The notes under the pieces: model-generated | The model's database searches: none | Seen by the model: only the letters and a program-made list of their open reading frames with translations | Told to the model about the DNA's origin: nothing | In this document: one piece after another, positions 1 through 64,000 of the stretch | Position numbering within the stretch: the stretch's first letter is position 1 | How the letters are laid out: every line of letters begins with the position of its first letter | Position numbers and translations under genes: made by a program | Source of the DNA: Thermoproteota archaeon | Lineage (GTDB): Archaea > Korarchaeota > Korarchaeia > Korarchaeales > Korarchaeaceae | DNA length: 64,000 nt | NCBI GenBank assembly: GCA_027078475.1 | Contig: JALWYH010000003.1 | Span: 1-64,000 of the forward strand | Direction: 5' to 3'

Positions 1-302
1 GCGTAGACGGCCTGCACCACAGGTTGAGGGACCTTACCTGCTCGGAGGTCCTCCAGCATTCTCTCCATCTCCTCTCTCTTGCCCGTTATTATAATTCTGC
101 CCTCCACTGTTATCCTAGCCACCGAGGGCTGATAGCTGACATCCATGAGGAATTTGCCCCTAGCCCCGTCCTTTGATCCTTCGATCCTGCCGAGATTCAT
201 GTTGACGGAGATCTGCAGGTTGGGAGGAAGGAGATCGTCGGGTTCCACGTACCTCTCCGCTTGGACCCTCATAATCCTCACTGCTATGTTCATGCGGATC
301 AC
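1..302 (-). CDS. Conserved-looking protein of unknown function, 3' end cut by window edge
   Basis: An uninterrupted minus-strand frame runs off position 1, leaving about 100 N-terminal residues. It starts VIRMNIAVRIMRVQ and continues with alternating hydrophobic strands and a basic/acidic helix (KREEMERMLEDL). A GTG at 302 sits about 25 bp from a TATA-like TTAAAAGG (minus strand, near 324), which fits a leaderless start; an ATG at 293 in the same frame is the alternative. I do not recognise the family. The strand-rich pattern loosely recalls small SecB-like archaeal proteins, but that is only an impression. It is divergent from the ATP-cone gene. Confidence 0.6.
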   Translation of the reverse strand, partial: MIRMNIAVRIMRVQAERYVEPDDLLPPNLQISVNMNLGRIEGSKDGARGKFLMDVSYQPSVARITVEGRIIITGKREEMERMLEDLRAGKVPQPVVQAVY

Positions 303-384
303 ACCGCCCACCCGGACTCCCCTTTTAATGATGTCCTGAGTGAAAGTTTTTCGTATTCAGACCCTTGGCTCCAAGGGTGATGGC

Positions 385-645
385 ATGAAGGTCAGGAAGA
401 GGAGCACTGGTGAGGAGGAGGACTTCCTGCCTGTAAAGATAGTGGCGGCCGCGATAAAGGCCGGCGCCTCTGTTGAGCTGGCGGATGAGGTTGCGAGGGC
501 AGTTCAGGAGAGATTCAAGGATAAGGAGGTTGTCGACAGCTCTGAGATCAGGGAGTTCGTGCTCAGCTACCTGAGGGAGAAGGAGCCGAGGGCCTACGAG
601 AACTGGCTCCGGTTTGATAGTAGGGTGAAAGGGATATCGTCCTGA
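385..645 (+). CDS. Stand-alone ATP-cone domain protein
   Basis: An 86-residue protein that is essentially one ATP-cone domain. It shows the KRSTGEEEDF strand start (residues 4-13), the KIVAAAIKAGASVELA helix, and a C-terminal helix ending near PRAYENWLRFD. ATP cones bind ATP/dATP and normally regulate ribonucleotide reductases or form the C-terminal half of NrdR. This one has no zinc finger and no reductase attached. ATG 385 is chosen because AGGGTGAT lies just upstream; an upstream ATG at 340 is in frame but has no such site. The partner and role are unknown; a regulatory subunit is an inference. Confidence 0.75.
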   Translation: MKVRKRSTGEEEDFLPVKIVAAAIKAGASVELADEVARAVQERFKDKEVVDSSEIREFVLSYLREKEPRAYENWLRFDSRVKGISS

Positions 646-679
646 TCCTCTGGGGGGCCTACCGATAGAACTGAGGGAT

Positions 680-1429
680 TTGGTCGATCTGGCGCTCAGG
701 ATCAAAGAGAGGGCGCTCCCTCACATCGGAGCTGATAGAGAGTACTCGTACATCAGTGCTGGAGGGGACACCGCTAGGGCAGTCGATGAGGCCGCACAAG
801 AGGCTCTGAGCTCCTGGCTGGAGGGGATAGATCATCCTCCGAGCGTGCTGAGCGAGGAGAGCGGGCTCATAGAGGGAGAAGGAAGGGGTCTCATACTGGT
901 GGACCCCGTGGATGGGAGCTCCAACGCTGATAGAGGGATACCCTTCGCCTGCATTTCAATCGCCTACACGCCATCCCGCTCCCTTAAGGATCTTGAGAAG
1001 GCGGTCATCCTTGATCTATTCAGGGGAGATCTGTATCACGCGATCAGGGGTAAGGGAGCTTTCAAGAACGGTAGGAGGATGAAGGTGAGGAGGTTCAGGG
1101 GAACACCCGTTATATATGCTCCCTGCAGGCAGGACGATCCCATAGCCAAGCACAAGCTGGGATTCGACCACATAGCGAGGAGGGATCTGGGATCCGTAGC
1201 CCTAGGCTTGGCATTAGTTGCCGAGGGAAAGATCGATGCCCTTATAGACCTGAGGGGAGATCTGAGGATAGTTGACCTAGCCGCCGGTCTCTTGCTTGTG
1301 AAGGAGTCAGGAGGAGTCGTTCTCGTGAACAGGCACGAGATCAGCGGTCTAGGCAGGGAGTACTCGGTGATGGCTGGATCGAGAGAAATTTTGGGTAGGA
1401 TAAAGGATGCGGGACTGATGGAACTCTGA
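680..1429 (+). CDS. Inositol monophosphatase family phosphatase (possible FBPase/IMPase)
   Basis: A 249-residue Mg-dependent sugar phosphatase of the archaeal IMPase/FBPase family. The metal-binding motifs are visible: SEESG at 58-62, DPVDGSSN at 75-82 and IVDLAAG at 197-203, where most family members have a WD pair before the AAG. Family members hydrolyse myo-inositol-1-phosphate, fructose-1,6-bisphosphate or related esters; which one applies cannot be read from sequence. The TTG start is uncertain because the purine-rich GAGGGA is very close to it. It lies just downstream of the ATP-cone gene and its stop abuts the encoded CCA of the convergent tRNA-Thr. Confidence 0.85.
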   Translation: MVDLALRIKERALPHIGADREYSYISAGGDTARAVDEAAQEALSSWLEGIDHPPSVLSEESGLIEGEGRGLILVDPVDGSSNADRGIPFACISIAYTPSRSLKDLEKAVILDLFRGDLYHAIRGKGAFKNGRRMKVRRFRGTPVIYAPCRQDDPIAKHKLGFDHIARRDLGSVALGLALVAEGKIDALIDLRGDLRIVDLAAGLLLVKESGGVVLVNRHEISGLGREYSVMAGSREILGRIKDAGLMEL

Positions 1430-1432
1430 TGG

Positions 1433-1505
1433 AGCCCCGGGGGGGTCTCGAACCCCCGACCTGCCGCTTACAAGGCGGCCGCTCTGCCCACTGAGCTACC
1501 GGGGC
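1433..1505 (-). tRNA. tRNA-Thr(UGU)
   Basis: The minus strand folds as a cloverleaf. The acceptor GCCCCGG pairs with CCGGGGC, followed by U at the discriminator as in archaeal tRNA-Thr. Anticodon loop CTTGTAA gives UGU, and the T arm carries GGTTCGAGAC. CCA is encoded (1430-1432) and directly abuts the stop codon of the convergent phosphatase gene. No intron. Confidence 0.95.
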
Positions 1506-1528
1506 CTTGATTTGAAAGAGGCCCTCCC

Positions 1529-1540
1529 CAATATAAATTT
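1529..1540 (-). promoter_or_regulatory. TATA-like box of tRNA-Thr(UGU)
   Basis: The minus-strand AATTTATATTGG is centred about 28 bp before the tRNA 5' end, the usual archaeal TBP site distance. It is the only AT-rich stretch between the tRNA and aspartokinase. Confidence 0.6.
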
Positions 1541-1557
1541 TGGAGGAGAAGGCAGGG

Positions 1558-2937
1558 TCAGGATTCCTCTTCCCTGCCAAGCTCGAACTCATCATGTATC
1601 GCCCTAACTGCCTCCTCTCCATCAGCTTCATCCACCACGAAGGATATGTTGACCTCGGATGAGCCCTGAGCTATCATCTTGACGTTCACCCCTCGGGATG
1701 AGACGGCGCCGAAGACCCTAGCCGCCACTCCGGGAGTGCCCCTCATGCCTGATCCTATGGCAGCGACCACGGAGCATCCTCTGTCCAGTAAGACCTCCCG
1801 GAATATGGGGCCGAGTAGCTTGGCTTCCATAACCCCTCTCGCCCTCTCGGCCTCGTCGGCCTCCAGCACGATCGAGATGTCGGATTCCGATATGCTCTGG
1901 GATATCATGAGGACGTTCAGACCGCTCTCCCCCAGTAGGGAAAAGAGCCTGCCAGCGGTCCCGGGACGGCCGATCATTCCCACACCCCTGACCGTTATTA
2001 TGGAAACTCCTTTTCTAAGACCCACCGCCTTCACGATCTCCCTGCTCCTGACCTCCCGGCTGGAGATCAGGGTTCCCCTGCATCCCCTGTTGTTGAAGTT
2101 CCTTATTCTCACCGGAGTGGAGGTCACCATGGCGGGCTCCAAGAACCTAGGATGCATCCTCTTAGCTCCGAAGTGGGCGAGCTCTATGGCTTCCCTGTAG
2201 GAGATCTGCCTTATCAGTCGAGCGTCCCTGACTATCCTCGGATCCGCTGTCAGGAGTCCGTCGACGTTGGTCCAGATCCACACCTCCCTAGAGCCCAAGG
2301 AAGAGCCTAGGAGAACCGCTGTGAGGTCGCTGCCCCCCCTGCCCAAGGTGGTCACCCTACCTTCCTGGGAGAGGCCCGAGAATCCCGCGACCACAGGTAG
2401 GGTGTCTTGGAGTAGTGGAAGGAGCCTGCTCCTCACGTAGACGCGCGTCGCTTTGAGTAGTGGGTTTGCCTCGCCGTAGGAATCATCGGTTACTATCCCG
2501 GCCTCTCCTCCCGTCAGGAACCTGGACTTGACGCCCTTCTTCTCCAGCAGCTCGGAGAGCATGCTCCCCGAGAGGTTCTCTCCCATGGATGCGATCAGAT
2601 CCCTGAGTCTCGGGGTAATTTCGCCTATATAGGTCAGGCCAATGGCTATCTTTTCCAGCCTACCTAGTTCATCCCTAACCCTGCGGCACTTCAAGTCTAG
2701 CTCATCGCATATAGTCAGGTGGATGCTCCTGAGGGAATCAAGTTCCCGGAAAACTGCGGGTTCGTCACCAGCAGCGGCCAGGCTGCCTATCCTCAGGAGG
2801 TGATCCGTCACTCCCCTTAGGGCAGATACGACAGCCACGATCCTCTCGGAGCCACCGGCCTCCATCAGGTAGTCCGCTACCGACTCGAGATCTCGCGATC
2901 CCCCCAGTATGGATCCACCGAATTTCATTATCAACAA
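1558..2937 (-). CDS. lysC: Aspartate kinase
   Basis: A 459-residue aspartokinase that phosphorylates aspartate in the first step towards threonine, methionine and lysine. The amino-acid kinase domain covers about residues 1-290 with KFGGS at 5-9, GRGGSD at 199-204 and TNVDGLLTADPR at 223-234. Two ACT domains follow (about 310-380 and 388-455), the second with MIAQGSSEVNISFVV, so feedback control by an amino acid is likely. Its start overlaps the end of homoserine dehydrogenase by 7 nt, so the two are co-translated steps of one pathway. No aspartate-semialdehyde dehydrogenase is in the window. Confidence 0.95.
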   Translation of the reverse strand: MLIMKFGGSILGGSRDLESVADYLMEAGGSERIVAVVSALRGVTDHLLRIGSLAAAGDEPAVFRELDSLRSIHLTICDELDLKCRRVRDELGRLEKIAIGLTYIGEITPRLRDLIASMGENLSGSMLSELLEKKGVKSRFLTGGEAGIVTDDSYGEANPLLKATRVYVRSRLLPLLQDTLPVVAGFSGLSQEGRVTTLGRGGSDLTAVLLGSSLGSREVWIWTNVDGLLTADPRIVRDARLIRQISYREAIELAHFGAKRMHPRFLEPAMVTSTPVRIRNFNNRGCRGTLISSREVRSREIVKAVGLRKGVSIITVRGVGMIGRPGTAGRLFSLLGESGLNVLMISQSISESDISIVLEADEAERARGVMEAKLLGPIFREVLLDRGCSVVAAIGSGMRGTPGVAARVFGAVSSRGVNVKMIAQGSSEVNISFVVDEADGEEAVRAIHDEFELGREEES

Positions 2938-3938
2938 GGTTCGGACCCTCCCATGTGCATCTTGAGCTCCACCAGGTCCCTGAGCAAGGCGGCAGCGGTT
3001 TCCCTCCCTCCCGCTCCCTTTCCGGTGAGTGTATGTCTGCCAGATATCTCGGCTGTGAAGGAAACGGCATTGAGTGCTCCTGGGACCACCAGCGGATCCT
3101 TCCTGTCTATCTCCTCAGGTCTCACCCTGAGCCCCGATTCATCTGCTGTGGCTATGAGTCTCACAGTCCTGCCCCGGGAGAGCATCTCCTCGGTTATCCT
3201 CACATCCCTTATTCCCCTCACCGACACATCTCTCAGGGTGACCCCCAAGTCCATGGCCCAGTTGGAGAGTATGACCAGTTTAGCGGCCGAGTCCCACCCG
3301 TCTACATCATTGCTGGGGTCGGCCTCGGCATAGCCTTTCTCCTGCGCCTCCTTAAGGGCATCGGAGAAAGACACTCCATCTTCCATCCTGTTCAGTATGT
3401 AGTTCGTGGTCCCATTGACCACACCCCTGATGGATGTGATCCTCTCTCCCGATAGGCACTTACCAACGAACCTCAGGAAGGGAGTTCCCCCTCCAACAGT
3501 ACCGCTGAAGAGGAGCTTCAGTCCCTTATGCTGGAACATTTCGATCAGGGCGGGCATCTCGACGGCAAGAGGACCTTTGTTGGCAGTTACCACGTGCTTC
3601 CCCGTTTGTAAAGCCGCTCTGAGATGACTTAGACCGGGTTCTCCCGTCCTGAAATCTGAGGGAGTCACATCGACCACTACCTCCGCGTCTAAATCCCTGA
3701 CGGGATCCAGACCCTCCACCTCATTCGGATGACCTTGGAGAGATCCATGGGTCCTCTTGTACATCAGGATATTCCTGAGATCAAGCCCTCTAGGATTGTA
3801 GACCACGGATCTAGAGTCAGCAGCCGCGATAACCACTGGGTGGAGTCCGTACTTCCTGTAGAGGTCTGCTCCCTCCAGCTCCAGTAGCTCCAAGAAGGAG
3901 CCGCCCACGACCCCCATACCCAGCAGGATTATTCGCAT
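2931..3938 (-). CDS. hom: Homoserine dehydrogenase
   Basis: A 335-residue NAD(P)-dependent homoserine dehydrogenase, reducing aspartate semialdehyde to homoserine. The Rossmann motif GMGVVGGSF is at 7-15, TANKGPL at 118-124, VNGTTNYIL at 174-182 and the active-site stretch YAEADPSNDVDGWDSAAK at 203-220, with the conserved lysine at 220. There is no C-terminal ACT domain; regulation may rest with the downstream kinase. I chose the ATG at 3938 because it starts exactly at the Rossmann strand (MRIILLG); an ATG at 3959 would add seven residues. Confidence 0.95.
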   Translation of the reverse strand: MRIILLGMGVVGGSFLELLELEGADLYRKYGLHPVVIAAADSRSVVYNPRGLDLRNILMYKRTHGSLQGHPNEVEGLDPVRDLDAEVVVDVTPSDFRTGEPGLSHLRAALQTGKHVVTANKGPLAVEMPALIEMFQHKGLKLLFSGTVGGGTPFLRFVGKCLSGERITSIRGVVNGTTNYILNRMEDGVSFSDALKEAQEKGYAEADPSNDVDGWDSAAKLVILSNWAMDLGVTLRDVSVRGIRDVRITEEMLSRGRTVRLIATADESGLRVRPEEIDRKDPLVVPGALNAVSFTAEISGRHTLTGKGAGGRETAAALLRDLVELKMHMGGSEPC

Positions 3939-4027
3939 CCATTCCACTCGGGTGTGCATACAAAAAGTTTGACTGTGCGGAGCCGGCTGCCGCCCAGTAG
4001 GGGGCCTGGGGTTGGAGCCATCCTAAG

Positions 4028-4038
4028 AAAAAGAGATA
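4028..4038 (+). promoter_or_regulatory. TATA-like box for tatA
   Basis: AAGAGATATATG lies about 50 bp before the preferred tatA start, predicting transcription start near 4060. This argues against a tatA start at 4040, which would lie upstream of that site. Confidence 0.45.
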
Positions 4039-4084
4039 TATGTGTTATGGGGGGTATGGTCCGGGTGATGTTTTGCTCTCCGTA

Positions 4085-4429
4085 ATGACCGGCCTGACCC
4101 TAAAGCTCATGCAGTTCGGCCCCATCGGCTGGACGGAGCTGCTGATAATCATAGTGATCGCTCTCCTACTCTTTGGGCCCAGGAGGCTCCCCGAGCTCGC
4201 TAGATCGATGGGAGAGGCCATAAACGAGTTCAGGAAGGCAAGTAGTGGTGCATCCGCATCCAAGGAGGAGAAGAAGGAGGAAGTCAGGAGGAGCAGCAGT
4301 GAAATAAGGGAGTTGGCCCTCAGCCTAGGTATAGATGTTACGGGGAAGACCGATGAGGAGCTTATGGAGGAAATAAAGGCCCTTGCAAAGAGAAAAGAGT
4401 CGGGGAGTGATAGCCCTCCATCCCCCTAA
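4085..4429 (+). CDS. tatA: Twin-arginine translocase subunit TatA
   Basis: A 114-residue TatA/B-type protein that forms the pore-like oligomer exporting folded proteins carrying RR signal peptides. It has one short membrane helix (residues 17-30, ELLIIIVIALLLF), then the hallmark FGPRRLPELARSMGEA amphipathic helix (30-45), a Ser/Ala/Lys linker and a charged C-terminal segment (about 75-105) that looks like a small extra helical domain. ATG 4085 is preferred over ATG 4040 because of the upstream TATA-like box. The partner tatC is convergent and ends 19 bp away instead of being co-transcribed. Confidence 0.9.
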   Translation: MTGLTLKLMQFGPIGWTELLIIIVIALLLFGPRRLPELARSMGEAINEFRKASSGASASKEEKKEEVRRSSSEIRELALSLGIDVTGKTDEELMEEIKALAKRKESGSDSPPSP

Positions 4430-4448
4430 AGTTTTCACCTGGTCAGCC

Positions 4449-5276
4449 TCATTCAGGTCTCCCGCTCCTCCCGTGCACCTTCTTGGCCAGCAGGTAGGAG
4501 AGCACATAGAGCACCAAGAAGGGAAGAGCGAGGGCTGTCATGGATACCGGCGTTGGATCCGGAGTTATGATGGCTGTCACGACCATTATTATGAACACCA
4601 CGTATCTCCAGTTCTTCTTCAGAGTATCCGGTGAAATTATATCGAGATAGGAGAGCAGGGCAACAACCAAGGGAAAGGTGAACGATAGTCCAGTTGTGAG
4701 CATTCCTATTATGGCGAATGAGTAGAACTCCTTGACTGAGAATATCAGCTCCACGCCTCCCAATAGATAGAGCCAAGAGAGGAAGAAGAACGTGAGGGGG
4801 AGTATGACATAGTAGGCGTAGAGAACACCTATGGTGAAGAGGAAGAAGAAGAGCAAAGAGAATGGTATGAGCACTCTCTTCTCCCTTTCTTCGAGCGCGG
4901 GCTCTAGGTATTCATATATCTGCTTGGCTATGTAGGGAGCGGCTATGACAAGTCCCAGGAGGAGGGAGAGTTGGAGGATCACCTCTATCGAGTCCAGCCA
5001 GCTGTGGGCTATCAGCTGTACATTCAGCTTCTTTACACCGAAGAATGAGGCTATAGGCTTGACTATCGGGTTATTGACGTTAGTCAGATCCTCCTGCATC
5101 CTCTTCATCAGGTAGAAGACCAAGGGGGTGTAACCGTTCCACTTCCCTTCTATGAGCTGAGCCGGTATGATGACGACTATTCCCGATGTGATTATGAGCG
5201 CTATCAAAATCCTCCTCAATCTCTCAAGCAGCTCTATTATGTGCTCTTGAATCGGTGCCTCCTCATCCCCCGCCAA
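4449..5276 (-). CDS. tatC: Sec-independent protein translocase TatC
   Basis: A 275-residue polytopic membrane protein with six hydrophobic segments, the receptor for twin-arginine signal peptides. The N-terminal acidic helix (EHIIELLERLRR, 11-22) matches the signal-peptide contact region, and APYIAKQIYEYLEPALEEREKR-like sequence around 113-134 corresponds to the conserved first cytosolic loop with its Pro and Glu-Arg. An insertion around residues 60-90 sits in the first periplasmic loop. The gene ends tail-to-tail with tatA. Substrates are not visible here, although molybdo/tungsto-enzymes are typical Tat cargo and cofactor genes lie next door. Confidence 0.93.
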   Translation of the reverse strand: MAGDEEAPIQEHIIELLERLRRILIALIITSGIVVIIPAQLIEGKWNGYTPLVFYLMKRMQEDLTNVNNPIVKPIASFFGVKKLNVQLIAHSWLDSIEVILQLSLLLGLVIAAPYIAKQIYEYLEPALEEREKRVLIPFSLLFFFLFTIGVLYAYYVILPLTFFFLSWLYLLGGVELIFSVKEFYSFAIIGMLTTGLSFTFPLVVALLSYLDIISPDTLKKNWRYVVFIIMVVTAIITPDPTPVSMTALALPFLVLYVLSYLLAKKVHGRSGRPE

Positions 5277-5334
5277 AGCTCATCATCCCGAATGTAAGCG
5301 AAAGCTAATTTATAGATTAGCACGCCTTTTCCTG

Positions 5335-6582
5335 ATGACCCGGATATTCAAGGAGCTAACACCCGTTGGGGAGGCGCTGGGGCTGTTCATGCCTCGCCTC
5401 CATCGCATGACGAGTGAGATTATCCAGGTAACGAAATCCACGGGAAGGGTATTGGCGGAGGACCTCCTCTCTCCGATGGACATACCTCCCTTCCATAGAG
5501 CCGCCTTCGACGGCTACGCCGTCAGATCATTGGACACTTTCGGAGCTACGGCGACCAATCCGGTTGTGTTGAGGGTCGTCGGCCAGCTGAGACCGGGGGA
5601 CGAGGAAGACATGGGAATAAGCGCTGGGGAGGCTGTGGAAATAGCGACTGGAGCCTACCTACCCGAAGGAGCTGATGCTGTCGTTCCCTTGGAGTATTCT
5701 CGCAGATCGGGGGAGCATGTTGAGATAATAAGGCAGATCCCTCCCGGAGCTAATGTCGATAGGAGAGGAAGTGATGTATCCAAGGGACAGCTGATCCTCA
5801 AAAGAGGAACTCGGATAGGGCCATTCGAGATGCTTCTCATGGCCTCACTAAACCTGACCGAGGTCGGGGTGTTCAGGAAACCGGTTGTGTCAATAATAAG
5901 CACGGGAAACGAGCTCGTCGAGCTCGGATCCAGCCTAGGAAAGGGTCAGATAGTCAACTCCAACAGGTACGCGCTTGAATCCCTCATCTCAGAGCTTGCT
6001 TCCCCCAGATTCGTGGGCATAGCCAGGGACGATGAGGAGGAGCTGGCCAGCATGCTGAGGGAGGGAATGAAGGGTGGTGATCTCGTGGTGACAATAGCTG
6101 GAACGAGTGTGGGTGAGAGGGATCTGGTTCCGCGGGTCGTCGAGTCCCTGGGCGGGGAGATAGTGGTCCACGGGCTCAGCATAATGCCCGGGAAACCCAC
6201 CCTCCTGGCAGAGGTTGACGGGGTGCCCCTGGTGGGTCTGCCCGGCAGCCCTGTCGCTGCCATGGTCGCGGCCATTGAGGTTCTGCTCCCCTCCATAGCC
6301 AGGCTCGCCGGGCTCGAGGGATCCCTCCAGTGGCCGCGGGTCAGGGCAGTACTGGACAGGAGGATAGCTTCAAGGCCCGGGATAAGGCATTACGTCAGGG
6401 TGAGCCTCAGGAGGGAGGAGGATGGGGAGATAGTCGCAACCCCGGTGAGGATAACGGGTTCGGGGATAATATCGTCGCTCACCAAGGCCGACGGATTCGT
6501 GGTAGTTCCCGAGGATGTGGAGGGGTATGAGTCGGGGAGCGAGGTTGAGGTCCTGATCTATAGGAGGTGGTTGAAGCTATGA
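5335..6582 (+). CDS. moeA: Molybdopterin molybdenumtransferase MoeA (first copy)
   Basis: A 415-residue MoeA that inserts molybdate or tungstate into adenylated molybdopterin. Key motifs are FDGYAVR (58-64), the STGNEL strand (189-194), GTSVGERD (256-263), MPGKPT (284-289) and GLPGSPVAA (301-309). It is divergent from tatC. The stop codon overlaps the ATG of a second moeA as ATGA, so the two are translationally coupled. Paired moeA genes are common in archaea; one explanation is separate handling of Mo and W, which the sequence cannot settle. Confidence 0.95.
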   Translation: MTRIFKELTPVGEALGLFMPRLHRMTSEIIQVTKSTGRVLAEDLLSPMDIPPFHRAAFDGYAVRSLDTFGATATNPVVLRVVGQLRPGDEEDMGISAGEAVEIATGAYLPEGADAVVPLEYSRRSGEHVEIIRQIPPGANVDRRGSDVSKGQLILKRGTRIGPFEMLLMASLNLTEVGVFRKPVVSIISTGNELVELGSSLGKGQIVNSNRYALESLISELASPRFVGIARDDEEELASMLREGMKGGDLVVTIAGTSVGERDLVPRVVESLGGEIVVHGLSIMPGKPTLLAEVDGVPLVGLPGSPVAAMVAAIEVLLPSIARLAGLEGSLQWPRVRAVLDRRIASRPGIRHYVRVSLRREEDGEIVATPVRITGSGIISSLTKADGFVVVPEDVEGYESGSEVEVLIYRRWLKL

Positions 6583-8543
6583 GGAAGGTGTTCAGGGAGC
6601 TAAAGGAGCTGGAGGAGGTGCAGGAGCTAATCGAGAGGTACGAGATCCCCAGGAGGATCATCGAGGTACCGATCGAGGATGCGCTCGGGAGGATCGTGGC
6701 CGAGGACGTGGTATCCGATGTGGATGTGCCCGGATTCGATAGGGCGGCCGTGGACGGGTACGCAATCCACGCCGAGGATACCTTCTGGGCGGATGAGGAT
6801 AATCCGGTGAGGTTGAGGGTGGTGGGGAGGGCCGCCGCGGGGCATCCCTTCGAAGGACAGATCTCCGAGGGTGAGGCTGTCGAGATAGCCACCGGCGCCC
6901 CCATACCCAAGGGAGCCAATGCGGTTGTGATGGAGGAGCATACCTTCAGGGAGGGCGATTCCATCCTAGTTTACAGGGCGGTCTCACCCGGCGACAACAT
7001 CCACGGGGCAGGTTCCGATGTAAGGAGGGGGGAGACGGTCATCTACTCCGGCACGGTCCTGTCGGCCAGGGACATAGGTGTCCTAGCAGCGGTCGGGAGG
7101 ACCAGGGTGAGGATTTACTCCCCTCCCAGGGTCGGGATATTCTCCACCGGCGACGAGCTAGTCCTACCCGGCGATTCCCTAGACTTCGGAAAGATATACG
7201 ATGTCAACTCGTTCACCATCCATTCGTCGGTGCTCGAAGATGGGGGGATACCGGAGAGACTTGGCATACTCCCCGACAGTTACGATGCCATGAAGGAGGC
7301 TCTGACGAGAGCCCTCGAGGATTACGATCTGGTGATACTCTCGGGAAGCACCAGTGTCGGGGCGGGAGATGTCACCTACCGGCTGCTGGAGGAGCTCGGT
7401 CCACCGGGCGTGCTGGTTCATGGAATCGCCGTACACCCCGGTAAGCCCACAGTGATAGCCCAGTCAGGGAAGAAGCTCGTGGTGGGGCTTCCAGGATACC
7501 CCACCAGCGCCATGACCATATATCAATCCGTCATCTCGCCCCTCATCAAGAGGTGGAGTGGGAGGATCCACGACGAGGCGAGGGTTATCAGGGCCACGGC
7601 GGCCGAGAGGATATTCGGCGAGAAGGGTAGGAAGGACCTCCTTCCCGTTCACGTGGTGAGGGAGGGCGATTCCATCCTGACCTTCCCGGTTCCCACCGGT
7701 TCGGAGGCCATAACCACCCTCTCGAGGGCAGACGGATTCATAATACTCGAGAAAAACCAGGAGATAGTGGATGAGGGAGAGGAGATCGAGGTCCACCTCT
7801 ACAGGGGGGCGAGGATAGCGGACATCTCCGTCATGGGGAGTCACTGCCTCGGGCTAGAGCGTCTCCTCTCCCACCTCAGGGGTAGGGGGTACTCGGTCAA
7901 GGCAGTGTTCGTGGGGTCTACCGGCGGCTTCAAAGCAGTGAGTAGGAGGGAGGCCGACGTGGCTGGGGTTCACGCTCTGGATCCTGAGACCTGGACCTAC
8001 AACGTTCCCTTCATGGAGTTGTACCACCTCAAGGACAGGGCCGTGCTGATCAGGGGGTACGTCAGGGAGCAGGGCCTCATACTCCCCAAGGGCAACCCGA
8101 AGGGGGTGAGGTCCCTCAGGGACCTGATAGAGAGGGACGACCTGGTCTTCATGAATAGGAACAAGGGGTCTGGAACGAGAATGCTGCTCGATGCCCTGTT
8201 GAGGAGGGAGGCAGAGTCCCTCGGCATGAGCTTCGAGGATGCGAGGAGGAGGATAAGGGGGTACTGGAACGAGGCTAAGTCCCACAGCGCCGTGGCTGCC
8301 GCGGTGTACCATGGGATAGCGGATGTGGGAATAGGAATTAAGACCGCCGCGTCCCTTTACGGCCTGGATTTCGTGAAACTCGCTGAGGAGAATTACGATT
8401 TCTTGGTGAAGAGCAGATCTCTGGAGAGCGAGCCCGTTTCCAGCTTTCTTGATCTCCTGAGGGATCCGAGGATTAGGGACGAGCTCAATGGCTTGGAGGG
8501 GATAAGGGCTGGCGAGGAGATGGGTACTGTTCTGTGGGGCTAG
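6579..8543 (+). CDS. MoeA fused to a periplasmic-binding-protein-like domain (second copy)
   Basis: A 654-residue two-domain protein. Residues 1 to about 410 are a full MoeA with VDGYAIHAEDTF, FSTGDELV, GSTSVGAGDVT, HPGKPT and GLPGYPTSAM. From about residue 418 a PBP-like (LysR-substrate/ModA-type) domain follows, with GSHCLGLERLL, STGGFKAV, NKGSGTRMLLD and YHGIADVGIG. The same fusion is known in other prokaryotes and is thought to bind an oxyanion or act as a sensor. ATG 6579 overlaps the previous stop and gives the natural start; a GTG at 6567 would add four residues. It converges on moaB with a 4-nt overlap. Confidence 0.93.
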   Translation: MRKVFRELKELEEVQELIERYEIPRRIIEVPIEDALGRIVAEDVVSDVDVPGFDRAAVDGYAIHAEDTFWADEDNPVRLRVVGRAAAGHPFEGQISEGEAVEIATGAPIPKGANAVVMEEHTFREGDSILVYRAVSPGDNIHGAGSDVRRGETVIYSGTVLSARDIGVLAAVGRTRVRIYSPPRVGIFSTGDELVLPGDSLDFGKIYDVNSFTIHSSVLEDGGIPERLGILPDSYDAMKEALTRALEDYDLVILSGSTSVGAGDVTYRLLEELGPPGVLVHGIAVHPGKPTVIAQSGKKLVVGLPGYPTSAMTIYQSVISPLIKRWSGRIHDEARVIRATAAERIFGEKGRKDLLPVHVVREGDSILTFPVPTGSEAITTLSRADGFIILEKNQEIVDEGEEIEVHLYRGARIADISVMGSHCLGLERLLSHLRGRGYSVKAVFVGSTGGFKAVSRREADVAGVHALDPETWTYNVPFMELYHLKDRAVLIRGYVREQGLILPKGNPKGVRSLRDLIERDDLVFMNRNKGSGTRMLLDALLRREAESLGMSFEDARRRIRGYWNEAKSHSAVAAAVYHGIADVGIGIKTAASLYGLDFVKLAEENYDFLVKSRSLESEPVSSFLDLLRDPRIRDELNGLEGIRAGEEMGTVLWG

Positions 8544-9061
8544 TGGCTCCCCCTAGCTAGGTGGACTAGATGTGCCGCCTCCGGCAGTATGAGCTTTCTC
8601 AGGGCCAGCTCCACCCCATCAGGGGATCCTGGAAGCAAGAATACCAGAGATCCCCTGAAGACACCAGCCGACGCTCTGCTCGCCATGGCGGCGCTGCCTA
8701 CTTGAGAGTAACTCAGCCATCTGAAGAGCTCCCCAAACCCGGGTATATTCCTCTCCAATAGGGGCTCGACGGCATCCGGGGTCACATCGGTGGGATGCAG
8801 TCCCGTCCCACCGCTGAACAGGATTACATCTGAGTCTGCCGAGGCCCTTTCTAGGGACTCCCTGATCCTCGAGGCGTCGTCCGGAATTATTTCCTTCCTC
8901 ACCACCCTGTGACCCCTCCCGCTAATCAGCTCTACAGCGAGCTTCCCCGTCAGATCCTCCTTCCCCTTCCCTCTAGAGCGGGAAGTGCTGACTATGAATA
9001 TGGAGAATGAGACCGACCTGGGCGCCCTCCCCTTGTGCTCTTCCGGTACCGATGCAACCAT
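8540..9061 (-). CDS. moaB: Molybdopterin adenylyltransferase family protein (MoaB/MogA)
   Basis: A 173-residue MoaB/MogA fold protein that adenylates molybdopterin before metal insertion by MoeA. The conserved segments are the FIVSTSRSRGKG strand, the SGGTGLHPTDVTPDAV active-site loop (VILFSGGTG) and LPGSPDGVELALRKLILPE. It is transcribed towards the moeA pair and overlaps its last codon; no moaA, moaC, moaD or moaE is in the window. The first 15 residues (EEHKGRAPRS) are typical of the family's variable N-terminus, so the start is probably right. Confidence 0.93.
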   Translation of the reverse strand: MVASVPEEHKGRAPRSVSFSIFIVSTSRSRGKGKEDLTGKLAVELISGRGHRVVRKEIIPDDASRIRESLERASADSDVILFSGGTGLHPTDVTPDAVEPLLERNIPGFGELFRWLSYSQVGSAAMASRASAGVFRGSLVFLLPGSPDGVELALRKLILPEAAHLVHLARGSH

Positions 9062-9118
9062 ATGCGGGACTTGAAGGCTATCTTAATATTCTTGCACATG
9101 GCTTAACGCGGGGTCGTG

Positions 9119-9568
9119 ATGCCGCGCAGGAAGGGCAAGATCACTCCCGGCCTTCAGGAGTACCTGACTGCCATTTACAGGTTGAAGAGAGAAGGCAGGA
9201 AGGTCGTCAGGGTAAAGGAGCTGGCCGAGGAGATGGGAGTCAGGCTCTCAAGCGTAACGGATGCAGCAAAGAGACTGGTCAAGCTCGGGCTTATAAGCTA
9301 CGAGAAGTACGGCTACATAGATCTGACTCCCGAGGGAGAGAGGGTCGCCTCATCAACACTGAACAAGGAGGAGGTGTTCTACAGGTTTCTCACCGAGGTG
9401 CTCGGTTTAGACGAAAGTAAGGCGAAGGAGGAGGCCTGCTGGGTGGAACACGGCCTTGAAGATGAGACTGCATTCAGGATCTCCAGCTTGATATCCTTCT
9501 TACAAGAATGCGTCCATAATTTTAAGAATAGATACGATAAATTTTTGAAGAATGGAGAATGTGAGTAA
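9119..9568 (+). CDS. DtxR/MntR-family metal-dependent transcriptional regulator
   Basis: A 149-residue two-domain repressor. A winged helix covers about residues 10-75 (VKELAEEMGVRLSSVTDAAKR recognition region) and a DtxR dimerisation/metal domain follows with EEACWVEH at 104-111, matching the Glu-x-x-Cys-x-x-Glu-His metal site. There is no SH3-like FeoA tail. Family members bind Fe(II) or Mn(II) and repress uptake or iron-use genes. An inverted repeat 53 bp downstream, before the ferredoxin gene, is a candidate target; feoB at the window end may be another. A GTG at 9116, directly before the ATG, is an equal start. Confidence 0.92.
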   Translation: MPRRKGKITPGLQEYLTAIYRLKREGRKVVRVKELAEEMGVRLSSVTDAAKRLVKLGLISYEKYGYIDLTPEGERVASSTLNKEEVFYRFLTEVLGLDESKAKEEACWVEHGLEDETAFRISSLISFLQECVHNFKNRYDKFLKNGECE

Positions 9569-9620
9569 TTTTCAAGGGATAGATGATTTGATAATCCCCA
9601 CTCATGACCAAAGGATCAAC

Positions 9621-9643
9621 TTAACCTTCCATAAAAAGGTTAA
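9621..9643. promoter_or_regulatory. Perfect palindrome, candidate DtxR-type operator
   Basis: TTAACCTT, a 7-nt spacer, then AAGGTTAA: an exact 8-7-8 inverted repeat with the TTA-ACC/GGT-TAA character of known DtxR/MntR operators. It lies between the dtxR-like gene and the ferredoxin gene and overlaps the AT-rich element (TTAAATA) likely to be the ferredoxin TATA box, so binding would block TBP. Function is inferred. Confidence 0.5.
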
Positions 9644-9688
9644 ATAGGATCTCCCCCCTCTTACCACGCCCTTAGGGGGTGTCTAGGT

Positions 9689-9916
9689 ATGGCTAAGTAC
9701 AAGATAGTCCATGATAGGGAGTCCTGCATAGCCGATGGGGTGTGCGCCTCTCTTTGTCCCGACAACTGGATAATAGCGGATGACGGGCTAGCCAGCCCAA
9801 TCAAGACCGAGCTCGACGACCTCGGGTGCAACATGGAGGCGGCCCAGGCCTGCCCCGTGAACATAATACACATATACGAGATCAAGGAGGACGGATCCGA
9901 GGTCCAGCTCATCTGA
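9689..9916 (+). CDS. Ferredoxin, single [4Fe-4S] with aspartate ligand
   Basis: A 75-residue electron carrier that closely follows the Pyrococcus furiosus ferredoxin plan. Cluster ligands are Cys13, Asp16 (in place of the second Cys), Cys19 and Cys55, and Cys23 and Cys47 are placed to form the extra disulfide. The Asp ligand is known to allow easy [3Fe-4S]/[4Fe-4S] interconversion. The protein is acidic and probably serves ferredoxin-dependent oxidoreductases of central metabolism. It sits alone behind a palindrome and a TATA-like element; the likely leader is about 15 nt. Confidence 0.93.
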   Translation: MAKYKIVHDRESCIADGVCASLCPDNWIIADDGLASPIKTELDDLGCNMEAAQACPVNIIHIYEIKEDGSEVQLI

Positions 9917-9931
9917 TCCTAATTTTATTTC

Positions 9932-10253
9932 GGGCGGTGGGCTCCCCCGAGGTGGATAGCGGGTTCGGGAGCCCCCCTCATTCTCCCTCGGACACTCACC
10001 CCAGCCCACTGGCAGCGCCGACCGTCCACCTTAGGGCTGCTCCCTTCCGGGCCTGGCCCGGTTCGGTGGCAGAGGGGCTCACCCCGTCCCTCCGGACGAG
10101 GATGCCCCACCGGCGGCCCGCCAGCGCCGAGGATCATCGGTCCGAGGGAGCGAGGGGAATCTCCCACCCGCTACCGCCCCCGGGGGTTACTGGCCCCGGC
10201 ATTAGCCTTCCGGTTCAGGGGGCGGCTACTCCCCCGGCCCTACCCCACCGCCC
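9932..10253 (-). ncRNA. ffs: SRP RNA (7S RNA)
   Basis: About 322 nt, the usual archaeal SRP RNA size. The diagnostic helix 8 lies at 10034-10066 on the minus strand, with CCAGGCCCGGAAGGGAGCAG. The 5' end GGGCGGTGGG pairs perfectly with the 3' end CCCACCGCCC, closing helix 1. The region has very high GC and strong inverted repeats and explains the lack of genes here; open frames crossing it are spurious. The RNA scaffolds SRP54 (encoded at 38843-40162) and SRP19 in co-translational targeting. End points are set by the terminal helix and may be off by a few bases. Confidence 0.93.
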
Positions 10254-10273
10254 ATCATCCGGTTCCGGAGGCG

Positions 10274-10284
10274 AAATAAAAAGG
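10274..10284 (-). promoter_or_regulatory. TATA-like box of SRP RNA
   Basis: Minus-strand CCTTTTTATTT is centred about 26 bp before the SRP RNA 5' end and immediately after the rpiA stop codon, so the RNA has its own promoter in the tail of the rpiA operon. Confidence 0.6.
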
Positions 10285-10289
10285 TGGTC

Positions 10290-10976
10290 TCAACTCACGA
10301 ACCTCCTGACCTCCTCCCCGAAGGCCACCAAGACCTCGTCAGCCAGCCCGGTGAATATGCCCACCTCAACCACGCCGGGATACAGCTTCAGGGCCTTCTC
10401 GACGGATTCGGGGTCGTCTAAAGGCTGGCACTCCACGTCCAGTATGTAGTTCCCATTATCGGATGTGAATATGCGATCACCCGACATTCGAAGGACCGAT
10501 CTGGAGTTAAGCGAGCCCTCTATCAGTTCCCTGGTCCATTCATGGCCGTAGGGAAGTATCTCCACAGGAAGGGGCCTCCGAGAGCAGAGTCTCGCGACCA
10601 CCTTGGACTGATCCGCTATGATGACGTAGTAGTCGCTGTTCGCCGCCAGTATCTTCTCCCTGACCAAGGCCCCACCTCCCCCCTTCAGCAGGTTCAGTTC
10701 CGGATCCACCTCGTCCGCCCCATCTATGGTGAGCTCGGGCCTCCGCTGACCCGGATCCGCGATCTTCAACCCGTGCCTCCTGGCCTCTTCCTCTATCTGG
10801 CTGGACGATGGTATGACCGTGAGCCCGCGCTCCAGCCCGCTCCTCGCCAGCTCCTCGACGAAGGTCGCAACCGTGGTTCCGGATCCAAGGCCTAGAAGCT
10901 CTATGCCCTCGACCAGCTCGAGGGCCCTCCTGGCAACTATCCTCTTCTCCTGCTCCCTGTCAATCAAGGACCTCAC
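10290..10976 (-). CDS. rpiA: Ribose-5-phosphate isomerase A
   Basis: A 228-residue RpiA interconverting ribose-5-phosphate and ribulose-5-phosphate. Motifs: GLGSGTT (29-35), IDGADEVDP (84-92, catalytic Asp) and LKGGGGALVREK (97-108). The GTG at 10976 overlaps the stop of the upstream GTPase as GTGA, which fixes the start; longer in-frame versions run into that gene. With the hexulose-phosphate isomerase at 18.8 kb this would supply pentoses by the reverse ribulose monophosphate route common in archaea, though the synthase partner is not in the window. Confidence 0.95.
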   Translation of the reverse strand: MRSLIDREQEKRIVARRALELVEGIELLGLGSGTTVATFVEELARSGLERGLTVIPSSSQIEEEARRHGLKIADPGQRRPELTIDGADEVDPELNLLKGGGGALVREKILAANSDYYVIIADQSKVVARLCSRRPLPVEILPYGHEWTRELIEGSLNSRSVLRMSGDRIFTSDNGNYILDVECQPLDDPESVEKALKLYPGVVEVGIFTGLADEVLVAFGEEVRRFVS

Positions 10977-12142
10977 CTGACCACTATCTCCACCACATCC
11001 CCATCCTCCAACACGAAGTCGGCTCCCACCTTCATGGGGGAGTACGGCAGCCTGGCGGACCACACCTTGGCGTACCTGAACCTCTCCTCGAACGACTTGT
11101 GGATGAACCTAGCTAGGTCGAGGACGGTCGATCCCCTGTCCAGTATCACAGCCCTGTCAGATGGCTCCCTCTCATTCCTAGCCTTGGTGAATACCCTTAT
11201 GAGACCCAGCTCCCTTAGGATCATCTCTCCCAGCTCGTCCCTGCTGGGCATTCCCTCGGGGAAGGGGATGACCGCCACGGCCCTGTCTCCGTACTCGGAC
11301 TTCACCTCGCTCAGGAGGGAGGACCATTCCCGGATAAGATCGACCTTGGTCAGGAATATGATGAAGGGCTTGTACTTCTTCTCACCGAACACGGCCTCCT
11401 CCACATCGTCGAGGGTCACCCTGCCCTCTATCTCCACCCAAGCCCTCTCGATGCCGTAGGATCTCAGGATCCTCTTCACATCCCTCTCGTTCCCGTCTAG
11501 GATCCTCCCCTTGTTCACGATTATTATCGTGGGGGCAGCCCTACTCCTCCTGATCCTGACCCTGCCCCGGGGTCTCTCCAGCACGATCCCCCTAGACTCG
11601 AGGAAGGAGACCAGCTCATCCAGCTGGTTCAATGGGTCATCCAATGAGCTCACTACTATGCCCAAGATGTCGGCATTGCCGGCTAAGGCGATGGAGAGGT
11701 TGGTGAGTCCGCCCTGGGCCTGGGGTATGATGGGGGGCGCCTCTACCAGCTGTATCTGGGTGCCCCTGAACTCCATCATCCCCTCCACGGGCCTGATGGT
11801 GGTGAAGGGATTGGGCGATACCTCGACCCTAGCGTTGGTGAGGGTGGAGAGTATGGTGCTCCTGCCCGAGTTGGTGAACCCTATCAGCACCATCTGGGCG
11901 GCGCCTCTCTTCTCCACCATTAAGGATGGTCCCTTGGACTTCTTGCTTGTCCTCCTGCGCTCTATTTCCTCCCTGAGCTCTGCCATCCTTCTCTTTATGA
12001 ATTTCTCCATCTTCTCCGTTCCCTTGTGCTTCGGTATGAGGGAGTAGAACTCCCTCAGCTTCTGCAGCTTTTCCTCCGGGGTTCTGGCCTTGGAGTACTC
12101 CTCCCACTTGGCCTGGGCCTCGGGAGGCAGGTTCGTGGGCAT
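10973..12142 (-). CDS. DRG/Obg-like GTPase with TGS domain, altered P-loop
   Basis: A 389-residue protein of the DRG class. It has a charged N-terminal helical part (1-80), a G domain from about 83, and a C-terminal TGS domain (about 325-389). G1 reads GFTNSGRST, so the usual P-loop Lys is Arg94. The G3 region is VEAPPI (133-138) where DRG proteins have a DLPG-like motif, while TKVDL (G4) is normal. Family members bind ribosomes or translation factors. The altered P-loop suggests weak or altered nucleotide hydrolysis, which is inference. It overlaps mbf1 by 1 nt and rpiA by 4 nt. Confidence 0.85.
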   Translation of the reverse strand: MPTNLPPEAQAKWEEYSKARTPEEKLQKLREFYSLIPKHKGTEKMEKFIKRRMAELREEIERRRTSKKSKGPSLMVEKRGAAQMVLIGFTNSGRSTILSTLTNARVEVSPNPFTTIRPVEGMMEFRGTQIQLVEAPPIIPQAQGGLTNLSIALAGNADILGIVVSSLDDPLNQLDELVSFLESRGIVLERPRGRVRIRRSRAAPTIIIVNKGRILDGNERDVKRILRSYGIERAWVEIEGRVTLDDVEEAVFGEKKYKPFIIFLTKVDLIREWSSLLSEVKSEYGDRAVAVIPFPEGMPSRDELGEMILRELGLIRVFTKARNEREPSDRAVILDRGSTVLDLARFIHKSFEERFRYAKVWSARLPYSPMKVGADFVLEDGDVVEIVVR

Positions 12143-12738
12143 TACTTCTTCCTCCTCTTCTTCTTCACCTCTACTATCTCGCCCAAGGTGACGGATCTCA
12201 GCGAGGGAGGAGGTGCCGTCTCGGGAAGGGCGGAGGAACTCCTCTCTGGATTCCTCTGTATTATCGTTATCTCGAGGAGCTTCTCGATCGATCTGGCCAC
12301 CTCGTAGGGTGGAATTACCTTCTCGGCCTCTATGTTCCTCAGCAGGGATGCCTTGATGTTCAGGGCCGCCGCCACCTGCTCTATCGTCAGGCCCAGAGAC
12401 TCCCTAGCCTCCCTTATCCTGTTGCCATAGCCCTCCACGTACTCTATCTCCTCTACGTTCATTCTCTTCCTCTGCTTCTGGCCCGGGACAGGAACCCCTT
12501 TAGGTTGCTTTCTAGGAGCTTCCCTTCTTAGCGGGGCTTCCGCCCGCGTATCCTTGAGCTGGACCCTAAGTTCCTTCTTCTCCCTCTTTCTCATTATCTT
12601 CCTGGCGCAGCTCGGACAAACCATGGCCTTGTAACCATCCAAGTCGACTATCACGGGTTTACCGACGAACGTACCGCCGCATATCTCGCAGACGTAAACC
12701 TCCTCGGACAAGATCCTCCGCTCCCAAGGACAACTCAC
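12142..12738 (-). CDS. Multiprotein bridging factor 1 homologue (MBF1)
   Basis: A 198-residue archaeal MBF1. A zinc ribbon uses CEIC (17-20) and CPSC (41-44), followed by a basic proline-rich linker and an XRE-type helix-turn-helix at about 103-165 (EARESLGLTIEQVAAALN). It ends in a lysine/arginine tail. In eukaryotes MBF1 bridges TBP and activators; archaeal forms associate with ribosomes and the HTH is the conserved part. Its stop overlaps the next ATG by one base, so it is coupled with the TGS GTPase, another translation-linked protein. Divergent from the NAC gene. Confidence 0.93.
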   Translation of the reverse strand: MSCPWERRILSEEVYVCEICGGTFVGKPVIVDLDGYKAMVCPSCARKIMRKREKKELRVQLKDTRAEAPLRREAPRKQPKGVPVPGQKQRKRMNVEEIEYVEGYGNRIREARESLGLTIEQVAAALNIKASLLRNIEAEKVIPPYEVARSIEKLLEITIIQRNPERSSSALPETAPPPSLRSVTLGEIVEVKKKRRKK

Positions 12739-12777
12739 CCAAGGTAAACTTTACTTTTACTCGAACTCGAAGCTCAC

Positions 12778-13143
12778 ATGATGAGGAAGTTCAGGCCGAA
12801 GGACCTTGAGAAGATGCTCAGGTCCATGGGAGTGAAGGTGCGGACGCTGGATGCTGAGGAGGTGATGATAAAGCTCAGAGATGGCACCGCCCTGCGCATT
12901 AGGGATCCGCAGGTGTCCGTCACCAAGGTCGGTGGCGAGGAGATATATCAGGTGATGGGAAGGGTGGAGGTCATCTCCTCCGTGGAGGAGGAGCAAGGGA
13001 GCGGATATGAGCCCAGTGAGGAGGACATAGCGCTCGTGGCCTCTCAGGCCGGTGTCGACAGGGAGGCAGCTAGAAAGGCACTTATAGAAGCTGAGGGTGA
13101 TCTGGCCGAGGCCATCTTGAGGCTCACGGAGGGAGCTTCTTGA
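12778..13143 (+). CDS. nac: Nascent polypeptide-associated complex protein
   Basis: A 121-residue archaeal NAC, which acts as a homodimer at the ribosome exit tunnel. The NAC beta-barrel covers about residues 20-70 (VMIKLRDGTALRIRDPQVSVTKV) and a UBA domain ends the protein (EEDIALVASQAGVDREAARKAL, about 80-118). Start is either of two adjacent ATGs. The stop overlaps the TTG of the HIT gene as TTGA, so the two are co-translated. Confidence 0.95.
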   Translation: MMRKFRPKDLEKMLRSMGVKVRTLDAEEVMIKLRDGTALRIRDPQVSVTKVGGEEIYQVMGRVEVISSVEEEQGSGYEPSEEDIALVASQAGVDREAARKALIEAEGDLAEAILRLTEGAS

Positions 13144-13658
13144 GCCTTAGGAGATTGTGGGCAGTCTGGAGGATGCCGTACATAAAGCTGCTGGCCACCG
13201 AGGCGGGCAAGGAGTGCATATTCTGTACACTGCCAGCCGAGAGGCGAGACGAGGAGAACCTGATCTTGTATAGGTCGGATCACTGCTTCATAATACTCAA
13301 CAAGTATCCCTACAATCCGGGCCACCTGATGGTGGCTCCCTACAGGCATGTAGCGAGCTTAGAGGACCTGAATGAGGATGAGGCTAAGGACATGTGGAGG
13401 CTTATACGCCTCTCAATGCTTACCCTGAGGAGAGCCATGAATCCTGAGGGTTTCAACGTGGGGGCGAACATAGGAAAGGCAGCCGGGGCAGGATTCGAGG
13501 GGCATTTGCACATCCATATCGTACCGAGGTGGAACGGAGACACCAACTTCATGCCGGTGATTGGCAACACAAAGGTGGTCAGCGATGCCCTGAGGAACAC
13601 TTACGCTGAGTTGAAGAAGGCCCTCTTGGAGGTCCTGAAGGAGGAGGGTGAGAGCTGA
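13140..13658 (+). CDS. HIT family hydrolase/nucleotidyltransferase
   Basis: A 172-residue histidine-triad protein. CIFC (26-29) is a zinc knuckle half, and the catalytic triad is HLHIHIVPRW (122-131). It resembles Ap4A-phosphorylase/FHIT-like HIT proteins with a conserved PYNPGHLMVAPYRH segment. Members split nucleoside phosphoramidates or dinucleoside polyphosphates; the substrate here is open. The N-terminus LRRLWAVWRMPYIK fits the family start, so the overlapping TTG is credible. Confidence 0.92.
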   Translation: MSLRRLWAVWRMPYIKLLATEAGKECIFCTLPAERRDEENLILYRSDHCFIILNKYPYNPGHLMVAPYRHVASLEDLNEDEAKDMWRLIRLSMLTLRRAMNPEGFNVGANIGKAAGAGFEGHLHIHIVPRWNGDTNFMPVIGNTKVVSDALRNTYAELKKALLEVLKEEGES

Positions 13659-13660
13659 GA

Positions 13661-13675
13661 AAAAGCTTTTTTACC
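13661..13675 (+). promoter_or_regulatory. TATA-like box of tRNA-Pro
   Basis: AAAAGCTTTTTTACC is centred about 27 bp before the tRNA-Pro 5' end, just after the HIT gene stop codon. Confidence 0.55.
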
Positions 13676-13694
13676 GTGCTGTCCATCTGGAACT

Positions 13695-13768
13695 GGGGCC
13701 GTGGTCTAGCTTGGTAGGATGCCGGCCTCGGGAGCCGGAGGTCCCGGGTTCAAATCCCGGCGGCCCCA
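13695..13768 (+). tRNA. tRNA-Pro(CGG)
   Basis: Acceptor GGGGCCG pairs with CGGCCCC with discriminator A. Anticodon stem CCGGC/GCCGG holds loop CTCGGGA, anticodon CGG. The T arm has GGTTCAAATCC. CCA is not encoded and no intron is present. Confidence 0.95.
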
Positions 13769-13833
13769 TTTCTCCTCAAGCCTCACGAGATTCAGTAAAA
13801 CTTATTTGAGAGTCTGAACCCATTCTGAATGAG

Positions 13834-13908
13834 AGCCCCGGGCGGGATTCGAACCCGCGACCTGCCGCTTACGAGGCGGCCGCTCTGACCGGGCTGAGCT
13901 ACCGGGGC
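13834..13908 (-). tRNA. tRNA-Thr(CGU)
   Basis: On the minus strand the acceptor GCCCCGG pairs with CCGGGGC, discriminator U. Anticodon loop CTCGTAA gives CGU. It is almost identical to tRNA-Thr(UGU) at 1433-1505 except in the D loop, anticodon and T stem, so the two are paralogues. CCA is not encoded. Confidence 0.95.
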
Positions 13909-13932
13909 TAGTAGTTAGTGCGATAAGGCCGG

Positions 13933-13944
13933 TAATAAACTTTA
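13933..13944. promoter_or_regulatory. Shared TATA-like element for tRNA-Thr(CGU) and TFE
   Basis: TAATAAACTTTA lies about 28 bp from the tRNA-Thr 5' end on one side and about 30 bp before the TFE start on the other. It is the only AT-rich stretch between the two genes, so it probably serves both directions, making the TFE mRNA nearly leaderless. Confidence 0.5.
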
Positions 13945-13967
13945 CTGGGTGAGGGAGACAGGAGGAT

Positions 13968-14504
13968 ATGAGCGACGAGGATCTGATCGTTCTAGCGCTC
14001 GCCGTGGTGGCTAGGGACCTGAGCCTCGCTAGGAAGATGGTAAATTTCGCCAGAGATGGGGTGATGGAGGAAGGAGAGATGCAGGAAAAGCTAAAACTCC
14101 CCCCCACGGAGTTGAGGCAGCTGCTCTACAGGATGCAGGACTCCAATCTCGTCGTGCAGCTAGGGACGAAGGAGGACGAGTCGGGAAACAGGCTCACCTA
14201 CTGGAGGATAAACAAGGACCTGGCCAAGTCCTTCCTAGCCAGAAAGTTCAATGAGGCGAGGGAGATGCTACTTCGGAGGAGGGAGGAGGAATCCTCGGGT
14301 GAGTACTACGTGTGCGCCGCGGATCCCACTCATATAAGGCTCAGCTTCGATGAGGTCATAACTAGGATGGATGACGGGCTGGTCTGCCCAGTCTGCGGTG
14401 CCATGCTGGAGCCAGTCGACCGGGGCAAGATCCTCGAGGAGATAGACAGGATGCTCGACGTATTAAATAAGGCGCTGGAATCGCTGGAAGGAGAGGCCAG
14501 TTGA
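13968..14504 (+). CDS. tfe: Transcription factor E (TFIIE alpha homologue)
   Basis: A 178-residue TFE that stabilises promoter opening by RNA polymerase. An N-terminal winged helix (about 5-95) is followed by a zinc-ribbon region (112-150) and a C-terminal helix. The second Cys of the usual first knuckle is missing: the segment reads CAADPTHIRLSF (from Cys116) and only Cys140 and Cys143 follow, so zinc would need His122 or Asp119 as fourth ligand. AGGAGGAT directly precedes ATG 13968. The stop overlaps the start of DUF2110 as TTGA, a known archaeal pairing. Confidence 0.95.
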   Translation: MSDEDLIVLALAVVARDLSLARKMVNFARDGVMEEGEMQEKLKLPPTELRQLLYRMQDSNLVVQLGTKEDESGNRLTYWRINKDLAKSFLARKFNEAREMLLRRREEESSGEYYVCAADPTHIRLSFDEVITRMDDGLVCPVCGAMLEPVDRGKILEEIDRMLDVLNKALESLEGEAS

Positions 14505-15259
14505 CTAGAACACTTCTAATCCAAGAGAGGATTCCGGCGGACCTGCCCCAAGATTCAGTGCTCGAGGAGCTCGGCTGGGAGATGCTCGGGTACATGAGGG
14601 GGCTGGAGGTGCCTGAGTTGGACTTGGATGTGGAGGATGGATGGGTCAGGGTATCGATGGGCGGTCCCGATGAGGGGGTGGCCGAGAACCTGATAATCAA
14701 GACCTACGGCAGGCTGCCGAGTATTCAGGAGGTGGGTGTGGGCAGCATCTTCAGGGGCTTCTTGGTGGACGTGGGTCGGGTCGGCTACGGTCTATACTTC
14801 AGGGCTTTCAGGGAGGACAAGGATGCTCTCTACCCCCTCTTCGAGATGAGAAATCAGTTGGCGAGGGGTAAGAAGGTCCCCGCTAGGAAGATAGCTAGTG
14901 TCTACGGTCTAGTAGATAATCTCGCCCTGGAGGTAAGGGTGTTCAGGAAGGATGATGAGGGCGTGTACGTGTCTCTCTCCCCCCGGCAGGTTGCGCTGAT
15001 AAGGAGTTGGGTCAACAGGAGGAGAGAGGTGCTGTTTATCGTAAGGGCGACTCCGAAGCAGATCAGGAGAGCCCTCCTCAGAACCGGGCACAGGAGGGAC
15101 GTGAGCGTCGTCAGGACCTCGTTCCTCTCCCACGCCCTAGTCTGCAAACCGGGAACCCAGGCAAGAGGACTCATTCCGAGGCTGGGACCTCATCTCCCTG
15201 GAGCCGTGTTCTCGATACTCTCCCCAAGCAGGGTTTCGGAGATAACCTCCGCCGGGTGA
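14501..15259 (+). CDS. DUF2110 family protein, TFE-linked
   Basis: A 252-residue protein matching the archaeal DUF2110 family in length and in its position next to tfe. The middle has a conserved-looking GVGSIFRGFLVDVGRVGYGLYF strand region and the C-terminal half is basic (QIRRALLRTGHRRDV). No catalytic motif is apparent. Co-translation with TFE through the TTGA overlap suggests a role in transcription or RNA handling, but the function is unknown. Confidence 0.75.
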   Translation: MTRTLLIQERIPADLPQDSVLEELGWEMLGYMRGLEVPELDLDVEDGWVRVSMGGPDEGVAENLIIKTYGRLPSIQEVGVGSIFRGFLVDVGRVGYGLYFRAFREDKDALYPLFEMRNQLARGKKVPARKIASVYGLVDNLALEVRVFRKDDEGVYVSLSPRQVALIRSWVNRRREVLFIVRATPKQIRRALLRTGHRRDVSVVRTSFLSHALVCKPGTQARGLIPRLGPHLPGAVFSILSPSRVSEITSAG

Positions 15260-15302
15260 AGTTTAAAAATCCGCCTCGCCATGAGAGAGCTGGGCTGGAA
15301 GG

Positions 15303-15405
15303 GCCGGGGTGCCCTAGCCTGGTAGGGGGCTGGCCTGCTAAAGCCTCCTCCTGCGGACAGCCAGTGGCCCATCGGGCCGCGAGGGTTCAAATCCCTCCCC
15401 CGGCG
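15303..15405 (+). tRNA. tRNA-Ser(GCU) with an anticodon-loop intron
   Basis: A type II tRNA. Acceptor GCCGGGG pairs with CCCCGGC, discriminator G, and CCA is encoded (15406-15408). Anticodon stem CTGGC/GCCAG is interrupted by an 18-nt insert, placed between positions 37 and 38 at about 15341-15358; removing it gives loop CTGCTAA, anticodon GCU. The variable arm GGCCC-ATC-GGGCC is typical of Ser. Eleven bases later tRNA-Val follows, so both may share one transcript. A TATA-like GTTTAAAAATCC is at 15261-15272. Confidence 0.93.
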
Positions 15406-15415
15406 CCACATTACA

Positions 15416-15488
15416 GGGCCGGTGGTCTAGCGGCTATGACGCCGCCCTTACGAGGCGGAGGTCGGGGGTTCGAGTCCCCCCCGGCCCA
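15416..15488 (+). tRNA. tRNA-Val(UAC)
   Basis: Acceptor GGGCCGG pairs with CCGGCCC, discriminator A. Anticodon stem CCGCC/GGCGG with loop CTTACGA gives anticodon UAC. Not intron-bearing and CCA not encoded. It follows tRNA-Ser(GCU) closely without room for a separate promoter. Confidence 0.95.
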
Positions 15489-15502
15489 CTAGGGAGATCT
15501 GC

Positions 15503-17047
15503 GTGTTGAGGGAAGAGGGCGGGTTTTACAACAGGGATCCGAGGGACTATCAGCTGAGGGTCGCGCTAGTCTACCCCGCACCATACCTAGCGTCAATCAA
15601 TTCGCTGGGTCACCAGATCCTCTACTTCACGCTCAACTCCATAGAGGGTGTAATGGCTGAGAGGTTCGTGACTGACCTGAGGGGGTCCATTGAGAGCGGC
15701 AGGTCAATCAGGGACTTCGACGTTGTAGTGTCCACGGTTCACTTCGAGGGGCAGTACCCGGTGCTCTTCAGGATGCTGGAGGGAGTGAGGAAGCCGGTGA
15801 TCGTGGGGGGACCCGCGGTCTCCGCGAACCCCCTGCCCGTGAGTTCCCTAGCAGACGCCATAGGGATTGGAGATGGAGAGCTCCTCATTCCGAGGATCGT
15901 CGGGTACCTGCTGGAGGACCGCTCCTTTGAGGGATTCGAGGACGAGGGTTTCTTCATCCCATCCAGGCTCAATAGGGCTAGGTTCATGAGGGTGAGATCT
16001 CTGTCCCCCCTCATGGACCAGATACGCGTCCTCAAGGGGAGGGAACCCGTGAACCAGTACCTGATCGAGGTGGCCAGGGGGTGCGGCTGGGGGTGCAGGT
16101 TCTGCCTGCTTGGCTGGCACTGGCGACCCAGGCTCGATCCCGACCCCAGGGACCTCGAGCTATCCGTGGAGAGGGCGAGCGAGCTGGGATTCAGGAGCAT
16201 CTACGTCATAGGGAGCGATGCCGCGTCCTCCAAGCTGGTGAAGGACCTGCTACAGCGAGCCGTCGAGCTCGGACTAAGGGTCTCCCTTCCCTCACTCAGG
16301 GCCGATCAGGTTGATGGTGAACTGGTGAGACTGGCAGTGGAGGCCGGGGAGAGGATGCTGACCCTCGCCCCTGAGACCGGCAGCCAGAGGCTTAAGGGTG
16401 TGATCAACAAGCCCATAGATAATGATGAGTTCCTCAGGGTAGCTGAGGAGGCCAGGGATTACGGAATTAGGCGGATCAAGCTTTATTTCATGACGGGACT
16501 CCCCTCCGAGACGGATGAGGATGTTGAGGAATCGGTGAGGCTCGCCAACCTAGTTGCTAATCGAATTCCCGCCAAGGTCACCCTGAGCATATTCGTGCCC
16601 AAAGCCGGAACTCCCTTTGAGAGGGTTCCACTGGTGAGAGAGAAGGATGTCAGGCGGAGGATTTCTGCTTTCATGAAGAGGTTCAAGGGCCAAGCGAATG
16701 CGATGCACTATGGCAGGGCCTACATTCAGACATTCATGTCGGTGGGCGGGATGGAGGTAGCGAGGCTCCTCAGGAATGCCAGTCGTACTCCCTACAACAG
16801 GGGCGCCTACCGATCCCTAGCCGAGGAAATGGGATTGAATCTAGATTCAATAGTCTACGGCGAGAGGGACACCCCGTGGTGGGACTACTTGGACACGGGG
16901 ATTGACCCGGCCTTCCTGAGACTGGAGTTTGAGAGGGCCCTAGAGGGCGCGACAACACCTGGATGCGACATCTCGTGCTCCGGATGCATGCCGGGATGCT
17001 GGCTTCCCTTTGCCTCGCGAGGAAGAGGTGTCAGGAAGTTTATATAA
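15503..17047 (+). CDS. Radical SAM protein with B12-binding-like N-terminal region
   Basis: A 514-residue radical SAM enzyme of unknown substrate. Residues about 15-135 look like a Rossmann-type cobalamin-binding-like domain (VALVYPAP, VVVSTVHFEGQYPVL, PVIVGGPAVSANP) without the DxHxxG motif. The SAM cluster motif is GCGWGCRFC near residue 193 (Cys-x3-Cys-x2-Cys), followed by an elongator-like Rad-SAM barrel (LAPETGSQRLKGVINK, LYFMTGLPSETDEDV). The C-terminus has a further Cys set, GCDISCSGCMPGC, which could hold an auxiliary cluster. Related proteins act in RNA or lipid methylthiolation/methylation, but no function can be assigned. Confidence 0.85.
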   Translation: MLREEGGFYNRDPRDYQLRVALVYPAPYLASINSLGHQILYFTLNSIEGVMAERFVTDLRGSIESGRSIRDFDVVVSTVHFEGQYPVLFRMLEGVRKPVIVGGPAVSANPLPVSSLADAIGIGDGELLIPRIVGYLLEDRSFEGFEDEGFFIPSRLNRARFMRVRSLSPLMDQIRVLKGREPVNQYLIEVARGCGWGCRFCLLGWHWRPRLDPDPRDLELSVERASELGFRSIYVIGSDAASSKLVKDLLQRAVELGLRVSLPSLRADQVDGELVRLAVEAGERMLTLAPETGSQRLKGVINKPIDNDEFLRVAEEARDYGIRRIKLYFMTGLPSETDEDVEESVRLANLVANRIPAKVTLSIFVPKAGTPFERVPLVREKDVRRRISAFMKRFKGQANAMHYGRAYIQTFMSVGGMEVARLLRNASRTPYNRGAYRSLAEEMGLNLDSIVYGERDTPWWDYLDTGIDPAFLRLEFERALEGATTPGCDISCSGCMPGCWLPFASRGRGVRKFI

Positions 17048-17077
17048 GTTCCACAACCCCTTGAGAAGGTGATAACC

Positions 17078-17356
17078 ATGCCCACTTACGTGCTGCTGAT
17101 CTTCTACAAGCTGAGGGAGCTCTCGGATGAGGAGGAGGAAAAGGCCAGGAGGCAGTGGGAAGACATTATGGAGGAATGGCCGCCTGAGATCAGGCTCATA
17201 GGGGTGTACGATCACGCCTGGGGTACCCAGTACAACGGGATAATTCAGGTGGAGACGGAGAGCATGGATGCCTTCACCAAGTTCTGGAAGTGGTTCAGGG
17301 ACAAGGTCAGGTGGTACGTCCCAGAGACTAAGACCGTGGTTGCCCTGAAGAGATGA
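17078..17356 (+). CDS. Small protein of unknown function, likely ferredoxin-like alpha+beta barrel fold
   Basis: A 92-residue protein. The pattern is beta (TYVLLIFYKL), helix (EEKARRQWEDIMEEWP), beta (IRLIGVYDHAW), beta (YNGIIQVETE), helix (AFTKFWKWFRDKV), beta (TKTVVAL). This resembles small dimeric alpha+beta barrel proteins (Dabb/GYD/DUF3303-like). It is rich in Trp, with no obvious catalytic residues except a His-Trp pair in the middle. ATG 17078 is preceded by GAAGGTGAT, which decides the start over 17069. It follows the radical SAM gene by about 30 bp and overlaps truA tail-to-tail by 29 bp. Confidence 0.75.
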   Translation: MPTYVLLIFYKLRELSDEEEEKARRQWEDIMEEWPPEIRLIGVYDHAWGTQYNGIIQVETESMDAFTKFWKWFRDKVRWYVPETKTVVALKR

Positions 17357-18053
17357 GCTCGCTGATCACACCTCGCATGGTCAGGCCCAGCCCCCATTTC
17401 CACATTCCTCCTTCCAGCTCTTTTAGCAAGGGCTCCATGTTTTCCGTTTGAACCTCGGCCCAAGGGATGCTCAGCTCCGTCCTCAGCAGTAACAGCCCCT
17501 CGGGCGGCGCGACCACCATCTTCCTGTTCAAGATCATCCCCAAGGCCATGCCCACCAGCCTCCTCACCATTTCCCAGCAGAAGGAGCTGCCGCTTACTAG
17601 AACGTGAGTGAAGCTCCCCCGGAGCAGCACCTCATGCTCAGGCCTTGGCGCCTTTCCCTCCCTGCATAAGTTGGGGGAGATAGATGCCTCGTCCAGCCTG
17701 GCAGCAAGCTCGACAGGATCGAGCCTGAAGGGTATCACGTAGGCGTATGTCTTCCTAAGCGCCCGCGGCCTGCTATTTGATTCGGCGATTCCCCAGACCG
17801 ACACGTCCTTTGGGAGCGACGCGTTTAGCCAGCTTAGATTTGGGATCTTACCTCTGTAGGTGGCTACATTGTCAACGGCGGAGACTCCCCTATCGGTTCT
17901 GGAGGTGAACCTGAGCCTGGTCTCTATCCCTTGCTCCGCCAAGGCGGTGGACAGCAGGCCCTCGATGGTGGAGAGGCCGGGCTGTCTCACCACTCCGTGA
18001 TAATTCCAGCCCAAGTATGCCAGTCTGAGAGCTACCCACCTATCCCCAGCCAA
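17328..18053 (-). CDS. truA: tRNA pseudouridine synthase A
   Basis: A 241-residue TruA that makes pseudouridine at tRNA positions 38-40. The catalytic motif SRTDRGVSA has Asp54. The fold's other conserved parts are LAYLGWNYHG near the start, RKTYAYVIP in the middle and FCWEMVRRLVGMAL near residue 160. It is slightly shorter than bacterial TruA. It overlaps the end of the upstream VIT-like gene by 22 nt, so the two are co-transcribed, and its 3' end lies within the convergent small gene. Confidence 0.93.
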   Translation of the reverse strand: MAGDRWVALRLAYLGWNYHGVVRQPGLSTIEGLLSTALAEQGIETRLRFTSRTDRGVSAVDNVATYRGKIPNLSWLNASLPKDVSVWGIAESNSRPRALRKTYAYVIPFRLDPVELAARLDEASISPNLCREGKAPRPEHEVLLRGSFTHVLVSGSSFCWEMVRRLVGMALGMILNRKMVVAPPEGLLLLRTELSIPWAEVQTENMEPLLKELEGGMWKWGLGLTMRGVISELISSGQPRS

Positions 18054-18691
18054 AGCATCACCATCACTATAAGGACTCCCATTCCCACCAGTATTGCACC
18101 ATATATCAGTCTGTTCTCCCCCGAGAGCGATCCTAGGAAGACTCCAAGCATGAATAGGATCGTGAGGACCTCTACGAATGACACTATGTAGGCCTCAACG
18201 ACCGATAGAAATCCTCCCATGGATAGGTAAAAGGGGACCGTCAGCAACATCATAACTAGGAAAGGTGCGAGCCCGCTGGCTGCCGCGACCATGATGGCCG
18301 AGAGACTCTCAGCCTTTCCGACGAGAGTCTCATCGAGATCCATGAGTACGGCTACCTCCAGCTCCTTTATTCTGGACGTCCTCTCAGCTCTCTCAGTCAG
18401 ATAGGTCCCCATAGTCCCGGATATGAGTATAGCTATAGCCCCTCCTAGGACCGTGCTCACTATGACCGATGGTCTCTCAAGTCCCGACACGAAGCTCCCC
18501 ATCAGAACTCCAAGCATGGTCAGGAGGCTATCAAAAGAATTGGTCACCGCGTACCTCCTGGCAACCTCGCCCATGCCGCTTATCCTAGAGATTATGCGTA
18601 TGGTATCTGCGAGCTCCTCGAATCCCTCCATGATTCTCTCCATCAACGGGGGTGGACGCCTCTTGCTCCCCTCTTCCGAATTATCCGCCAT
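18032..18691 (-). CDS. VIT1/CCC1-type integral membrane protein
   Basis: A 219-residue membrane protein with about five hydrophobic segments. The sequence ARRYAVTNSFDSLLTMLGVLMGSFVSG (before and in helix 1) matches the signature of the VIT1/CCC1-like archaeal family. Its eukaryotic relatives move Fe(II)/Mn(II) into vacuoles. The charged loop ERAERTSRIKELEVAVLMDLDETLVG between helices 2 and 3 is short compared with true VIT1, so the metal-binding domain is reduced. Metal transport is a family-level inference. Confidence 0.8.
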   Translation of the reverse strand: MADNSEEGSKRRPPPLMERIMEGFEELADTIRIISRISGMGEVARRYAVTNSFDSLLTMLGVLMGSFVSGLERPSVIVSTVLGGAIAILISGTMGTYLTERAERTSRIKELEVAVLMDLDETLVGKAESLSAIMVAAASGLAPFLVMMLLTVPFYLSMGGFLSVVEAYIVSFVEVLTILFMLGVFLGSLSGENRLIYGAILVGMGVLIVMVMLWLGIGG

Positions 18692-18817
18692 CTACGGTCC
18701 TGCACCGTTGGAGAGATCGTACAATATAACCGTGCTCTCTTCAGTTAATTTGTTAAATAATGTGGGAGCGGGATTCGAGGGGATGACGCCACGCCCATCA
18801 GGGAGACCATAGGTAGG

Positions 18818-19387
18818 TTGCTAGATGTCATTAGTGAGAACCTCTCGGACATAGATGAGGAATCTACCCGGAAGTTCATAAAGGCCTTGCTGCGAACCCT
18901 GGGCGAGGGGAAGATATTCGTCGTTGGGGCTGGCAGATCCGGGCTCGTCGCTAGGGCCTTCGCCATGAGACTGATGCATGTGGGATTCCACGTCTACGTT
19001 ATAGGGGAGACGGTCACACCCTCGGTGGCTCCGGGGGATCTGGTGGTCGTCGTCAGCGGTTCGGGTGAAACGAAGTACCCTCTTTCAGCCGCCCAAGTGG
19101 CCAAGAAGGTTGGGGCTCATGTGGTGGCTGTCACTAGCTATCCCGAGTCGAGCCTCGGTAAGATAGCTGATCTTGTCGTGAAGATAGGGGGTAGGGTGCT
19201 TCCGAAGAACAATAGCAGAGATTACTTCACCAGGCAGATACTGGGAATCCACGAGCCGCTCACTCCCCTAGGAACTCTTTTCGAGCTGAGCACCATGATC
19301 TACTTTGACGCTTTGGTAGCGGAGCTAGTGGAGCTGCTGGGGAAGAGTGAGGAGGACCTTGCGAAAAGGCACGCGACCATCGAGTGA
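18818..19387 (+). CDS. hxlB: 6-phospho-3-hexuloisomerase (SIS domain)
   Basis: A 189-residue SIS-domain protein close in length and layout to archaeal PHI. It isomerises hexulose-6-phosphate and fructose-6-phosphate in the ribulose monophosphate pathway, used in reverse by many archaea to make ribulose-5-phosphate. GAGRSG (37-42), FAMRLMHVGF, VGET-like IGETVTP and SGSGET (80-85) are typical, as is the C-terminal KRHA. The start is unsure: TTG 18818 is given; a GTG at 18761 is in frame and would add 19 residues, but a TATA-like TTAAATAAT lies directly before it. Confidence 0.88.
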   Translation: MLDVISENLSDIDEESTRKFIKALLRTLGEGKIFVVGAGRSGLVARAFAMRLMHVGFHVYVIGETVTPSVAPGDLVVVVSGSGETKYPLSAAQVAKKVGAHVVAVTSYPESSLGKIADLVVKIGGRVLPKNNSRDYFTRQILGIHEPLTPLGTLFELSTMIYFDALVAELVELLGKSEEDLAKRHATIE

Positions 19388-20807
19388 CATAGAGGAGGTA
19401 CTGGAGAAGGCAAGGGAGCTGGTCACACCCTCCGTAGAGGAGAGGAGAGAGCTTAAGGAGACTCTGGAGCTGGCCATCGACAGGGTAAGGAGAGCTGTAG
19501 ATGAGCTCGGGTACGACGCAGACGTCGTGCCAGTCGGCTCGGCCGTGAGGGATACGTGGCTTCCGGGGAACTACGAGCTGGATATATTCGTGCTCTTTCC
19601 CAAGGAGGTCGGGGATAAGGAGGTTCTAGGTGAACTCATAAGGGAGATAGCCATCAGAGCTTTCGGTAAGTACGTTCAGAATTATGCCGAGCATCCCTAC
19701 GTGATGGTTAAGCTAGGGAAGTTCGATATAGACCTAGTGCCCGCCTACAGGATACGCAGGGGTGAGCGGATAAAGAGTTCCGTAGACAGGACACCCCTTC
19801 ACAACTCCTACGTTATGTCCAAGTTGAAGTCGCCGGCTGAGGTGAGGCTTCTCAAGGCCTTCCTAAAGTCCATCGATGCCTACGGAGCAGAAGAGAGAGT
19901 AGGTGGATTCAGCGGGTACCTGTGTGAGGTCCTAGTCATACACTACGGCGGATTCCTAGAGGTGGTGAGAGCAGCGGTCAACTGGAATCCCCCAGTCTAC
20001 ATAGACCCGGAGGACCATTTGGGTGAAGAGTACGCCTCGATGCTCTTCCCCAAGGGACCTCTTGTGGTGGTGGATCCAGTGGATCCCAGAAGGAATGTGG
20101 CTGCGGCGCTCACTCTCACCCAGTTCAACAGATTCAGGGTCGCAGCTAGGGCTTTCCTGCTCAATCCCTCGCTAGAATTCTTCGAGCGGGGCATCAGACC
20201 CAGAAGGATGAGAATCAAGGCCTCGGCCGTCGAGGAAGAGCTGAGGTCAAGGGGTACTCATCTCGTCGTGGTCGAGCTATCGGGACTGGATGAACCGGAC
20301 AGGCTCAGCAGGGAGTTGCTCTGGTCCCAAGCCAGGAAGCTGGGCAGAATCTTGGGTGAAGAGCTTGAGAGGTACGGGTTCGACCCTATATGGTCAGCTG
20401 GATGGACTGACGAATCCTCAACCATAGTGGTGGCGGCCGAGGTGCCCCATCTCCTGCTCCCACCACTGGAGAGGAGACAGGGACCACCAGTGGGTGTGAG
20501 TGAGGAGGATAGGTTCCTGATCAAGTATTCGCTGGGAAGGTCCACCATGGGCGGTCCCTTCATAAGGGAAGACAGGTGGTATGTTTACAGAAGGAGGAAG
20601 TACCACGAGGCTACCCTTTTAGCAGCTGACACATTCAGAGGACGGAGGCTTCCACCCGTGCTGAGGGGAAGGGCTAAGATGAGGATCCTGACGGAGGAGG
20701 AGATATCGTCCTTGGAGCAGTGGGCCCTCAATGAGATATGGAGGGAGTTAAGGAAGGAGGAGTTCTTCGTCAGGCTACTCGTGGAAGGCCTGGAAAAAGG
20801 GCAGTAG
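19347..20807 (+). CDS. cca: CCA-adding enzyme, archaeal class I
   Basis: A 486-residue tRNA nucleotidyltransferase that repairs or adds the 3' CCA, needed here because several tRNAs in the window lack an encoded CCA. The nucleotidyltransferase signature is [11 protein letters not shown] (64-74) followed by ELDIF, giving Glu77 and Asp79, and a third acidic residue in [10 protein letters not shown]. Head, neck, body and tail regions fill the usual archaeal length. The GTG start overlaps the hexuloisomerase gene by 41 nt; a TTG at 19359 is an alternative. The 3' end overlaps the convergent enolase gene by 38 nt. Confidence 0.95.
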
Positions 20808-22038
20808 GACCCAACTCCTCCTCTATCTCCAGTAGTCTATTGTACTTCGCCACTCTCTCTCCCCTGGCAGGTGCTCCTGTCTTTATCTGCCCTGAGTTGA
20901 GGGCCACCGAAAGATCCGCGATGAACGAGTCGGTCGTCTCTCCAGATCGGTGGCTCACCATCACCGAGTAACCGCTGTGGAAAGCCATCCTGGCGGCCTC
21001 GATGGCCTCACTCAGGGTACCTATCTGGTTCACCTTCAGCAGGAGGGCGTTCGCCGCTCCCCTCTCTATACCGATCCTGAGGATAGAGGGGTTGGTGGCG
21101 AAGTAATCGTCCCCCACAACTTGGATCCTACCTCCCACCCTCCTAGTGAATTCCGATAGGGACTCCCAATCGTCGTCCATGAAGGGATCCTCTATGCTTA
21201 TTATGGGGTACCTGTCAATCAGCTCCTCGTAGAACTCCATCAGATCCGAGGGGGAGAGCTGAGACCCGTCTATCCTGTAGGACCCGTTCGAGTAGAACTC
21301 GTTGGCCGCGCAGTCGAGAGCGAGCAGCACCCGCCCGGAGTATCCGGTCCGTTCGATGGCCTCAACCAAGGCGTCTAGCGCCTCATGTGTCTTGGACATG
21401 GGCGGCGCGAAGCCCCCCTCATCACCCACGTTGACAGCCGACCTGCCGTACTTCCCCATGAGTATGTCTCTGAGCTCCATGTACACCTCCACCCCAGCCA
21501 GCAGAGCATCCCTGAAGCGGGGAAACCTAGCTGGAACTATCATGAACTCCTGAATCGCCAGCTCGTTTCCCGCGTGAACTCCACCGTTGATCACGTTCAT
21601 GAAGGGAACGGGCAGAGTCCTTGCGCTCACCCCTCCTATGTAGCGATAGAGGGGGAGGCCGAAGCTCCGCGAGGCCGCCTTCGCAACAGCGATGGACACC
21701 CCAAGTATGGAGTTGGCCCCCAACCTGCTCTTGTTCGATGTGCCATCGAGCTCGATCATGGTCGAATCTATTCCCAGCTGAGATGCGGCGTCCATGCCCA
21801 CCAGGGCGGGCCTTATAATCTCGTTCACATTCCTGACCGCCCTGAGCACCCCCTTCCCGCGAAGCCTTTTCCCTCCATCCCTGAGCTCGAGCGCCTCCTT
21901 CTCTCCCTTGGATGCCCCGCTCGGAACGGAAAATCTACCGATTGACCCATTCTCGAGCTTCACCAGCACCTCAATCGTCGGATTCCCCCTGGAATCTAGA
22001 ATCTGCCTAGCCCTAATGTCCTCTATTCTCGGGGACAT
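20770..22038 (-). CDS. eno: Enolase
   Basis: A 422-residue enolase converting 2-phosphoglycerate to phosphoenolpyruvate. It shows [15 protein letters not shown] at the N-terminus, [20 protein letters not shown] and GDDYFATN metal ligands, [14 protein letters not shown] with the catalytic Lys, and [17 protein letters not shown]. The ATG at 22038 begins exactly at the conserved [13 protein letters not shown]; a long in-frame extension upstream runs over the divergent gene and is rejected. A TATA-like CTTTATTAAAG centred about 30 bp upstream implies a leaderless mRNA. In many archaea eno sits in the rps9-rpoN-rpoK operon; here it stands alone. Confidence 0.97.
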
Positions 22039-22061
22039 GATCCTCACCAAGTACCCTTTTT

Positions 22062-22073
22062 CTTTAATAAAGG
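22062..22073. promoter_or_regulatory. Shared TATA-like element for enolase and M42 peptidase
   Basis: CTTTAATAAAGG lies about 27 bp from both divergent starts (22038 and 22094). It is nearly palindromic, so it may serve both directions and produce two leaderless transcripts. Confidence 0.5.
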
Positions 22074-22093
22074 ACCTTCCACTTGGTGGTAGC

Positions 22094-23140
22094 TTGGATC
22101 CTGATGTGGAGAAAGTGAGGAATGACCTCCTGAGGTTGACATCCACTCCTAGGGTGACCGGAACCGAGAGAAACGTTATTCCCCTGCTCAGGGAGCTCAT
22201 GTCTCCTTTCTCGGATGTGTTCAAGGTGGACGTATGGGGGAACTCGGAGGCCATAATCAATCCGGGTGGAAAGCCCGTAGTTATGCTCGCGGCCCACATC
22301 GACCAGATAGGGATAATAGTCAAGGATATGACTGAAGAAGGGTTCGTTAGGTTCGAGGGGGTCGGATGGGACGCCAAGGTGCTCTATGGTATGAGGGTCA
22401 AGATCTTGACCCCTGAAGGAGAGGTTAGGGGCGTTATCAGCACCCTTCCGCCGCACGTTTTCAGGACCTACAAAGATCTGGCCGAAAAGAAGATCGAGAT
22501 CAGGGATCTGGTCATTGATATCGGCGCTGAGAGCAGGGAAGAGGCTGAGAAGGCTGGCATAAAGCCAGGTATTTACGGTGTGCCTGATTACGAGCCCATT
22601 AGCCTGCTCGGAGATTACTTTTCATCCCCGGGACTGGATGACGCAGCCGGGGTTGCCACCATGATGGAGGCCCTCAGGCTTACTTGGGAGTCTAGGGATA
22701 AGATCGACGCAGAGGTTCACTTCGTCGCTACCATACAGGAGGAGATAGGCCTCAGAGGGGCAGAAATGATGGCCTACAAAATAAGACCCGATGTGGCTGT
22801 GGCCATAGATGTCACGTTCGCTAAGCAGCCCCTGATGCCCGCTGAGTTCATCTTAAAGACGGGGAAGGGACCCGCTATAAGCAAGGGACCCATCTACCAT
22901 TGGGAGGTTGTCGAATCGCTCGAGAGGGCGGCGAAGGAGGCCGGAGTTCCTTACCAAGTAGAGCCGGATTTCAGGGGATATGGAACGGACACGTGGGCCA
23001 TCCAGGTGGCCAAGGGCGGTGTCAAGACGGGTTTGCTTTCGATCCCACTCAGGAGCATGCACAGCCCGGTGGAAGTCATCAGCCTGAGGGATGTGGCCTG
23101 GGGAGGGGCCCTCCTGTCCGAATTCCTGAGGATCCAGTGA
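22094..23140 (+). CDS. M42 family metallo-aminopeptidase (TET-like)
   Basis: A 348-residue cobalt/zinc aminopeptidase, a family that forms large tetrahedral particles in archaea and trims peptides from the proteasome. Metal and catalytic residues appear in [11 protein letters not shown] (His), GLDDAAGV (Asp), [11 protein letters not shown] (Glu-Glu), [10 protein letters not shown] (Asp) and SMHSPVEV (His). The TTG at 22094 is the predicted first transcribed codon given the TATA box; longer versions overlap enolase. A hairpin and T-run follow the stop codon. Confidence 0.9.
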
Positions 23141-23147
23141 GCGGCTC

Positions 23148-23170
23148 CTGAGTTATTACTCAGCATATTT
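23148..23170 (+). terminator. Hairpin plus T-run after the M42 peptidase gene
   Basis: CTGAGT-TATT-ACTCAG is a perfect 6-bp hairpin starting 8 bp after the stop codon, followed by CATATTTTTC. This looks like a transcription end site; archaeal termination mainly needs the T-run. Confidence 0.5.
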
Positions 23171-23364
23171 TTCATTTAGCTCCGCTACGATCGTCTTTGT
23201 ATCAGGTCATAACTAAGACGCTTAATGATATTGATTACGTTAGGGGGGACCTCACGTTTTTATTTCATCAAATGATTAATTAGGGGGCGTATCTCGGTCT
23301 CGGGGGTCAGGAGGACCCCCAACGATTATTAAGAAGACCCCTTGTCCATTATTAGGTATTGGTT
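23171..23364 (+). promoter_or_regulatory. AT-rich upstream region of the aminotransferase operon with inverted repeat
   Basis: This gap of almost 200 bp is much richer in AT than its surroundings and codes for nothing I can see. It contains GGGGGTC-AGGAG-GACCCCC (23302-23320), an exact 7-bp inverted repeat, directly followed by an AT-rich stretch (GATTATTAAGAA, 23324-23335) about 30 bp before the start codon. The repeat is in the position of an upstream operator or activator site. Confidence 0.4.
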
Positions 23365-24663
23365 ATGGGAGAGAGGGAAGACCTCATTCGGATGGCCGAG
23401 GAATATCTGGTCACCTCCATCGTGGGGAGGTTGGAGCCAGTAGTTGTAGACAGGGCCGAGAACGACGTCATTATAGATCTGGACGGGAGGAAGTACGTGG
23501 ACTTCTTCGCCGGAATAGCCGTGGTGAACGCGGGCCATGGGAATGAGAAGGTAGTCAATGCGGCGATCGAGCAGGCCAAGAAGCTCGTCCACGCCTGTAC
23601 CTATGTGTATCACATACCCCCCACCATCAGGCTGGCCAAGAAGCTCGCCGAGATAGTGCCCGGTAGGAGGATGCAGAAGACGTTCTTCTCAAATAGCGGG
23701 GCCGAGGCGATAGAATGCGCCATGAAGGTCTCCAGGAAATTCACAAAGAGGCATGAGCTCATAGCCCTCACTCACTCATTCCACGGCAGGACCATCGGAA
23801 CGCTCAGCATAACGGGCCAGTGGAAGAGGAAGAGGTTTGACATGGGGCCGTACATGCCAGCCGTCTCCTTCACCCCGAGCCCCTACTGTTACAGGTGCCC
23901 CTTCGGCAAGCAGTACCCTGACTGCGACTTCGAGTGCGCCCGGTACCTCAACAACGTGATAGAATACACCACCAGCAACGACGTCGCCGCCCTCATTATG
24001 GAGCCCCTCCAAGGGGAGGGGGGAATAATACCCATACCCAAGGAGTACGCGAGGATAGTCAGGGAGATACTGGACGAGAGGGACATTCTGCTCATAGATG
24101 ACGAGGTCCAGACGGGTTTCGGCAGGACTGGCAGGATGTTCGGGATCGATCACCTGGACATAGAGCCGGACATAGTCACAATGGCCAAGGGAATCGCGGA
24201 CGGATTCCCGATAGCAGCCTGCACGACCAGGGCTGAGGTGGCCGACTCCTTCGAACCTGGAGACCATCTCTCCACCTTCGGAGGGAATCCGGTCTCCGCC
24301 GCAGCTGCCCTCGCCAACATAGAATTCATGCAGGAGCAGGACCTGCCCAGGCAGGCTGAGGAGAAGGGTAATTACATCATGAAAGCTCTCAAGGACATGA
24401 TGAGCGAGGTGAGGCTCATCGGAGATGTCAGAGGAAGGGGACTCATGATAGGGGTGGAGCTGGTGAGGAACAGGGAGAACAAGGAGCCGGCTGTAAGCGA
24501 AGCCAAGAGGGTGAGGCAGCTCATGAGGGAGAAGGGGTACCTGATAGGGGTAGGTGGGGCGGTGGGCTCCGTGCTCAGGCTCCAGCCTCCGTTAACCGTA
24601 ACCTACGAGCACATAGATGGGGCCCTCCAGGCCTTGGAGGATAGCCTCAAGGAGGTGAGTTGA
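23365..24663 (+). CDS. Class III (acetylornithine/GABA-type) aminotransferase
   Basis: A 432-residue PLP enzyme. FSNSGAEAIECAMK binds the cofactor phosphate region, HSFHGRTIGTLS follows, and the PLP lysine is Lys275 in TMAKGIADGFP. An insert with four cysteines (PYCYRCPFGKQYPDCDFEC) is found in archaeal members of this class. Possible substrates are 4-aminobutyrate, beta-alanine, ornithine/lysine, or racemisation of amino acids as shown for some Pyrococcus relatives. The next gene, a methylmalonate-semialdehyde-type dehydrogenase, favours an omega-amino acid such as beta-alanine, giving a semialdehyde for oxidation. Confidence 0.9.
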   Translation: MGEREDLIRMAEEYLVTSIVGRLEPVVVDRAENDVIIDLDGRKYVDFFAGIAVVNAGHGNEKVVNAAIEQAKKLVHACTYVYHIPPTIRLAKKLAEIVPGRRMQKTFFSNSGAEAIECAMKVSRKFTKRHELIALTHSFHGRTIGTLSITGQWKRKRFDMGPYMPAVSFTPSPYCYRCPFGKQYPDCDFECARYLNNVIEYTTSNDVAALIMEPLQGEGGIIPIPKEYARIVREILDERDILLIDDEVQTGFGRTGRMFGIDHLDIEPDIVTMAKGIADGFPIAACTTRAEVADSFEPGDHLSTFGGNPVSAAAALANIEFMQEQDLPRQAEEKGNYIMKALKDMMSEVRLIGDVRGRGLMIGVELVRNRENKEPAVSEAKRVRQLMREKGYLIGVGGAVGSVLRLQPPLTVTYEHIDGALQALEDSLKEVS

Positions 24664-24665
24664 GT

Positions 24666-26147
24666 ATGGCCATTCTTGAGGAGGTTAGGAAGGACTACGG
24701 TGTTATCCCCAACTATGTTGATGGGAATTTCGTTGAGGCCCCGGCTGATGGCTACCTGGACTCCTACAACCCGGCCAAGGGGGAGATCATAGCCAAAACC
24801 CCCCTCACCACCAAGGAGGGTGTTGATCAGGCCGTCCAGGCCGCAGCGAGGGCCTTCGAGGAGTGGAGTCAGCTCCCAGTAACGGAGAGGATACAGTACT
24901 TGGTCAAGCTTAAGCTCGCCGTGGAGAGGCACAAGGAGGAGATAGCCAGAATAATATCCCAGAATATGGGCAAGACCATAAGGGAGGCGAGGGGAGAGAT
25001 CAGGAGAGCGCTGGAGAATGTGGATGCCGCTCTCGGGATGCCGACCATAACGCTCGGGAAGAAGATGATCAGGGTAACCAGCAACATAGATGAGGAGTAC
25101 ATAAGGGAACCCTTGGGTGTCTTCGCCATAGTAACGCCCATGAACTTCCCAGTCATGATCCCATTCTGGTTCCTCCCCTACGCTATAGCGACTGGGAACA
25201 CGGTGGTGCTCAAGCCATCGGAGCTCGATCCGGCGCCCATGTACTGGGTCATGAAGGTCATCCACGAGGAGGTGGGCCTCCCGCCCGGGGTAGTTAACCT
25301 TGTTAACGGAGCAAAGGATACGGTGCACTCCCTCATAACGCACAAGGACGTGGCCGGTGTAACCTTCGTGGGGTCGACGCCCGTCGCTAAGATAATATAC
25401 GAGACGGCCTCTAAGGCCGGGAAGAGGGTTCTGGCTCAGGGAGGCGCCAAGAACCCGGAGGTGGTGATGCCCGACGCTAACTTCGAGAGGACTGTCAGCA
25501 ACCTGCTCGGCTCAGTCTACAACATGGCCGGTCAGAGATGCCTGGCAGCCGCCAACATAATCGTCGTGGGCGATATCTACGACAGGTTCCTCAACGCGTT
25601 CGTCGAGGGGGCCAAGAAGATAAAGGTGGGATACGGTCTGGACGAGTCCGTAGACATGGGCCCCATGGCGAGCAAGAAGGGCAAGGAGAGGGTCCTTCAC
25701 TACATAGAAAAGGGACTGGAGGAGGGCGCTAAGCTGATCCTCGATGGGAGGGGATTCAAGTCTGAGGAGTACCCCAACGGGTTCTTCCTCGGTCCATCGG
25801 TGTTCACCGAGGCCAGGGAGGGAATGATCATAACTAGGGAGGAGATATTCGGACCCGTTGCCATAATTATAAGGGCTGAGGACTTCGACGAGGCAGTGGA
25901 TCTCTCCAACAACCTGGCCCCCTACGGAAACGCAGCCAGCATATTCACCGAGTCCGGCAAGTACGCTAGGGAGTACGCCCTCAGGGTCAACGCCGGGAAT
26001 GTGGGAATAAACATAGGAGTGGCGGCTCCGCTGGGATACTTCCCGTTCGGGGGGAGGAAGCTCTCGTTCTTCGGAACTCTCCACGGACAGATGGATGCTA
26101 TAGACTTCTTCACGGATAAGAAGGTGGTGATAACTAGGTGGTGGTGA
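24666..26147 (+). CDS. Aldehyde dehydrogenase, methylmalonate-semialdehyde dehydrogenase type
   Basis: A 493-residue ALDH-fold enzyme most like CoA-acylating methylmalonate/malonate semialdehyde dehydrogenase (MmsA). The family hallmarks are QGGAKNPEVVMPDA, the catalytic Cys292 in GQRCLA, and the end FPFGGRKLSFFGTLHGQ with FFTDKKVVITRWW. Expected reaction: a short semialdehyde plus CoA and NAD to acetyl- or propionyl-CoA and CO2. ATG 24666 has GAGGTGAG at good spacing; a TTG at 24660 overlapping the previous stop is the alternative. It forms a two-gene operon with the aminotransferase. Confidence 0.92.
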   Translation: MAILEEVRKDYGVIPNYVDGNFVEAPADGYLDSYNPAKGEIIAKTPLTTKEGVDQAVQAAARAFEEWSQLPVTERIQYLVKLKLAVERHKEEIARIISQNMGKTIREARGEIRRALENVDAALGMPTITLGKKMIRVTSNIDEEYIREPLGVFAIVTPMNFPVMIPFWFLPYAIATGNTVVLKPSELDPAPMYWVMKVIHEEVGLPPGVVNLVNGAKDTVHSLITHKDVAGVTFVGSTPVAKIIYETASKAGKRVLAQGGAKNPEVVMPDANFERTVSNLLGSVYNMAGQRCLAAANIIVVGDIYDRFLNAFVEGAKKIKVGYGLDESVDMGPMASKKGKERVLHYIEKGLEEGAKLILDGRGFKSEEYPNGFFLGPSVFTEAREGMIITREEIFGPVAIIIRAEDFDEAVDLSNNLAPYGNAASIFTESGKYAREYALRVNAGNVGINIGVAAPLGYFPFGGRKLSFFGTLHGQMDAIDFFTDKKVVITRWW

Positions 26148-26194
26148 GGCGGTTACCCGCCTCGCCTCTTCCCCCCCAGGCCCGGCCTGGCCAC

Positions 26195-27862
26195 CTATCC
26201 CTCCTTTATCGGCAGCCTGATCTCGAACATGGCCACGGGTACCGTGATTCCCAGCCTGAGGAGGACATCAGGATTGACCTCCCCCATGACGCCGGAGTCC
26301 TGACCATCTATGGCTACTCTCGCGCATCTCCCATCCAAGAAGGGCCCCTCGCTGTGGGGGCTCAGGGATACCTCCATGCCCGAGTTGTCGGTCAGAGCCT
26401 TGAGGTGAGAGTATATGTCCTCGAACCCCACCGAGTAATCCGCGTAGGCGGCGGCCACCCTCCTCTCGTCCCTCGCCCTAGTTTCCTCGGTCTCGTCGAC
26501 CACCACGACATCGCCCACCTCGAACACCCTCTGCGGGTACTTGGCGTGGGTGTTGGCAGAAAGGAAGTGGAGGAGCCCCGGTATAAGGCTGTCCCTGAGA
26601 ACGCTGTAGTTCTCGGAGACGGGATTGGCCACCTCCACCACGGGCCTCTCCCTCCTGCCCACTGACGCGAAGAGAAAGGACTTGCTGGTCATCACGTAGT
26701 TCAGCACCTCCTGATATCCCAGCCCTATCATGAGCGTCCTGACAAGCGAGGAGACCTTCTCCCTGGGATGCCTCCTGCCCACGGTCATGACGTTGAGTGG
26801 GAGCTCATAACCTAGGTTGTTGAGGCCGTACGTGGTGGCCACCTCCTCGGCCACATCCACCGGGTGCAGGAAGTCCGCTCTGAACCCGGGAATTAGTACC
26901 CTGAGCAGCTCCCCCTCCGCCGACGCGTCGAGCCTTGCCCTCCTGAGCTGGTGTATCATCTCATCCGGATCTAGTGGGGCACCTACCATCCTCCTGACGA
27001 AGTCTCCGCTCACCACGAGCTGGTCAGGCTCAGGCTTGGGCGTCTCAATGGTTCTGTCGGGATATACCACCTCCAGCGTGTGGATCCTGCCTCCCCTCTC
27101 ACCCAGAGCCGAGGTTATTATCTCGAGCGTGTAGGAGATGGCCCTCAGATCAGTTCCCGTCACGTCTATGAAGAGGTCCCTCACCCCGGGGGTCAGTCTC
27201 GTGAGTTCCGAGTTTATGATGGGCGGCAGGCTCAGGATCTCCCCCCTAGCGTCCAAGATTAGGGGGACCAAATTCCCGGGGTTCTCTATGAGGTGGGCGT
27301 ACTCCCTCCCCTTGTCCGTCTGCTCAAGTACCTCGCGAGCGGTCATCTCGGCGTACTCGCCCAGTGGAACGAAGGAAACCTCATCGGCGGGCCTGGCGTC
27401 GTAAGTTATGGGAGGGACTATCTTCGAGAAGTCGTGGAGCCCTATGGATACCCTCCTCCTCTTCCTTCCCAAGGTGTCGTGGATCTTCTCTTGGGCCTCG
27501 ATTAGGGATATGAGGGATTCCTCGGTCGTCAGATCCACTCCCCTGACCACAGCGGCCACGACGTAGGGCCTCACCTTGGAGACCCTCTCTGTCACCCTGA
27601 CTTGGAAGGCCCTCCTCTCCATGGGATAGCGGGGCAGCCCCAGCTCTCTCTCGGTCAGTCCCTTGATCAGCCGGATCAGCCCCTCCATGGCGACCAGATC
27701 CATCCTGTCAGCAGTGATCTCGAACTCCATCTCCCCCTCGTCAGGATCGTACGATTCCAAGTTCACCTTGGTGTACTCCAAAAGGGAGGAGAGCTCGTCC
27801 TCGCTGAGCTCCTCTCCGAGGAGTCTGAAGAATTCCTTCATGCTGACGGTCACGATCGGCAT
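26195..27862 (-). CDS. pheT: Phenylalanine-tRNA ligase beta subunit
   Basis: A 555-residue archaeal/eukaryotic-type PheRS beta chain, shorter than the bacterial form because it lacks the tRNA-binding EMAP-like and anticodon-binding ends. The B3/B4 editing region lies in the N-terminal half (FLDIT-like segments around SLPPIINSELTRLTPGVRDLFIDVTGTD). The B5 domain and the catalytic-like domain with GYQEVLNYVMTSK and RVFEVGDVVVVDE fill the rest. It starts 4 nt after pheS, so the two subunits are co-translated. Confidence 0.96.
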   Translation of the reverse strand: MPIVTVSMKEFFRLLGEELSEDELSSLLEYTKVNLESYDPDEGEMEFEITADRMDLVAMEGLIRLIKGLTERELGLPRYPMERRAFQVRVTERVSKVRPYVVAAVVRGVDLTTEESLISLIEAQEKIHDTLGRKRRRVSIGLHDFSKIVPPITYDARPADEVSFVPLGEYAEMTAREVLEQTDKGREYAHLIENPGNLVPLILDARGEILSLPPIINSELTRLTPGVRDLFIDVTGTDLRAISYTLEIITSALGERGGRIHTLEVVYPDRTIETPKPEPDQLVVSGDFVRRMVGAPLDPDEMIHQLRRARLDASAEGELLRVLIPGFRADFLHPVDVAEEVATTYGLNNLGYELPLNVMTVGRRHPREKVSSLVRTLMIGLGYQEVLNYVMTSKSFLFASVGRRERPVVEVANPVSENYSVLRDSLIPGLLHFLSANTHAKYPQRVFEVGDVVVVDETEETRARDERRVAAAYADYSVGFEDIYSHLKALTDNSGMEVSLSPHSEGPFLDGRCARVAIDGQDSGVMGEVNPDVLLRLGITVPVAMFEIRLPIKEG

Positions 27863-27866
27863 GCTC

Positions 27867-29360
27867 TCACCACACCAGCTTGGCCCTCCTGAGGTACTCC
27901 AGATTCTGCGAGTGAAGCTCCCTTATGTCATCCAGTCCCAGCCTTATCATCGCCAACCTGCCTATCCCTATCCCCCAGGCCAAGGCCTGGACCTTAGGAT
28001 AATCGTAGCCCATCGGGATCAGCATCTCGGGCCTGAAGAGGCCCGAGCCAGCTATCTCTATCCAGCCCAGGGATTCGTGCTTGACGTATGCCTCCACGCT
28101 GGGCTCGGTGAATGGAAAGTAGGCTGGTTTGAACCTCACCTCCCTGAATCCCAGCTGCTTGGCGAACTCAGCCAAGAAGCCCATAAGGTGCCTCACGTTC
28201 ATATTCTCAGCCAGCACCACGCCCTCACACTGGTGGAACTCTATGGCATGGGTTCTGTCCGGTGTCTCTGGTCTGAAGACCTTGTCTATGGCGAATATCT
28301 TGCTGGGCACCTTCAGTCCCGATGCCAAAGAACGGGCGGAGGCCGCGGTGGTCTGAGACCTCAGGATAAGCCTCCTGGCTATGTCGAAGCTCCATTCGTA
28401 TCCCCATCCCCTCGATCCGGTTTTCCATCCGTGCTCGTGGGTCTGCCTGACCCTCTCCACCAAGTCTGAGTGCCTAGACAGGTCGGCCCCCCGCGAGGGA
28501 TAGGCCACTTGGTAGGAGTCGTGAACCTCCCTAGCGGGGTGGTCCTGCGCCTGGAAGAGGACATCGAAGTTCCAGAACTCGGCCTCCACTATGGGACTCT
28601 TAACCTCGGCGAACCCCATACCTATCAGGATCTCCCTGACCTCCTCCAAGAATTGGACGTAGGGATGGGGCTTGCCTGGATAGGTTACCGGCGGACTGGC
28701 GCTCACGTCATAAGCCTTCAACCTCCTCCTCTTCCACTCCCCAGTCAGTATCAGATCCCTGGTGAGCTTCCCCACCTCCTCCACAACCTTTATGCTCCCT
28801 TCCGCGGCCTTCCTCCCGAGGTCGGTGAGCTCCAGCTCGACCTCGGTCCTCTCGACCAGCTCGACCAGCCCCCTCCTCTTAAGATCCCTCAGGATGGAGG
28901 GATCCATCTCGGATTCGGGAACAGGAGATGAGGAGATCCTCTCGAGAATGGCCCTTTCAGGCACCTCCTTCCCGATGAGGATCGCGTAAGTTCCCTCATC
29001 GGATCTCTCCAACCTTATGATTCCCTTCCTCCTGCCCTCACCCAGCGCGACGTTGAGCTCCTCCTCGGGCAGGGAGCCGCGCAGATCGCTCAGTTTGGCC
29101 CTGCCCCCCATCCGATTGAGAGCTCGAATGAGCTTTTCCTCTGGTAGTCCCTCTTTGAGGTGCCTTCGCGCTCTGTCAGATAGTATCACATACCTCCTCT
29201 TCGTCTCTCTCACATCAACAAGTCCCTTTTCCCGAAGCAAGTTGGCCCACGCAGCCGCCCTGCTCTTGTCCACGCCCAGATCGTCGAGCCTCGCTCTTCC
29301 TCCCCTTGAGTGGAGCTCGATGAGCAGTTCGATCTCTCCCTTAGAGAGGGAAATCTCCAT
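27867..29360 (-). CDS. pheS: Phenylalanine-tRNA ligase alpha subunit
   Basis: A 497-residue catalytic subunit. The first 180 residues contain two or three winged-helix-like repeats, as in archaeal and cytosolic PheRS. The class II core has motif 2 around TPDRTHAIEFHQCEGVV, the Phe-pocket segment FKPAYFPFTEPSVEAYV, and motif 3 GIGIGRLAMIRLGLDDIR. No promoter-like element stands out beyond the short AT-rich spacer before the next upstream gene. Confidence 0.96.
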   Translation of the reverse strand: MEISLSKGEIELLIELHSRGGRARLDDLGVDKSRAAAWANLLREKGLVDVRETKRRYVILSDRARRHLKEGLPEEKLIRALNRMGGRAKLSDLRGSLPEEELNVALGEGRRKGIIRLERSDEGTYAILIGKEVPERAILERISSSPVPESEMDPSILRDLKRRGLVELVERTEVELELTDLGRKAAEGSIKVVEEVGKLTRDLILTGEWKRRRLKAYDVSASPPVTYPGKPHPYVQFLEEVREILIGMGFAEVKSPIVEAEFWNFDVLFQAQDHPAREVHDSYQVAYPSRGADLSRHSDLVERVRQTHEHGWKTGSRGWGYEWSFDIARRLILRSQTTAASARSLASGLKVPSKIFAIDKVFRPETPDRTHAIEFHQCEGVVLAENMNVRHLMGFLAEFAKQLGFREVRFKPAYFPFTEPSVEAYVKHESLGWIEIAGSGLFRPEMLIPMGYDYPKVQALAWGIGIGRLAMIRLGLDDIRELHSQNLEYLRRAKLVW

Positions 29361-29425
29361 CTATACGATCCCCTGCAGGGGCACGAGCCACTATCATAAG
29401 TGTGACGATCAGCGCGACTCACACG

Positions 29426-30439
29426 TCAGGAGGCGAGGAATCTGGCGTAGTACACGTTATCCCTGTCCCTTATTATTCTAACCCTAAGTTCAGATCCTAG
29501 AGGGACGGGAGGGGCATCCAATATCGTCACAACCCTGCCCCTGGCCTGACCTAGCACCTCTCCCCTCCTCCAGCCGGGACTCACAACCTTGGCGGTGATC
29601 ACCTGGCCCTTCCTCATTGGCTTCCGTACCCTCCTCGCCTTCCTTATCCCGAAGTCCTCCGGCCTAAGCACTAGCTTGACCCCGTATTCCTCCTCCCATT
29701 CCCTCAGTCTGGTGTAGAATTTGGACCAACTCATGGGTCTGATGCCCTTCGGCCTCCTGCCTCCCCTATAGGCCTCGTACTTCTGTATTCCCAAGGGGGG
29801 CCACTTCTTCCCGGCGCCTATCCTGAGAGCGAACTCTATTAGCTGAGGCATGTCCTCATCGTTGACCCCGGGAACCCACACCGGAGCAATCAGCAGGTCC
29901 ATCGAGCTCGCGGCTATCAGTTCCGCAGCCCTCAGCACTCGGTTTAGTCTGAGCCACGGGGAGCCCGAGATGTATCGGGCCTTTTCCTCGTTCAGCGAGT
30001 CTATGCTCAGGTTTATCCTGTCCATTCCGGCCCTTTCCAACCTTGAGATTAGGTCCTCCGTTAGAAGGGGCCCGTGAGTCTGGGATGATATGACCCGGAC
30101 CTCCGCCAGCTCCCTTAGCTTCCTCACGAGCTCAACTACTTGGGGATATGTGAAGGGATCCCCCACCGTATCGATGTGAGCCTCCGCATCACTCACGTCC
30201 TTCTCCCCGATCACCCAAGTGAACCATTCCATCAGGTACTCGAGATCCACCACGTACTCGGTCTGCCTCGTGCGGGACCGGGGACCCGCATCGGTGGAGC
30301 AGAAGATGCAGGAGAAGGCGCAGGTGGAGGTCGGCCTGACTTGGATGAGGTTGGTGCCCCTGTCTATCAGGCCGAAGGCGACCGAGCCCATCAGGGGCAC
30401 CCCCATCTCCCTAGTTATCCTGATCACGGTCCGGCCCAT
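29426..30439 (-). CDS. Radical SAM protein with C-terminal TRAM-like domain (COG2100 type)
   Basis: A 337-residue radical SAM protein. The cluster motif is CAFSCIFC in QVRPTSTCAFSCIFCSTDAGP, followed by the HIDTVGDPFTYP and INLSIDSLN barrel strands. The C-terminal 60 residues (RKGQVITAKVVSPGWRRGEVLGQARGRVV) look like a TRAM-type beta-barrel that binds RNA, which points to an RNA substrate. This matches an archaea-wide family predicted as an Fe-S oxidoreductase with no known reaction. It is divergent from the phosphoesterase with 38 bp between them. Confidence 0.85.
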   Translation of the reverse strand: MGRTVIRITREMGVPLMGSVAFGLIDRGTNLIQVRPTSTCAFSCIFCSTDAGPRSRTRQTEYVVDLEYLMEWFTWVIGEKDVSDAEAHIDTVGDPFTYPQVVELVRKLRELAEVRVISSQTHGPLLTEDLISRLERAGMDRINLSIDSLNEEKARYISGSPWLRLNRVLRAAELIAASSMDLLIAPVWVPGVNDEDMPQLIEFALRIGAGKKWPPLGIQKYEAYRGGRRPKGIRPMSWSKFYTRLREWEEEYGVKLVLRPEDFGIRKARRVRKPMRKGQVITAKVVSPGWRRGEVLGQARGRVVTILDAPPVPLGSELRVRIIRDRDNVYYARFLAS

Positions 30440-30477
30440 GGGGCCCTCCCTCAGCCTTAAATCCTCGAATCGGCCGG

Positions 30478-31116
30478 ATGCGCATGAGGCTCTTCCTAGC
30501 CTCCGACATACATGGATCCGTCGTCAAGTTAAAGTCCGCGCTGGAAAGTGAGCGGTTTGATCTGATCGTGCTGGCCGGAGATCTGTCCAATGGCCCGGTT
30601 TCCCGGGCCAGGGAGGTGCTAAGAACGGCGAGGTCTTTCGGACCGGTCCTGTTCGTGCCAGGGAACATGGACTCACCGGAACTCCTAGGAGTGAAGGAGA
30701 TGGAGGGCTGTGAGAACCTCCATGGTAGGGTCATATCTAGGGAGTTCAGATTCGGCGGTCTCGGAGGGGGCAACCTATCTCCGTTCAACACGCCCATAGA
30801 GCTCAGCGAGGGGGAGATAGAGGCCATCCTGTCGAGGCTAGGTGATGTGGATGTGCTGGTCTCCCATCCACCACCTAAGGGCACCAAGCTAGATGTGATA
30901 AGGACCGGAGCCCACGTAGGATCTGATGGGGTGAGGAGATACTTGGAGGAAAGACAGCCCATCCTCTGCGTTTGCGGGCACATACACGAGTCTCCGGGAA
31001 TCGATCATCTGGGAAGAACCGTTCTGGTAAATCCAGGACCGATGATGATCGGTAGGTACGCGATTATCGAGATCAGGGAGCGGGAGATCCTTCCGCAGCT
31101 CAAGATGCTCCACTGA
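30478..31116 (+). CDS. Metallophosphoesterase, YfcE/MJ0936-like
   Basis: A 212-residue calcineurin-like phosphoesterase. The metal-site motifs run SDIHGS (Asp, His), LAGDLSN (Asp), PGNMDSPE (Asn), LVSHPPPKGT (His) and CGHIHESPG (two His). Small archaeal members hydrolyse phosphodiesters in vitro but the natural substrate is unknown. The start may be ATG 30478 or 30484. After the stop there is a T-rich stretch (TGTTTTTATTTTG) suitable for termination, then a TATA-like box for the next gene. Confidence 0.88.
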   Translation: MRMRLFLASDIHGSVVKLKSALESERFDLIVLAGDLSNGPVSRAREVLRTARSFGPVLFVPGNMDSPELLGVKEMEGCENLHGRVISREFRFGGLGGGNLSPFNTPIELSEGEIEAILSRLGDVDVLVSHPPPKGTKLDVIRTGAHVGSDGVRRYLEERQPILCVCGHIHESPGIDHLGRTVLVNPGPMMIGRYAIIEIREREILPQLKMLH

Positions 31117-31131
31117 TGTTTTTATTTTGCA

Positions 31132-31142
31132 ATTGTATAATG
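31132..31142 (+). promoter_or_regulatory. TATA-like box before the ECF S-component gene
   Basis: ATTGTATAATG lies about 20 bp before ATG 31156, giving a probably leaderless transcript that begins the ECF-PanK-Nudix-NadM run. Confidence 0.4.
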
Positions 31143-31155
31143 CTGCGATCGAAAA

Positions 31156-31692
31156 ATGAGGGCGAGAGAGCTCACTCTATCGGCCATGGGAGGAGCGCTC
31201 TACGCCATTGTCGGATACCTGAGCTGGTTGGGCGTCAACTTTTACGGAGTCAGGTTCTGGCCAGCAGTTGTGGTTCCCGCCACGTTCGCCTGTCTCTACG
31301 GCGGGATGGTGGGGGGACTGTCGGCCGCGATAGGCATATTTCTATCGGACATGGTGACCCACGGGAACGCGCTCCTCAGTCTGACGGTCGGGGTTCCCTC
31401 CAACTTCGTGGGCTTCTACCTGATCGGCACGCTGGCAGGGGGCGACAGGTATTCGGTGAGGAGGTACGTACCCGCCTCCATCCTCGGCCTCCTAGTGGGA
31501 CATCTCATAATAGGCTTCGGGCTCCTAGCTTGGAGCCAGGCATTCCCGCTCCCCTTCCAAGAGAGGGTGACTCCTCTATCGATCACTGCGGCTCTCTCCA
31601 TATCGCTCCTTACCTTTGCTTGGGAGCTGCCCTTCGCCCTGTTCGTGGTTCCCCCAGTGGTATCGGCAGTGAGGAAGTCCTCTGGGAGGTGA
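31156..31692 (+). CDS. Membrane protein resembling an ECF transporter S component
   Basis: A 178-residue protein with five or six hydrophobic segments and a short charged N-terminus. The pattern LTLSAMGGALYAIVGYLSWLG, the small-residue-rich VVPATFACLYGGMVGGLSAAIGIFLSD helices and the VGVPSNFVGFYLIG segment resemble vitamin-binding S components of energy-coupling factor transporters. No EcfA/EcfT is nearby, which is normal for shared-module systems. It is immediately followed by a pantothenate kinase, so pantothenate is the first substrate guess. Other vitamins remain possible. Confidence 0.65.
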   Translation: MRARELTLSAMGGALYAIVGYLSWLGVNFYGVRFWPAVVVPATFACLYGGMVGGLSAAIGIFLSDMVTHGNALLSLTVGVPSNFVGFYLIGTLAGGDRYSVRRYVPASILGLLVGHLIIGFGLLAWSQAFPLPFQERVTPLSITAALSISLLTFAWELPFALFVVPPVVSAVRKSSGR

Positions 31693-31694
31693 TC

Positions 31695-32567
31695 ATGGGG
31701 ATGATGATAATAGGCCTTGACATGGGGGGTACTACCACCAAGGGTGTGCTGGTATCCGAGTCGGGGATAATCGCCAAGACTGTTGTGGTGGCATCGGATC
31801 CATTGGCCGCGGCGGCCGGCGCCATAGGCAAGCTGCTCACGGAGGGAGGAATAGGCCTCAATGACGTGGAAGCCGTAGCCCTTAGCGGAGGGAGAACCAA
31901 GCCCCTCCCGGACAGGATTTTGGGGTTACCGGTAAGGAAGGTAGATGAGATAGAGGCCGTGGGCAGGGGTGGGGCTTATCTAGCCGGATCCACTGAATGC
32001 GTAGTCGTTAGCGCTGGCACGGGTACAGCTGTGGTGGAGGTCAGAATCGACAGCGAGAGATGTCGGGTGAGGCACCTAGGCGGGACGGCTGTCGGTGCCG
32101 GGACCCTCTTGGGACTCGGGCGACTGTTGCTCAGGAGGACGTCCATATCCTCCCTGATGGAAATGGCCAAGAAGGGTGATCCTAGAAATGTGGATCTGAC
32201 CGTCGGTGACATAGTGGGAGGGCCTGTCGGTAGGCTTGATCCCGATGTTACGGCATCCAACTTTGGTAAGGTAGGTGATGATGTGAGGCCGGAGGACATA
32301 GCCGCGGGGCTGGTGAACATGGTGGGGCAGGTTATAGGAACCGTCGGCCTGTTCGCCGCCAAGTCGGTAGGCTTGGACGAGAGGGTCGTGCTAGTGGGTG
32401 GGCTCATGACCCATGATCTGCTGGTGAAGGCGGTCTTGAAGCCCTTCAACCTCTTTGGAGGCAAAGCTGTGGTGCCTGAGAACCCACAGTTCGCCACTGC
32501 CATAGGAGCTTCCCTTAAGGTGCTGGCCATGTATACATCACCGCTGGGTGAGAGGTACGAGGCGTGA
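31695..32567 (+). CDS. Type II pantothenate kinase-like protein
   Basis: A 290-residue ASKHA-fold kinase. The phosphate-binding loop is GLDMGGTTTKGVLV, a second is SAGTGTAVVEV, and the GGTAVGAGTLLGLGRLL and SNFGKV segments are diagnostic of type II PanK (CoaW/eukaryotic). It would phosphorylate pantothenate as the entry to CoA. Archaea normally use pantoate kinase and phosphopantothenate synthetase instead, so this points to salvage of external pantothenate, perhaps by gene transfer. GGAGGTGATC precedes ATG 31695 at 5-nt spacing and overlaps the previous gene's end. Confidence 0.82.
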   Translation: MGMMIIGLDMGGTTTKGVLVSESGIIAKTVVVASDPLAAAAGAIGKLLTEGGIGLNDVEAVALSGGRTKPLPDRILGLPVRKVDEIEAVGRGGAYLAGSTECVVVSAGTGTAVVEVRIDSERCRVRHLGGTAVGAGTLLGLGRLLLRRTSISSLMEMAKKGDPRNVDLTVGDIVGGPVGRLDPDVTASNFGKVGDDVRPEDIAAGLVNMVGQVIGTVGLFAAKSVGLDERVVLVGGLMTHDLLVKAVLKPFNLFGGKAVVPENPQFATAIGASLKVLAMYTSPLGERYEA

Positions 32568-33300
32568 GTATCCGGAGGTCCCCTTGGTGGGAGTTGGCGG
32601 CATTCTCTTGAAGGACGGGAAGATCCTACTGATCAAGAGGAAGAACGAACCGGGCAAGGGGCTCTGGTCTGTGCCAGGCGGCCTGGTTGAACCTGGAGAG
32701 ACCTTGGAGAAGGCCATCAGGAGGGAGATAAGGGAGGAGACGGGACTCGATGTCGAGGTTGTGCGACCAATCCACGTGGCCGAAGTGGTGGAGAGGGACG
32801 AAGACGGACGAATCAGGTACCATTATGTGCTGGTGGATTTCCTCTGCAGGGAGGCGGGCGGGAGGATCAGACCAGGGGACGATGCTAAGGAGGTTAGGTG
32901 GATTCCGTTGGACAGGGCGGGAGATCTGCCACTCACACGCACTACTAAGGAGTTGATCGAGGAGCTGACCAGAAGCTTTTTCTTGGTTGTGAGAAACAGG
33001 GACATCTCGAGGGTTCTGATGGCCGTCCCCAAGGGACATGAACATATGAGAACTATCTTCGAGCTGGGGGATGGTTCCCTCATCGTCTTCCAAGAGGCCA
33101 CGATGGAGAACGTTGCTAGGGCTGTGGTCGAGGTGGAGATGCACCCGAGGAGGCGAGCCCTCATCTTGGTCGGGAAAGAGTTGGAGAACAGGAAGGAGGG
33201 TTACGACAAGTACCAGCTGATAGAGGAAGATGTGCCCGAGGAAAATGTGATCAATGAGGTCACGAGGCTCCTGGGCTTGGAGGAGGACGGGAAAGCCTAA
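32548..33300 (+). CDS. Nudix hydrolase with an unrecognised C-terminal domain
   Basis: A 250-residue protein. Residues about 10-140 are a Nudix domain with a complete box from Gly45 to Leu67 (G-x5-E-x7-RE-x2-EE-xGU), so it should hydrolyse a nucleoside diphosphate derivative; the ADP-ribose/NADH subgroup is plausible. Residues about 145-250 form a second domain (FFLVVRNRDISRVLMAVPKG, ARAVVEVEMHPRRRALILVG) that I do not recognise. It overlaps the pantothenate kinase gene by 20 nt and precedes NMN adenylyltransferase, suggesting a part in NAD or CoA turnover. Confidence 0.88.
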   Translation: MRGTRREYPEVPLVGVGGILLKDGKILLIKRKNEPGKGLWSVPGGLVEPGETLEKAIRREIREETGLDVEVVRPIHVAEVVERDEDGRIRYHYVLVDFLCREAGGRIRPGDDAKEVRWIPLDRAGDLPLTRTTKELIEELTRSFFLVVRNRDISRVLMAVPKGHEHMRTIFELGDGSLIVFQEATMENVARAVVEVEMHPRRRALILVGKELENRKEGYDKYQLIEEDVPEENVINEVTRLLGLEEDGKA

Positions 33301-33403
33301 AATTTTTCATTACTCTTCCCTCCCAACTGGGGGGATGAAGAGGAGTTACTCCGGGGAGCGGTGACCGGAAGGCACCTCTCTGACCCTCAGGAAGGTGTTC
33401 CCG

Positions 33404-33934
33404 ATGAAGAGGAGGAGAAGGGCACTTGTGGTGGGTAGATTCCAGCCACTGCATTACGGCCACCTTCATGTCTTCAGGTACGCCCTGTCCAAGGCCGAGG
33501 AGTTGGTCGTGGCCATTGGAAGCTCCCAGTTCTGCTGCGTTCCTCGAAATCCGCTTTCAGTCGATGAAAGGATGGAGATGTTGGTCAGGGCCCTCAGAAG
33601 GGAGGGCTTCCCCCTAGCGGACATAATGCTCTCTTCAGTCCCAGACACAGAATCACCGGAGGAGGACTGGGGGCTTCTAGTCCTTGATAGGGTTCCTAGG
33701 GTGGATGTAGCATTCTCCAACGATCCTGAGACTAAAGAGGACCTCTCGAGGGTCGGACTTCCAGTTGAGAACATTCCCTTCCTCAGGAGGGATCTCTACG
33801 CAGCCACTAAGATAAGGGAACTCATGCTCAAGGGAGATCCTTCATGGAAGGAGCTTGTCCCCCCCTCCGTCTTGGAGTTCCTGCAGGAGATAGATATGGA
33901 GGGGAGGGTCAGGGAGATTGGAGTAGCTAAGTAG
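33404..33934 (+). CDS. nadM: Nicotinamide-nucleotide adenylyltransferase, archaeal type
   Basis: A 176-residue NMNAT making NAD from NMN and ATP. The nucleotidyltransferase motif GRFQPLHYGH is at 11-20, SSQFCCVPRNPLSVDERMEML follows, and the second motif is YAATKIRELML near the C-terminus. GGAAGGTG at good spacing supports ATG 33404. The preceding 100-bp gap (33301-33403) contains a T-run after the Nudix gene and several short repeats but no clear gene. Confidence 0.95.
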   Translation: MKRRRRALVVGRFQPLHYGHLHVFRYALSKAEELVVAIGSSQFCCVPRNPLSVDERMEMLVRALRREGFPLADIMLSSVPDTESPEEDWGLLVLDRVPRVDVAFSNDPETKEDLSRVGLPVENIPFLRRDLYAATKIRELMLKGDPSWKELVPPSVLEFLQEIDMEGRVREIGVAK

Positions 33935-33969
33935 TCGGTCGGACCAACCAAAGGCCGGCCGCGTTGGCT

Positions 33970-35553
33970 TTATTCCTCCTCCCTAGGCACCACCCTCAGG
34001 GTGTCCGACTTTGCCGCATCTATTATCTTCCTGCCCACGGGGCTGCTCCTAGCCAAGGTTATCTTCCCTTTGGAATCAGTGGTGAGGGTGGCGATCTCCC
34101 TCTCCCCTGAGTACAGGGTCACCTCTCTCTCCGCTAGCTCCGGCCCCAGATCAAGTATTATGGTGTGCTTCCTCTTCCTGATCCTGTACCTTATGGGGAC
34201 CTCTAGGTCCTGCTCCTTCCCTCCGGTCCTTCCTCTTCCCCTTATTGGCATTACGACCACCTCGTCACCGAACGTGTATATCTCGTACTCGACCGTGTCG
34301 GTCTCGAAGTCCCTTACCAAGACCACCGGCCTAGCCAGGGTGGCGTCCTTCATGCCAGTGGGCATCTTAACTGTTATCTTCAAGCTATAGACCTTCTCAA
34401 CCTTTCCGTCCTTTATGAAGATCACCGTATCTACCACATGGGGAAGGACACCCAAGTCAACACGTCCTATGAATCTCTGGATGGCCTCTATCGGGAAGCC
34501 ACAGTGAACGACGCCCACCATCCCGATCCCCGCGAGCCTCATGTCCACGAATATCTTGAAGTCCTGCGTCTTCCTCATCTCGTCGAAGATGACGTAATCC
34601 GGTCTGACGAGGAGGAGCAGGTCAGCCGTGTTCTCGAAGGACCCGGCCAGCCTTCCGTACTGCGTCACCTCCGGTCCCACCTGAAGGTCCCTAGGGGATT
34701 CGAGGGTCTTGACCACCCTGCCCCTGTCCTTGTAGAAGTTCGCCAAGGCGCTGGCAAAGGTCGTCTTGCCTGCCCCCGGTGGACCAGCTATTATTATCCC
34801 CTCCGCTCTCTCCCTGAGCCTCCTCTTCAGTTTGTCACTGAGCCTGTAGTCATCGAGGGTAACCCTCACCAAAGGCCTCACGGCTGTTATCTCTATACCG
34901 TCCGAGAATGGAGGGAAGGCCACGAGGATCCTCAGATCCTCGATCTGTACGACGTAGGCATCGCCGTACTTCACCTCCACGAAGGCATTTGGATCGGTTT
35001 TAGCCCTCTCCAGTATCTCGTAGGCTATCGTCCTGACCTCGAACTCCTCCATGGGTCTGTCTGACAGCCTGATCAGCCTGAACTCGCCAGGTCTGCCCTT
35101 CTTGGCCATCGGCGGGGCCCCCTCCTTGAGGTGAACGCTCATCGTATCCTGATCGAAGAAGTTGTATAGGCGGAACTCACCGTACTCCGGTCCTATGTAC
35201 TGGGCCTCCACCCCCCTAGCCCTCAGGGCAAGGGTTATGACCCTGTCTCCCGTGACCACTTTCCCCTTCAGCCTCTCCGAGAGCTCGGCCAAGGCATCCA
35301 GTCCCCTGCCCTTGTGCTCCTCAACCATGACGCCCCTTACGTATCCCTCCTTCTCTAGATCCCTCAGCCACACCATCTCGGTTAGGGCCCCAACACTGAA
35401 TCTATTCCCCTTAGACGCGTCCTCCTCTATCTCCGACAGCACTCCGGCCGGAACCACGATCATGGATCCCTTTATCAGGGAAATTCCCGGCTCGTACCTC
35501 AGTAGAGCTCTCAGAAGCACATCCTTGCTCAGTATCAGGATCTCCTCGCTCAT
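33970..35553 (-). CDS. PIN domain-AAA+ ATPase-KH protein (PINA type)
   Basis: A 527-residue three-part protein. A PIN nuclease-like domain (1-120) keeps scattered acidic residues (Asp11, Glu41, Asp86, Asp103). A VirB11/PilT-like ATPase has Walker A GPPGAGKTT (257-265) and Walker B YVIFDEMR (320-327). The C-terminal part (about 445-520) is KH-like with a basic RYRIRKRKHTI stretch. The Sulfolobus homologue PINA is a hexameric Holliday-junction migrating ATPase that works with Hjc. The first PIN acidic position is shifted (LSKDVL rather than LDTS), so nuclease activity is doubtful. Confidence 0.9.
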   Translation of the reverse strand: MSEEILILSKDVLLRALLRYEPGISLIKGSMIVVPAGVLSEIEEDASKGNRFSVGALTEMVWLRDLEKEGYVRGVMVEEHKGRGLDALAELSERLKGKVVTGDRVITLALRARGVEAQYIGPEYGEFRLYNFFDQDTMSVHLKEGAPPMAKKGRPGEFRLIRLSDRPMEEFEVRTIAYEILERAKTDPNAFVEVKYGDAYVVQIEDLRILVAFPPFSDGIEITAVRPLVRVTLDDYRLSDKLKRRLRERAEGIIIAGPPGAGKTTFASALANFYKDRGRVVKTLESPRDLQVGPEVTQYGRLAGSFENTADLLLLVRPDYVIFDEMRKTQDFKIFVDMRLAGIGMVGVVHCGFPIEAIQRFIGRVDLGVLPHVVDTVIFIKDGKVEKVYSLKITVKMPTGMKDATLARPVVLVRDFETDTVEYEIYTFGDEVVVMPIRGRGRTGGKEQDLEVPIRYRIRKRKHTIILDLGPELAEREVTLYSGEREIATLTTDSKGKITLARSSPVGRKIIDAAKSDTLRVVPREEE

Positions 35554-35604
35554 CTCTCCTTTGTTCCCATCAAGGGTTATAAATTATTACCGAGGAATCC
35601 CCGC

Positions 35605-36348
35605 GTGCTCTACGTGAAGCTCGGCGGGTCCCTGATAACTCCAAAGAGGGAGGGAGCCCTAGAGGTAAAGGAGGATGTGATCCGCCAAGTTACACTGGAC
35701 CTCTTGGAAATCTACAGGTCGGGGAGGAGGCTGTTCCTAGCCCACGGTGCCGGTCCCTTCGGACACATCCCGGTAAGGAGATACGGCATACACGAGGGCC
35801 TGAGGCCTGGGGCCGAGCTGGGAGTTTCCGAGACGATGGTCAGCATGATGGACCTCAACCTGAGGGTGGCTCGAGTGATGATGGAGCTGGGCCTTCCCGT
35901 AATCCCGTTTCATCCCAGGCTCATCTTCAGGAGGGAGGGGGATGAGCTGACCTGCGGCCTGGAAACTGCCCTGCGCTGGATAAAATCCGGTTTCGTACCC
36001 CTGACTCACGGAGATCTCGTGCATGATAATAGAAGGGTGGTCTCGGTCCTCTCCGCCGATGAGATACCCCTCTGCCTCTTGTCGATGGGGCTGAGGGAGG
36101 TCCTCTTCCTCACTGATGTGCCGGGTGTTCTGAACGAGATGGGGGAGGTCCTGAGGGAGGTGAGCGGGATGAACCTGCCCGACCTCGGGGGCTCCTCCTT
36201 CGACGTCACCGGGTCCATGAGGGGTAAGCTGGATGTGGCCTTGAGGCTTGCCAGGATGGGAATTGATGTGAGGATAGCCGGATTCTCAGAGAGGGGGGAT
36301 CTGATAAGGGCGTTAAAGGGAGAATCCGGTACCAGAATCAGACCCTGA
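35605..36348 (+). CDS. Isopentenyl phosphate kinase
   Basis: A 247-residue amino-acid-kinase-fold enzyme that phosphorylates isopentenyl phosphate in the modified archaeal mevalonate pathway, supplying isoprenoid lipids. KLGGSLIT (5-12) and HGAGPFGH (47-54, with the substrate His) distinguish it from aspartokinase and UMP kinase. Later motifs are VPLTHGDLVHD, LTDVPGVLN and DVTGSMRGKL. The GTG start at 35605 gives the family N-terminus. It ends 3 bp from the convergent DUF655 gene. Confidence 0.94.
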   Translation: MLYVKLGGSLITPKREGALEVKEDVIRQVTLDLLEIYRSGRRLFLAHGAGPFGHIPVRRYGIHEGLRPGAELGVSETMVSMMDLNLRVARVMMELGLPVIPFHPRLIFRREGDELTCGLETALRWIKSGFVPLTHGDLVHDNRRVVSVLSADEIPLCLLSMGLREVLFLTDVPGVLNEMGEVLREVSGMNLPDLGGSSFDVTGSMRGKLDVALRLARMGIDVRIAGFSERGDLIRALKGESGTRIRP

Positions 36349-36350
36349 GC

Positions 36351-36917
36351 TCACAGGACGTCCTCCTCGAGGATCCCCTTGGGTGCCACTAGGATGTAGT
36401 ACTTCTCCCTACCTGTCAGCTCCTCGAGAGCCCTCTTAACCAGCAGGTCGGCTGGGTCCTTGAGGCCAGTCCTCTCGGCCACGTCGGAGTAGCTGACGAA
36501 GGGTCTCTTTCTCCTCTCCTCCAGTATCCTCATCAAGGTCTTCTTCCCTATGCCGGGCAGGAGCTCGAGCTGGTGCAGCCTAGGAGTTATGGGCACGCTC
36601 TCATTGAAGAAGTTGACGAAGAACTGCTCCCCCTCCTGTATTATCCTCGCGACAACGGGTTCGAGCAGCATCCTACCGGCTGGAGCCAGCTCCTCGTATT
36701 CCAAGTATCTCAGGAACCTGCTGACCTCCTGCCTGGGTCCCTTGCCAACGTAAACCTTCTTCATGGGAGATACGGAGGCATTGGGCTTCAGTACAAACTC
36801 CATCATTATGAAGTAGCGGTCTCCGATGAGCTGGACCCTTCTCCTAGCCTCATCCATGTGAAGGATATAGGCCCAGCTGTCATGGGGTTTTCTCCTGCCT
36901 GGTACATATCTCCACAT
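36351..36917 (-). CDS. DUF655 family predicted RNA-binding protein
   Basis: A 188-residue archaeal protein. The N-terminal half looks like a small beta-barrel (WAYILHMDEARRRVQLIGDRYF) and the C-terminal half has helix-hairpin-helix motifs (LLPGIGKKTLMRILEERRKRPF). The order rpl21e-rpoF-DUF655 is a standard archaeal string and usually precedes ksgA, which is absent here. RNA binding linked to ribosome assembly is inferred from domain and neighbours. It is the last gene of the long minus-strand array. Confidence 0.88.
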   Translation of the reverse strand: MWRYVPGRRKPHDSWAYILHMDEARRRVQLIGDRYFIMMEFVLKPNASVSPMKKVYVGKGPRQEVSRFLRYLEYEELAPAGRMLLEPVVARIIQEGEQFFVNFFNESVPITPRLHQLELLPGIGKKTLMRILEERRKRPFVSYSDVAERTGLKDPADLLVKRALEELTGREKYYILVAPKGILEEDVL

Positions 36918-36935
36918 CTTAGCGACACCGTTCTC

Positions 36936-37298
36936 TCACTCTTCTCCCTTCAGCTCCTTCAATAAGTTAAGCATTTCCTTGTAATCCGCCTCGTTTAAAA
37001 GGGGGTAATCCTTGTAGAGGTAGGCCCTCAGCTCCTCAGCGCTCTTGGGGAGGATGTTCACAAGCATGACCGCGTGCTCCTCCTTGAGATTGAATCTCCC
37101 CACTAGCTCGTCAACGACCTCCCTAGCCTTGAGAGGATCGTCCACCTTCGTGAATTTGGAGAGGTAGGTGAGAAGTCGCTTCTGGTCCAAGTTCAGCCTG
37201 TCCATGCTGGAGGTCCACTTCTCGAAGACTAGGGCCTTCACCTCGGCCAGCGTGAGGGGCTTTCTACGGGCACCGCTATCCAGTTGAGACAAGTCCAT
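36936..37298 (-). CDS. rpoF: RNA polymerase subunit F (Rpb4 homologue)
   Basis: A 120-residue Rpb4-like subunit that forms the polymerase stalk with RpoE. The N-terminal LTLAEVKALVFEKW and the HRDC-like C-terminal NLKEEHAVMLVNILPKSAEELRAYL segment are typical. It lies between L21e and DUF655 in the usual archaeal order. Confidence 0.92.
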   Translation of the reverse strand: MDLSQLDSGARRKPLTLAEVKALVFEKWTSSMDRLNLDQKRLLTYLSKFTKVDDPLKAREVVDELVGRFNLKEEHAVMLVNILPKSAEELRAYLYKDYPLLNEADYKEMLNLLKELKGEE

Positions 37299-37317
37299 CC
37301 CTCATCCTAATGCTGGC

Positions 37318-37614
37318 TCATCCTAAGTGCTTTTTCAGGTGCACCGGGAGAACTATGAGATGCTTGACCTTATCACCCAGCTTCACGTCCACCAAGTAGG
37401 CATGGCCCCTCCTCCCCACGACCACGCCGACCTTCCCTTGGTACCTCCTATGGGGCATTCCCCTCCTCTCGGAGGGCTCAACGTCTATGACCACCTTGTC
37501 CCCGACCTCGAACTCCCTCAGATACTTGGCGGGTGAGGGTCTTCCCCGCTCCCTCGGAGTCTTGGAGAGGAAGTCCCTGGACTTGTAGAGAAAACCGGAC
37601 GATCTCCTTCCCAT
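37318..37614 (-). CDS. rpl21e: Ribosomal protein eL21 (L21e)
   Basis: A 98-residue basic SH3-like ribosomal protein. MGRRSSGFLYKSRDFLSK, the FEVGDKVVIDVEPS strand, MPHRRYQGKVGVVVGRRGHAYLV and the KHLIVLPVHLKKH end match the family along its full length. Located 19 bp after pus10 in the same operon. Confidence 0.95.
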   Translation of the reverse strand: MGRRSSGFLYKSRDFLSKTPRERGRPSPAKYLREFEVGDKVVIDVEPSERRGMPHRRYQGKVGVVVGRRGHAYLVDVKLGDKVKHLIVLPVHLKKHLG

Positions 37615-37632
37615 TTCAAACCACCTTATTCA

Positions 37633-38853
37633 TCAGTGTCCGAGTACCTCTAACACATCCAGTTCCCTACAAAAAGCTTTTTTCCCCAACACCTCGGCCA
37701 CGCTGGGGGTGGTCCTCCCCTCATCCCCGGATATGAGTTCCTTGACGTACAGCCCCCCGTCACACAATACGATCATCTCGAAGGTCCTGTCGTCGATCCT
37801 CTTGGTCTTTACCTCGTGAACCCTCCGAATTCTCACCAGATCTGCCCTCCTCCATAACACCCTCTTGGGTGTTCTCTGCCTTATCGTGGCCCCGGTGAGC
37901 GCTCTCTCAACTCGCTGGAGATCTTCGTCGGTCACCTTTCCTTCGACCTCCACCACGGCTCTGTAAAGCTTCCTCACGTCGGGCGATCCCTCCTTCAGCC
38001 TCCTGACCTCCTCCCTGTCAGAGTACCTCAGGTCGAGGACCTCCACCTTGCCCCTCCACCTAGAATTTATCTCCTCCTGAAGCCTCCTGAGGTCCACCTT
38101 TCTCCTTCGAGGGCTGACGAGCTCCATTACGAAGGGTCTTCCCCTGCCCAGCATCCTGGCGTCCACGTCCTCCCTACCTGCGCCGTGGAGGATGTAGTCC
38201 TCGGACCGAAAGAATTCCTTCATCACCTCACCCACCATTCCCTCGACCGATCCCTCCGCTATCTTCCCCGTCCAGTTGCACTTCTCGCACCCCCTCCCAC
38301 CGCAGTACGGGCACCTCCTCCTAGACTGGGAGATTCCCCTCTCAAGCTTCCTGTACCTCCCGTAGATGAAGACGGGGTTTATCCTCAGTCCAACGTCCTT
38401 AAGCGAGAGATCGAATGTGACCATCACATCGGGATCCTTATCCACCGGCCTGCCCGTCCTGGCCGACAGGACGAGATCGAGCCATTTGATGAGGGTGAGC
38501 TTCACCGATACCATGTTGGGGGGGTTGTACCTCGATCTTATCCTGTCCTCCCTCTCGATAAGCCAAGGAGGTAGCGTGACGCCGGACTTTATGCTCCCGT
38601 ATTCCAGCCCGGAGAGGCGCCGCATCGCCAGATCCACCAGTTCATCGAGGGTGCTTGGTATGAGATCATCGCATATCACGCAGGCCCCGCCGGTCCTCCC
38701 ATCGACGGCCTCCAAGATGCCCTCCAGTGCGGATCCCTTGATGGTGTTGGGGACCTGCTTCAGCTTTCCACCAACGAGGCTCCCCAGGCAGAACCTGCAC
38801 AGCCTCCCCTCCCTGTGGATGATCTCCCTTATCAGCTGGAAATCAGGCTCCAA
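37633..38853 (-). CDS. pus10: tRNA pseudouridine synthase Pus10
   Basis: A 406-residue enzyme that makes pseudouridine 54 and 55 of archaeal tRNAs, replacing bacterial TruB for that task. The N-terminal zinc module shows CRFCLG, CVICDD and CPYCGGRGCEKC; a THUMP-like region follows; the catalytic core includes GREDVDARMLGRGRPFVMEL with the conserved Asp-Ala-Arg. It overlaps the end of srp54 by 11 nt. The pairing with Cbf5 upstream in the array puts two pseudouridine synthases in one transcription block. Confidence 0.94.
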   Translation of the reverse strand: MEPDFQLIREIIHREGRLCRFCLGSLVGGKLKQVPNTIKGSALEGILEAVDGRTGGACVICDDLIPSTLDELVDLAMRRLSGLEYGSIKSGVTLPPWLIEREDRIRSRYNPPNMVSVKLTLIKWLDLVLSARTGRPVDKDPDVMVTFDLSLKDVGLRINPVFIYGRYRKLERGISQSRRRCPYCGGRGCEKCNWTGKIAEGSVEGMVGEVMKEFFRSEDYILHGAGREDVDARMLGRGRPFVMELVSPRRRKVDLRRLQEEINSRWRGKVEVLDLRYSDREEVRRLKEGSPDVRKLYRAVVEVEGKVTDEDLQRVERALTGATIRQRTPKRVLWRRADLVRIRRVHEVKTKRIDDRTFEMIVLCDGGLYVKELISGDEGRTTPSVAEVLGKKAFCRELDVLEVLGH

Positions 38854-40162
38854 GGCCCATCCTCCTCATCAATCTCCTCATCCTAGCGGGTGAGGACATG
38901 GACTCCATCATCCTCTTGACCTGGTTGTATGACTTGAGGAGCCTCCTGACATCCTTGGAGGTGACTCCTGATCCCCTGGCAATTCTCTCCACCCTGCTTC
39001 CCTTGATGAGAGAGGGGTTCCTCCTCTCCTCGGGCGTCATGGAGTTTATTATCGCGGTCCACCTGTCCATCTCCTTTGGATCGAACTCCACGCTCGATAG
39101 CCTCCCCCCTATCCCGGGTATCATCTCCAGCAGCTTATCCAGCGGCCCGGCCCTTCTGAGCTGCTGGAGATAGTCCCTGAAATCCTCCAGGTCGAATCTG
39201 CCCTTCGATATCCTCTCCAAGAGCTCGGTCTCCTTGAATGCCTCCTCCATCCTCCTAGCCAGTTCAACCACATCACCCCCGCCTAGGAGTCTGGAGACGA
39301 ACCTGTCCGGATCGAACCTCTCCAGATCCTCGAGCTTCTCCCCCGTCCCTATGAAGTATATGGGGGCGCCCGCGGCGGCCACCGCCGATAGAGCCCCACC
39401 GCCCTTGGCTGCTCCATCGAGCTTGGTCACGACAACCCCGCCTATGGGGATGCTCTCCGCGAAGGCCTTGGCCTGATTGTAGGCCGCCTGTCCTATGGTG
39501 CCGTCGATCACCAGCAATACCAGATCGGGTTTGACCGCCTCGTAGTACTCCTTCAGCTCGTTCATCAGCCCCTCCTCATCCTTGTGCCTCCCAGCTGTAT
39601 CCACTATCACCACGTTGTATCTCTCGCCCCTGAAACTGTCCAGACCGTCCCTCATTATGCGGATGGGATCGCTGGAATCCTCCCAGAAGACGGGGACCTC
39701 CTGCCCAACCATCTGCTCCAGCTGCAGCTTGGAAGCCGGCCTTATCACATCGGAAGAGATGATAGCGACCTTTCCGTACCGCTTGGAGAACCAGTGAGCG
39801 AGCTTCGCCACCGTGGTCGTCTTGCCAGAGCCCTCGATTCCCACAACCAAGATGACGTTGGTCCTCTTGCCGTCTATCTCGATATCCGCGGGCTTTCTCC
39901 CGAGGAGCCTCGTGAGTTCATCATAAAGGATCTTAACCGCCAGCTCTCTCCTGCTGAATCCGGGAGGGACCTCCTCGCTGAGCGCCCTCTCCTTGACTCT
40001 CTTGGATAGCTCGAGAACCAGCTTCACATTGACATCCGCCTCCAAGAGGGCGCGCTGGACATCCCTGAGGAACTCGTTTATGGCTGCCTCGTCAACTAAC
40101 GGCTTTCCCCTGAGCCGGCTGACGGCTTTCCTCAGGGATGTCCCGAGCTTGTCTAGGACCAA
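38843..40162 (-). CDS. srp54: Signal recognition particle protein SRP54
   Basis: A 439-residue GTPase that binds SRP RNA (9932-10253 in this window) and signal sequences. The N domain covers 1-90, the G domain has GIEGSGKTTT (108-117), DTAGRHKDE and TKLDGAAKGG, and the M domain from about 300 ends with the basic, methionine-rich RVERIARGSGVTSKDV and MRRLMRRMG segments. It is 6 bp downstream of aIF5A. Confidence 0.97.
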   Translation of the reverse strand: MVLDKLGTSLRKAVSRLRGKPLVDEAAINEFLRDVQRALLEADVNVKLVLELSKRVKERALSEEVPPGFSRRELAVKILYDELTRLLGRKPADIEIDGKRTNVILVVGIEGSGKTTTVAKLAHWFSKRYGKVAIISSDVIRPASKLQLEQMVGQEVPVFWEDSSDPIRIMRDGLDSFRGERYNVVIVDTAGRHKDEEGLMNELKEYYEAVKPDLVLLVIDGTIGQAAYNQAKAFAESIPIGGVVVTKLDGAAKGGGALSAVAAAGAPIYFIGTGEKLEDLERFDPDRFVSRLLGGGDVVELARRMEEAFKETELLERISKGRFDLEDFRDYLQQLRRAGPLDKLLEMIPGIGGRLSSVEFDPKEMDRWTAIINSMTPEERRNPSLIKGSRVERIARGSGVTSKDVRRLLKSYNQVKRMMESMSSPARMRRLMRRMGLGA

Positions 40163-40167
40163 TCCTC

Positions 40168-40572
40168 CTAACCGCCACCCCTCACTCGAACGATCTTCCT
40201 CTTGCCCATGGATTCCCAGTACTCCACCTCAACGCCCGGCTGCAGCTTGGAGGCCAGCTCGGGATCGTCGGGCATCGGGATCTCGAACATGTCGTAGCTG
40301 CTCAGGTCCATCAGCTGGACTGTGTTGCCGTAGACGCTCGTCACCTGGGCCGTCTTCTTGTCCACTATGGGGATCTCGACCAAGGCATCAGCGGGGAATA
40401 TCTTGGATCTCCTCGTTCCATCGAAGATCCCCCTGGCCTCTATCCTGACCTTGGCCGCACCGTGCTTCCCCGGCTTGGACTTGGAGACACTCAGTACCTC
40501 ACAGGGCTCCCCGTCCAGAACAACATAGCTGCCCTTCTTGAGCTCCCCTGCACTACCTCTGGTAACGGACAA
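40168..40572 (-). CDS. Translation factor aIF5A
   Basis: A 134-residue IF5A that helps ribosomes through difficult peptide bonds. The hypusine site is Lys36 in SKPGKHGAAK, and the C-terminal OB fold begins near VYGNTVQLMD. The start is a TTG with GGAGGG seven bases upstream. Its presence in the ribosomal array after S9, where many archaea have rpoN-rpoK, is a local rearrangement. Confidence 0.95.
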   Translation of the reverse strand: MSVTRGSAGELKKGSYVVLDGEPCEVLSVSKSKPGKHGAAKVRIEARGIFDGTRRSKIFPADALVEIPIVDKKTAQVTSVYGNTVQLMDLSSYDMFEIPMPDDPELASKLQPGVEVEYWESMGKRKIVRVRGGG

Positions 40573-40603
40573 GGCTTATCCCTCCATAAAGGGGTGGGAA
40601 AGG

Positions 40604-41029
40604 TTACCTATAAGACTTCTGGAACCTCGCCCTAGCGCTCCTGCCACCGTACTTCTTGGGCTCCGTCTGTCTGGGATCTCCCTTGAGGATAGTCCTGTCA
40701 TACTCCTTGAACAGCTCCTTCAGGTGCTCGCTGCCGGTATACTCTACCAGTGCCCTTCCAACGGCCATCCTGATGGCGTCGGCCTGAGCCATGAACCCGC
40801 CGCCCATCACTCTCACATATATGTCTATGTCGGACGTATAATCCTTGGCCAGCCACAGGGGCTCCAGTATCTTCATCCTCACGAACTCGTTAGGCGCGAA
40901 TACCTCCACCGGGAAGCCATTTATGTAGAGCCTACCACTTCCCTTCCTCACAACTGCCATGGCCCTAGCAGTCTTTCTCCTAGATGAGGCCAAGGCGAGA
41001 ACCCCATCACCCTTACTCCTGCTCGGCAT
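40604..41029 (-). CDS. rps9: Ribosomal protein uS9
   Basis: A 141-residue S9 with the typical ASSRRKTARAMAVVRKGSG start, GGGFMAQADAIRMAVGRAL middle and the basic RSARARFQKSYR tail that reaches the P-site tRNA. The first 12 residues may be an over-extension, as the family starts near the RRKTA motif. It overlaps L13 by 17 nt. Confidence 0.95.
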   Translation of the reverse strand: MPSRSKGDGVLALASSRRKTARAMAVVRKGSGRLYINGFPVEVFAPNEFVRMKILEPLWLAKDYTSDIDIYVRVMGGGFMAQADAIRMAVGRALVEYTGSEHLKELFKEYDRTILKGDPRQTEPKKYGGRSARARFQKSYR

Positions 41030-41504
41030 ACCTTACCCCCTTCCATCCCATCTGCTTGGCCAACCATAGGACGGTAACGTATCCCTTCGTCTTCTTCGGT
41101 TTGAGGGACTGAACGGTGTATTTAACGTATGCCCTCTCGTCTTCCTTCAGACCGACATCCTTCTCAACGTCGGCCAACTCCTCCGGAACCCCTATGAATA
41201 CCCTGAGCCTCCTGATAGCCTCCCTACCCTTGGCCTTCTTCATTGGCAGCATTCCCTTGACGGTCTTCCAGACTATTCTGTCAGGGGTTCTGGGCTGAAT
41301 GGGTGATTTACGGGGATGTATCGTACTCTGGATTGATCTCCTGGTGAGATACTTCCTCAGTATGGTCTGGGGATTTCCTGTTATGATCGCCTTCTCTGCA
41401 TTGACTATGGCAACCCTCTTGCCATTCAGAAGCTCCTTAGCGACGAAGGAGGCCATCCTACCTAGGATTTTTCCCTCCGCATCCACCACCAGATCGAACC
41501 TCAT
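41013..41504 (-). CDS. rpl13: Ribosomal protein uL13
   Basis: A 163-residue L13. VVDAEGKILGRMASFVAKELLNGKRVAIVNAEK is the conserved beginning (VVDAxxxxxGRLAS), with PRTPDRIVWKTVKGMLP in the middle. I prefer the internal ATG at 41504 (MRFDLVVDA); an ATG three codons upstream is possible. Follows L18e by 13 bp. Confidence 0.95.
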   Translation of the reverse strand: MRFDLVVDAEGKILGRMASFVAKELLNGKRVAIVNAEKAIITGNPQTILRKYLTRRSIQSTIHPRKSPIQPRTPDRIVWKTVKGMLPMKKAKGREAIRRLRVFIGVPEELADVEKDVGLKEDERAYVKYTVQSLKPKKTKGYVTVLWLAKQMGWKGVRYAEQE

Positions 41505-41517
41505 GGAGTACACCCCT

Positions 41518-41880
41518 TCATACCACTATCCTAGTGTTGGAACCCTTGGGGTTCTTCTCTAAGTACTCATCCAGCAGGTAGGCCTTCCCACCAGCTCCCT
41601 CTATCTTTTTTATGGCAGAGGCTGAGAAGCTCGCAGCGACAACCACCACGGGCCTAGTGATCTCGCCTTCGGCTAGGACCTTGCCTGGGATTATTATGGC
41701 CTCCGATTCGCCTGAGTACTTATCTATCTTCCACAAATTCACCTCAACTCTCGATCTGGTGGGCTTCCGAAGTCTCTCAGCCACAATTCTCCAGATTGGA
41801 GCGTTGTTCAGTCTGGAAGCTCTCTCTAACCTGTTTACCATTCTAATCAACCTTGGATTCGTCGGTCCCGTGGGCTTCAC
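41518..41880 (-). CDS. rpl18e: Ribosomal protein eL18 (L18e)
   Basis: A 120-residue L18e. The GTG at 41880 gives KPTGPTNPRLIRMVNRLERAS, the exact family start, and GAGAGGAGG lies six bases upstream; an ATG at 41907 would add nine residues. Later parts are VNLWKIDKYS and KVLAEGEITRPVVVVAASFS. It opens the L18e-L13-S9 group and has its own TATA-like box between itself and tRNA-Leu. Confidence 0.93.
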   Translation of the reverse strand: MKPTGPTNPRLIRMVNRLERASRLNNAPIWRIVAERLRKPTRSRVEVNLWKIDKYSGESEAIIIPGKVLAEGEITRPVVVVAASFSASAIKKIEGAGGKAYLLDEYLEKNPKGSNTRIVV

Positions 41881-41913
41881 TTCTATCCTCCTCTCACATG
41901 GGGGCATCTCCGG

Positions 41914-41924
41914 CTTTAATAAAG
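41914..41924 (-). promoter_or_regulatory. TATA-like box of the L18e-L13-S9 group
   Basis: The minus strand reads CTTTATTAAAG about 35 bp before the GTG start, giving a leader of roughly 12 nt that holds the GAGAGGAGG ribosome-binding site. It lies between the tRNA-Leu 3' end and rpl18e. Confidence 0.55.
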
Positions 41925-41932
41925 ATGCATGG

Positions 41933-42019
41933 TGCGGGGGGTGGGATTTGAACCCACGCGGGCCTGACGCCCACCCGCCCCTCAAGCGGGCGCCTTGGAC
42001 CTGGCTTGGCTACCCCCGC
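41933..42019 (-). tRNA. tRNA-Leu(GAG)
   Basis: Type II tRNA of 87 nt. Acceptor GCGGGGG pairs with CCCCCGC, discriminator A, and CCA is encoded (41930-41932). Anticodon stem CCCGC/GCGGG with loop TTGAGGG gives anticodon GAG. It sits inside the ribosomal array between rpoD and rpl18e; a TATA-like GCTTTAATAGG is at about 42047-42057, immediately before it. Confidence 0.95.
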
Positions 42020-42059
42020 TTCTAACCTTCCACTGGGGTCCTCACCTATTAAAGCTTAA

Positions 42060-42833
42060 TCATCTCAGCTTCTCGGAGAACTCGATGAATTTCCGCTTGA
42101 GTTGATTCAGGGCCTCTAAGAAGATCTCCTGAGCGGGCAATGAGCCACTACTCTCATACCTGAGAATTATTCTCGAATCATCCCACTTCCTAGTTATCCC
42201 CTCTGGATTGTCGAGCCTGCATCTCTCTAAAGATTCCAGGCAGCCCTCGCATGACACGGGGCAGTCGATGATCACCTTCTTCCCCTTCCTCTTCATGCAG
42301 TCACCGCAGCTGGAGAGGTCGCATTTCTTCAGCAGGTCCCTGCTGAGCTCATATACGGGCATGTAGCTGTAACCCACGGCGACAGCTGGCTGCCACTTCG
42401 AGTGGTCCTTTCCTCTTCCTACTCTAGCCACAGCCTGGAGTCTGATCTTCTGGCCCTTCCTCATTTTGATTACAGGGATCCGGTCGTTGGCCGGAACAAT
42501 CAGGGGATCCGTAGATTTCAGGTCTCCCGAGTAAATCGTCTCCAGATCCTCCTTGGCCTCCTTGTTCAGCTCTAGGACGACAGTCCTCTCTGGATCAGAT
42601 CTGACGATGTCCATGCTGGTCCTCAGAGGGACCATAGCCAGCCTGTGGGCTATGTACTCGTCAAAGAAGGGGGTGGAATTTTCGAAGAAGATGACCTCAT
42701 CGACAGCGAATACTGGTACCTCGGATATTATCGCTCTTCTGAGAGCGTTGACTAGGGGAGGTTTTGCCTCCTCCACCACGATGATAGCCTCATCGCCAGT
42801 AAGCTTAATGATCCTAGCTCTCAACGTCTTCAC
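42060..42833 (-). CDS. rpoD: RNA polymerase subunit D (Rpb3 homologue) with Fe-S cluster domain
   Basis: A 257-residue RpoD that nucleates polymerase assembly with RpoL. The dimerisation domain is split by an insertion with seven cysteines: Cys171, 176, 179, 191, 195, 198 and 205. The spacing resembles ferredoxin-type motifs, so one or two Fe-S clusters are likely, as seen in some archaeal RpoD proteins. PPLVNALRRAIISEVPVFAVDEV is the conserved start and FLEALNQLKRKFIEFSEKL the end. It overlaps the unknown upstream gene by 20 nt. Confidence 0.96.
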   Translation of the reverse strand: MKTLRARIIKLTGDEAIIVVEEAKPPLVNALRRAIISEVPVFAVDEVIFFENSTPFFDEYIAHRLAMVPLRTSMDIVRSDPERTVVLELNKEAKEDLETIYSGDLKSTDPLIVPANDRIPVIKMRKGQKIRLQAVARVGRGKDHSKWQPAVAVGYSYMPVYELSRDLLKKCDLSSCGDCMKRKGKKVIIDCPVSCEGCLESLERCRLDNPEGITRKWDDSRIILRYESSGSLPAQEIFLEALNQLKRKFIEFSEKLR

Positions 42834-43800
42834 CCTTTTTCCTCAAGATCTCCACCCAAGGATTGCTCAATACCTCCTCAAGCATATCCTCCGATACAGC
42901 TCTGGAGGGGGGCCCGGGTTCAGCCTTCTCCCCCGTCGACGGAATATTAAATTGACGCTCCTCCCGTGAAGCACCTCCACCCTCCTTCCGCTCTCCCTCT
43001 TCGATCTGGCCCCTCATTATCTCGCTGTCAGGACTGGGAACTGTGGTGGTTTCGTACTTGAACGTCCGGGGCTTATTGAGTTCCACCGGTTGATATGCGC
43101 CCGGAGCCACGTGCTGATTCCCAAGTAGTTTTATCATGGCCTCAAGCAGCTCCACCCTCCTCTCGAGCTCTTGTATCCTGTTTAGTAAATCGGCCTCCTT
43201 GTCTCTCCTGATCTCCTCCAGAATCGATTTCAGGGACTGATCTATGGTCTCCTTTATTTCCCTAAGGATCGTAGGTAGGCCGTCCTCTCCCTCTTCTAGA
43301 GTCATTTTCACGTTCTTCATTCTTTGGGTGATTTCCATCCCTCCTCCCACCTGATTAGTAGTTTTCCTCTCCTTTCTCGGCGCAAAAGTCGCCCTCACGA
43401 GAGATGATCTCTTTTCCGGTACTTCATCCGATTCAATGCTGACTTCCCCGACGGGTGATCCCAGCTCACGGGTTGATCTAATCACGACCTCCACACCTAG
43501 CCCTCTGACTTTGGAGAGCTCATCCATGGCGTACTCCAAGGCTCTAGGAGGGACCCACACATCCACCCTGTCGAACTTTATCCCCGCCCTCTTGTGCACC
43601 TCTACCAGCTCCTCGATCCATTCGGAGAAGTCACCGTCATCAGAAGGATCATATATAGCCACTAGAGGCCTCAGAATATTGCGGCCCTCTAGCCTCAGGA
43701 TTGCTGACCTGCCGTCGAGGCCCAGGCGCTCCAAGCGCGCTCGAGCACCCTTCTTGTACCACCCCAGAAGGACCTCTACACCCTCCGTCTCTCCAGGCAA
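42814..43800 (-). CDS. Unknown coiled-coil protein inside the ribosomal/polymerase operon
   Basis: A 328-residue protein I do not recognise. Residues about 1-112 look like a compact alpha/beta domain (SAILRLEGRNILRPLVAIYD, KFDRVDVWVPPRALEYAMDEL, GLGVEVVIRS). A charged low-complexity linker (113-175) leads to a predicted coiled coil (about 178-226, EIKETIDQSLKSILEEIRRD then RIQELERRVELLEAMIKLL). A disordered, Pro/Glu/Ser-rich stretch follows, and the end has a short helix (MLEEVLSNPWVEILRKKG) that looks like a binding peptide. It sits between rps11 and rpoD, which are usually adjacent in archaea, and overlaps rpoD by 20 nt, so it is co-translated with polymerase. Confidence 0.85.
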   Translation of the reverse strand: MPGETEGVEVLLGWYKKGARARLERLGLDGRSAILRLEGRNILRPLVAIYDPSDDGDFSEWIEELVEVHKRAGIKFDRVDVWVPPRALEYAMDELSKVRGLGVEVVIRSTRELGSPVGEVSIESDEVPEKRSSLVRATFAPRKERKTTNQVGGGMEITQRMKNVKMTLEEGEDGLPTILREIKETIDQSLKSILEEIRRDKEADLLNRIQELERRVELLEAMIKLLGNQHVAPGAYQPVELNKPRTFKYETTTVPSPDSEIMRGQIEEGERKEGGGASREERQFNIPSTGEKAEPGPPSRAVSEDMLEEVLSNPWVEILRKKGEDVES

Positions 43801-43870
43801 GAGGGCCTACCTCTCGTGTGAAATGAGACCCGAAATGGATAAAAGTTTGGGTTCAGGGCGAGGCCGGGGA

Positions 43871-44269
43871 TCAGACCCTCCTTCCCCTCCTCCCGTGAGG
43901 CCTCCTGCACCCATCGTGAGGGATTGGTGTAACGTCCTCCACTCTTATCAGTATCAGCCCTGATCTGGAGAGTCCCCTGATGGCAGCGGTTGCTCCTGGA
44001 CCTGGGATTCTGCTCTTTATGCCGCCAGGGGCCCTGACCTTAACGATGAGGTGAGTAACCCCCTTCTTCTGAGCTTCCTTGGCGGCCGCCATAGCGGCCT
44101 TCAGGGCTGCGTAAGGCGAGCCCTCGAGCCTGTCTGCGTCAACGAACATGCCACCCGAGTACCTAGCGATGGTCTCGGCGCCCGTTATGTCCGTGATGTG
44201 GACTATGGTGTCATTGAATGAGGAGTATATGTGGGCGACACCTATCTTTCCCCTCTTCTGGGCAGACAC
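43871..44269 (-). CDS. rps11: Ribosomal protein uS11
   Basis: A 132-residue S11 with [33 protein letters not shown] and the C-terminal [20 protein letters not shown] that contacts 16S rRNA. GTG start. A gap of about 70 bp separates it from the unknown gene downstream, whereas most genes here overlap. Confidence 0.96.
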
Positions 44270-44284
44270 ATCATCACCTCCTTA

Positions 44285-44797
44285 TCATTCAGCCTTCTGT
44301 CCCTGCTCCTGCTCCTCCTCCAGGCAGGAAGGGTGAGTGCACTCAACTGTCTCCTCTTCCTCCAGCGTCACTAGATAGCCTGGTTGCTTTATCCTTCTCC
44401 CATTTATCCTTATGTGACCGTGGGTCACAAGCTGTCTGGCCATGTAAGGTGTCTTGGCGAATCCCTTCTTCCATACAATCGTCTGAAGCCTTCTCTCTAA
44501 GAACTGGTCAACCGTGAGATCAAGCAGGTCGTCAAGGGTGGCATCCCTACCCACTATCCCGAGTTTCTTCAGCTTATCCAGTATGGGTTTAACTTTCGCT
44601 CTCTCCTCTTCTGGGGCCGCTAGCAGCTCCCTAGCTATCCTCCTGTACTTCTTCGACAGGTGGCTCATTCGCCAGAGCTCTCTCTTGTTCCTCAGTCCAT
44701 AATAACCGGCAAGCCTGTTGGTCTCCTCGAGAACCCTCCTGTCCCAGGGCTTGTAGGGCCTCTCGTACTTCTTCTTGGGTCTCTTGGGATCACCCAT
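44285..44797 (-). CDS. rps4: Ribosomal protein uS4
   Basis: A 170-residue archaeal S4, shorter than the bacterial protein and lacking its zinc-binding N-terminus. It has RPYKPWDRRVLEETNRLAGYYGLRNKRELWR and the S4 RNA-binding domain (FLERRLQTIVWKKGFAKT, ARQLVTHGHIRINGRRI). The C-terminal tail is acidic. Tight spacing to S13 (13 bp) and S11 (15 bp). Confidence 0.96.
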   Translation of the reverse strand: MGDPKRPKKKYERPYKPWDRRVLEETNRLAGYYGLRNKRELWRMSHLSKKYRRIARELLAAPEEERAKVKPILDKLKKLGIVGRDATLDDLLDLTVDQFLERRLQTIVWKKGFAKTPYMARQLVTHGHIRINGRRIKQPGYLVTLEEEETVECTHPSCLEEEQEQGQKAE

Positions 44798-44810
44798 AGG
44801 GACACCCTCC

Positions 44811-45263
44811 TCACTTCTTCCTCTGATAACCGACGGTCCTTCCGACCCTTCCAGTGGTCTTGGTCCTCTGTCCCCTGACCTTCAGACCGAGTTCATGTCT
44901 TATCCCCTTCCAACTCCTTATCTTCTTCATTACGTTTATGTCCTGGGTCATCACCCAGGAGACATCATCCCCTATCAGTATCCTAGAGTCGTTGGTCCTA
45001 GGATCCTTCTGCCTGTTCATCATCCACCAAGGGATTCCGTACTTTTCCGGGTTGTTAACTACATCCTCTATCTTAGCCAGTTCGTCATCAGACAGCTCCC
45101 CCAAGAGCTTGCTCGCTGGTATGCCGGCCTTCATCAGTATGACCCTCGCCAAGACAAAGCTTATGCCCTTGACGTCAGTCAGGGATATCTGGACCTGTTT
45201 GGTACCGTCCAGGGTCGTGTTGAGGAGCCTCACTATCCTCCTCAGCTCTGCCGTTTCGGACAA
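44811..45263 (-). CDS. rps13: Ribosomal protein uS13
   Basis: A 150-residue S13, first gene of the S13-S4-S11 group. TDVKGISFVLARVILMKAGIP and the end SWKGIRHELGLKVRGQRTKTTGR are conserved. The TTG start has AGAGGGGTGAGG just upstream. Confidence 0.96.
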   Translation of the reverse strand: MSETAELRRIVRLLNTTLDGTKQVQISLTDVKGISFVLARVILMKAGIPASKLLGELSDDELAKIEDVVNNPEKYGIPWWMMNRQKDPRTNDSRILIGDDVSWVMTQDINVMKKIRSWKGIRHELGLKVRGQRTKTTGRVGRTVGYQRKK

Positions 45264-45300
45264 TTCCTCACCCCTCTTTCGGAACTTGGGGTCCCGAGTG

Positions 45301-45311
45301 TAATATAAGAT
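45301..45311 (-). promoter_or_regulatory. TATA-like box of the S13-S4-S11-(X)-RpoD group
   Basis: Minus-strand AATCTTATATTAC is centred about 43 bp before the rps13 TTG, leaving a leader of about 15 nt containing a strong purine-rich ribosome-binding site. Confidence 0.55.
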
Positions 45312-45392
45312 TTTGCTTGAACTCCCGAGAGGCCCGGCCAGTAGTTAAATGGCGATTCGGGCGGACTTAAACGCGAAAAGACCACCAAATGG

Positions 45393-45477
45393 CGCCGGGG
45401 GAGGGATTTGAACCCTCGCGGCCCAGTGGGCCACTGGCTCTCCAGGCCAGCCCCCTTCCTGGCTAGGGCACCCCGGC
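45393..45477 (-). tRNA. tRNA-Ser(GGA)
   Basis: Type II tRNA. Acceptor GCCGGGG pairs with CCCCGGC, discriminator G, CCA encoded (45390-45392). Anticodon stem CTGGC/GCCAG with loop CTGGAGA gives GGA; no intron. Outside the anticodon it is almost the same as tRNA-Ser(GCU) at 15303-15405. It separates the cbf5 end from the rps13 promoter. Confidence 0.95.
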
Positions 45478-45528
45478 CCCCCTCCTTCTACAGCGCAGCA
45501 CCGGGGGATTTAATAGTTGCGCATCCGG

Positions 45529-46524
45529 TCAGGCCCCCTCCCTCTTCTTCCACATGGGAGGGTAAAGATCCCTAGGCATGATGACCCTCTCTATCTGGGC
45601 AACTACTCCCGAATCCGATGAGGTGATCTCCTCCGAGTCCATGGTAGCCCTTCCTATGGCAACTAGCTCCCCCTTGAGGGTCATAATGGCTACGATTCCC
45701 CCCCTCCTTATGCCCCTCGATAGCATGCTCACACCTTTGGCTTTGAGCGATGCTCCGTGGGTTATGGAGGCCACAGCTGAGTCCTTAACCACTATCTTGG
45801 GGATGTGCTCCACTGCCACCTCGAGAGGAAGTATTACTTCCCTCAGACGGGAATCATCTCCTCTCTCCTTCCAGATCATGTACGCCTCGTACAGGTCCTG
45901 TAGCTTGACGCTCTCCGTCTCCGAGAATATGCCCGATCTTATCCTCCTCAACTCCCTCATACTAGCTCCCACGCCCAGGTACTCTCCTATGTCGAAGAAC
46001 AGCTTCCTTATGTAAGTCCCGGACTCCACGTGAGTCCTGAGAAGATGGAACCTGCCCTCGCTCTCCAGCAGCTTCAGCTTGTAGATTCTCCTGACCCTCA
46101 GGGACCTCTTCACCGCTGACTTAACGGGAGGTCTCTGGAAAATAGGGCCCGTGAACTTCCGAAGGGCTTCCTCCAGCTCACTTGTCTCCACATCCCCGTG
46201 CAGATAGAGCACCCCCACATACTCCTTGTCCGAGCCAGCGATGAGCCTGCTTAGCTTGGTGGCATTCCCCAGCACCACTGGTAGTACTCCTGACACCTTA
46301 GGGTCCAGCGTGCCGCAGTGACCGATCTTTCCATGGTATTCCAAGATCTCCTTGACTAACTTCGTCACCGTATGGGAAGTGGGACCCCTTGGCTTGTCGA
46401 GATTCACTATGCCATTATCAAGGTAAAAAAGAAGGGGCCTTTCACGGGGCCTGTAGCCGTAGGGGCCGGGTTCAGCCATGCTCTTAACTATCAGCTCATC
46501 CTGGGACCCCTGACGGTTCTCCAT
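45529..46524 (-). CDS. cbf5: rRNA/tRNA pseudouridine synthase Cbf5
   Basis: A 331-residue catalytic subunit of archaeal H/ACA ribonucleoproteins. Asp74 in GHCGTLDPKVSGVL is the catalytic residue; VGVLYLHGD and RTHVESGTYIRKLFFDIGEYLG are typical of the TruB fold; a PUA domain occupies about 245-325 (VVKDSAVASITHGASLKAKGV). It follows L14e by 18 bp in the usual archaeal order. Confidence 0.96.
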   Translation of the reverse strand: MENRQGSQDELIVKSMAEPGPYGYRPRERPLLFYLDNGIVNLDKPRGPTSHTVTKLVKEILEYHGKIGHCGTLDPKVSGVLPVVLGNATKLSRLIAGSDKEYVGVLYLHGDVETSELEEALRKFTGPIFQRPPVKSAVKRSLRVRRIYKLKLLESEGRFHLLRTHVESGTYIRKLFFDIGEYLGVGASMRELRRIRSGIFSETESVKLQDLYEAYMIWKERGDDSRLREVILPLEVAVEHIPKIVVKDSAVASITHGASLKAKGVSMLSRGIRRGGIVAIMTLKGELVAIGRATMDSEEITSSDSGVVAQIERVIMPRDLYPPMWKKREGA

Positions 46525-46542
46525 CTGAATTCCTCGTTCCTC

Positions 46543-46845
46543 TCAGGCGGGCTTACCCTTCCTCCTCTCCCTCTTCTCCTTTTCCTCCAACAGCTTCGGG
46601 TAGAGGTCGGTCTCCTTGAGGGCGTTGAGTACCTCCTCGTCGCTGGCTCCCTCAGGTATATCCAGCTTGATCGGCAGGGGAACGAGGTGCTTCACGTTAA
46701 CTCTTCTCCTCCTGACCCCTGTGAGATCCTTGGGCCCCGTTATCTCCACGAAGTTGTCATCGATTACCCGGACAACAACGCAGATCCTGCCGGCCTCCCT
46801 GCCGGCGATCTTCCTACAAACCCTTCCTACCTCTATGACTCCCAT
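46543..46845 (-). CDS. rpl14e: Ribosomal protein eL14 (L14e)
   Basis: A 100-residue L14e with a KOW/SH3-like core: MGVIEVGRVCRKIAGREAGRICVVV, VIDDNFVEITGP, RRRVNVKHLVPL. The ATG at 46845 matches the family N-terminus; a GTG or ATG upstream would add three or more residues. Basic C-terminal tail. The cmk gene often found between L34e and L14e is absent. Confidence 0.94.
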   Translation of the reverse strand: MGVIEVGRVCRKIAGREAGRICVVVRVIDDNFVEITGPKDLTGVRRRRVNVKHLVPLPIKLDIPEGASDEEVLNALKETDLYPKLLEEKEKRERRKGKPA

Positions 46846-46875
46846 ACGATGCACCCCCTCTCGCGAGCGGGGCTA

Positions 46876-46894
46876 GCGTCCCTCAACGGGACGC
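46876..46894 (-). other. Perfect hairpin around the rpl34e stop codon
   Basis: GCGTCCC and GGGACGC form a 7-bp stem; the 5-nt loop (GUUGA in the RNA) contains the UGA stop codon of rpl34e. It lies in the rpl34e-rpl14e junction and could affect termination of translation, mRNA processing or coupling. Confidence 0.4.
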
Positions 46895-47200
46895 GAGGAG
46901 GGCCATCCCCTCCTCTATTGCCCTAGCGAGCATAAGCTCGCGGAGGCACTCGGGACAGAGATATCCCCCGTAGGGCCTGTTCGGCCTCCTCTGGCTCTTG
47001 GAGAGCTTACCCATGATGGATCTCGGGCCAGTGGGCGTGGCATTCAGCGGTCTCCCACACCTGGCGCACCTGGCCTGCGAATGCCTCTTGTGCCGGTAGT
47101 GGTAAACTATCCCTCCTCCCGGTACCCTGACGGCCACCCTGACTTTCTTTAGTCTCCTGCTTCTACCCCTCTTGTTGACGTCCCTTATCAAGGCGGGCAC
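46883..47200 (-). CDS. rpl34e: Ribosomal protein eL34 (L34e)
   Basis: A 105-residue L34e with a zinc-finger-like pair CARCGR and CPEC, the basic RSRRLKKVRVAVRVPGGGIVYHYRHKRHSQ start and PTGPRSIMGKLSKSQRRPNRPYGG middle. The tail after the second Cys pair is typical. Its stop codon lies in a hairpin loop. Confidence 0.95.
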   Translation of the reverse strand: MPALIRDVNKRGRSRRLKKVRVAVRVPGGGIVYHYRHKRHSQARCARCGRPLNATPTGPRSIMGKLSKSQRRPNRPYGGYLCPECLRELMLARAIEEGMALLASR

Positions 47201-47291
47201 CTCCGCGGTCAGGCTAACCCTCTTCGCAGGATTTTAAACGTTTGCCCCAAAGCGGGCGGGGTGCCGGGTAATAAATAGGAGAGATGTTAAA

Positions 47292-47819
47292 TCAATCTGT
47301 GGGCGATGTTCCAAATATTTTCTGGAATATCATGGAGAAGAGGAATGACGCTATTATGTAGTAGCCTAGGTACCCGACCGTCTGACTGGACAGGGCGCTG
47401 TTGCCGTGGAAGTAGTCCATTATGAAGGGCAAGGGGAAGGGCAGCCTGGCGACGGGTATCTCAGCGTAGAAGTTCCCCAGAGCCCAGAATATAAGCAGAA
47501 TGGGAACCGTCGTGTAGAGCATGGGCTTCATGTTCATCTTGGTCATCTCAGAACGCGCGGCATCGAATTGGGGCTTCATCCTGTCCAGCTTCTTCTTGAG
47601 CTTCTTGTTCTCGGGATCCTTTATCAATTCCCTCTGGAGCTTGGTGTACTCGTTCACTATCCTCTGGAGTTCTCTCATCCTATCGTAATCTATAGTCCTC
47701 TTGTTCAGCAGGGTGATGGAGAGGCTTATAACGAACGCCAGGAACGTCAGGAAGATTATGGAGCCAGGAGGGAAAAGTATCAAGAGGGAGAGATCCAAGG
47801 TGTCACACCGCCCGCTCAT
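47292..47819 (-). CDS. Oxa1/EMC3-like membrane insertase (DUF106)
   Basis: A 175-residue membrane protein of the archaeal DUF106 family, now seen as relatives of YidC, Oxa1, Get1 and EMC3. It has a helix near the N-terminus (IIFLTFLAFVISLSITLL), a charged coiled coil (residues about 50-92, RMRELQRIVNEYTKLQREL), and two or three C-terminal helices. Such proteins insert short-tailed membrane proteins beside SecYEG. The ATG lies 4 bp after the secY stop, and the gene order secY-DUF106 is standard. Confidence 0.9.
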   Translation of the reverse strand: MSGRCDTLDLSLLILFPPGSIIFLTFLAFVISLSITLLNKRTIDYDRMRELQRIVNEYTKLQRELIKDPENKKLKKKLDRMKPQFDAARSEMTKMNMKPMLYTTVPILLIFWALGNFYAEIPVARLPFPLPFIMDYFHGNSALSSQTVGYLGYYIIASFLFSMIFQKIFGTSPTD

Positions 47820-47822
47820 CCG

Positions 47823-49226
47823 CTAGCCTATGAACTTCTTCAGCCTGGGATACATCTCCAAGGCGCGCTCGCGCATCAGAGTCTCGTAGAATCCTGCCAC
47901 TATCGTGACGGCGAGGAGTATACCGCTCCCAGTTCCCAAGGCACCGGTGAAGTTCGCGAGAGCCGCCAACAGTCCCACTATGAACCCTCCTAGATAGGTC
48001 ACCGCCTCTATATACTTCTCTATGGTCTTGGCCACTATCCTTATTGAGGCCCTCCTCCCTGGGACCACGATCCCCTGCTTGACCAGCTGCTCGCTGACGG
48101 ATCTGGGATCCATGCCAGCGGTCATCACCCAGATCTTGGCGAAGGCGACGCTCGCCCCCACTAGGACGACTAGGTAGACGAGGGCCCTGATAGGATCTTG
48201 GACCAGCACCTCGGGCCCGCGTGGCGTGGCTAGGTAATATGCCAGTCCAGACACGGGCACCATGCTGCCGGTTATCGGATCGGCCTCGTACCTTCCTAGG
48301 AAGTCCACTAGATACTTCATCCACCCGCTGGGATTAGCTCCGACCCTAGACCAGACGATCTTGGCCATTATGTCTATGTCCCCTATGAGAGCGGCCGCGA
48401 ATATTATGGGGACGTTGCTCACGTACAGCAGCCTTATCGGATACTTGGTCCTGTAGCCGCCGTACATCGTGTGGGCTATTGACACGTTCACCTTGACCTC
48501 GTAGGTCCAGACCACAGCTATGAACACGGCAAACGTTGCTATGAGACCGAGTAGATCGGGAAGGGCTCCCCTGTAGATAGCCCCGGCACCCTCTGTGAGG
48601 AGAGCGGGTATAACTCCAACGTACCTGCCGCTCCTCTTCTCTATGGCTGGGGAGAGTGTGCCCCACATAACCCTCTGAGCGACGCCGGCGAGTATGAACA
48701 GGCTTATTCCGCTTCCTATGCCCCACTTGCTTACCAAGTCGTCCAGCATCATCAGGAGGAAGCTTCCGAGAGATAGCTGGCCTATCGCGAGCAAAGCCTG
48801 CTCCGTCGTCAGGGTTCCGAACCTCCCACCCAAGGTGTACGCGCTGACCTCGAACAGTATGAAGAATATGGCCGCCACCCTCTGGGCCTCTTGGAAGAAC
48901 TTCCTGTCCTCCGGATCGGTCAGATCCAGCTGTACTATCTTACTACCCACAAGGAGCTCGAGCACTATGCCAGCGGTCACCACTGGACCTATGCCCAGCT
49001 CCACTATGCTGCCCTGAGCGCCGGCGAAGATGACCCTGAGCTCAGCTAGGAAGTCTAGCCCTCCTCTTGGTATGCCGTACAGGGGAACCTGCGTGAGGAA
49101 GAAGTATATGAAGAGGGTTATGGCCGTCCATATCAACTTCTCCTTGAGGGAAGGGGTCCTCTTGGGTTTCTCCACTTCGGGGATTCCCCTGTTGATCTTG
49201 GCTATTATCTCCCTCACTAGGCTCAT
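47823..49226 (-). CDS. secY: Preprotein translocase subunit SecY
   Basis: A 467-residue channel protein with ten membrane helices. The plug and first helix region (FLTQVPLYGIPRGGLD), MYGGYRTKYPIRLLYVSNVPIIFAA before helix 7 and the C-terminal cytosolic GVVVPGRR-like loop (QGIVVPGRRASIRI) are conserved. It works with SRP54 and SRP RNA found elsewhere in the window. In several archaea adk follows secY; here the DUF106 gene follows directly. Confidence 0.97.
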   Translation of the reverse strand: MSLVREIIAKINRGIPEVEKPKRTPSLKEKLIWTAITLFIYFFLTQVPLYGIPRGGLDFLAELRVIFAGAQGSIVELGIGPVVTAGIVLELLVGSKIVQLDLTDPEDRKFFQEAQRVAAIFFILFEVSAYTLGGRFGTLTTEQALLAIGQLSLGSFLLMMLDDLVSKWGIGSGISLFILAGVAQRVMWGTLSPAIEKRSGRYVGVIPALLTEGAGAIYRGALPDLLGLIATFAVFIAVVWTYEVKVNVSIAHTMYGGYRTKYPIRLLYVSNVPIIFAAALIGDIDIMAKIVWSRVGANPSGWMKYLVDFLGRYEADPITGSMVPVSGLAYYLATPRGPEVLVQDPIRALVYLVVLVGASVAFAKIWVMTAGMDPRSVSEQLVKQGIVVPGRRASIRIVAKTIEKYIEAVTYLGGFIVGLLAALANFTGALGTGSGILLAVTIVAGFYETLMRERALEMYPRLKKFIG

Positions 49227-49244
49227 TTAGACCCCCTCATCCCC

Positions 49245-49709
49245 TCATTCTTCCTCAGTTATCACGGATCCACCGGCCTTCTCCAGCTTCCTGACAGCAA
49301 TTTCGGTAGCTAGATCAACCCTGACCAGGAGGGGCTTGCTAACGCGACCCCTCCCGAGCAGCTTATCGTATCCTGCCTCCGAGAGGTTCACCTCCAGCTT
49401 CCCTCCCTCAATCTCCTTGGCGTATCCCAGGGCCAGCAGATCAGGGAGCATCCTCTCAAGATCACCAACGTTGATCGTCCTAACCTCCCTGACCACGGCT
49501 CTAGGTCTCTTGAATCCTCTCCTCCCCCTGCCAAAGTAGTCAGGGTCGTAGGCCGTTATCCAAGTCCAGAGGTGCTTCTTAACTCCAGCTTTGCCGAATC
49601 CTCCTTGTCTTCCGCTCCTCCTATGCTGCCTCTGCTGCCCGTAAGCGTGCAGCCTCCGCCCCCTCAGCTTTCTGCTCTTCTTCTTCCTCCTAGGAATGGT
49701 CCTCATCAT
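49245..49709 (-). CDS. rpl15: Ribosomal protein uL15
   Basis: A 154-residue archaeal L15. The basic start RRKKKSRKLRGRRLHAYGQQRQHRRSGRQGG-type segment (split by glycine loops), WTWITAYDPDYFGRGRRGFKRP and VDLATEIAVRKLEKAGGSV match the family. Overlaps the end of L30 by 4 nt. Confidence 0.95.
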   Translation of the reverse strand: MMRTIPRRKKKSRKLRGRRLHAYGQQRQHRRSGRQGGFGKAGVKKHLWTWITAYDPDYFGRGRRGFKRPRAVVREVRTINVGDLERMLPDLLALGYAKEIEGGKLEVNLSEAGYDKLLGRGRVSKPLLVRVDLATEIAVRKLEKAGGSVITEEE

Positions 49710-50176
49710 ATCATCCTCCTGATCAGCTTATTTATCTCCTTCCCTCTGTAACCCAGCTCTCCTCCGTCATTCCACGCCCTCTTGGTGGTCCGCTTGAAGC
49801 CCCCCTTGGGAGGATGCAATCTGAAGTAGGGCTTCAGCCACCTCAGCTTGTGCAGTTTGGCCCTACCCTCCATTAGGGCGTCCACAAGCTCCTGAACGTT
49901 AGAGAATCCTGTCTCCTCCCTGTGCTCATTGAGCCACTCGTCGGTCAACCTGCCCCCTGTCGTCAGCTCTCCTCTAGCCAAGAGCAGTTCCAATAGAGTT
50001 TCCCTGTCTATCTCACCGTAGGTGGTGTAGTCCTTGACCTTGTGCAGCATCCCCTTGTAGGAGGGAGTGAAGGGCACGACCGTAGCCCAGTACTTTCTCC
50101 TTATGTGGAGCATGTCCATAGTATGCTTGATGTCCGGTTTCACATCAACCCTACCCCTGATCCTGACGATTGCCAT
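49706..50176 (-). CDS. rpl30: Ribosomal protein uL30
   Basis: A 156-residue archaeal L30 (the long form like eukaryotic L7). VRIRGRVDVKPDIKHTMDMLHIRRKYWATVVP is the conserved start and LHPPKGGFKRTTKRAWNDGGELGYRG the end. I prefer ATG 50176 (MAIVRIRG) over an ATG six codons upstream; GGTTTGGAAGAGG precedes it. A structured gap of 120 bp separates it from rps5. Confidence 0.95.
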   Translation of the reverse strand: MAIVRIRGRVDVKPDIKHTMDMLHIRRKYWATVVPFTPSYKGMLHKVKDYTTYGEIDRETLLELLLARGELTTGGRLTDEWLNEHREETGFSNVQELVDALMEGRAKLHKLRWLKPYFRLHPPKGGFKRTTKRAWNDGGELGYRGKEINKLIRRMI

Positions 50177-50211
50177 TAGAGGGACCTCTTCCAAACCTCA
50201 TCACCCCATTT

Positions 50212-50256
50212 GGGCGCGCCCGACATCGTGCGCTTACGCGCCTAACGGGCGCGCGC
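50212..50256 (-). ncRNA. Strong GNRA-capped hairpin in the rps5-rpl30 gap
   Basis: In the minus-strand RNA a 9-bp stem GCGCGCCCG/CGGGCGCGC (50254-50246 with 50222-50214) closes an uneven internal loop (UUAG opposite seven bases), above which GCGC-GUAA-GCGC forms a second stem with a GUAA tetraloop. With a TATA-like box 25-30 bp before it, the transcript would begin at the hairpin. It may be a structured leader of rpl30-rpl15-secY or a separate small RNA; no known family is recognised. Confidence 0.45.
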
Positions 50257-50280
50257 CTCTCGACCTGATCGAGAAGGAGG

Positions 50281-50291
50281 AATAAAAAGCT
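50281..50291 (-). promoter_or_regulatory. Internal TATA-like box after rps5
   Basis: The minus strand reads AAGCTTTTTATTCC immediately after the rps5 stop codon, predicting transcription start near 50258, at the foot of the hairpin. It would split the array and drive rpl30-rpl15-secY and beyond. Confidence 0.5.
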
Positions 50292-50296
50292 TTAGA

Positions 50297-50956
50297 TCAG
50301 ACCCTCCAATCCTGCGGGAGGGTCATGAGGAGCAGTTTCCAGAGGGCGTTGTGGATGGCAAAGGCGTAGTTCATCCTGTTCTTGGTCTGCCCCTTGGAAA
50401 ACACCCTCACGTCCTGCAGGCCACCGAGGCCGAGTATCACCTTTGCGGTCTCGTTACCCACTATACCCAGCTTCCTAGGGGCGGGCATCAAGGTCACCCT
50501 GACCGAACCGGAAGATCCGGAAACGGTGGTCGGGATGGAGTGGGGCCTCCCGCATCCGCACTCCCATGACCCGCATCCCTTTCTTATCTTCACTATGTTT
50601 AGCTTGGCGCTCCTTATGGCGTCGGCCAAGGCTATCCTGAACTCCCTTCCCTTTCCCTTTCCAACCCCGACGTAGTTCATGCCATCTCCCACGGCCGCCA
50701 CTATCCTGAGTTGAGTGAGTTCACCTGCGTCGGTCTGCCTTTGAACTCTCCTGACCTCTATGATCTCCTCCTTAAGGCCGGGGACCAGCAGATCCACTAT
50801 CTCGGGCTCCTGTATAGGAATGCCCCTCCTCAGTATCTCATCTATGCTCTTTACCTTACCCTCGGCCACCAGCCTGCCGACCCTAGTCTTGGGAGTCCAG
50901 GACTTCTCCAGCTCTGATCGGGCTTCCTTCTCGGCGGACATCTTCTCAACTCCCAT
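50297..50956 (-). CDS. rps5: Ribosomal protein uS5
   Basis: A 219-residue archaeal S5. The N-terminal double-stranded RNA-binding region (VRRVQRQTDAGELTQLRIVAAVGDGMNYVGVGKGKG) and the C-terminal half (SVRVTLMPAPRKLGIVGNETAKVILGLGGLQDV) are conserved, with the Cys-containing loop CGSWECGCGRPHSIP seen in archaeal S5. The start could be ATG 50956 or the ATG five codons later. Confidence 0.96.
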   Translation of the reverse strand: MGVEKMSAEKEARSELEKSWTPKTRVGRLVAEGKVKSIDEILRRGIPIQEPEIVDLLVPGLKEEIIEVRRVQRQTDAGELTQLRIVAAVGDGMNYVGVGKGKGREFRIALADAIRSAKLNIVKIRKGCGSWECGCGRPHSIPTTVSGSSGSVRVTLMPAPRKLGIVGNETAKVILGLGGLQDVRVFSKGQTKNRMNYAFAIHNALWKLLLMTLPQDWRV

Positions 50957-50970
50957 TCCCGATGGCCTAT

Positions 50971-51573
50971 TTAATCATTCCCACGGGGGGTCTCCTCACC
51001 CAGCTGAGAGAGAACTCTCTCGAACACCTCGGGAATCGACTCGGGGAGGGCATTTGCTCCGAGATAGCGCGAGAACTGCCTCCTGTAGAATTCCTCATCT
51101 TCCTCCTTCAAGGACAAGGCCCAAGAAGATATGTGCTCCCCTCTTATCCTGCTCTCCTCCGGTAGGATCTCTGGAGAGTGGGGCAGCTCGATGCCAGCAT
51201 CAAGGGCCCCCTTCAGGGCAGCGTATAGCCTAGAGCCTCTGGTCGAGGGAAACCTGCCAATATCCAAGATTGCCCTGTCGACTCCAGACCTCTTGGCCCT
51301 CAGAGCGGCCAGATAGCCCGTTAGATAGGCGGCTGGAGTGTTCTTGCCCCCGTAAGGCCACCCGAACTTGGACAGCTCCTTGGAGAAGGCGTAGGCTATC
51401 ACCTCATCCCCTTCCGGTCTGAACCTGACGAACTGCACGATTATGTTCCTGTTGGTCCTTCTGACGACCATTCTTGGAAGACCACTCTTGAGCAGGGCCA
51501 GTCTCTTCTTGTAGTCCGTTCTGCCCTCACGCCTTCGCCTGAACCTCACCTTGTACCTCGATGATCTGGCCAA
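50971..51573 (-). CDS. rpl18: Ribosomal protein uL18
   Basis: A 200-residue L18 that binds 5S rRNA. SRYKVRFRRRREGRTDYKKRLALLKSGLPRMVVR-type start, AAYLTGYLAALRAKRSGVDRAILDIG middle. The C-terminal extension (about 150-200) is the archaeal/eukaryotic form. One nucleotide separates it from the L19e stop. Confidence 0.95.
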   Translation of the reverse strand: MARSSRYKVRFRRRREGRTDYKKRLALLKSGLPRMVVRRTNRNIIVQFVRFRPEGDEVIAYAFSKELSKFGWPYGGKNTPAAYLTGYLAALRAKRSGVDRAILDIGRFPSTRGSRLYAALKGALDAGIELPHSPEILPEESRIRGEHISSWALSLKEEDEEFYRRQFSRYLGANALPESIPEVFERVLSQLGEETPRGND

Positions 51574-51574
51574 C

Positions 51575-51991
51575 TCACTGCACCTCCCTCATAACATGGG
51601 ATCTCAGCTGCGCAACGCTCTCGAACCTTGAGAGCCTCCTATACAGGTCCCTGTACATCTTGGCGTCAATCACCCCCTTGTCCCTCATGGATCTTAGCTC
51701 CCTCCTCAAGGCCCTTATCCTGTTTATCCATCTCCTCTTCCTAGAGAGCCTGGAGTACTTTCCACCCTTCCTTCTTCCCGGACCCCTCCTCTTTGGTCTG
51801 GTCCTGGCCCTCGCCCTACTGACTCCCCTCTTCTGGAGGATCTCTATGGCGCCTGACCTTATGAGCCTCCTAATGTCACTCCTAGTTATAGCCTCCTGAA
51901 CCAGCTCTATATTCTCAGGATTTATCCTGACCCTGTCGAGCCCCACACCCGCCACCCTAGCGGCCAGCTTCTTCTGATAATCCAGCTTCAT
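51575..51991 (-). CDS. rpl19e: Ribosomal protein eL19 (L19e)
   Basis: A 138-residue L19e. DYQKKLAARVAGVGLDRVRINPE start, TRSDIRRLIRSGAIEILQKRGVSRARA middle with the glycine-rich RRGPGRRKGGKY turn, and a helical basic end (RRELRSMRDKGVIDAKMYRDLYRR). Family length is normal. Confidence 0.96.
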   Translation of the reverse strand: MKLDYQKKLAARVAGVGLDRVRINPENIELVQEAITRSDIRRLIRSGAIEILQKRGVSRARARTRPKRRGPGRRKGGKYSRLSRKRRWINRIRALRRELRSMRDKGVIDAKMYRDLYRRLSRFESVAQLRSHVMREVQ

Positions 51992-52004
51992 GACATCACC
52001 CCCC

Positions 52005-52385
52005 CTAGTTGGCGAGCATCAGCCCCAGCTTCCGGGCCTCCTCCCTTATGGTGATCCTCTTCCTCTCCCCGACGGATCCTGCTATGTAAACTATGACCTC
52101 GCCCTTCACCTCGACGAGCTCCCTGAGCTCCCTCACGTTGTGAACCAGCACGGGTCTTCTTCCTGATGGGTGAAGGCCCCTTACCTCCTCAGGGTTTTTG
52201 TAGCCTATAGCCGGCTGCTTGGGTCTACTCTTGAGCTTGAGCCTCTGCTTGTTGTCTATTCCTCTAGGCCTTCTCCAGCTCTTAACCGCACCCAACCTCC
52301 AGTACCTAGCTAGGTTCAAGAACCTCGGCTTTTTCTTCTTCAGCCTGCGGATCAGCTCCTTCTTACCATCAACGGTATCTGCCAT
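52005..52385 (-). CDS. rpl32e: Ribosomal protein eL32 (L32e)
   Basis: A 126-residue L32e. RYWRLGAVKSWRRPRGIDNKQRLKLKSRPKQP is the core, followed by GYKNPEEVRGLHPSGRRPVLVHNV and an extension near the C-terminus. Placed between L6 and L19e as in all archaeal spc operons. Confidence 0.95.
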   Translation of the reverse strand: MADTVDGKKELIRRLKKKKPRFLNLARYWRLGAVKSWRRPRGIDNKQRLKLKSRPKQPAIGYKNPEEVRGLHPSGRRPVLVHNVRELRELVEVKGEVIVYIAGSVGERKRITIREEARKLGLMLAN

Positions 52386-52386
52386 C

Positions 52387-52938
52387 TCACTTCACCACGT
52401 ATATTCCGTCCATAAACACCCTCGGATCCTTCTCCTTTATCTTGGTGGCCTGCCTTATGTTGGCCGCCGTCTGGCCCACATCCTCCTTGGAGATGCCCTC
52501 TATATAGACCCTATCCCCCTCGACCCTCACCTTGGTGTCCCCCACTATCTTGGCGTATCTGGGGGCCCTCTCACCCAAGAAGTTGTTTATCACCACCAGC
52601 TTCCTGTTCTCATCAACCTCCACCTTCATAGGGAAGTGAGCGTATACTATGATCATCTCCTTGGAGAATCCCTCCGTCACACCCTTCATCATGTTCTTGA
52701 TGTGGGCCGCAACCGTTCCTAGGTAAGCGTAGTGGAACTTCCTCCTCCCGTAGACCCTCACCTTGACTTTATCTCCTTCCTTAATTATCTCCACCAAGTC
52801 CTCATGGAACTTCTTCTCCAGCTTGCCCTTGGGGCCCTTGACCATGACCTTGGCCCCGTCCACCTCGACATCAACGCCCTCTATTATGGGCACCTCGATC
52901 TCCTGGGCTTGGGTGATCACCTTGGGGAACCTGCCCAT
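52387..52938 (-). CDS. rpl6: Ribosomal protein uL6
   Basis: A 183-residue L6 with two repeated alpha/beta domains; the first has VEVDGAKVMVKGPKGKLEKKF and the second KVRVEGDRVYIEGISKEDVGQTAANIRQ. ATG 52938 (MGRFPKVITQAQE) is preferred; upstream ATGs at 52941 and 52959 are in frame. Its stop is 1 nt from the L32e start. Confidence 0.95.
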   Translation of the reverse strand: MGRFPKVITQAQEIEVPIIEGVDVEVDGAKVMVKGPKGKLEKKFHEDLVEIIKEGDKVKVRVYGRRKFHYAYLGTVAAHIKNMMKGVTEGFSKEMIIVYAHFPMKVEVDENRKLVVINNFLGERAPRYAKIVGDTKVRVEGDRVYIEGISKEDVGQTAANIRQATKIKEKDPRVFMDGIYVVK

Positions 52939-52955
52939 CATCACCACCCCCCGGA

Positions 52956-53348
52956 TCAATAGCAGTAGGCTAGGAGAACCCCTCCCAGCCCTCTCTTCTT
53001 TGCCTCCCTGTGGCTCATTATCCCCTGATTCGTGGAGACTACTATGACCCCGACGTTCTCAGCAGGCAGATACATCTTCTCCCAATAGAGGAATTCGTCC
53101 TTCTTCACAGAGAACCTAGGTTTTATCACACCCGCCTTGTTGATCCTGCCCCTGAGCCGGACCCTGTACTTGCCGGCCCTGCCATCGTCTATGTACTCGA
53201 ACTCCTCTATGTAGCCCTCATCCTGCAGTATCCTCAGCACCTTCCCTATAAGCTTCGAGGCCACATTTATGACAGTCTCCCTCTTTCCAACTCTAGATGC
53301 GTTGGTGAGGGTGCTCATAGCGTCGGCCAACGGGTCAAGCCTTGTCAT
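52956..53348 (-). CDS. rps8: Ribosomal protein uS8
   Basis: A 130-residue S8. [23 protein letters not shown] start, [26 protein letters not shown] middle and the conserved end [32 protein letters not shown] that binds 16S rRNA helix 21. Fully typical archaeal form. Confidence 0.96.
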
Positions 53349-53372
53349 GCGATCACCTCACCTCACTCCACT

Positions 53373-53537
53373 TCACTCGTACTTCTTCCAGCCCATGAGG
53401 GGGGCTACCTCCAAGAAGCACTGCCTGCATAGATAGAGTCCGTACTTCCGGATGATTCCCCTGCCCACTCTGCCACATCTCCTACAAACGTAAGCTCCCT
53501 TTCCCTTGGTCCTCACCTTTTTCCTCGGCTTCGCCAT
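53373..53537 (-). CDS. rps14: Ribosomal protein uS14, zinc type
   Basis: A 54-residue S14 with the zinc motif CRRCGR and CRQC. ATG 53537 ([14 protein letters not shown]) is chosen over an ATG at 53555 that overlaps the L5 stop. Length and Cys spacing are those of archaeal S14/S29e. Confidence 0.94.
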
Positions 53538-53551
53538 TTTGATCCCCCACA

Positions 53552-54112
53552 TCACTCGCTATCGGACACGACCTTCAGCCTTAAGTACTTTTCCGCGAAC
53601 ACAATGGACTCCTCCTTGGTCAGCCTGTGCCTCCTAGGTATCCTAGCCCTCTTGATCCTCCTCTTAGCGACCCTGTAACCGGCTCTCCCCATGGTCACTA
53701 TCACATCCATGCCGAAGATACCTATATCGGCCTTGTACCTCACGCCCGGTATCTCTATGTGCTCCTTTATGCCGAAGGCGAAGTTACCGAACTGATCGAA
53801 GGCACTGGACTTTACCATCCGGTCAACGGCCTCGGCGATCCTGTCCAGCAGCTCCACCGCTTTCTTACCCCTAACCGTGACGGTGACTGCTATGGGCTCC
53901 CTCTTCCTTATTCCAAACTCTCTTATGGTTCTCTTTGCCCTCCTCTGGACGGGTTTCTGACCAGTCAGTTCTTCTAAAACCTTTCCAGCTCTAAGTAGAA
54001 CCTCTCCACTCCTGCCAACGGCTATGTTCAGGGTGACAGCCATAACACGGGGCGTGAGCATGGGGTTTCTCTTCCACCGCTCCTCCACCGGGTCGACCAG
54101 TTCGACCGTCAT
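53552..54112 (-). CDS. rpl5: Ribosomal protein uL5
   Basis: A 186-residue L5 that binds 5S r[52 protein letters not shown] and [34 protein letters not shown] are conserved. The ATG at 54112 (MTVELVD) or one three codons upstream that overlaps the S4e stop could start it. Confidence 0.95.
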
Positions 54113-54117
54113 AGTTA

Positions 54118-54840
54118 TCACCTAACCTTTATGGAGGGTTCCTCCTTACCGACCACCAGCACGTTCTCAGCGGTTCCCCTGTAAACCAGATTGGAGTCCT
54201 CTAAGTCCTGAAGCTCTATGAATTCAGCCAGCTCCCTTATCCTGCCTATATGTCCTGCCATTCTCCCTCTCACCATGGCAGCCACCGCACCCACGTCCAA
54301 GGGTAACACTTGCCTTACCTCTTGAGACGGGACCTCTATCAGCATAGAATGGCCTACCTTCACAGATCTGGCTGTATCTGAGCCGGGTTCCAGCAGGAAG
54401 TTCCTGCCGTCGTGCGTGGTCAGCTGTATCTTGCCGCCCTTAATGGTCCTCTTACCCGTCACCTTTACGACCTTAAGCCCGGACTCTGACTCTGGTATTT
54501 CTATGAGTTTCAGGAATTTATAGGGATCAGGGACCACCCTGTAGTGCTTTCCCAAGTCTGGGATAGAGAGGATGTCCATTAGCCCCACTTGGTACTTGTA
54601 GTCGTAACGGGGCTTCCCGTCGACCCATACCTTCTTCATGAATATGATCCTCTTGGCCTCCCTGGCCGATGTGGCGAGTCCCAGTATGTCCCTAATTACC
54701 ACCAGAAGGGGGAACCCCTGCTCCATGGGATGAGGACCGGGACTTGGCTTTGTGACCCAAACTTTCTCTCTCTTGGCTACGGGCCAGTAACCCGGAGCGG
54801 CCAGCCTCTTAAGATGCCTGCTTCCTCCCATCTTTCCCAT
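54118..54840 (-). CDS. rps4e: Ribosomal protein eS4 (S4e)
   Basis: A 240-residue S4e with an S4 domain ([32 protein letters not shown]), a central S4e domain and a C-terminal KOW motif ([19 protein letters not shown]). [20 protein letters not shown] is the conserved start. Several in-frame ATGs (54846, 54840, 54831) make the exact start uncertain; the first overlaps the L24 stop. Confidence 0.95.
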
Positions 54841-54842
54841 AA

Positions 54843-55391
54843 TCACTCAGCCCCCTCGCTTTCATCGCCAACCCCACTGCCCTCTCGCTCCCGGGGCTCC
54901 TGAGGACTCACTTTCTCTGCATCTGCCCTTAACCCTGAACTCTCCTTGCCCTCCGAGATTTCCTTCTCACTCTCCTCCTTCTCCTCCCTCTTCAGCTCCT
55001 CCTCGATCTCCTCCTCAGTAACTCCCTTCCTCTCCAGCAGCTCCTTCCTAGCGTCGTCCTTTAAGTCCAGCTTAGTTATAACCACGTTGGACGGGTGGAT
55101 GGGAATTGGAATCTCCGTACCGTCGGTCTTCTTCCTTATTAGGCCTTTTATGGCTATCCTGTATCCCTTTCTATCCACGGAGATCACCTCACCCTCGGTT
55201 CCCTTGTAGTCGCCCCTGATCACCCTGACCCTGTCGCCCTTCCTGACGGGAAGGGATCTCACTCCATACCTTTCCCTCAGATCGGAGGAAAGGTGGGCAG
55301 ACATGATCCTCCCCCTGTGATGCAGGGGTGCGTTGTACAGATACTTCCTCTGCTTACTGGGCTTGTGCGACACGGTTCTATGCAATTTCAT
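54843..55391 (-). CDS. rpl24: Ribosomal protein uL24 with a long acidic tail
   Basis: A 182-residue L24. The core (1 to about 122) has [23 protein letters not shown], the KOW motif [25 protein letters not shown] and [10 protein letters not shown]. The last 60 residues are an unusual Glu/Lys/Ser-rich tail ([20 protein letters not shown] and on), whereas most archaeal L24 proteins are about 120-130 residues. ATG 55391 gives the family start [13 protein letters not shown]; an upstream in-frame extension overlaps rpl14. Confidence 0.93.
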
Positions 55392-55402
55392 CACCCCTCG
55401 CT

Positions 55403-55828
55403 TTACACTACCTGAGCCGAGACGGCCCCCAGGGAGGGCCATCTCTCTATGGCCTCCTTCGCTATCGGTCCCCTGAACTCCGATCCCTTAGGGGTTCCAT
55501 CGTCGTTCACTAGGACTGCCGCGTTGTCCTCGAAGACAACCCACTGACCGTTCTTCCTCCTGTAGGGCTTCCTCTGCCTCACCACGATCGCCTTCATTGG
55601 CTTGTGCATCAAGTCGTACTTGCCCCTCTTCACGACAACAGTGACCATATCTCCGACGCTAGCGGAGGGTATTCTTCCCTTCCGCCCCTTGTAGCCGTGG
55701 ACCCCGATTATCATCAGCACCTTGGCCCCCGTATTGTCAGCGCATTTCAGCTTGGCCATAACAGGAAGTCCCCGGGAGATCTTCGGTTTTACTCCCTCTA
55801 TCTTCTTCCTCCTTGCTACCCTCGACAT
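55403..55828 (-). CDS. rpl14: Ribosomal protein uL14
   Basis: A 141-residue L14, first gene of the array in this window. [42 protein letters not shown]-type core and the end [33 protein letters not shown] are conserved. GAGGATGATC precedes the ATG. The genes that usually stand before it (S17, Rnp1, L29, S3, L22) are not here, so the S10 part of the supercluster has been separated. Confidence 0.96.
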
Positions 55829-55857
55829 AGATCATCCTCAACACCAACGATGGCCAC

Positions 55858-55871
55858 CGATATAAAAAAGG
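55858..55871 (-). promoter_or_regulatory. TATA-like box of the spc ribosomal array
   Basis: Minus-strand CCTTTTTTATATCG is centred about 37 bp before the rpl14 ATG, giving a leader of about 10 nt with GAGGATGATC. The 170-bp gap upstream to the next gene holds no other feature I can support. Confidence 0.6.
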
Positions 55872-55998
55872 TGATGGGAGGCCCATCGTGACGCGGAGAC
55901 ACCCCCACCACGGCTCCCCACAGGATCAGTTGAGTTCACCTCACTGCTAATCGAGTTAGGCGAGTGTGGAGGGAAAAATTTGCCTAGGGACCGGTGAT

Positions 55999-56421
55999 TC
56001 AACCACCCCGCCCGTTCAACAGGGCATCTAGCCTGCTGAGGTATCTGGAAAGCTTAATGGCTCTCTTGGAGATCTGGATTATCCTCCCATGATGGACTAC
56101 CATGTGATCAACCTCAGGAGCCTTTCCAGTTACTTTCATCGCCTCTTCCACCGAGTGATGCAGATGCAAGCAGTGTGGGCTCCCATCCACCGTCAGGACA
56201 CTAATCCGGTCTATCTCAATCCTAGATAGGATGGATGTTATTTTCAGCGCTATGATGTTCACATGGTCCCTCTCGGGACACGCCGAGTAGCAAGTTCCAG
56301 AACAGAACTCTTGGATGAGTTCGGGTCTCTCGGTAACAAGGCAGGCGCTGATTATCCTGAGCTCCCGCTCCTCTCTGATGATGCGAGAACCAGAATTTGC
56401 GGATAGGAGGTCTAGGATCAG
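55999..56421 (-). CDS. Cys/His-rich protein of unknown function, probable CTG start
   Basis: An open frame of about 140 residues. The N-terminal part has RIISACLVTERPELIQEFCSGTCYSACPE, that is Cys-x14-Cys-x3-Cys-x3-Cys, suggesting a metal or Fe-S site. Further on are GSPHCLHLHHS and DHMVVHHGRI, rich in His. The C-terminus is basic and helical. Within the open frame the only ATG, GTG or TTG is a GTG at 56262, which would remove the cysteines. A CTG at 56421 follows GGGGTGAT and lies about 35 bp from a TATA-like box, so it is my best guess; a frameshift or sequence error is the alternative. Function unknown. Confidence 0.6.
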   Translation of the reverse strand: MILDLLSANSGSRIIREERELRIISACLVTERPELIQEFCSGTCYSACPERDHVNIIALKITSILSRIEIDRISVLTVDGSPHCLHLHHSVEEAMKVTGKAPEVDHMVVHHGRIIQISKRAIKLSRYLSRLDALLNGRGG

Positions 56422-56450
56422 GCCATCACCCCAGACAGATGGTGTTCAAA

Positions 56451-56460
56451 GTTATTAAGA
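56451..56460. promoter_or_regulatory. Shared TATA-like element between the Cys/His-rich gene and the TauE gene
   Basis: GTTATTAAGA (TCTTAATAAC on the minus strand) lies midway between the two divergent open frames, about 25-40 bp from each proposed CTG start. It is the only AT-rich patch in the region. Confidence 0.45.
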
Positions 56461-56496
56461 GATCTTATCACCGCGAGCCTGAAAAGGTGGTTCAAT

Positions 56497-57249
56497 CTGC
56501 AGCCCCTCATCAGGTTCCTAGAGGTCGTCCTCAGCGGGGTCGGCGTCGGGCTCATCTCTTCCGTGGCCGGCATAGGAGGGGGGACGCTAATGGTCCCCAT
56601 AATGGTGCTAATCCTAGGGGTTGATGTGAAGGTCGCCATAGCCTCGAGCCTGCTCACTATAATAGTCACCTCGGCATCCAGCTCGACGGTTTATCTCAGG
56701 GAGGGGCTGGTCAATCTCAGGGCTGCTCTTACTCTAGAGCCGTCAACGGCTATGGGAGCGATAGTAGGGGCCTCCATAACCATAGGGCTCCCGGCCGATC
56801 TGGTGAGGAGGGTATTCGGGTTCGGTCTAATAGCCATATCTCTCCTTATGCTGGCCAGAACCTTCTCCAAGCCTAAGGAGAGCGGGTACATCAAGCGCTG
56901 GGCCTGGGGGGTCATATTCTCCTTCTTCGCCGGCATGGCATCCGGGATGTTCGGAATAGGAGGGGGAGTCCTCAAGGTGCCGATAATGAACCTAGTAATG
57001 GACATGCCCATAAAGGAGGCAGTGGCAACCAGTTCCTTCATGGTGGGACTCACAGCGTCGTCCGGAAGCATGGTCTATGCAATAAGAGGGCTAATAGACC
57101 CAGTTCTCGTCTTGGGCTTCGCCATAGGTATAATGCCCGGCGCTACGTTGGGTGCCAGATCCCTCAAGGGAATCAGATCTAGATACATAAAGCTCATCTT
57201 CTCTCTAGTGCTCCTATACGCCGGGATCAAGCTCGCTGGTGTGGGGTGA
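56497..57249 (+). CDS. TauE/SafE family membrane permease, probable CTG start
   Basis: A permease of about 250 residues with two repeated halves, each marked by a glycine-rich helix: VAGIGGGTLMVPIM and MFGIGGGVLKVPIM. About eight hydrophobic segments. The family exports sulfite, organosulfonates or other anions. The first membrane helix (PLIRFLEVVLSGVGVGLISS) lies upstream of the first GTG (56563), so a start there would cut the helix. No ATG, GTG or TTG precedes it in frame; CTG 56497 has AAAAGGTGG six bases upstream. Its stop overlaps the start of the DUF1634-like gene. Confidence 0.85.
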   Translation: MQPLIRFLEVVLSGVGVGLISSVAGIGGGTLMVPIMVLILGVDVKVAIASSLLTIIVTSASSSTVYLREGLVNLRAALTLEPSTAMGAIVGASITIGLPADLVRRVFGFGLIAISLLMLARTFSKPKESGYIKRWAWGVIFSFFAGMASGMFGIGGGVLKVPIMNLVMDMPIKEAVATSSFMVGLTASSGSMVYAIRGLIDPVLVLGFAIGIMPGATLGARSLKGIRSRYIKLIFSLVLLYAGIKLAGVG

Positions 57250-57527
57250 GTCACCGCTTGGGTGAAGATCTCGGAGACCTCCCTATGATCCTGCGATGGG
57301 GGGTGATCCTAGGCCTCTCGGTGCTGGCAATAGGAGTGGTGGCTGATCACCTTTGGGGGTTCCAGCTGATAAGTGAAGTCGGGCTCTTCCTGATAGTTGC
57401 CACTCCCATAAGCTTTCTCCTCTTCCTGTCCTACAAGATGATGATAGAGAGGAAGTATGAGATCGTTATCCTGGCTCTGGTCACCCTGTCAGTGATAGCA
57501 GCCTCTGCATTACTGTCCCTGAGGTGA
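57246..57527 (+). CDS. Small membrane protein, DUF1634-like
   Basis: A 93-residue protein with three membrane helices (ILRWGVILGLSVLAIGVVADHL, SEVGLFLIVATPISFLLFL, YEIVILALVTLSVIAASALL). Proteins of this size and layout (DUF1634) are regularly encoded next to TauE-type permeases and are thought to be partner subunits. GTG start overlapping the permease stop by 4 nt (GTGA), so the two are co-translated. Confidence 0.75.
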   Translation: MSHRLGEDLGDLPMILRWGVILGLSVLAIGVVADHLWGFQLISEVGLFLIVATPISFLLFLSYKMMIERKYEIVILALVTLSVIAASALLSLR

Positions 57528-57531
57528 TGCC

Positions 57532-58752
57532 TTGCCCTTCTTCCTACCTAGATCCGATATGGGAAGGAAAGCCCTCAGGCTCTCGGTAAACTCATTCTTT
57601 CAGGGTACTTCGATGAGTTTCACCTTCTTCCTGCTGTACGCATACGGAGTCGACAGGTTCGGACTCACCCCTACCGAAGTGGCTGTGGCCATTTCACTAG
57701 GGGGACTGGCCAGCGCTGCGACCCAGCCCGTCTGGGGATGGCTCGTGGACAGAATGGTCAGCAGGAGAAGACTTTTGATGCTGGTGGGCTACCTGCTGTC
57801 ATCCGCCTTTGTATACTGGGTCTACAATTCCCGAACTCTGCTGGGCTTCTATGCCGCGGCTGCCTCCCTGAACTCTCTCATGGGGCTCTCCAACTCATCG
57901 TGGCTGGCGATTCTCGGGGACCTGACCGCATTGGAGGAGAGGGGAAGGATATCGGGGGTTACCAGCACCTCTTCCACCCTCGGCACTGCGGTGTTCTCCC
58001 CCATAGCCGGCATGATCATGGATGCCTACGGCTACTGGACCGCGAGCATCGTAGGGGCGAGCCAGTTCATTCTAGCCGCCGGGACCGTCTGCCTCATTCC
58101 CACTGCTTGGCGAGTTTCCGGGCGCGCTGAGGTGAGGGGCAAGCAGGCGACGGATCATGTTGAGGGGAGCTACAGGCCCTTCCTCATAGCCAGCGTTCTG
58201 TGGTCCCTCATATGGTCACTTGCATGGCCCCTATTTTCCGTTGCCCAGATAAAGGTTTATGGGCTCAGCAAGGCGGAGATAGGACTGATAAGTACTGTGG
58301 CCAACTCCACAAGGCTCATCCTTCAGCCGGTCTGGGGTCTGGTCGCGGACAGGGTGGGTAGGAAGGTCCTCCTGATCATGTCACCCGCCTTCGCATCCGC
58401 CATACCCTTCTCCTATGCCTTGGGGAGCAGCCTCATCCACATTCTCATCGGCACGGCCGTGGGCATGGTGGGCTTCTCCATGTACTTCGTGGCCTCGCCC
58501 ACCTACCTGCTCGATGCATCCTCCCCTGAGAGAAGGGGATCGGCGGTCTCCACATTCAATGCCCTGACGTCCCTCACCAACTCGGTGGCTCCCCTCATTG
58601 GGGGGACGCTTGGGGATCTGCTGGGAGTCAGGCAGACCATGCTCCTGCTAGGCTTCACTAGGCTGCTCTCCAGCCTGTTCTTCGTCTGGATACCCGAGAC
58701 CCTCAGGAGGGAGAGAGAAGGGAGGAGACTACGGAAGAGACTTCCCTTCTAA
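57532..58752 (+). CDS. Major facilitator superfamily transporter
   Basis: A 406-residue MFS protein with twelve predicted helices. The loop 2-3 signature is present as GWLVDRMVSRRRLLM and repeated in the second half as GLVADRVGRKVLLI. Substrate unknown; it lacks motifs of characterised drug or sugar subfamilies that I can recognise. The TTG start follows GAGGTGAT, and only 4 bp separate it from the DUF1634-like gene, so it belongs to the same operon. Its 3' end overlaps the convergent adk by 50 bp. Confidence 0.88.
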   Translation: MPFFLPRSDMGRKALRLSVNSFFQGTSMSFTFFLLYAYGVDRFGLTPTEVAVAISLGGLASAATQPVWGWLVDRMVSRRRLLMLVGYLLSSAFVYWVYNSRTLLGFYAAAASLNSLMGLSNSSWLAILGDLTALEERGRISGVTSTSSTLGTAVFSPIAGMIMDAYGYWTASIVGASQFILAAGTVCLIPTAWRVSGRAEVRGKQATDHVEGSYRPFLIASVLWSLIWSLAWPLFSVAQIKVYGLSKAEIGLISTVANSTRLILQPVWGLVADRVGRKVLLIMSPAFASAIPFSYALGSSLIHILIGTAVGMVGFSMYFVASPTYLLDASSPERRGSAVSTFNALTSLTNSVAPLIGGTLGDLLGVRQTMLLLGFTRLLSSLFFVWIPETLRREREGRRLRKRLPF

Positions 58753-59359
58753 CCCCTTCCAAGTCCTTGGAGGCATCTATCCTGATGAGAATACCCCTCT
58801 CACTGTAGTAATCTATCAGAGGGCTGGTCTCCTCGTTGAAGACGTCCAGCCTCCTGAGGATCTTGTCGTAGCAGTCATCCTCTCGCTGGTAGAGGGAGCC
58901 TCCGCACTCGCACCTCCTGGCATCGGGCGGGGGATCGTAGAAGACGTTGTAAGATCTGCCGCACCTCTCGCAGATCAGTCGCCCCATCATCCTGCGCAGG
59001 ACGGTGAGCTCGTCGACATCGAAGAAGAGAACAGCGGAAAGCGGTCTTCCCTTTGATCTCAGGAAATTGTCGAGCCATCTGGCCTGCTCCAGGTTCCTCG
59101 GGAAACCATCCAGTACGAAACCCGTGTCCATCACCTCGGACAGCTTCCTCTCCAAGACCCTGTACACTATATCGTCTGGGACCAGTAAACCCCTCTCCAT
59201 GTGGCTCCTTATCTCCTCGCCAAGAAGGGAGCCGCTCCTCACCTCTTCCTTCAGCAGGTCGCTCATCACCAGCCTAGGAATGCCGAACTTCTCGGAGATG
59301 AAGGCTCCCTGGGTTCCCTTTCCCGCGCCAGGTCTGCCCAAGAGGACGAGACGCAGCAT
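58703..59359 (-). CDS. adk: Adenylate kinase with zinc-type lid
   Basis: A 218-residue adenylate kinase of the bacterial/eukaryotic fold, not the short archaeal AdkA. The P-loop GRPGAGKGT is at 8-16, VLDGFPRNLEQARWL binds AMP, and the LID has CERCGRSYNVFYDPPPDARRCECGG, with Cys pairs that bind zinc. In many archaea an adk gene sits after secY in the ribosomal operon; here it is separate, and the LID zinc site recalls Gram-positive enzymes. Transfer from bacteria is possible but cannot be shown here. Confidence 0.94.
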   Translation of the reverse strand: MLRLVLLGRPGAGKGTQGAFISEKFGIPRLVMSDLLKEEVRSGSLLGEEIRSHMERGLLVPDDIVYRVLERKLSEVMDTGFVLDGFPRNLEQARWLDNFLRSKGRPLSAVLFFDVDELTVLRRMMGRLICERCGRSYNVFYDPPPDARRCECGGSLYQREDDCYDKILRRLDVFNEETSPLIDYYSERGILIRIDASKDLEGVRREVSSVVSSLLSPS

Positions 59360-59438
59360 CCGGCCACACCCCTGCTATGCCGATCGGACGGGGGTGGAAC
59401 CCGGCAAAGCGTATAAGCTCTCTCATCCCATCCAACAT

Positions 59439-60638
59439 ATGGAAGATGAGGAGATGTTTCAGTTCCTCATGGAGCTCGTTAGATTGGACACCAACTCGAC
59501 GGAGAGGAAGAATTACTGGGAGGCGGCCAAGAGGATAGAGGAGAAGGCCAGGGAGATAGGCCTCCGGACCCACGTGCATGTCCACAGAGATGATAGGGGT
59601 GAAGTACCCAACGTGATAGCATGGGCAGATCTGGGAGCCCAGACCAACTTGGTGATGCTCTCCCACTACGACGTGGTCCCAGCGAAGGGTCCTTGGAGGC
59701 TTGATGGGAGGGAATTCGACCCATTCGATCCACAGAGGATAAATGGCAGGATATATGGCAGAGGAGCAGCGGACGACAAGTCAGCCGTGGCCCTTAGCCT
59801 TTCAGCCGCCAGCAAGGTGCTGGAAATGGGATCCGCTAGGTATAACCCGGTGGTCGTGGTGGTGGGTGATGAGGAGGTCGGAGGTACCGGTGTCTTCGCC
59901 GTGGCCGAAAGGGGATTCCAAGATGCTGGAATCAGACCAGACAGGGTCGTGGTAATAGACGCTGCCCCGGACTTCGTGGGAATAGGAGCTAGTGGGGTGC
60001 TACACGGTGAGATAGTGGTTAGGGGAAGGGGGGGACACGCTGGCAGGCCATTCGCGGCCGTGAATCCCGTTCACCAGGCCATACTCCTGGCCAACGAGCT
60101 GCTCACCGGCTTCTCCCAGGAACACGCCTCGAGGCTTTCCGTCGTGCCCGCTCCTCCCGGCTCCCCGGTTCCCAAGCTATGGGGCAGGTTCAGCCTGACC
60201 ATAATGAGGGGCGGTGAGAAGCACAACGTCATCCCGCCAGAGGCCGAGCTGGGATTCGATATCAGGTTCATACCCGACGAGGGGAAGGAAGAGGCCATGT
60301 CTAGATTCTTGGCTGCCGTCACCTCAGCAGCGGTTAAGCTGGGTGCTGATGCCGAAGTTAGATTCGAGGACACCCTAAATCCCGGCTGGATGACGCATCC
60401 AGACCATGAGTTCGTTAAAGAAGTGCTAGACAGCTACGAGAAGTTCTTCGGCAGCAAGAAGCTGGCTGGTTCGCTGGGTGGTAATGATGGATTTGTGTTC
60501 GCAGAGAAGGGAATACCGACGGTGTCGGTCGGTACGATAGAGGTGGAGAGCAGGGCTCACGGTGATCTGGAGAATGTGAGGGAGGAGGTGGTGGTGAGAG
60601 TGAGGGACTTGCTGGTGGACCTCATGACGCGGTCCTGA
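59439..60638 (+). CDS. M20 family metallopeptidase/deacylase (ArgE/DapE type)
   Basis: A 399-residue zinc amidohydrolase. MLSHYDVVP (His, Asp), GRGAADDKSAV (bridging Asp), VGDEEVGGTG (catalytic Glu and metal Glu) and HGDLENV near the end (His) form the di-zinc site; a dimerisation domain lies between about residues 185 and 295. Family members remove acyl groups from ornithine, lysine or succinyl-diaminopimelate, or cleave dipeptides. Nothing next to it fixes the substrate. The ATG 59439 fits the family start; upstream in-frame sequence overlaps adk antisense. Confidence 0.88.
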   Translation: MEDEEMFQFLMELVRLDTNSTERKNYWEAAKRIEEKAREIGLRTHVHVHRDDRGEVPNVIAWADLGAQTNLVMLSHYDVVPAKGPWRLDGREFDPFDPQRINGRIYGRGAADDKSAVALSLSAASKVLEMGSARYNPVVVVVGDEEVGGTGVFAVAERGFQDAGIRPDRVVVIDAAPDFVGIGASGVLHGEIVVRGRGGHAGRPFAAVNPVHQAILLANELLTGFSQEHASRLSVVPAPPGSPVPKLWGRFSLTIMRGGEKHNVIPPEAELGFDIRFIPDEGKEEAMSRFLAAVTSAAVKLGADAEVRFEDTLNPGWMTHPDHEFVKEVLDSYEKFFGSKKLAGSLGGNDGFVFAEKGIPTVSVGTIEVESRAHGDLENVREEVVVRVRDLLVDLMTRS

Positions 60639-60674
60639 GGCCATCCTCCCTACCCTCCGCTTCTTTCCTGCAAT

Positions 60675-60974
60675 TCATCTCCTTATTATGAATCTGGGGG
60701 GCTCTATCCACTGGCTTCCACACTTGGGGCACTTGCTGGGCTTTCTCGGTTTTCTCAGATCCTTGAAAATGTAGCCGCACTTCCTGCACACCGGGGGCTC
60801 CATTAGGAGGGTCATCCCGTACTTCCCCCTGGCCGTCCTGGCCACGTGCTCCAAGTGCCTGTAGATCTCCTTGGATTCCCTTGGATCGAGCCCCAGCTCC
60901 CTAGCTATGTCGTCTACGGACATTGGTTCATCCGCGTTCATGAGTAGATCCAAGATTTTCTCCCTGATACTCAT
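60675..60974 (-). CDS. HTH-zinc ribbon transcriptional regulator (COG3357 type)
   Basis: A 99-residue protein. The first 60 residues are a winged helix (IREKILDLLMNADEPMSVDDIARELGLDPRE), followed by a zinc ribbon with CRKCGY and CPKCGS and the end WIEPPRFIIRR. This pairing matches a small archaeal regulator family with no known target. It is divergent from the cyclo-ligase-like gene with about 50 bp between. Confidence 0.85.
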   Translation of the reverse strand: MSIREKILDLLMNADEPMSVDDIARELGLDPRESKEIYRHLEHVARTARGKYGMTLLMEPPVCRKCGYIFKDLRKPRKPSKCPKCGSQWIEPPRFIIRR

Positions 60975-61026
60975 CCCTCCAATCCCCCGAGGTCACTATT
61001 TAAGATGGGATGGCTCTCCCATCCCT

Positions 61027-61743
61027 ATGGACATCAGGGAGGAGAAGAGAAGGATCAGGGAGATGGTCTGGGAGAGGCTTGAGAGGGAGGGCGTTGCTCT
61101 ATTCCCCAGGCCGATAAGGGGCAGGATACCTAACTTCAGGGGGGCTGAGAGGGCCGCTATCCTCCTCACGACGCAGCCAGAATGGAGGTCGGCCCGCGTC
61201 CTGTTCGTCAACCCTGATTCCCCTCAGAGGTATGTCAGGCTGCTGGGGCTGATGCAAGGGAAGCTCGTCATAATGGCCACTCCCAGGCTCAGAGAGGGCT
61301 TCCTCGTGCTCGATCCGACGAGGATACTCCCGATCAACTACGAGAAGGCCGCCACCATTAAGGGGGCATTCAAGTACGGAAGGAAGGTCGGGCTGGACAT
61401 TCCCAAGGTTGATCTGAAGGTGACCGGCTCGGTCGCGGTGGATGAGAGAGGAGGTAGGCTGGGAAAGGGCCATGGATATTCTGACATCGAGTACGGCATT
61501 CTGGGCGAGATCGGGGCCGTTTCCGAAGGAACACCGGTGGCCACCACGGTTCACGAGCTTCAGATTGTGGAGAGGGTTCCCAAGGAGGGGCATGACATGC
61601 CTGTCCACCTCATAGTCACGCCTGAGAGGGTTATCAGGACGAGGGCTAGGGGGAGGCCTAGGTTGTTGTGGGAGATGCTGAGAGAGGAGATCTTCGATGA
61701 AATACCTCTGCTCTCATATCTCAGGGAGAGGAAGGATGGGTGA
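61027..61743 (+). CDS. 5-formyltetrahydrofolate cyclo-ligase family protein
   Basis: A 238-residue MTHFS-like protein. It has EKRRIREMVWERLEREGVALFP at the start, a substrate-site GFLVLDPTRI, and the conserved ATP-site loop GRLGKGHGYSDIEYG, with VHELQIVERVPKEGHDMPVH and the end RPRLLWEMLREE. True MTHFS makes methenyl-THF from folinic acid; archaeal relatives may act on tetrahydromethanopterin derivatives or thiamine phosphates. Reaction uncertain. ATG 61027 gives the natural start. Overlaps the convergent Lrp gene by 23 bp. Confidence 0.82.
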   Translation: MDIREEKRRIREMVWERLEREGVALFPRPIRGRIPNFRGAERAAILLTTQPEWRSARVLFVNPDSPQRYVRLLGLMQGKLVIMATPRLREGFLVLDPTRILPINYEKAATIKGAFKYGRKVGLDIPKVDLKVTGSVAVDERGGRLGKGHGYSDIEYGILGEIGAVSEGTPVATTVHELQIVERVPKEGHDMPVHLIVTPERVIRTRARGRPRLLWEMLREEIFDEIPLLSYLRERKDG

Positions 61744-62233
61744 GGATCTTGCTCATGGGAAAGAGCCCCATGTGGGGACTCTTGAGTACCATTAGGGTGT
61801 GAGTCCTCTCGACGTCGGGGTGCCTCGCGAGCTCGGTCACCAAGAACTTGGTCAGCTCATCCATGTTGCGTGCCCTCACCTTGAGCAGTACGTCGTAGTC
61901 TCCCGTGATTATGTGGGCCTCCTCCACCCACGGCAGATCCGGTCTGGACTCGGATTCCCTAGCTATGTTCTCGATGAATATCTCCTGATTTGACTTCTCT
62001 CCGAGCGGCTTTCCCCTCCTTATCTGGACGAGGACAAAGGCGGTCAATTGGTAACCAAGTTTCTTGTAGTTGACCAGTGCTGTGAATCCCCTCACATAGC
62101 CCGATTCCACCAGTTTCTTGAATCTGGATGTCAGAGTTGTTCTGGGGGCACTTACCCTCTTCGCAAGCTCGGTCAGGGTGATCCTACCGTTCCTAATAAT
62201 CTCGTCAAGTATGCGGACATCCAGTTCGTCCAT
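61721..62233 (-). CDS. Lrp/AsnC family transcriptional regulator
   Basis: A 170-residue regulator. The N-terminal helix-turn-helix is LDVRILDEIIRNGRITLTELAKRVSAPRTTLTSRFKKL-type sequence (residues 4-42); the C-terminal RAM domain (about 65-150) has WVEEAHIITGDYDVLLKVRARNMDEL, which binds effector amino acids and multimerises. It lies 37 bp downstream of feoB on the same strand, with TATA-like TTATAAAA and AATTTTAATTT in the gap, so it may have its own promoter. Target genes unknown. Confidence 0.92.
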   Translation of the reverse strand: MDELDVRILDEIIRNGRITLTELAKRVSAPRTTLTSRFKKLVESGYVRGFTALVNYKKLGYQLTAFVLVQIRRGKPLGEKSNQEIFIENIARESESRPDLPWVEEAHIITGDYDVLLKVRARNMDELTKFLVTELARHPDVERTHTLMVLKSPHMGLFPMSKILTHPSSP

Positions 62234-62270
62234 CGAGTTTTATAACGGCGAGGAAATTAAAATTTGGCCC

Positions 62271-64000
62271 TCAGGAGAGCCCCAGCAGCAGGACCCCGGT
62301 CCAGTACACCGCTCCCGCCAGCATGAGGGCTAGGACTATCTCCAAGGCGATCGTAAGGAGAACGTACTTGCCGATCCTCAGTTCTGAGAAAAGGGCTGCA
62401 ACAGTGGCCAGGCAGGGGACATAGTAGTTCATGGCGAGTGCCATGGAGACCGCCTTGAGCGGGGTGATCCCCACAATCCTGATGGCCTGTACCGGATCGG
62501 CGACTCCCGCTATGGAGGAGAAGGTTATCAGGAATCCCTCCTTGGCAAAGAAGCCCACCTCGAAAGCGAGAGCGTACCTCCAATCCGGCAGGCCTATTAG
62601 AGAGGTAACGGGGGTGAGGAGGCTTCCCAGAAGGGCGGCATAGCTCTCCGAGATTTTGCTGCCGGTGAGATAGCCGGAGGGGCCGAAGTTCAGGAGGAAC
62701 CAAGTGGCCACGCCAACCACGAAGATCAGCATCCCGGCCTTCCTCATGAAGTGCTCGGTGTTGCTCCTGGCGTACCACCATACGACCCTTAGACTCGGCC
62801 TGTGGTAGGGGGGCAGTTCCATCACCAGATCGGGGGCGTATTCCACCTTGAAGACAAGCCAGTTGAGGAGCTTTGAGATGAGCAGGTACAGGGCGAAACT
62901 GAGCAGATAGATGGACACGGTCAGGGCTGACTGCTTCAGGGGATCGGCGAACGCGGCTGATGCTAGGGCGAGCAAGACTAGGAGGCGAGCCTGGCACGGG
63001 ATGAGAGGGGAAGCCATGGCCGCGACCATTCTCTCCCTGTCGTCGTCCATGGCTCTAGTTGATACCACCGCCGCCACGCTGCATCCCATTCCAAGCACGG
63101 CGGGGAAGAAGGCCCTGCCACTGAGCCCGAACTTCCTGAAGAGATTATCCAAGGAGACAGCGGCTCTGGGGAAAAGGCCGCTGTCCTGCATGGCCCCCAA
63201 GAACACGTAGGCTATGAGGAGCAGGAAGACGAATGATGCGAGCGTCCCCAAGCTCCCGATTATGCCATCGGAGATCAAGCCAACTGGCCAGCCTGAATAG
63301 CCAGCTGATATCAGCCACTTGGTGATGAGGGAGGAGAGCCAGTCGAACAGGGAACCCAGTATACCCGAGATGCTGAACTCCTCTATCATCCGGGCCAGCT
63401 CATCGTAGCCCAGGTTAGCGAATATCAGGTTGAGAGGGAAGCCCGTGTTCACGGCGAATATTAGGAAGAAGGTAAGGAGGATCAGCAGGACGGAGACGAG
63501 GGGACCCATCACAGGATGCAGCATCACCTCATCCAGCCTCTCCGCCAGCGACGGGGCCGCCAGTCTGACCTGGATCACGGTCGACCTGACTATGTCGTCG
63601 ATGAGCGAGTAGCGGGAGCTTATGGCTATCCTCTCGGGATCCTCCCCCAGTTCCAGCCCGGCCCTCTCCCGCAGGGCTTTCACCTCACGGGCGAGATCCG
63701 GATCCTGATGCATCAGCTCCTCCATAAGGGGTTCGTCTCCCTCCAAGAGACGTATCGCCGCCCACCTGCTGGGATATCGGGAAAGCGCTCCCTTGGACTC
63801 TATGAGTCTCTGGATCCTGTGTATGAAGGGCTCCAGACCGTCATAGTCAACCCTCAGGGGAGAGGTCCTGATCTTCCCCTGGGCGACGTCCAGTATCCTA
63901 TCGAGGAGGGCCCCCACCCCCACGCCCTTGAGGGCCGATACCGGTACGACCGGGACGCCGAGCTTGGATGCCAGTCCATCTACATCCACGTGGATGCCCC
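62271..64000 (-). CDS. feoB: Ferrous iron transport protein B, 5' part outside the window
   Basis: About 575 C-terminal residues of FeoB. The visible start GVPVVPVSALKGVGV is the end of the N-terminal GTPase domain (G5-like SA motif), followed by the helical GDI-like region. Two Gate motifs then appear (PVMGPLVSVLLILLTFFLIFAV and a repeat near VGVATWFLLNFGPSG), with about eight or more membrane helices and the conserved FPAVLGMGCSVAAVVSTRAMDD. It imports Fe(II). The frame is open to the window edge, so the missing G1-G4 motifs reflect the cut rather than a broken gene. DtxR-type control would be expected. Confidence 0.95.
   Translation of the reverse strand, partial: GIHVDVDGLASKLGVPVVPVSALKGVGVGALLDRILDVAQGKIRTSPLRVDYDGLEPFIHRIQRLIESKGALSRYPSRWAAIRLLEGDEPLMEELMHQDPDLAREVKALRERAGLELGEDPERIAISSRYSLIDDIVRSTVIQVRLAAPSLAERLDEVMLHPVMGPLVSVLLILLTFFLIFAVNTGFPLNLIFANLGYDELARMIEEFSISGILGSLFDWLSSLITKWLISAGYSGWPVGLISDGIIGSLGTLASFVFLLLIAYVFLGAMQDSGLFPRAAVSLDNLFRKFGLSGRAFFPAVLGMGCSVAAVVSTRAMDDDRERMVAAMASPLIPCQARLLVLLALASAAFADPLKQSALTVSIYLLSFALYLLISKLLNWLVFKVEYAPDLVMELPPYHRPSLRVVWWYARSNTEHFMRKAGMLIFVVGVATWFLLNFGPSGYLTGSKISESYAALLGSLLTPVTSLIGLPDWRYALAFEVGFFAKEGFLITFSSIAGVADPVQAIRIVGITPLKAVSMALAMNYYVPCLATVAALFSELRIGKYVLLTIALEIVLALMLAGAVYWTGVLLLGLS

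Follow-up and report, generated by a model that had tools for sequence, protein, structure and literature searches.

Short docking tails on flexible arms, such as the PCNA-binding PIP box and the C-terminal tail of bacterial SSB, are common to unrelated host and mobile-element proteins. Ribbon-helix-helix (RHH; CopG-type) regulators are found in archaea and their mobile elements, and inactive PD-(D/E)XK domains, such as the nuclease-like domain of RecC, retain a core fold that lacks its catalytic residues. An inactive version of this restriction-enzyme-type fold forms the N-terminal jaw domain of RPB5 in eukaryotic and giant-virus RNA polymerases (PMC551604, PMC1185551). In published archaeal gene clusters rpoD directly follows rps11 (PMC10833476), and the two genes were likewise adjacent in four other archaeal genomes that we checked (G029, G030, G033, and G037), in line with what the first-pass annotation had taken to be the normal order.

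Here, we describe a korarchaeal protein encoded between these two genes, which resembles each of the above systems in part. Like RPB5, it is polymerase linked and is predicted to contain an inactive restriction-enzyme-type fold; however, it lacks the RPB5/Rpo5 assembly domain, is a separate protein with a coiled coil and a C-terminal NPW tail, and its fold match is not specific. As in inactive PD-(D/E)XK domains, the predicted core fold is kept and the catalytic residues are absent, whereas sequence similarity to these domains is not detectable and the domain context is different. The NPW tail is, like the PIP box and the SSB tail, short, terminal, placed on a flexible arm, and common to unrelated proteins, but its helix has a different sequence, and is restricted to one archaeal phylum. 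Some korarchaeal RHH regulators carry the same tail behind a linker, whereas the protein itself has no RHH domain (no Pfam match). The fold, the coil, and short docking tails are of known kinds, and the combination and the NPW tail appear to be new and limited to one phylum. The literature searched held no description of this protein and nothing relevant on an NPW motif in archaea or on korarchaeal RHH proteins.

The window, i.e., the whole stretch of DNA analyzed, comprises the first 64,000 nucleotides of contig JALWYH010000003.1 from a member of the Korarchaeaceae. The 328-residue open reading frame reported by the first-pass annotation was confirmed (Table 1), including its 20-nt overlap with rpoD at 42814-42833. 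Its TTG start is preceded by a GAGAGGTAG stretch, and rps11 lies approximately 70 nt upstream, preceded by rps13 and rps4. Downstream of rpoD follow tRNA-Leu and, to judge by their translations, rpl18e, rpl13, and rps9. The tRNA-Leu (GAG; 41930-42019) between rpoD and the rpl18e-like gene has a counterpart in the same arrangement in an Asgard cluster (PMC10833476). Elsewhere in the window, at 15303-15405, Rfam detected a 103-nt tRNA not called by ARAGORN, perhaps an intron-containing tRNA. Compared across five close relatives, the whole tail protein gene has a dN/dS of 0.24. The protein had been described as belonging to no recognized family, and indeed neither Pfam nor NCBIfam yielded a named family or any family above cut-off; a match to a known unrelated enzyme family, which had been envisaged as an outcome against the original idea, did not emerge. 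Sequence searches of the PDB, Pfam, and NCBIfam returned weak matches to the coil and bS6 and KORA-domain matches to the N-terminal domain, the latter with E-values of 0.01 to 0.03, which we took as chance.

Table 1. Positions of the tail protein gene, its encoded segments, and its neighbors in the window
Feature	Position	Strand	Description	Basis
rpoD	42060..42833	-	GTG start	NCBIfam NF001988
Core tail protein gene	42814..43800	-	TTG start, 328 aa	ORF and translation, orthologs, alignment A1
rps11	43871..44269	-	upstream neighbor of tail protein gene	Pfam PF00411
N-terminal domain, residues 1-114	43459..43800	-	predicted inactive PD-(D/E)XK-like fold	AF2, Foldseek, motif absence
First linker, residues 115-172	43285..43458	-	mostly low confidence	AF2
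Coiled coil, residues 174-228	43117..43281	-	helix	AF2
RVELLE, residues 215-220	43141..43158	-	trimer-type RhxxhE motif	
Second linker, residues 229-296	42913..43116	-	predicted disordered	AF2
NPW tail, residues 297-323	42832..42912	-	two short helices	invariant residues, profile matches
NPW codons	42856..42864	-		pattern match G000:C3:42845-42864

The domain layout given by the first-pass annotation, consisting of an alpha/beta domain, a coil, a disordered region, and a C-terminal helix, was reproduced by AF2. In the model of the whole protein, the alpha/beta domain covers residues 6-114 with a pLDDT of about 90, and modeling of the N-terminal domain alone from 21 sequences gave a pLDDT of 87 and a pTM of 0.80. 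The element order in the latter, alpha-beta-beta-beta-alpha-beta-alpha-beta, is confident and contains the elements of the PD-(D/E)XK core (alpha-beta-beta-beta-alpha-beta) in the right order. Foldseek matched the domain to the PD-(D/E)XK-type proteins Cap4 and PaqCI in the PDB and, in BFVD, to a phage restriction endonuclease (probability 1.00), MmcB-like proteins, and three giant-virus RNA polymerase subunits 5; African swine fever virus (ASFV) RPB5 was among the matches of the whole model. Probabilities were 0.9 to 1.0, but none of the matches had an E-value below 1e-3, so this evidence is at the fold level and suggestive. Restriction enzymes scored at least as high as RPB5, i.e., the fold matches are not specific to the latter. 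Strand 3 lacks the catalytic [D/E]xK motif in all 21 sequences of alignment A5, and an active nuclease was therefore rejected. An RPB5 ortholog was likewise rejected, because Pfam and NCBIfam gave no match to the RPB5/Rpo5 C-terminal assembly domain and the fold matches are nonspecific. According to the models, the N-terminal domain resembles a PD-(D/E)XK-like fold without its catalytic motif.

The domain is followed by a coiled coil flanked by two linkers, both of which are predicted to be disordered and evolve faster. Among five close relatives, dN/dS amounts to 0.33 in the first linker (pLDDT below 50 over residues 117-156), 0.02 in the coiled coil, and 0.41 in the second linker (pLDDT below 50 over residues 230-297). 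The first linker had been called acidic, which holds locally (around residues 118-127), but read as a whole it is near neutral. The RhxxhE motif, which favors coiled-coil trimers, is present in all 15 sequences of alignment A1 and often missing from more distant orthologs; the coiled coil is probably trimeric.

In the C-terminal tail, AF2 places helices at residues 300-311 and 314-324. The tail has the consensus EEIL.NPWV.IL.KKG, with N313, P314, W315, L319, and G323 invariant among 15 orthologs, and the window protein carries the NPW..[IV]L..K helix near its C terminus, behind a linker. A profile constructed with 24 tails, the majority of which were among those later counted, detected 33 tails in 26 of the 29 genomes of the phylum with E-values of about 1e-7 or better (2.8e-12 in the genome of the window). 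Outside the phylum, only weak matches were found (E-value about 5e-3), in 2 of 365 other archaeal genomes, and viral contigs searched with two DNA patterns for the tail and one RHH query returned nothing relevant. Several matches to the NPW pattern were internal and unrelated, e.g., in membrane proteins. The conservation of the C-terminal helix, which the first-pass annotation had named as possible support for its proposal, thus proved strong, with the tail kept through the phylum.

A search with the single protein sequence found matches in 14 of the 16 genomes of the genus, including that of the window, and in two further genera; with a profile, the remainder of the family was recovered together with weak matches in the order, and the class member was located by means of a DNA pattern for the tail. 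In a search of genome contigs, the single window sequence retrieved no match, and the alignment used as query retrieved 12 loci in metagenome-assembled genomes (MAGs). The 14 other orthologs, with 24 to 47% identity to the window protein, are all encoded between rps11 upstream and rpoD downstream. In family, order, and class, rpoD was the next gene in every case inspected, and rps11 preceded the tail protein gene wherever the contig reached that far. This order is kept across the class of the window, where the tail protein gene was found wherever rpoD is assembled; absence from close relatives with poor coding statistics, an outcome considered at the outset, did not occur. Three genomes (G006, G010, and G014) had no tail match; rpoD is also missing from these assemblies, so the absence is uninformative. 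In G014, the start of a tail protein gene follows rps11 at the contig end.

Genomes of the sister class (G026 to G028) encode a similarly organized protein whose gene has S25e as one neighbor; the other is S19 in G028 and a histone in G026. This gene is not adjacent to rpoD: in G026 the two, both on the same strand, are separated by 3.8 kb, and in G027 they share a contig. Profile comparison between the groups from the two classes aligned only the tail, so homology of the whole sister-class protein to the window protein is no more than plausible. Two further observations concern gene order in this class: a glutamyl-tRNA synthetase-like gene takes the place of rps11 directly upstream of rpoD (L153, 2125-4719; L154, 1325-3894), and in G026 the histone gene, the tail protein gene, and S25e follow one another on a single strand (L153, 6384-7878).

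Within the tail codons lie the start of rpoD and, presumed to be its ribosome-binding site, a Shine-Dalgarno-like AGGAGG. Across five close relatives, dS over these codons is 0.08, compared to 0.4 to 0.8 elsewhere. This low value fits translation of the gene being coupled to that of rpoD, and an RNA element over the same stretch (42832-42912) is possible. Conservation of the tail solely as the rpoD ribosome-binding site was rejected, because the tail also occurs on proteins not followed by rpoD; as its amino acids are conserved there too, the protein-level signal is independent.

These proteins emerged from the first profile search, in which additional matches within these genomes were confined to the tail; pursuing them gave seven further proteins: the RHH proteins at L048, L049, L050, and L051 and those at L100, L103, and L097. 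Three of them (L048, L050, and L051) are above the Pfam RHH_1 cut-off, L100 is RHH-like by eye, L103 has a weak winged-helix match, and L097 matches no family. The tail is always near the C terminus, behind a linker. Neighbors of the four RHH tail genes include an integrase, a radical SAM, a Cdc6-type winged-helix, a TFIIB-repeat, and a PriL-like gene, as expected of mobile elements, with no complete element delimited. At L048 (4009-5653) and L050 (5603-7287), the RHH tail genes adjoin related radical SAM genes; one of the two also adjoins an integrase gene and the other a Cdc6-type winged-helix gene, and both loci may represent one family of korarchaeal mobile elements. The gene for the small tail protein at L097 (1215-2178, G025) adjoins a macro-domain gene. 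Outside NPW, the seven noncore tails are more similar to the core tail of their own genome than to other core tails: in a permutation test over five genomes, the summed identity was 52, a value reached in 1 of 20,000 permutations. This likeness would result either from coevolution of the tails with a common partner or from recent tail exchange. In G017, two of three noncore tails are unlike the core tail.

We propose a korarchaeal set of tail-bearing proteins that has the window protein as its core member. The noncatalytic nuclease-fold domain of this protein would probably bind nucleic acid or protein in the manner of the RPB5 jaw, and a coiled coil, probably trimeric, would connect it to long flexible arms. 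At the end of each arm, an NPW helix would dock into a single conserved cellular machine. In the class of the window, the translational overlap would allow the protein to be made in step with RpoD. The machine would most likely be RNA polymerase or the immediate partners of this enzyme. The same helix is present on DNA-binding proteins, several of which have genes next to those of mobile elements; these proteins would apparently use the same docking site and may recruit the machine or compete for it. We assign this reading as a whole a probability of roughly 0.4. A docking role for the tail is in itself likely. In favor of the reading as a whole, the tail is kept through the phylum with nothing convincing in 365 other archaeal genomes, and seven unrelated carriers have tails resembling the core tail of their own genome, although two in G017 do not. 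RNA polymerase is, as a first guess, the most likely partner: the linkage to rpoD, directly downstream throughout the class, the RPB5-type fold, with several RNA polymerase subunit 5 proteins among the Foldseek matches, and the use of the tail by DNA-binding proteins each favor it, though none is proof. The synonymous conservation over the tail codons also fits coupled translation. On the other hand, none of the fold matches is RPB5-specific or has an E-value below 1e-3, the sister-class gene lies away from rpoD and shares only the tail in alignments, and operon linkage to both ribosomal protein genes and rpoD cannot separate polymerase from ribosome.

The main rival, which we consider unlikely, is a hub for chromosome organization or segregation, in which a nucleoid or partition factor would be the partner of the tail and DNA that of the nuclease-fold domain, with mobile elements hitchhiking by the tail on host chromosome handling. 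The unrelated carriers, mostly DNA-binding and encoded near integrase, Cdc6-type, and PriL-like genes, would suit this role, as would the histone gene next to the G026 homolog, but it leaves the tight rpoD overlap and the ribosomal-operon location in every lineage unexplained. That location, next to S11 in one class and to S25e and S19 in the other, is what a ribosome-associated factor would account for, binding the small subunit or linking it to polymerase while the tail docks on a ribosomal protein; yet DNA-binding carriers beside mobile-element genes have little reason to bind ribosomes, and we regard this as improbable. Even less probable is a dedicated RpoD assembly chaperone, as proposed in the first-pass annotation. 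Part of that proposal stood, as the helix is conserved and the rpoD overlap and gene order hold class-wide, but a role specific to RpoD was not singled out: the tail on RHH proteins and the S25e neighbor of the sister-class gene, which is not beside rpoD, make the tail look like a more general docking signal. A short, C-terminal, portable tail on a flexible arm might also be a turnover or localization signal instead of a docking site on a nucleic-acid machine; since most carriers have a recognizable or likely DNA-binding domain, unexpected for a general degradation signal, we hold this to be the least probable reading.

Returning to the docking hub, it is tempting to speculate, still more tentatively, that the NPW tail is a phylum-specific docking code on an extra polymerase- or ribosome-linked hub, by which the DNA-binding proteins of mobile elements plug into a host machine. 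If true, this would represent a transcription or chromosome interface that is specific to the lineage and undescribed elsewhere, and the polymerase and ribosome operons of a deep archaeal lineage would have gained a conserved protein unnamed in family databases. The N-terminal domain would be a possible archaeal case of an inactive nuclease fold, similar to the RPB5 jaw, beside an RNA polymerase gene. Through the common tail, an orphan gene becomes a testable interaction, and the partner of the tail would reveal the connection between korarchaeal mobile elements and their host.
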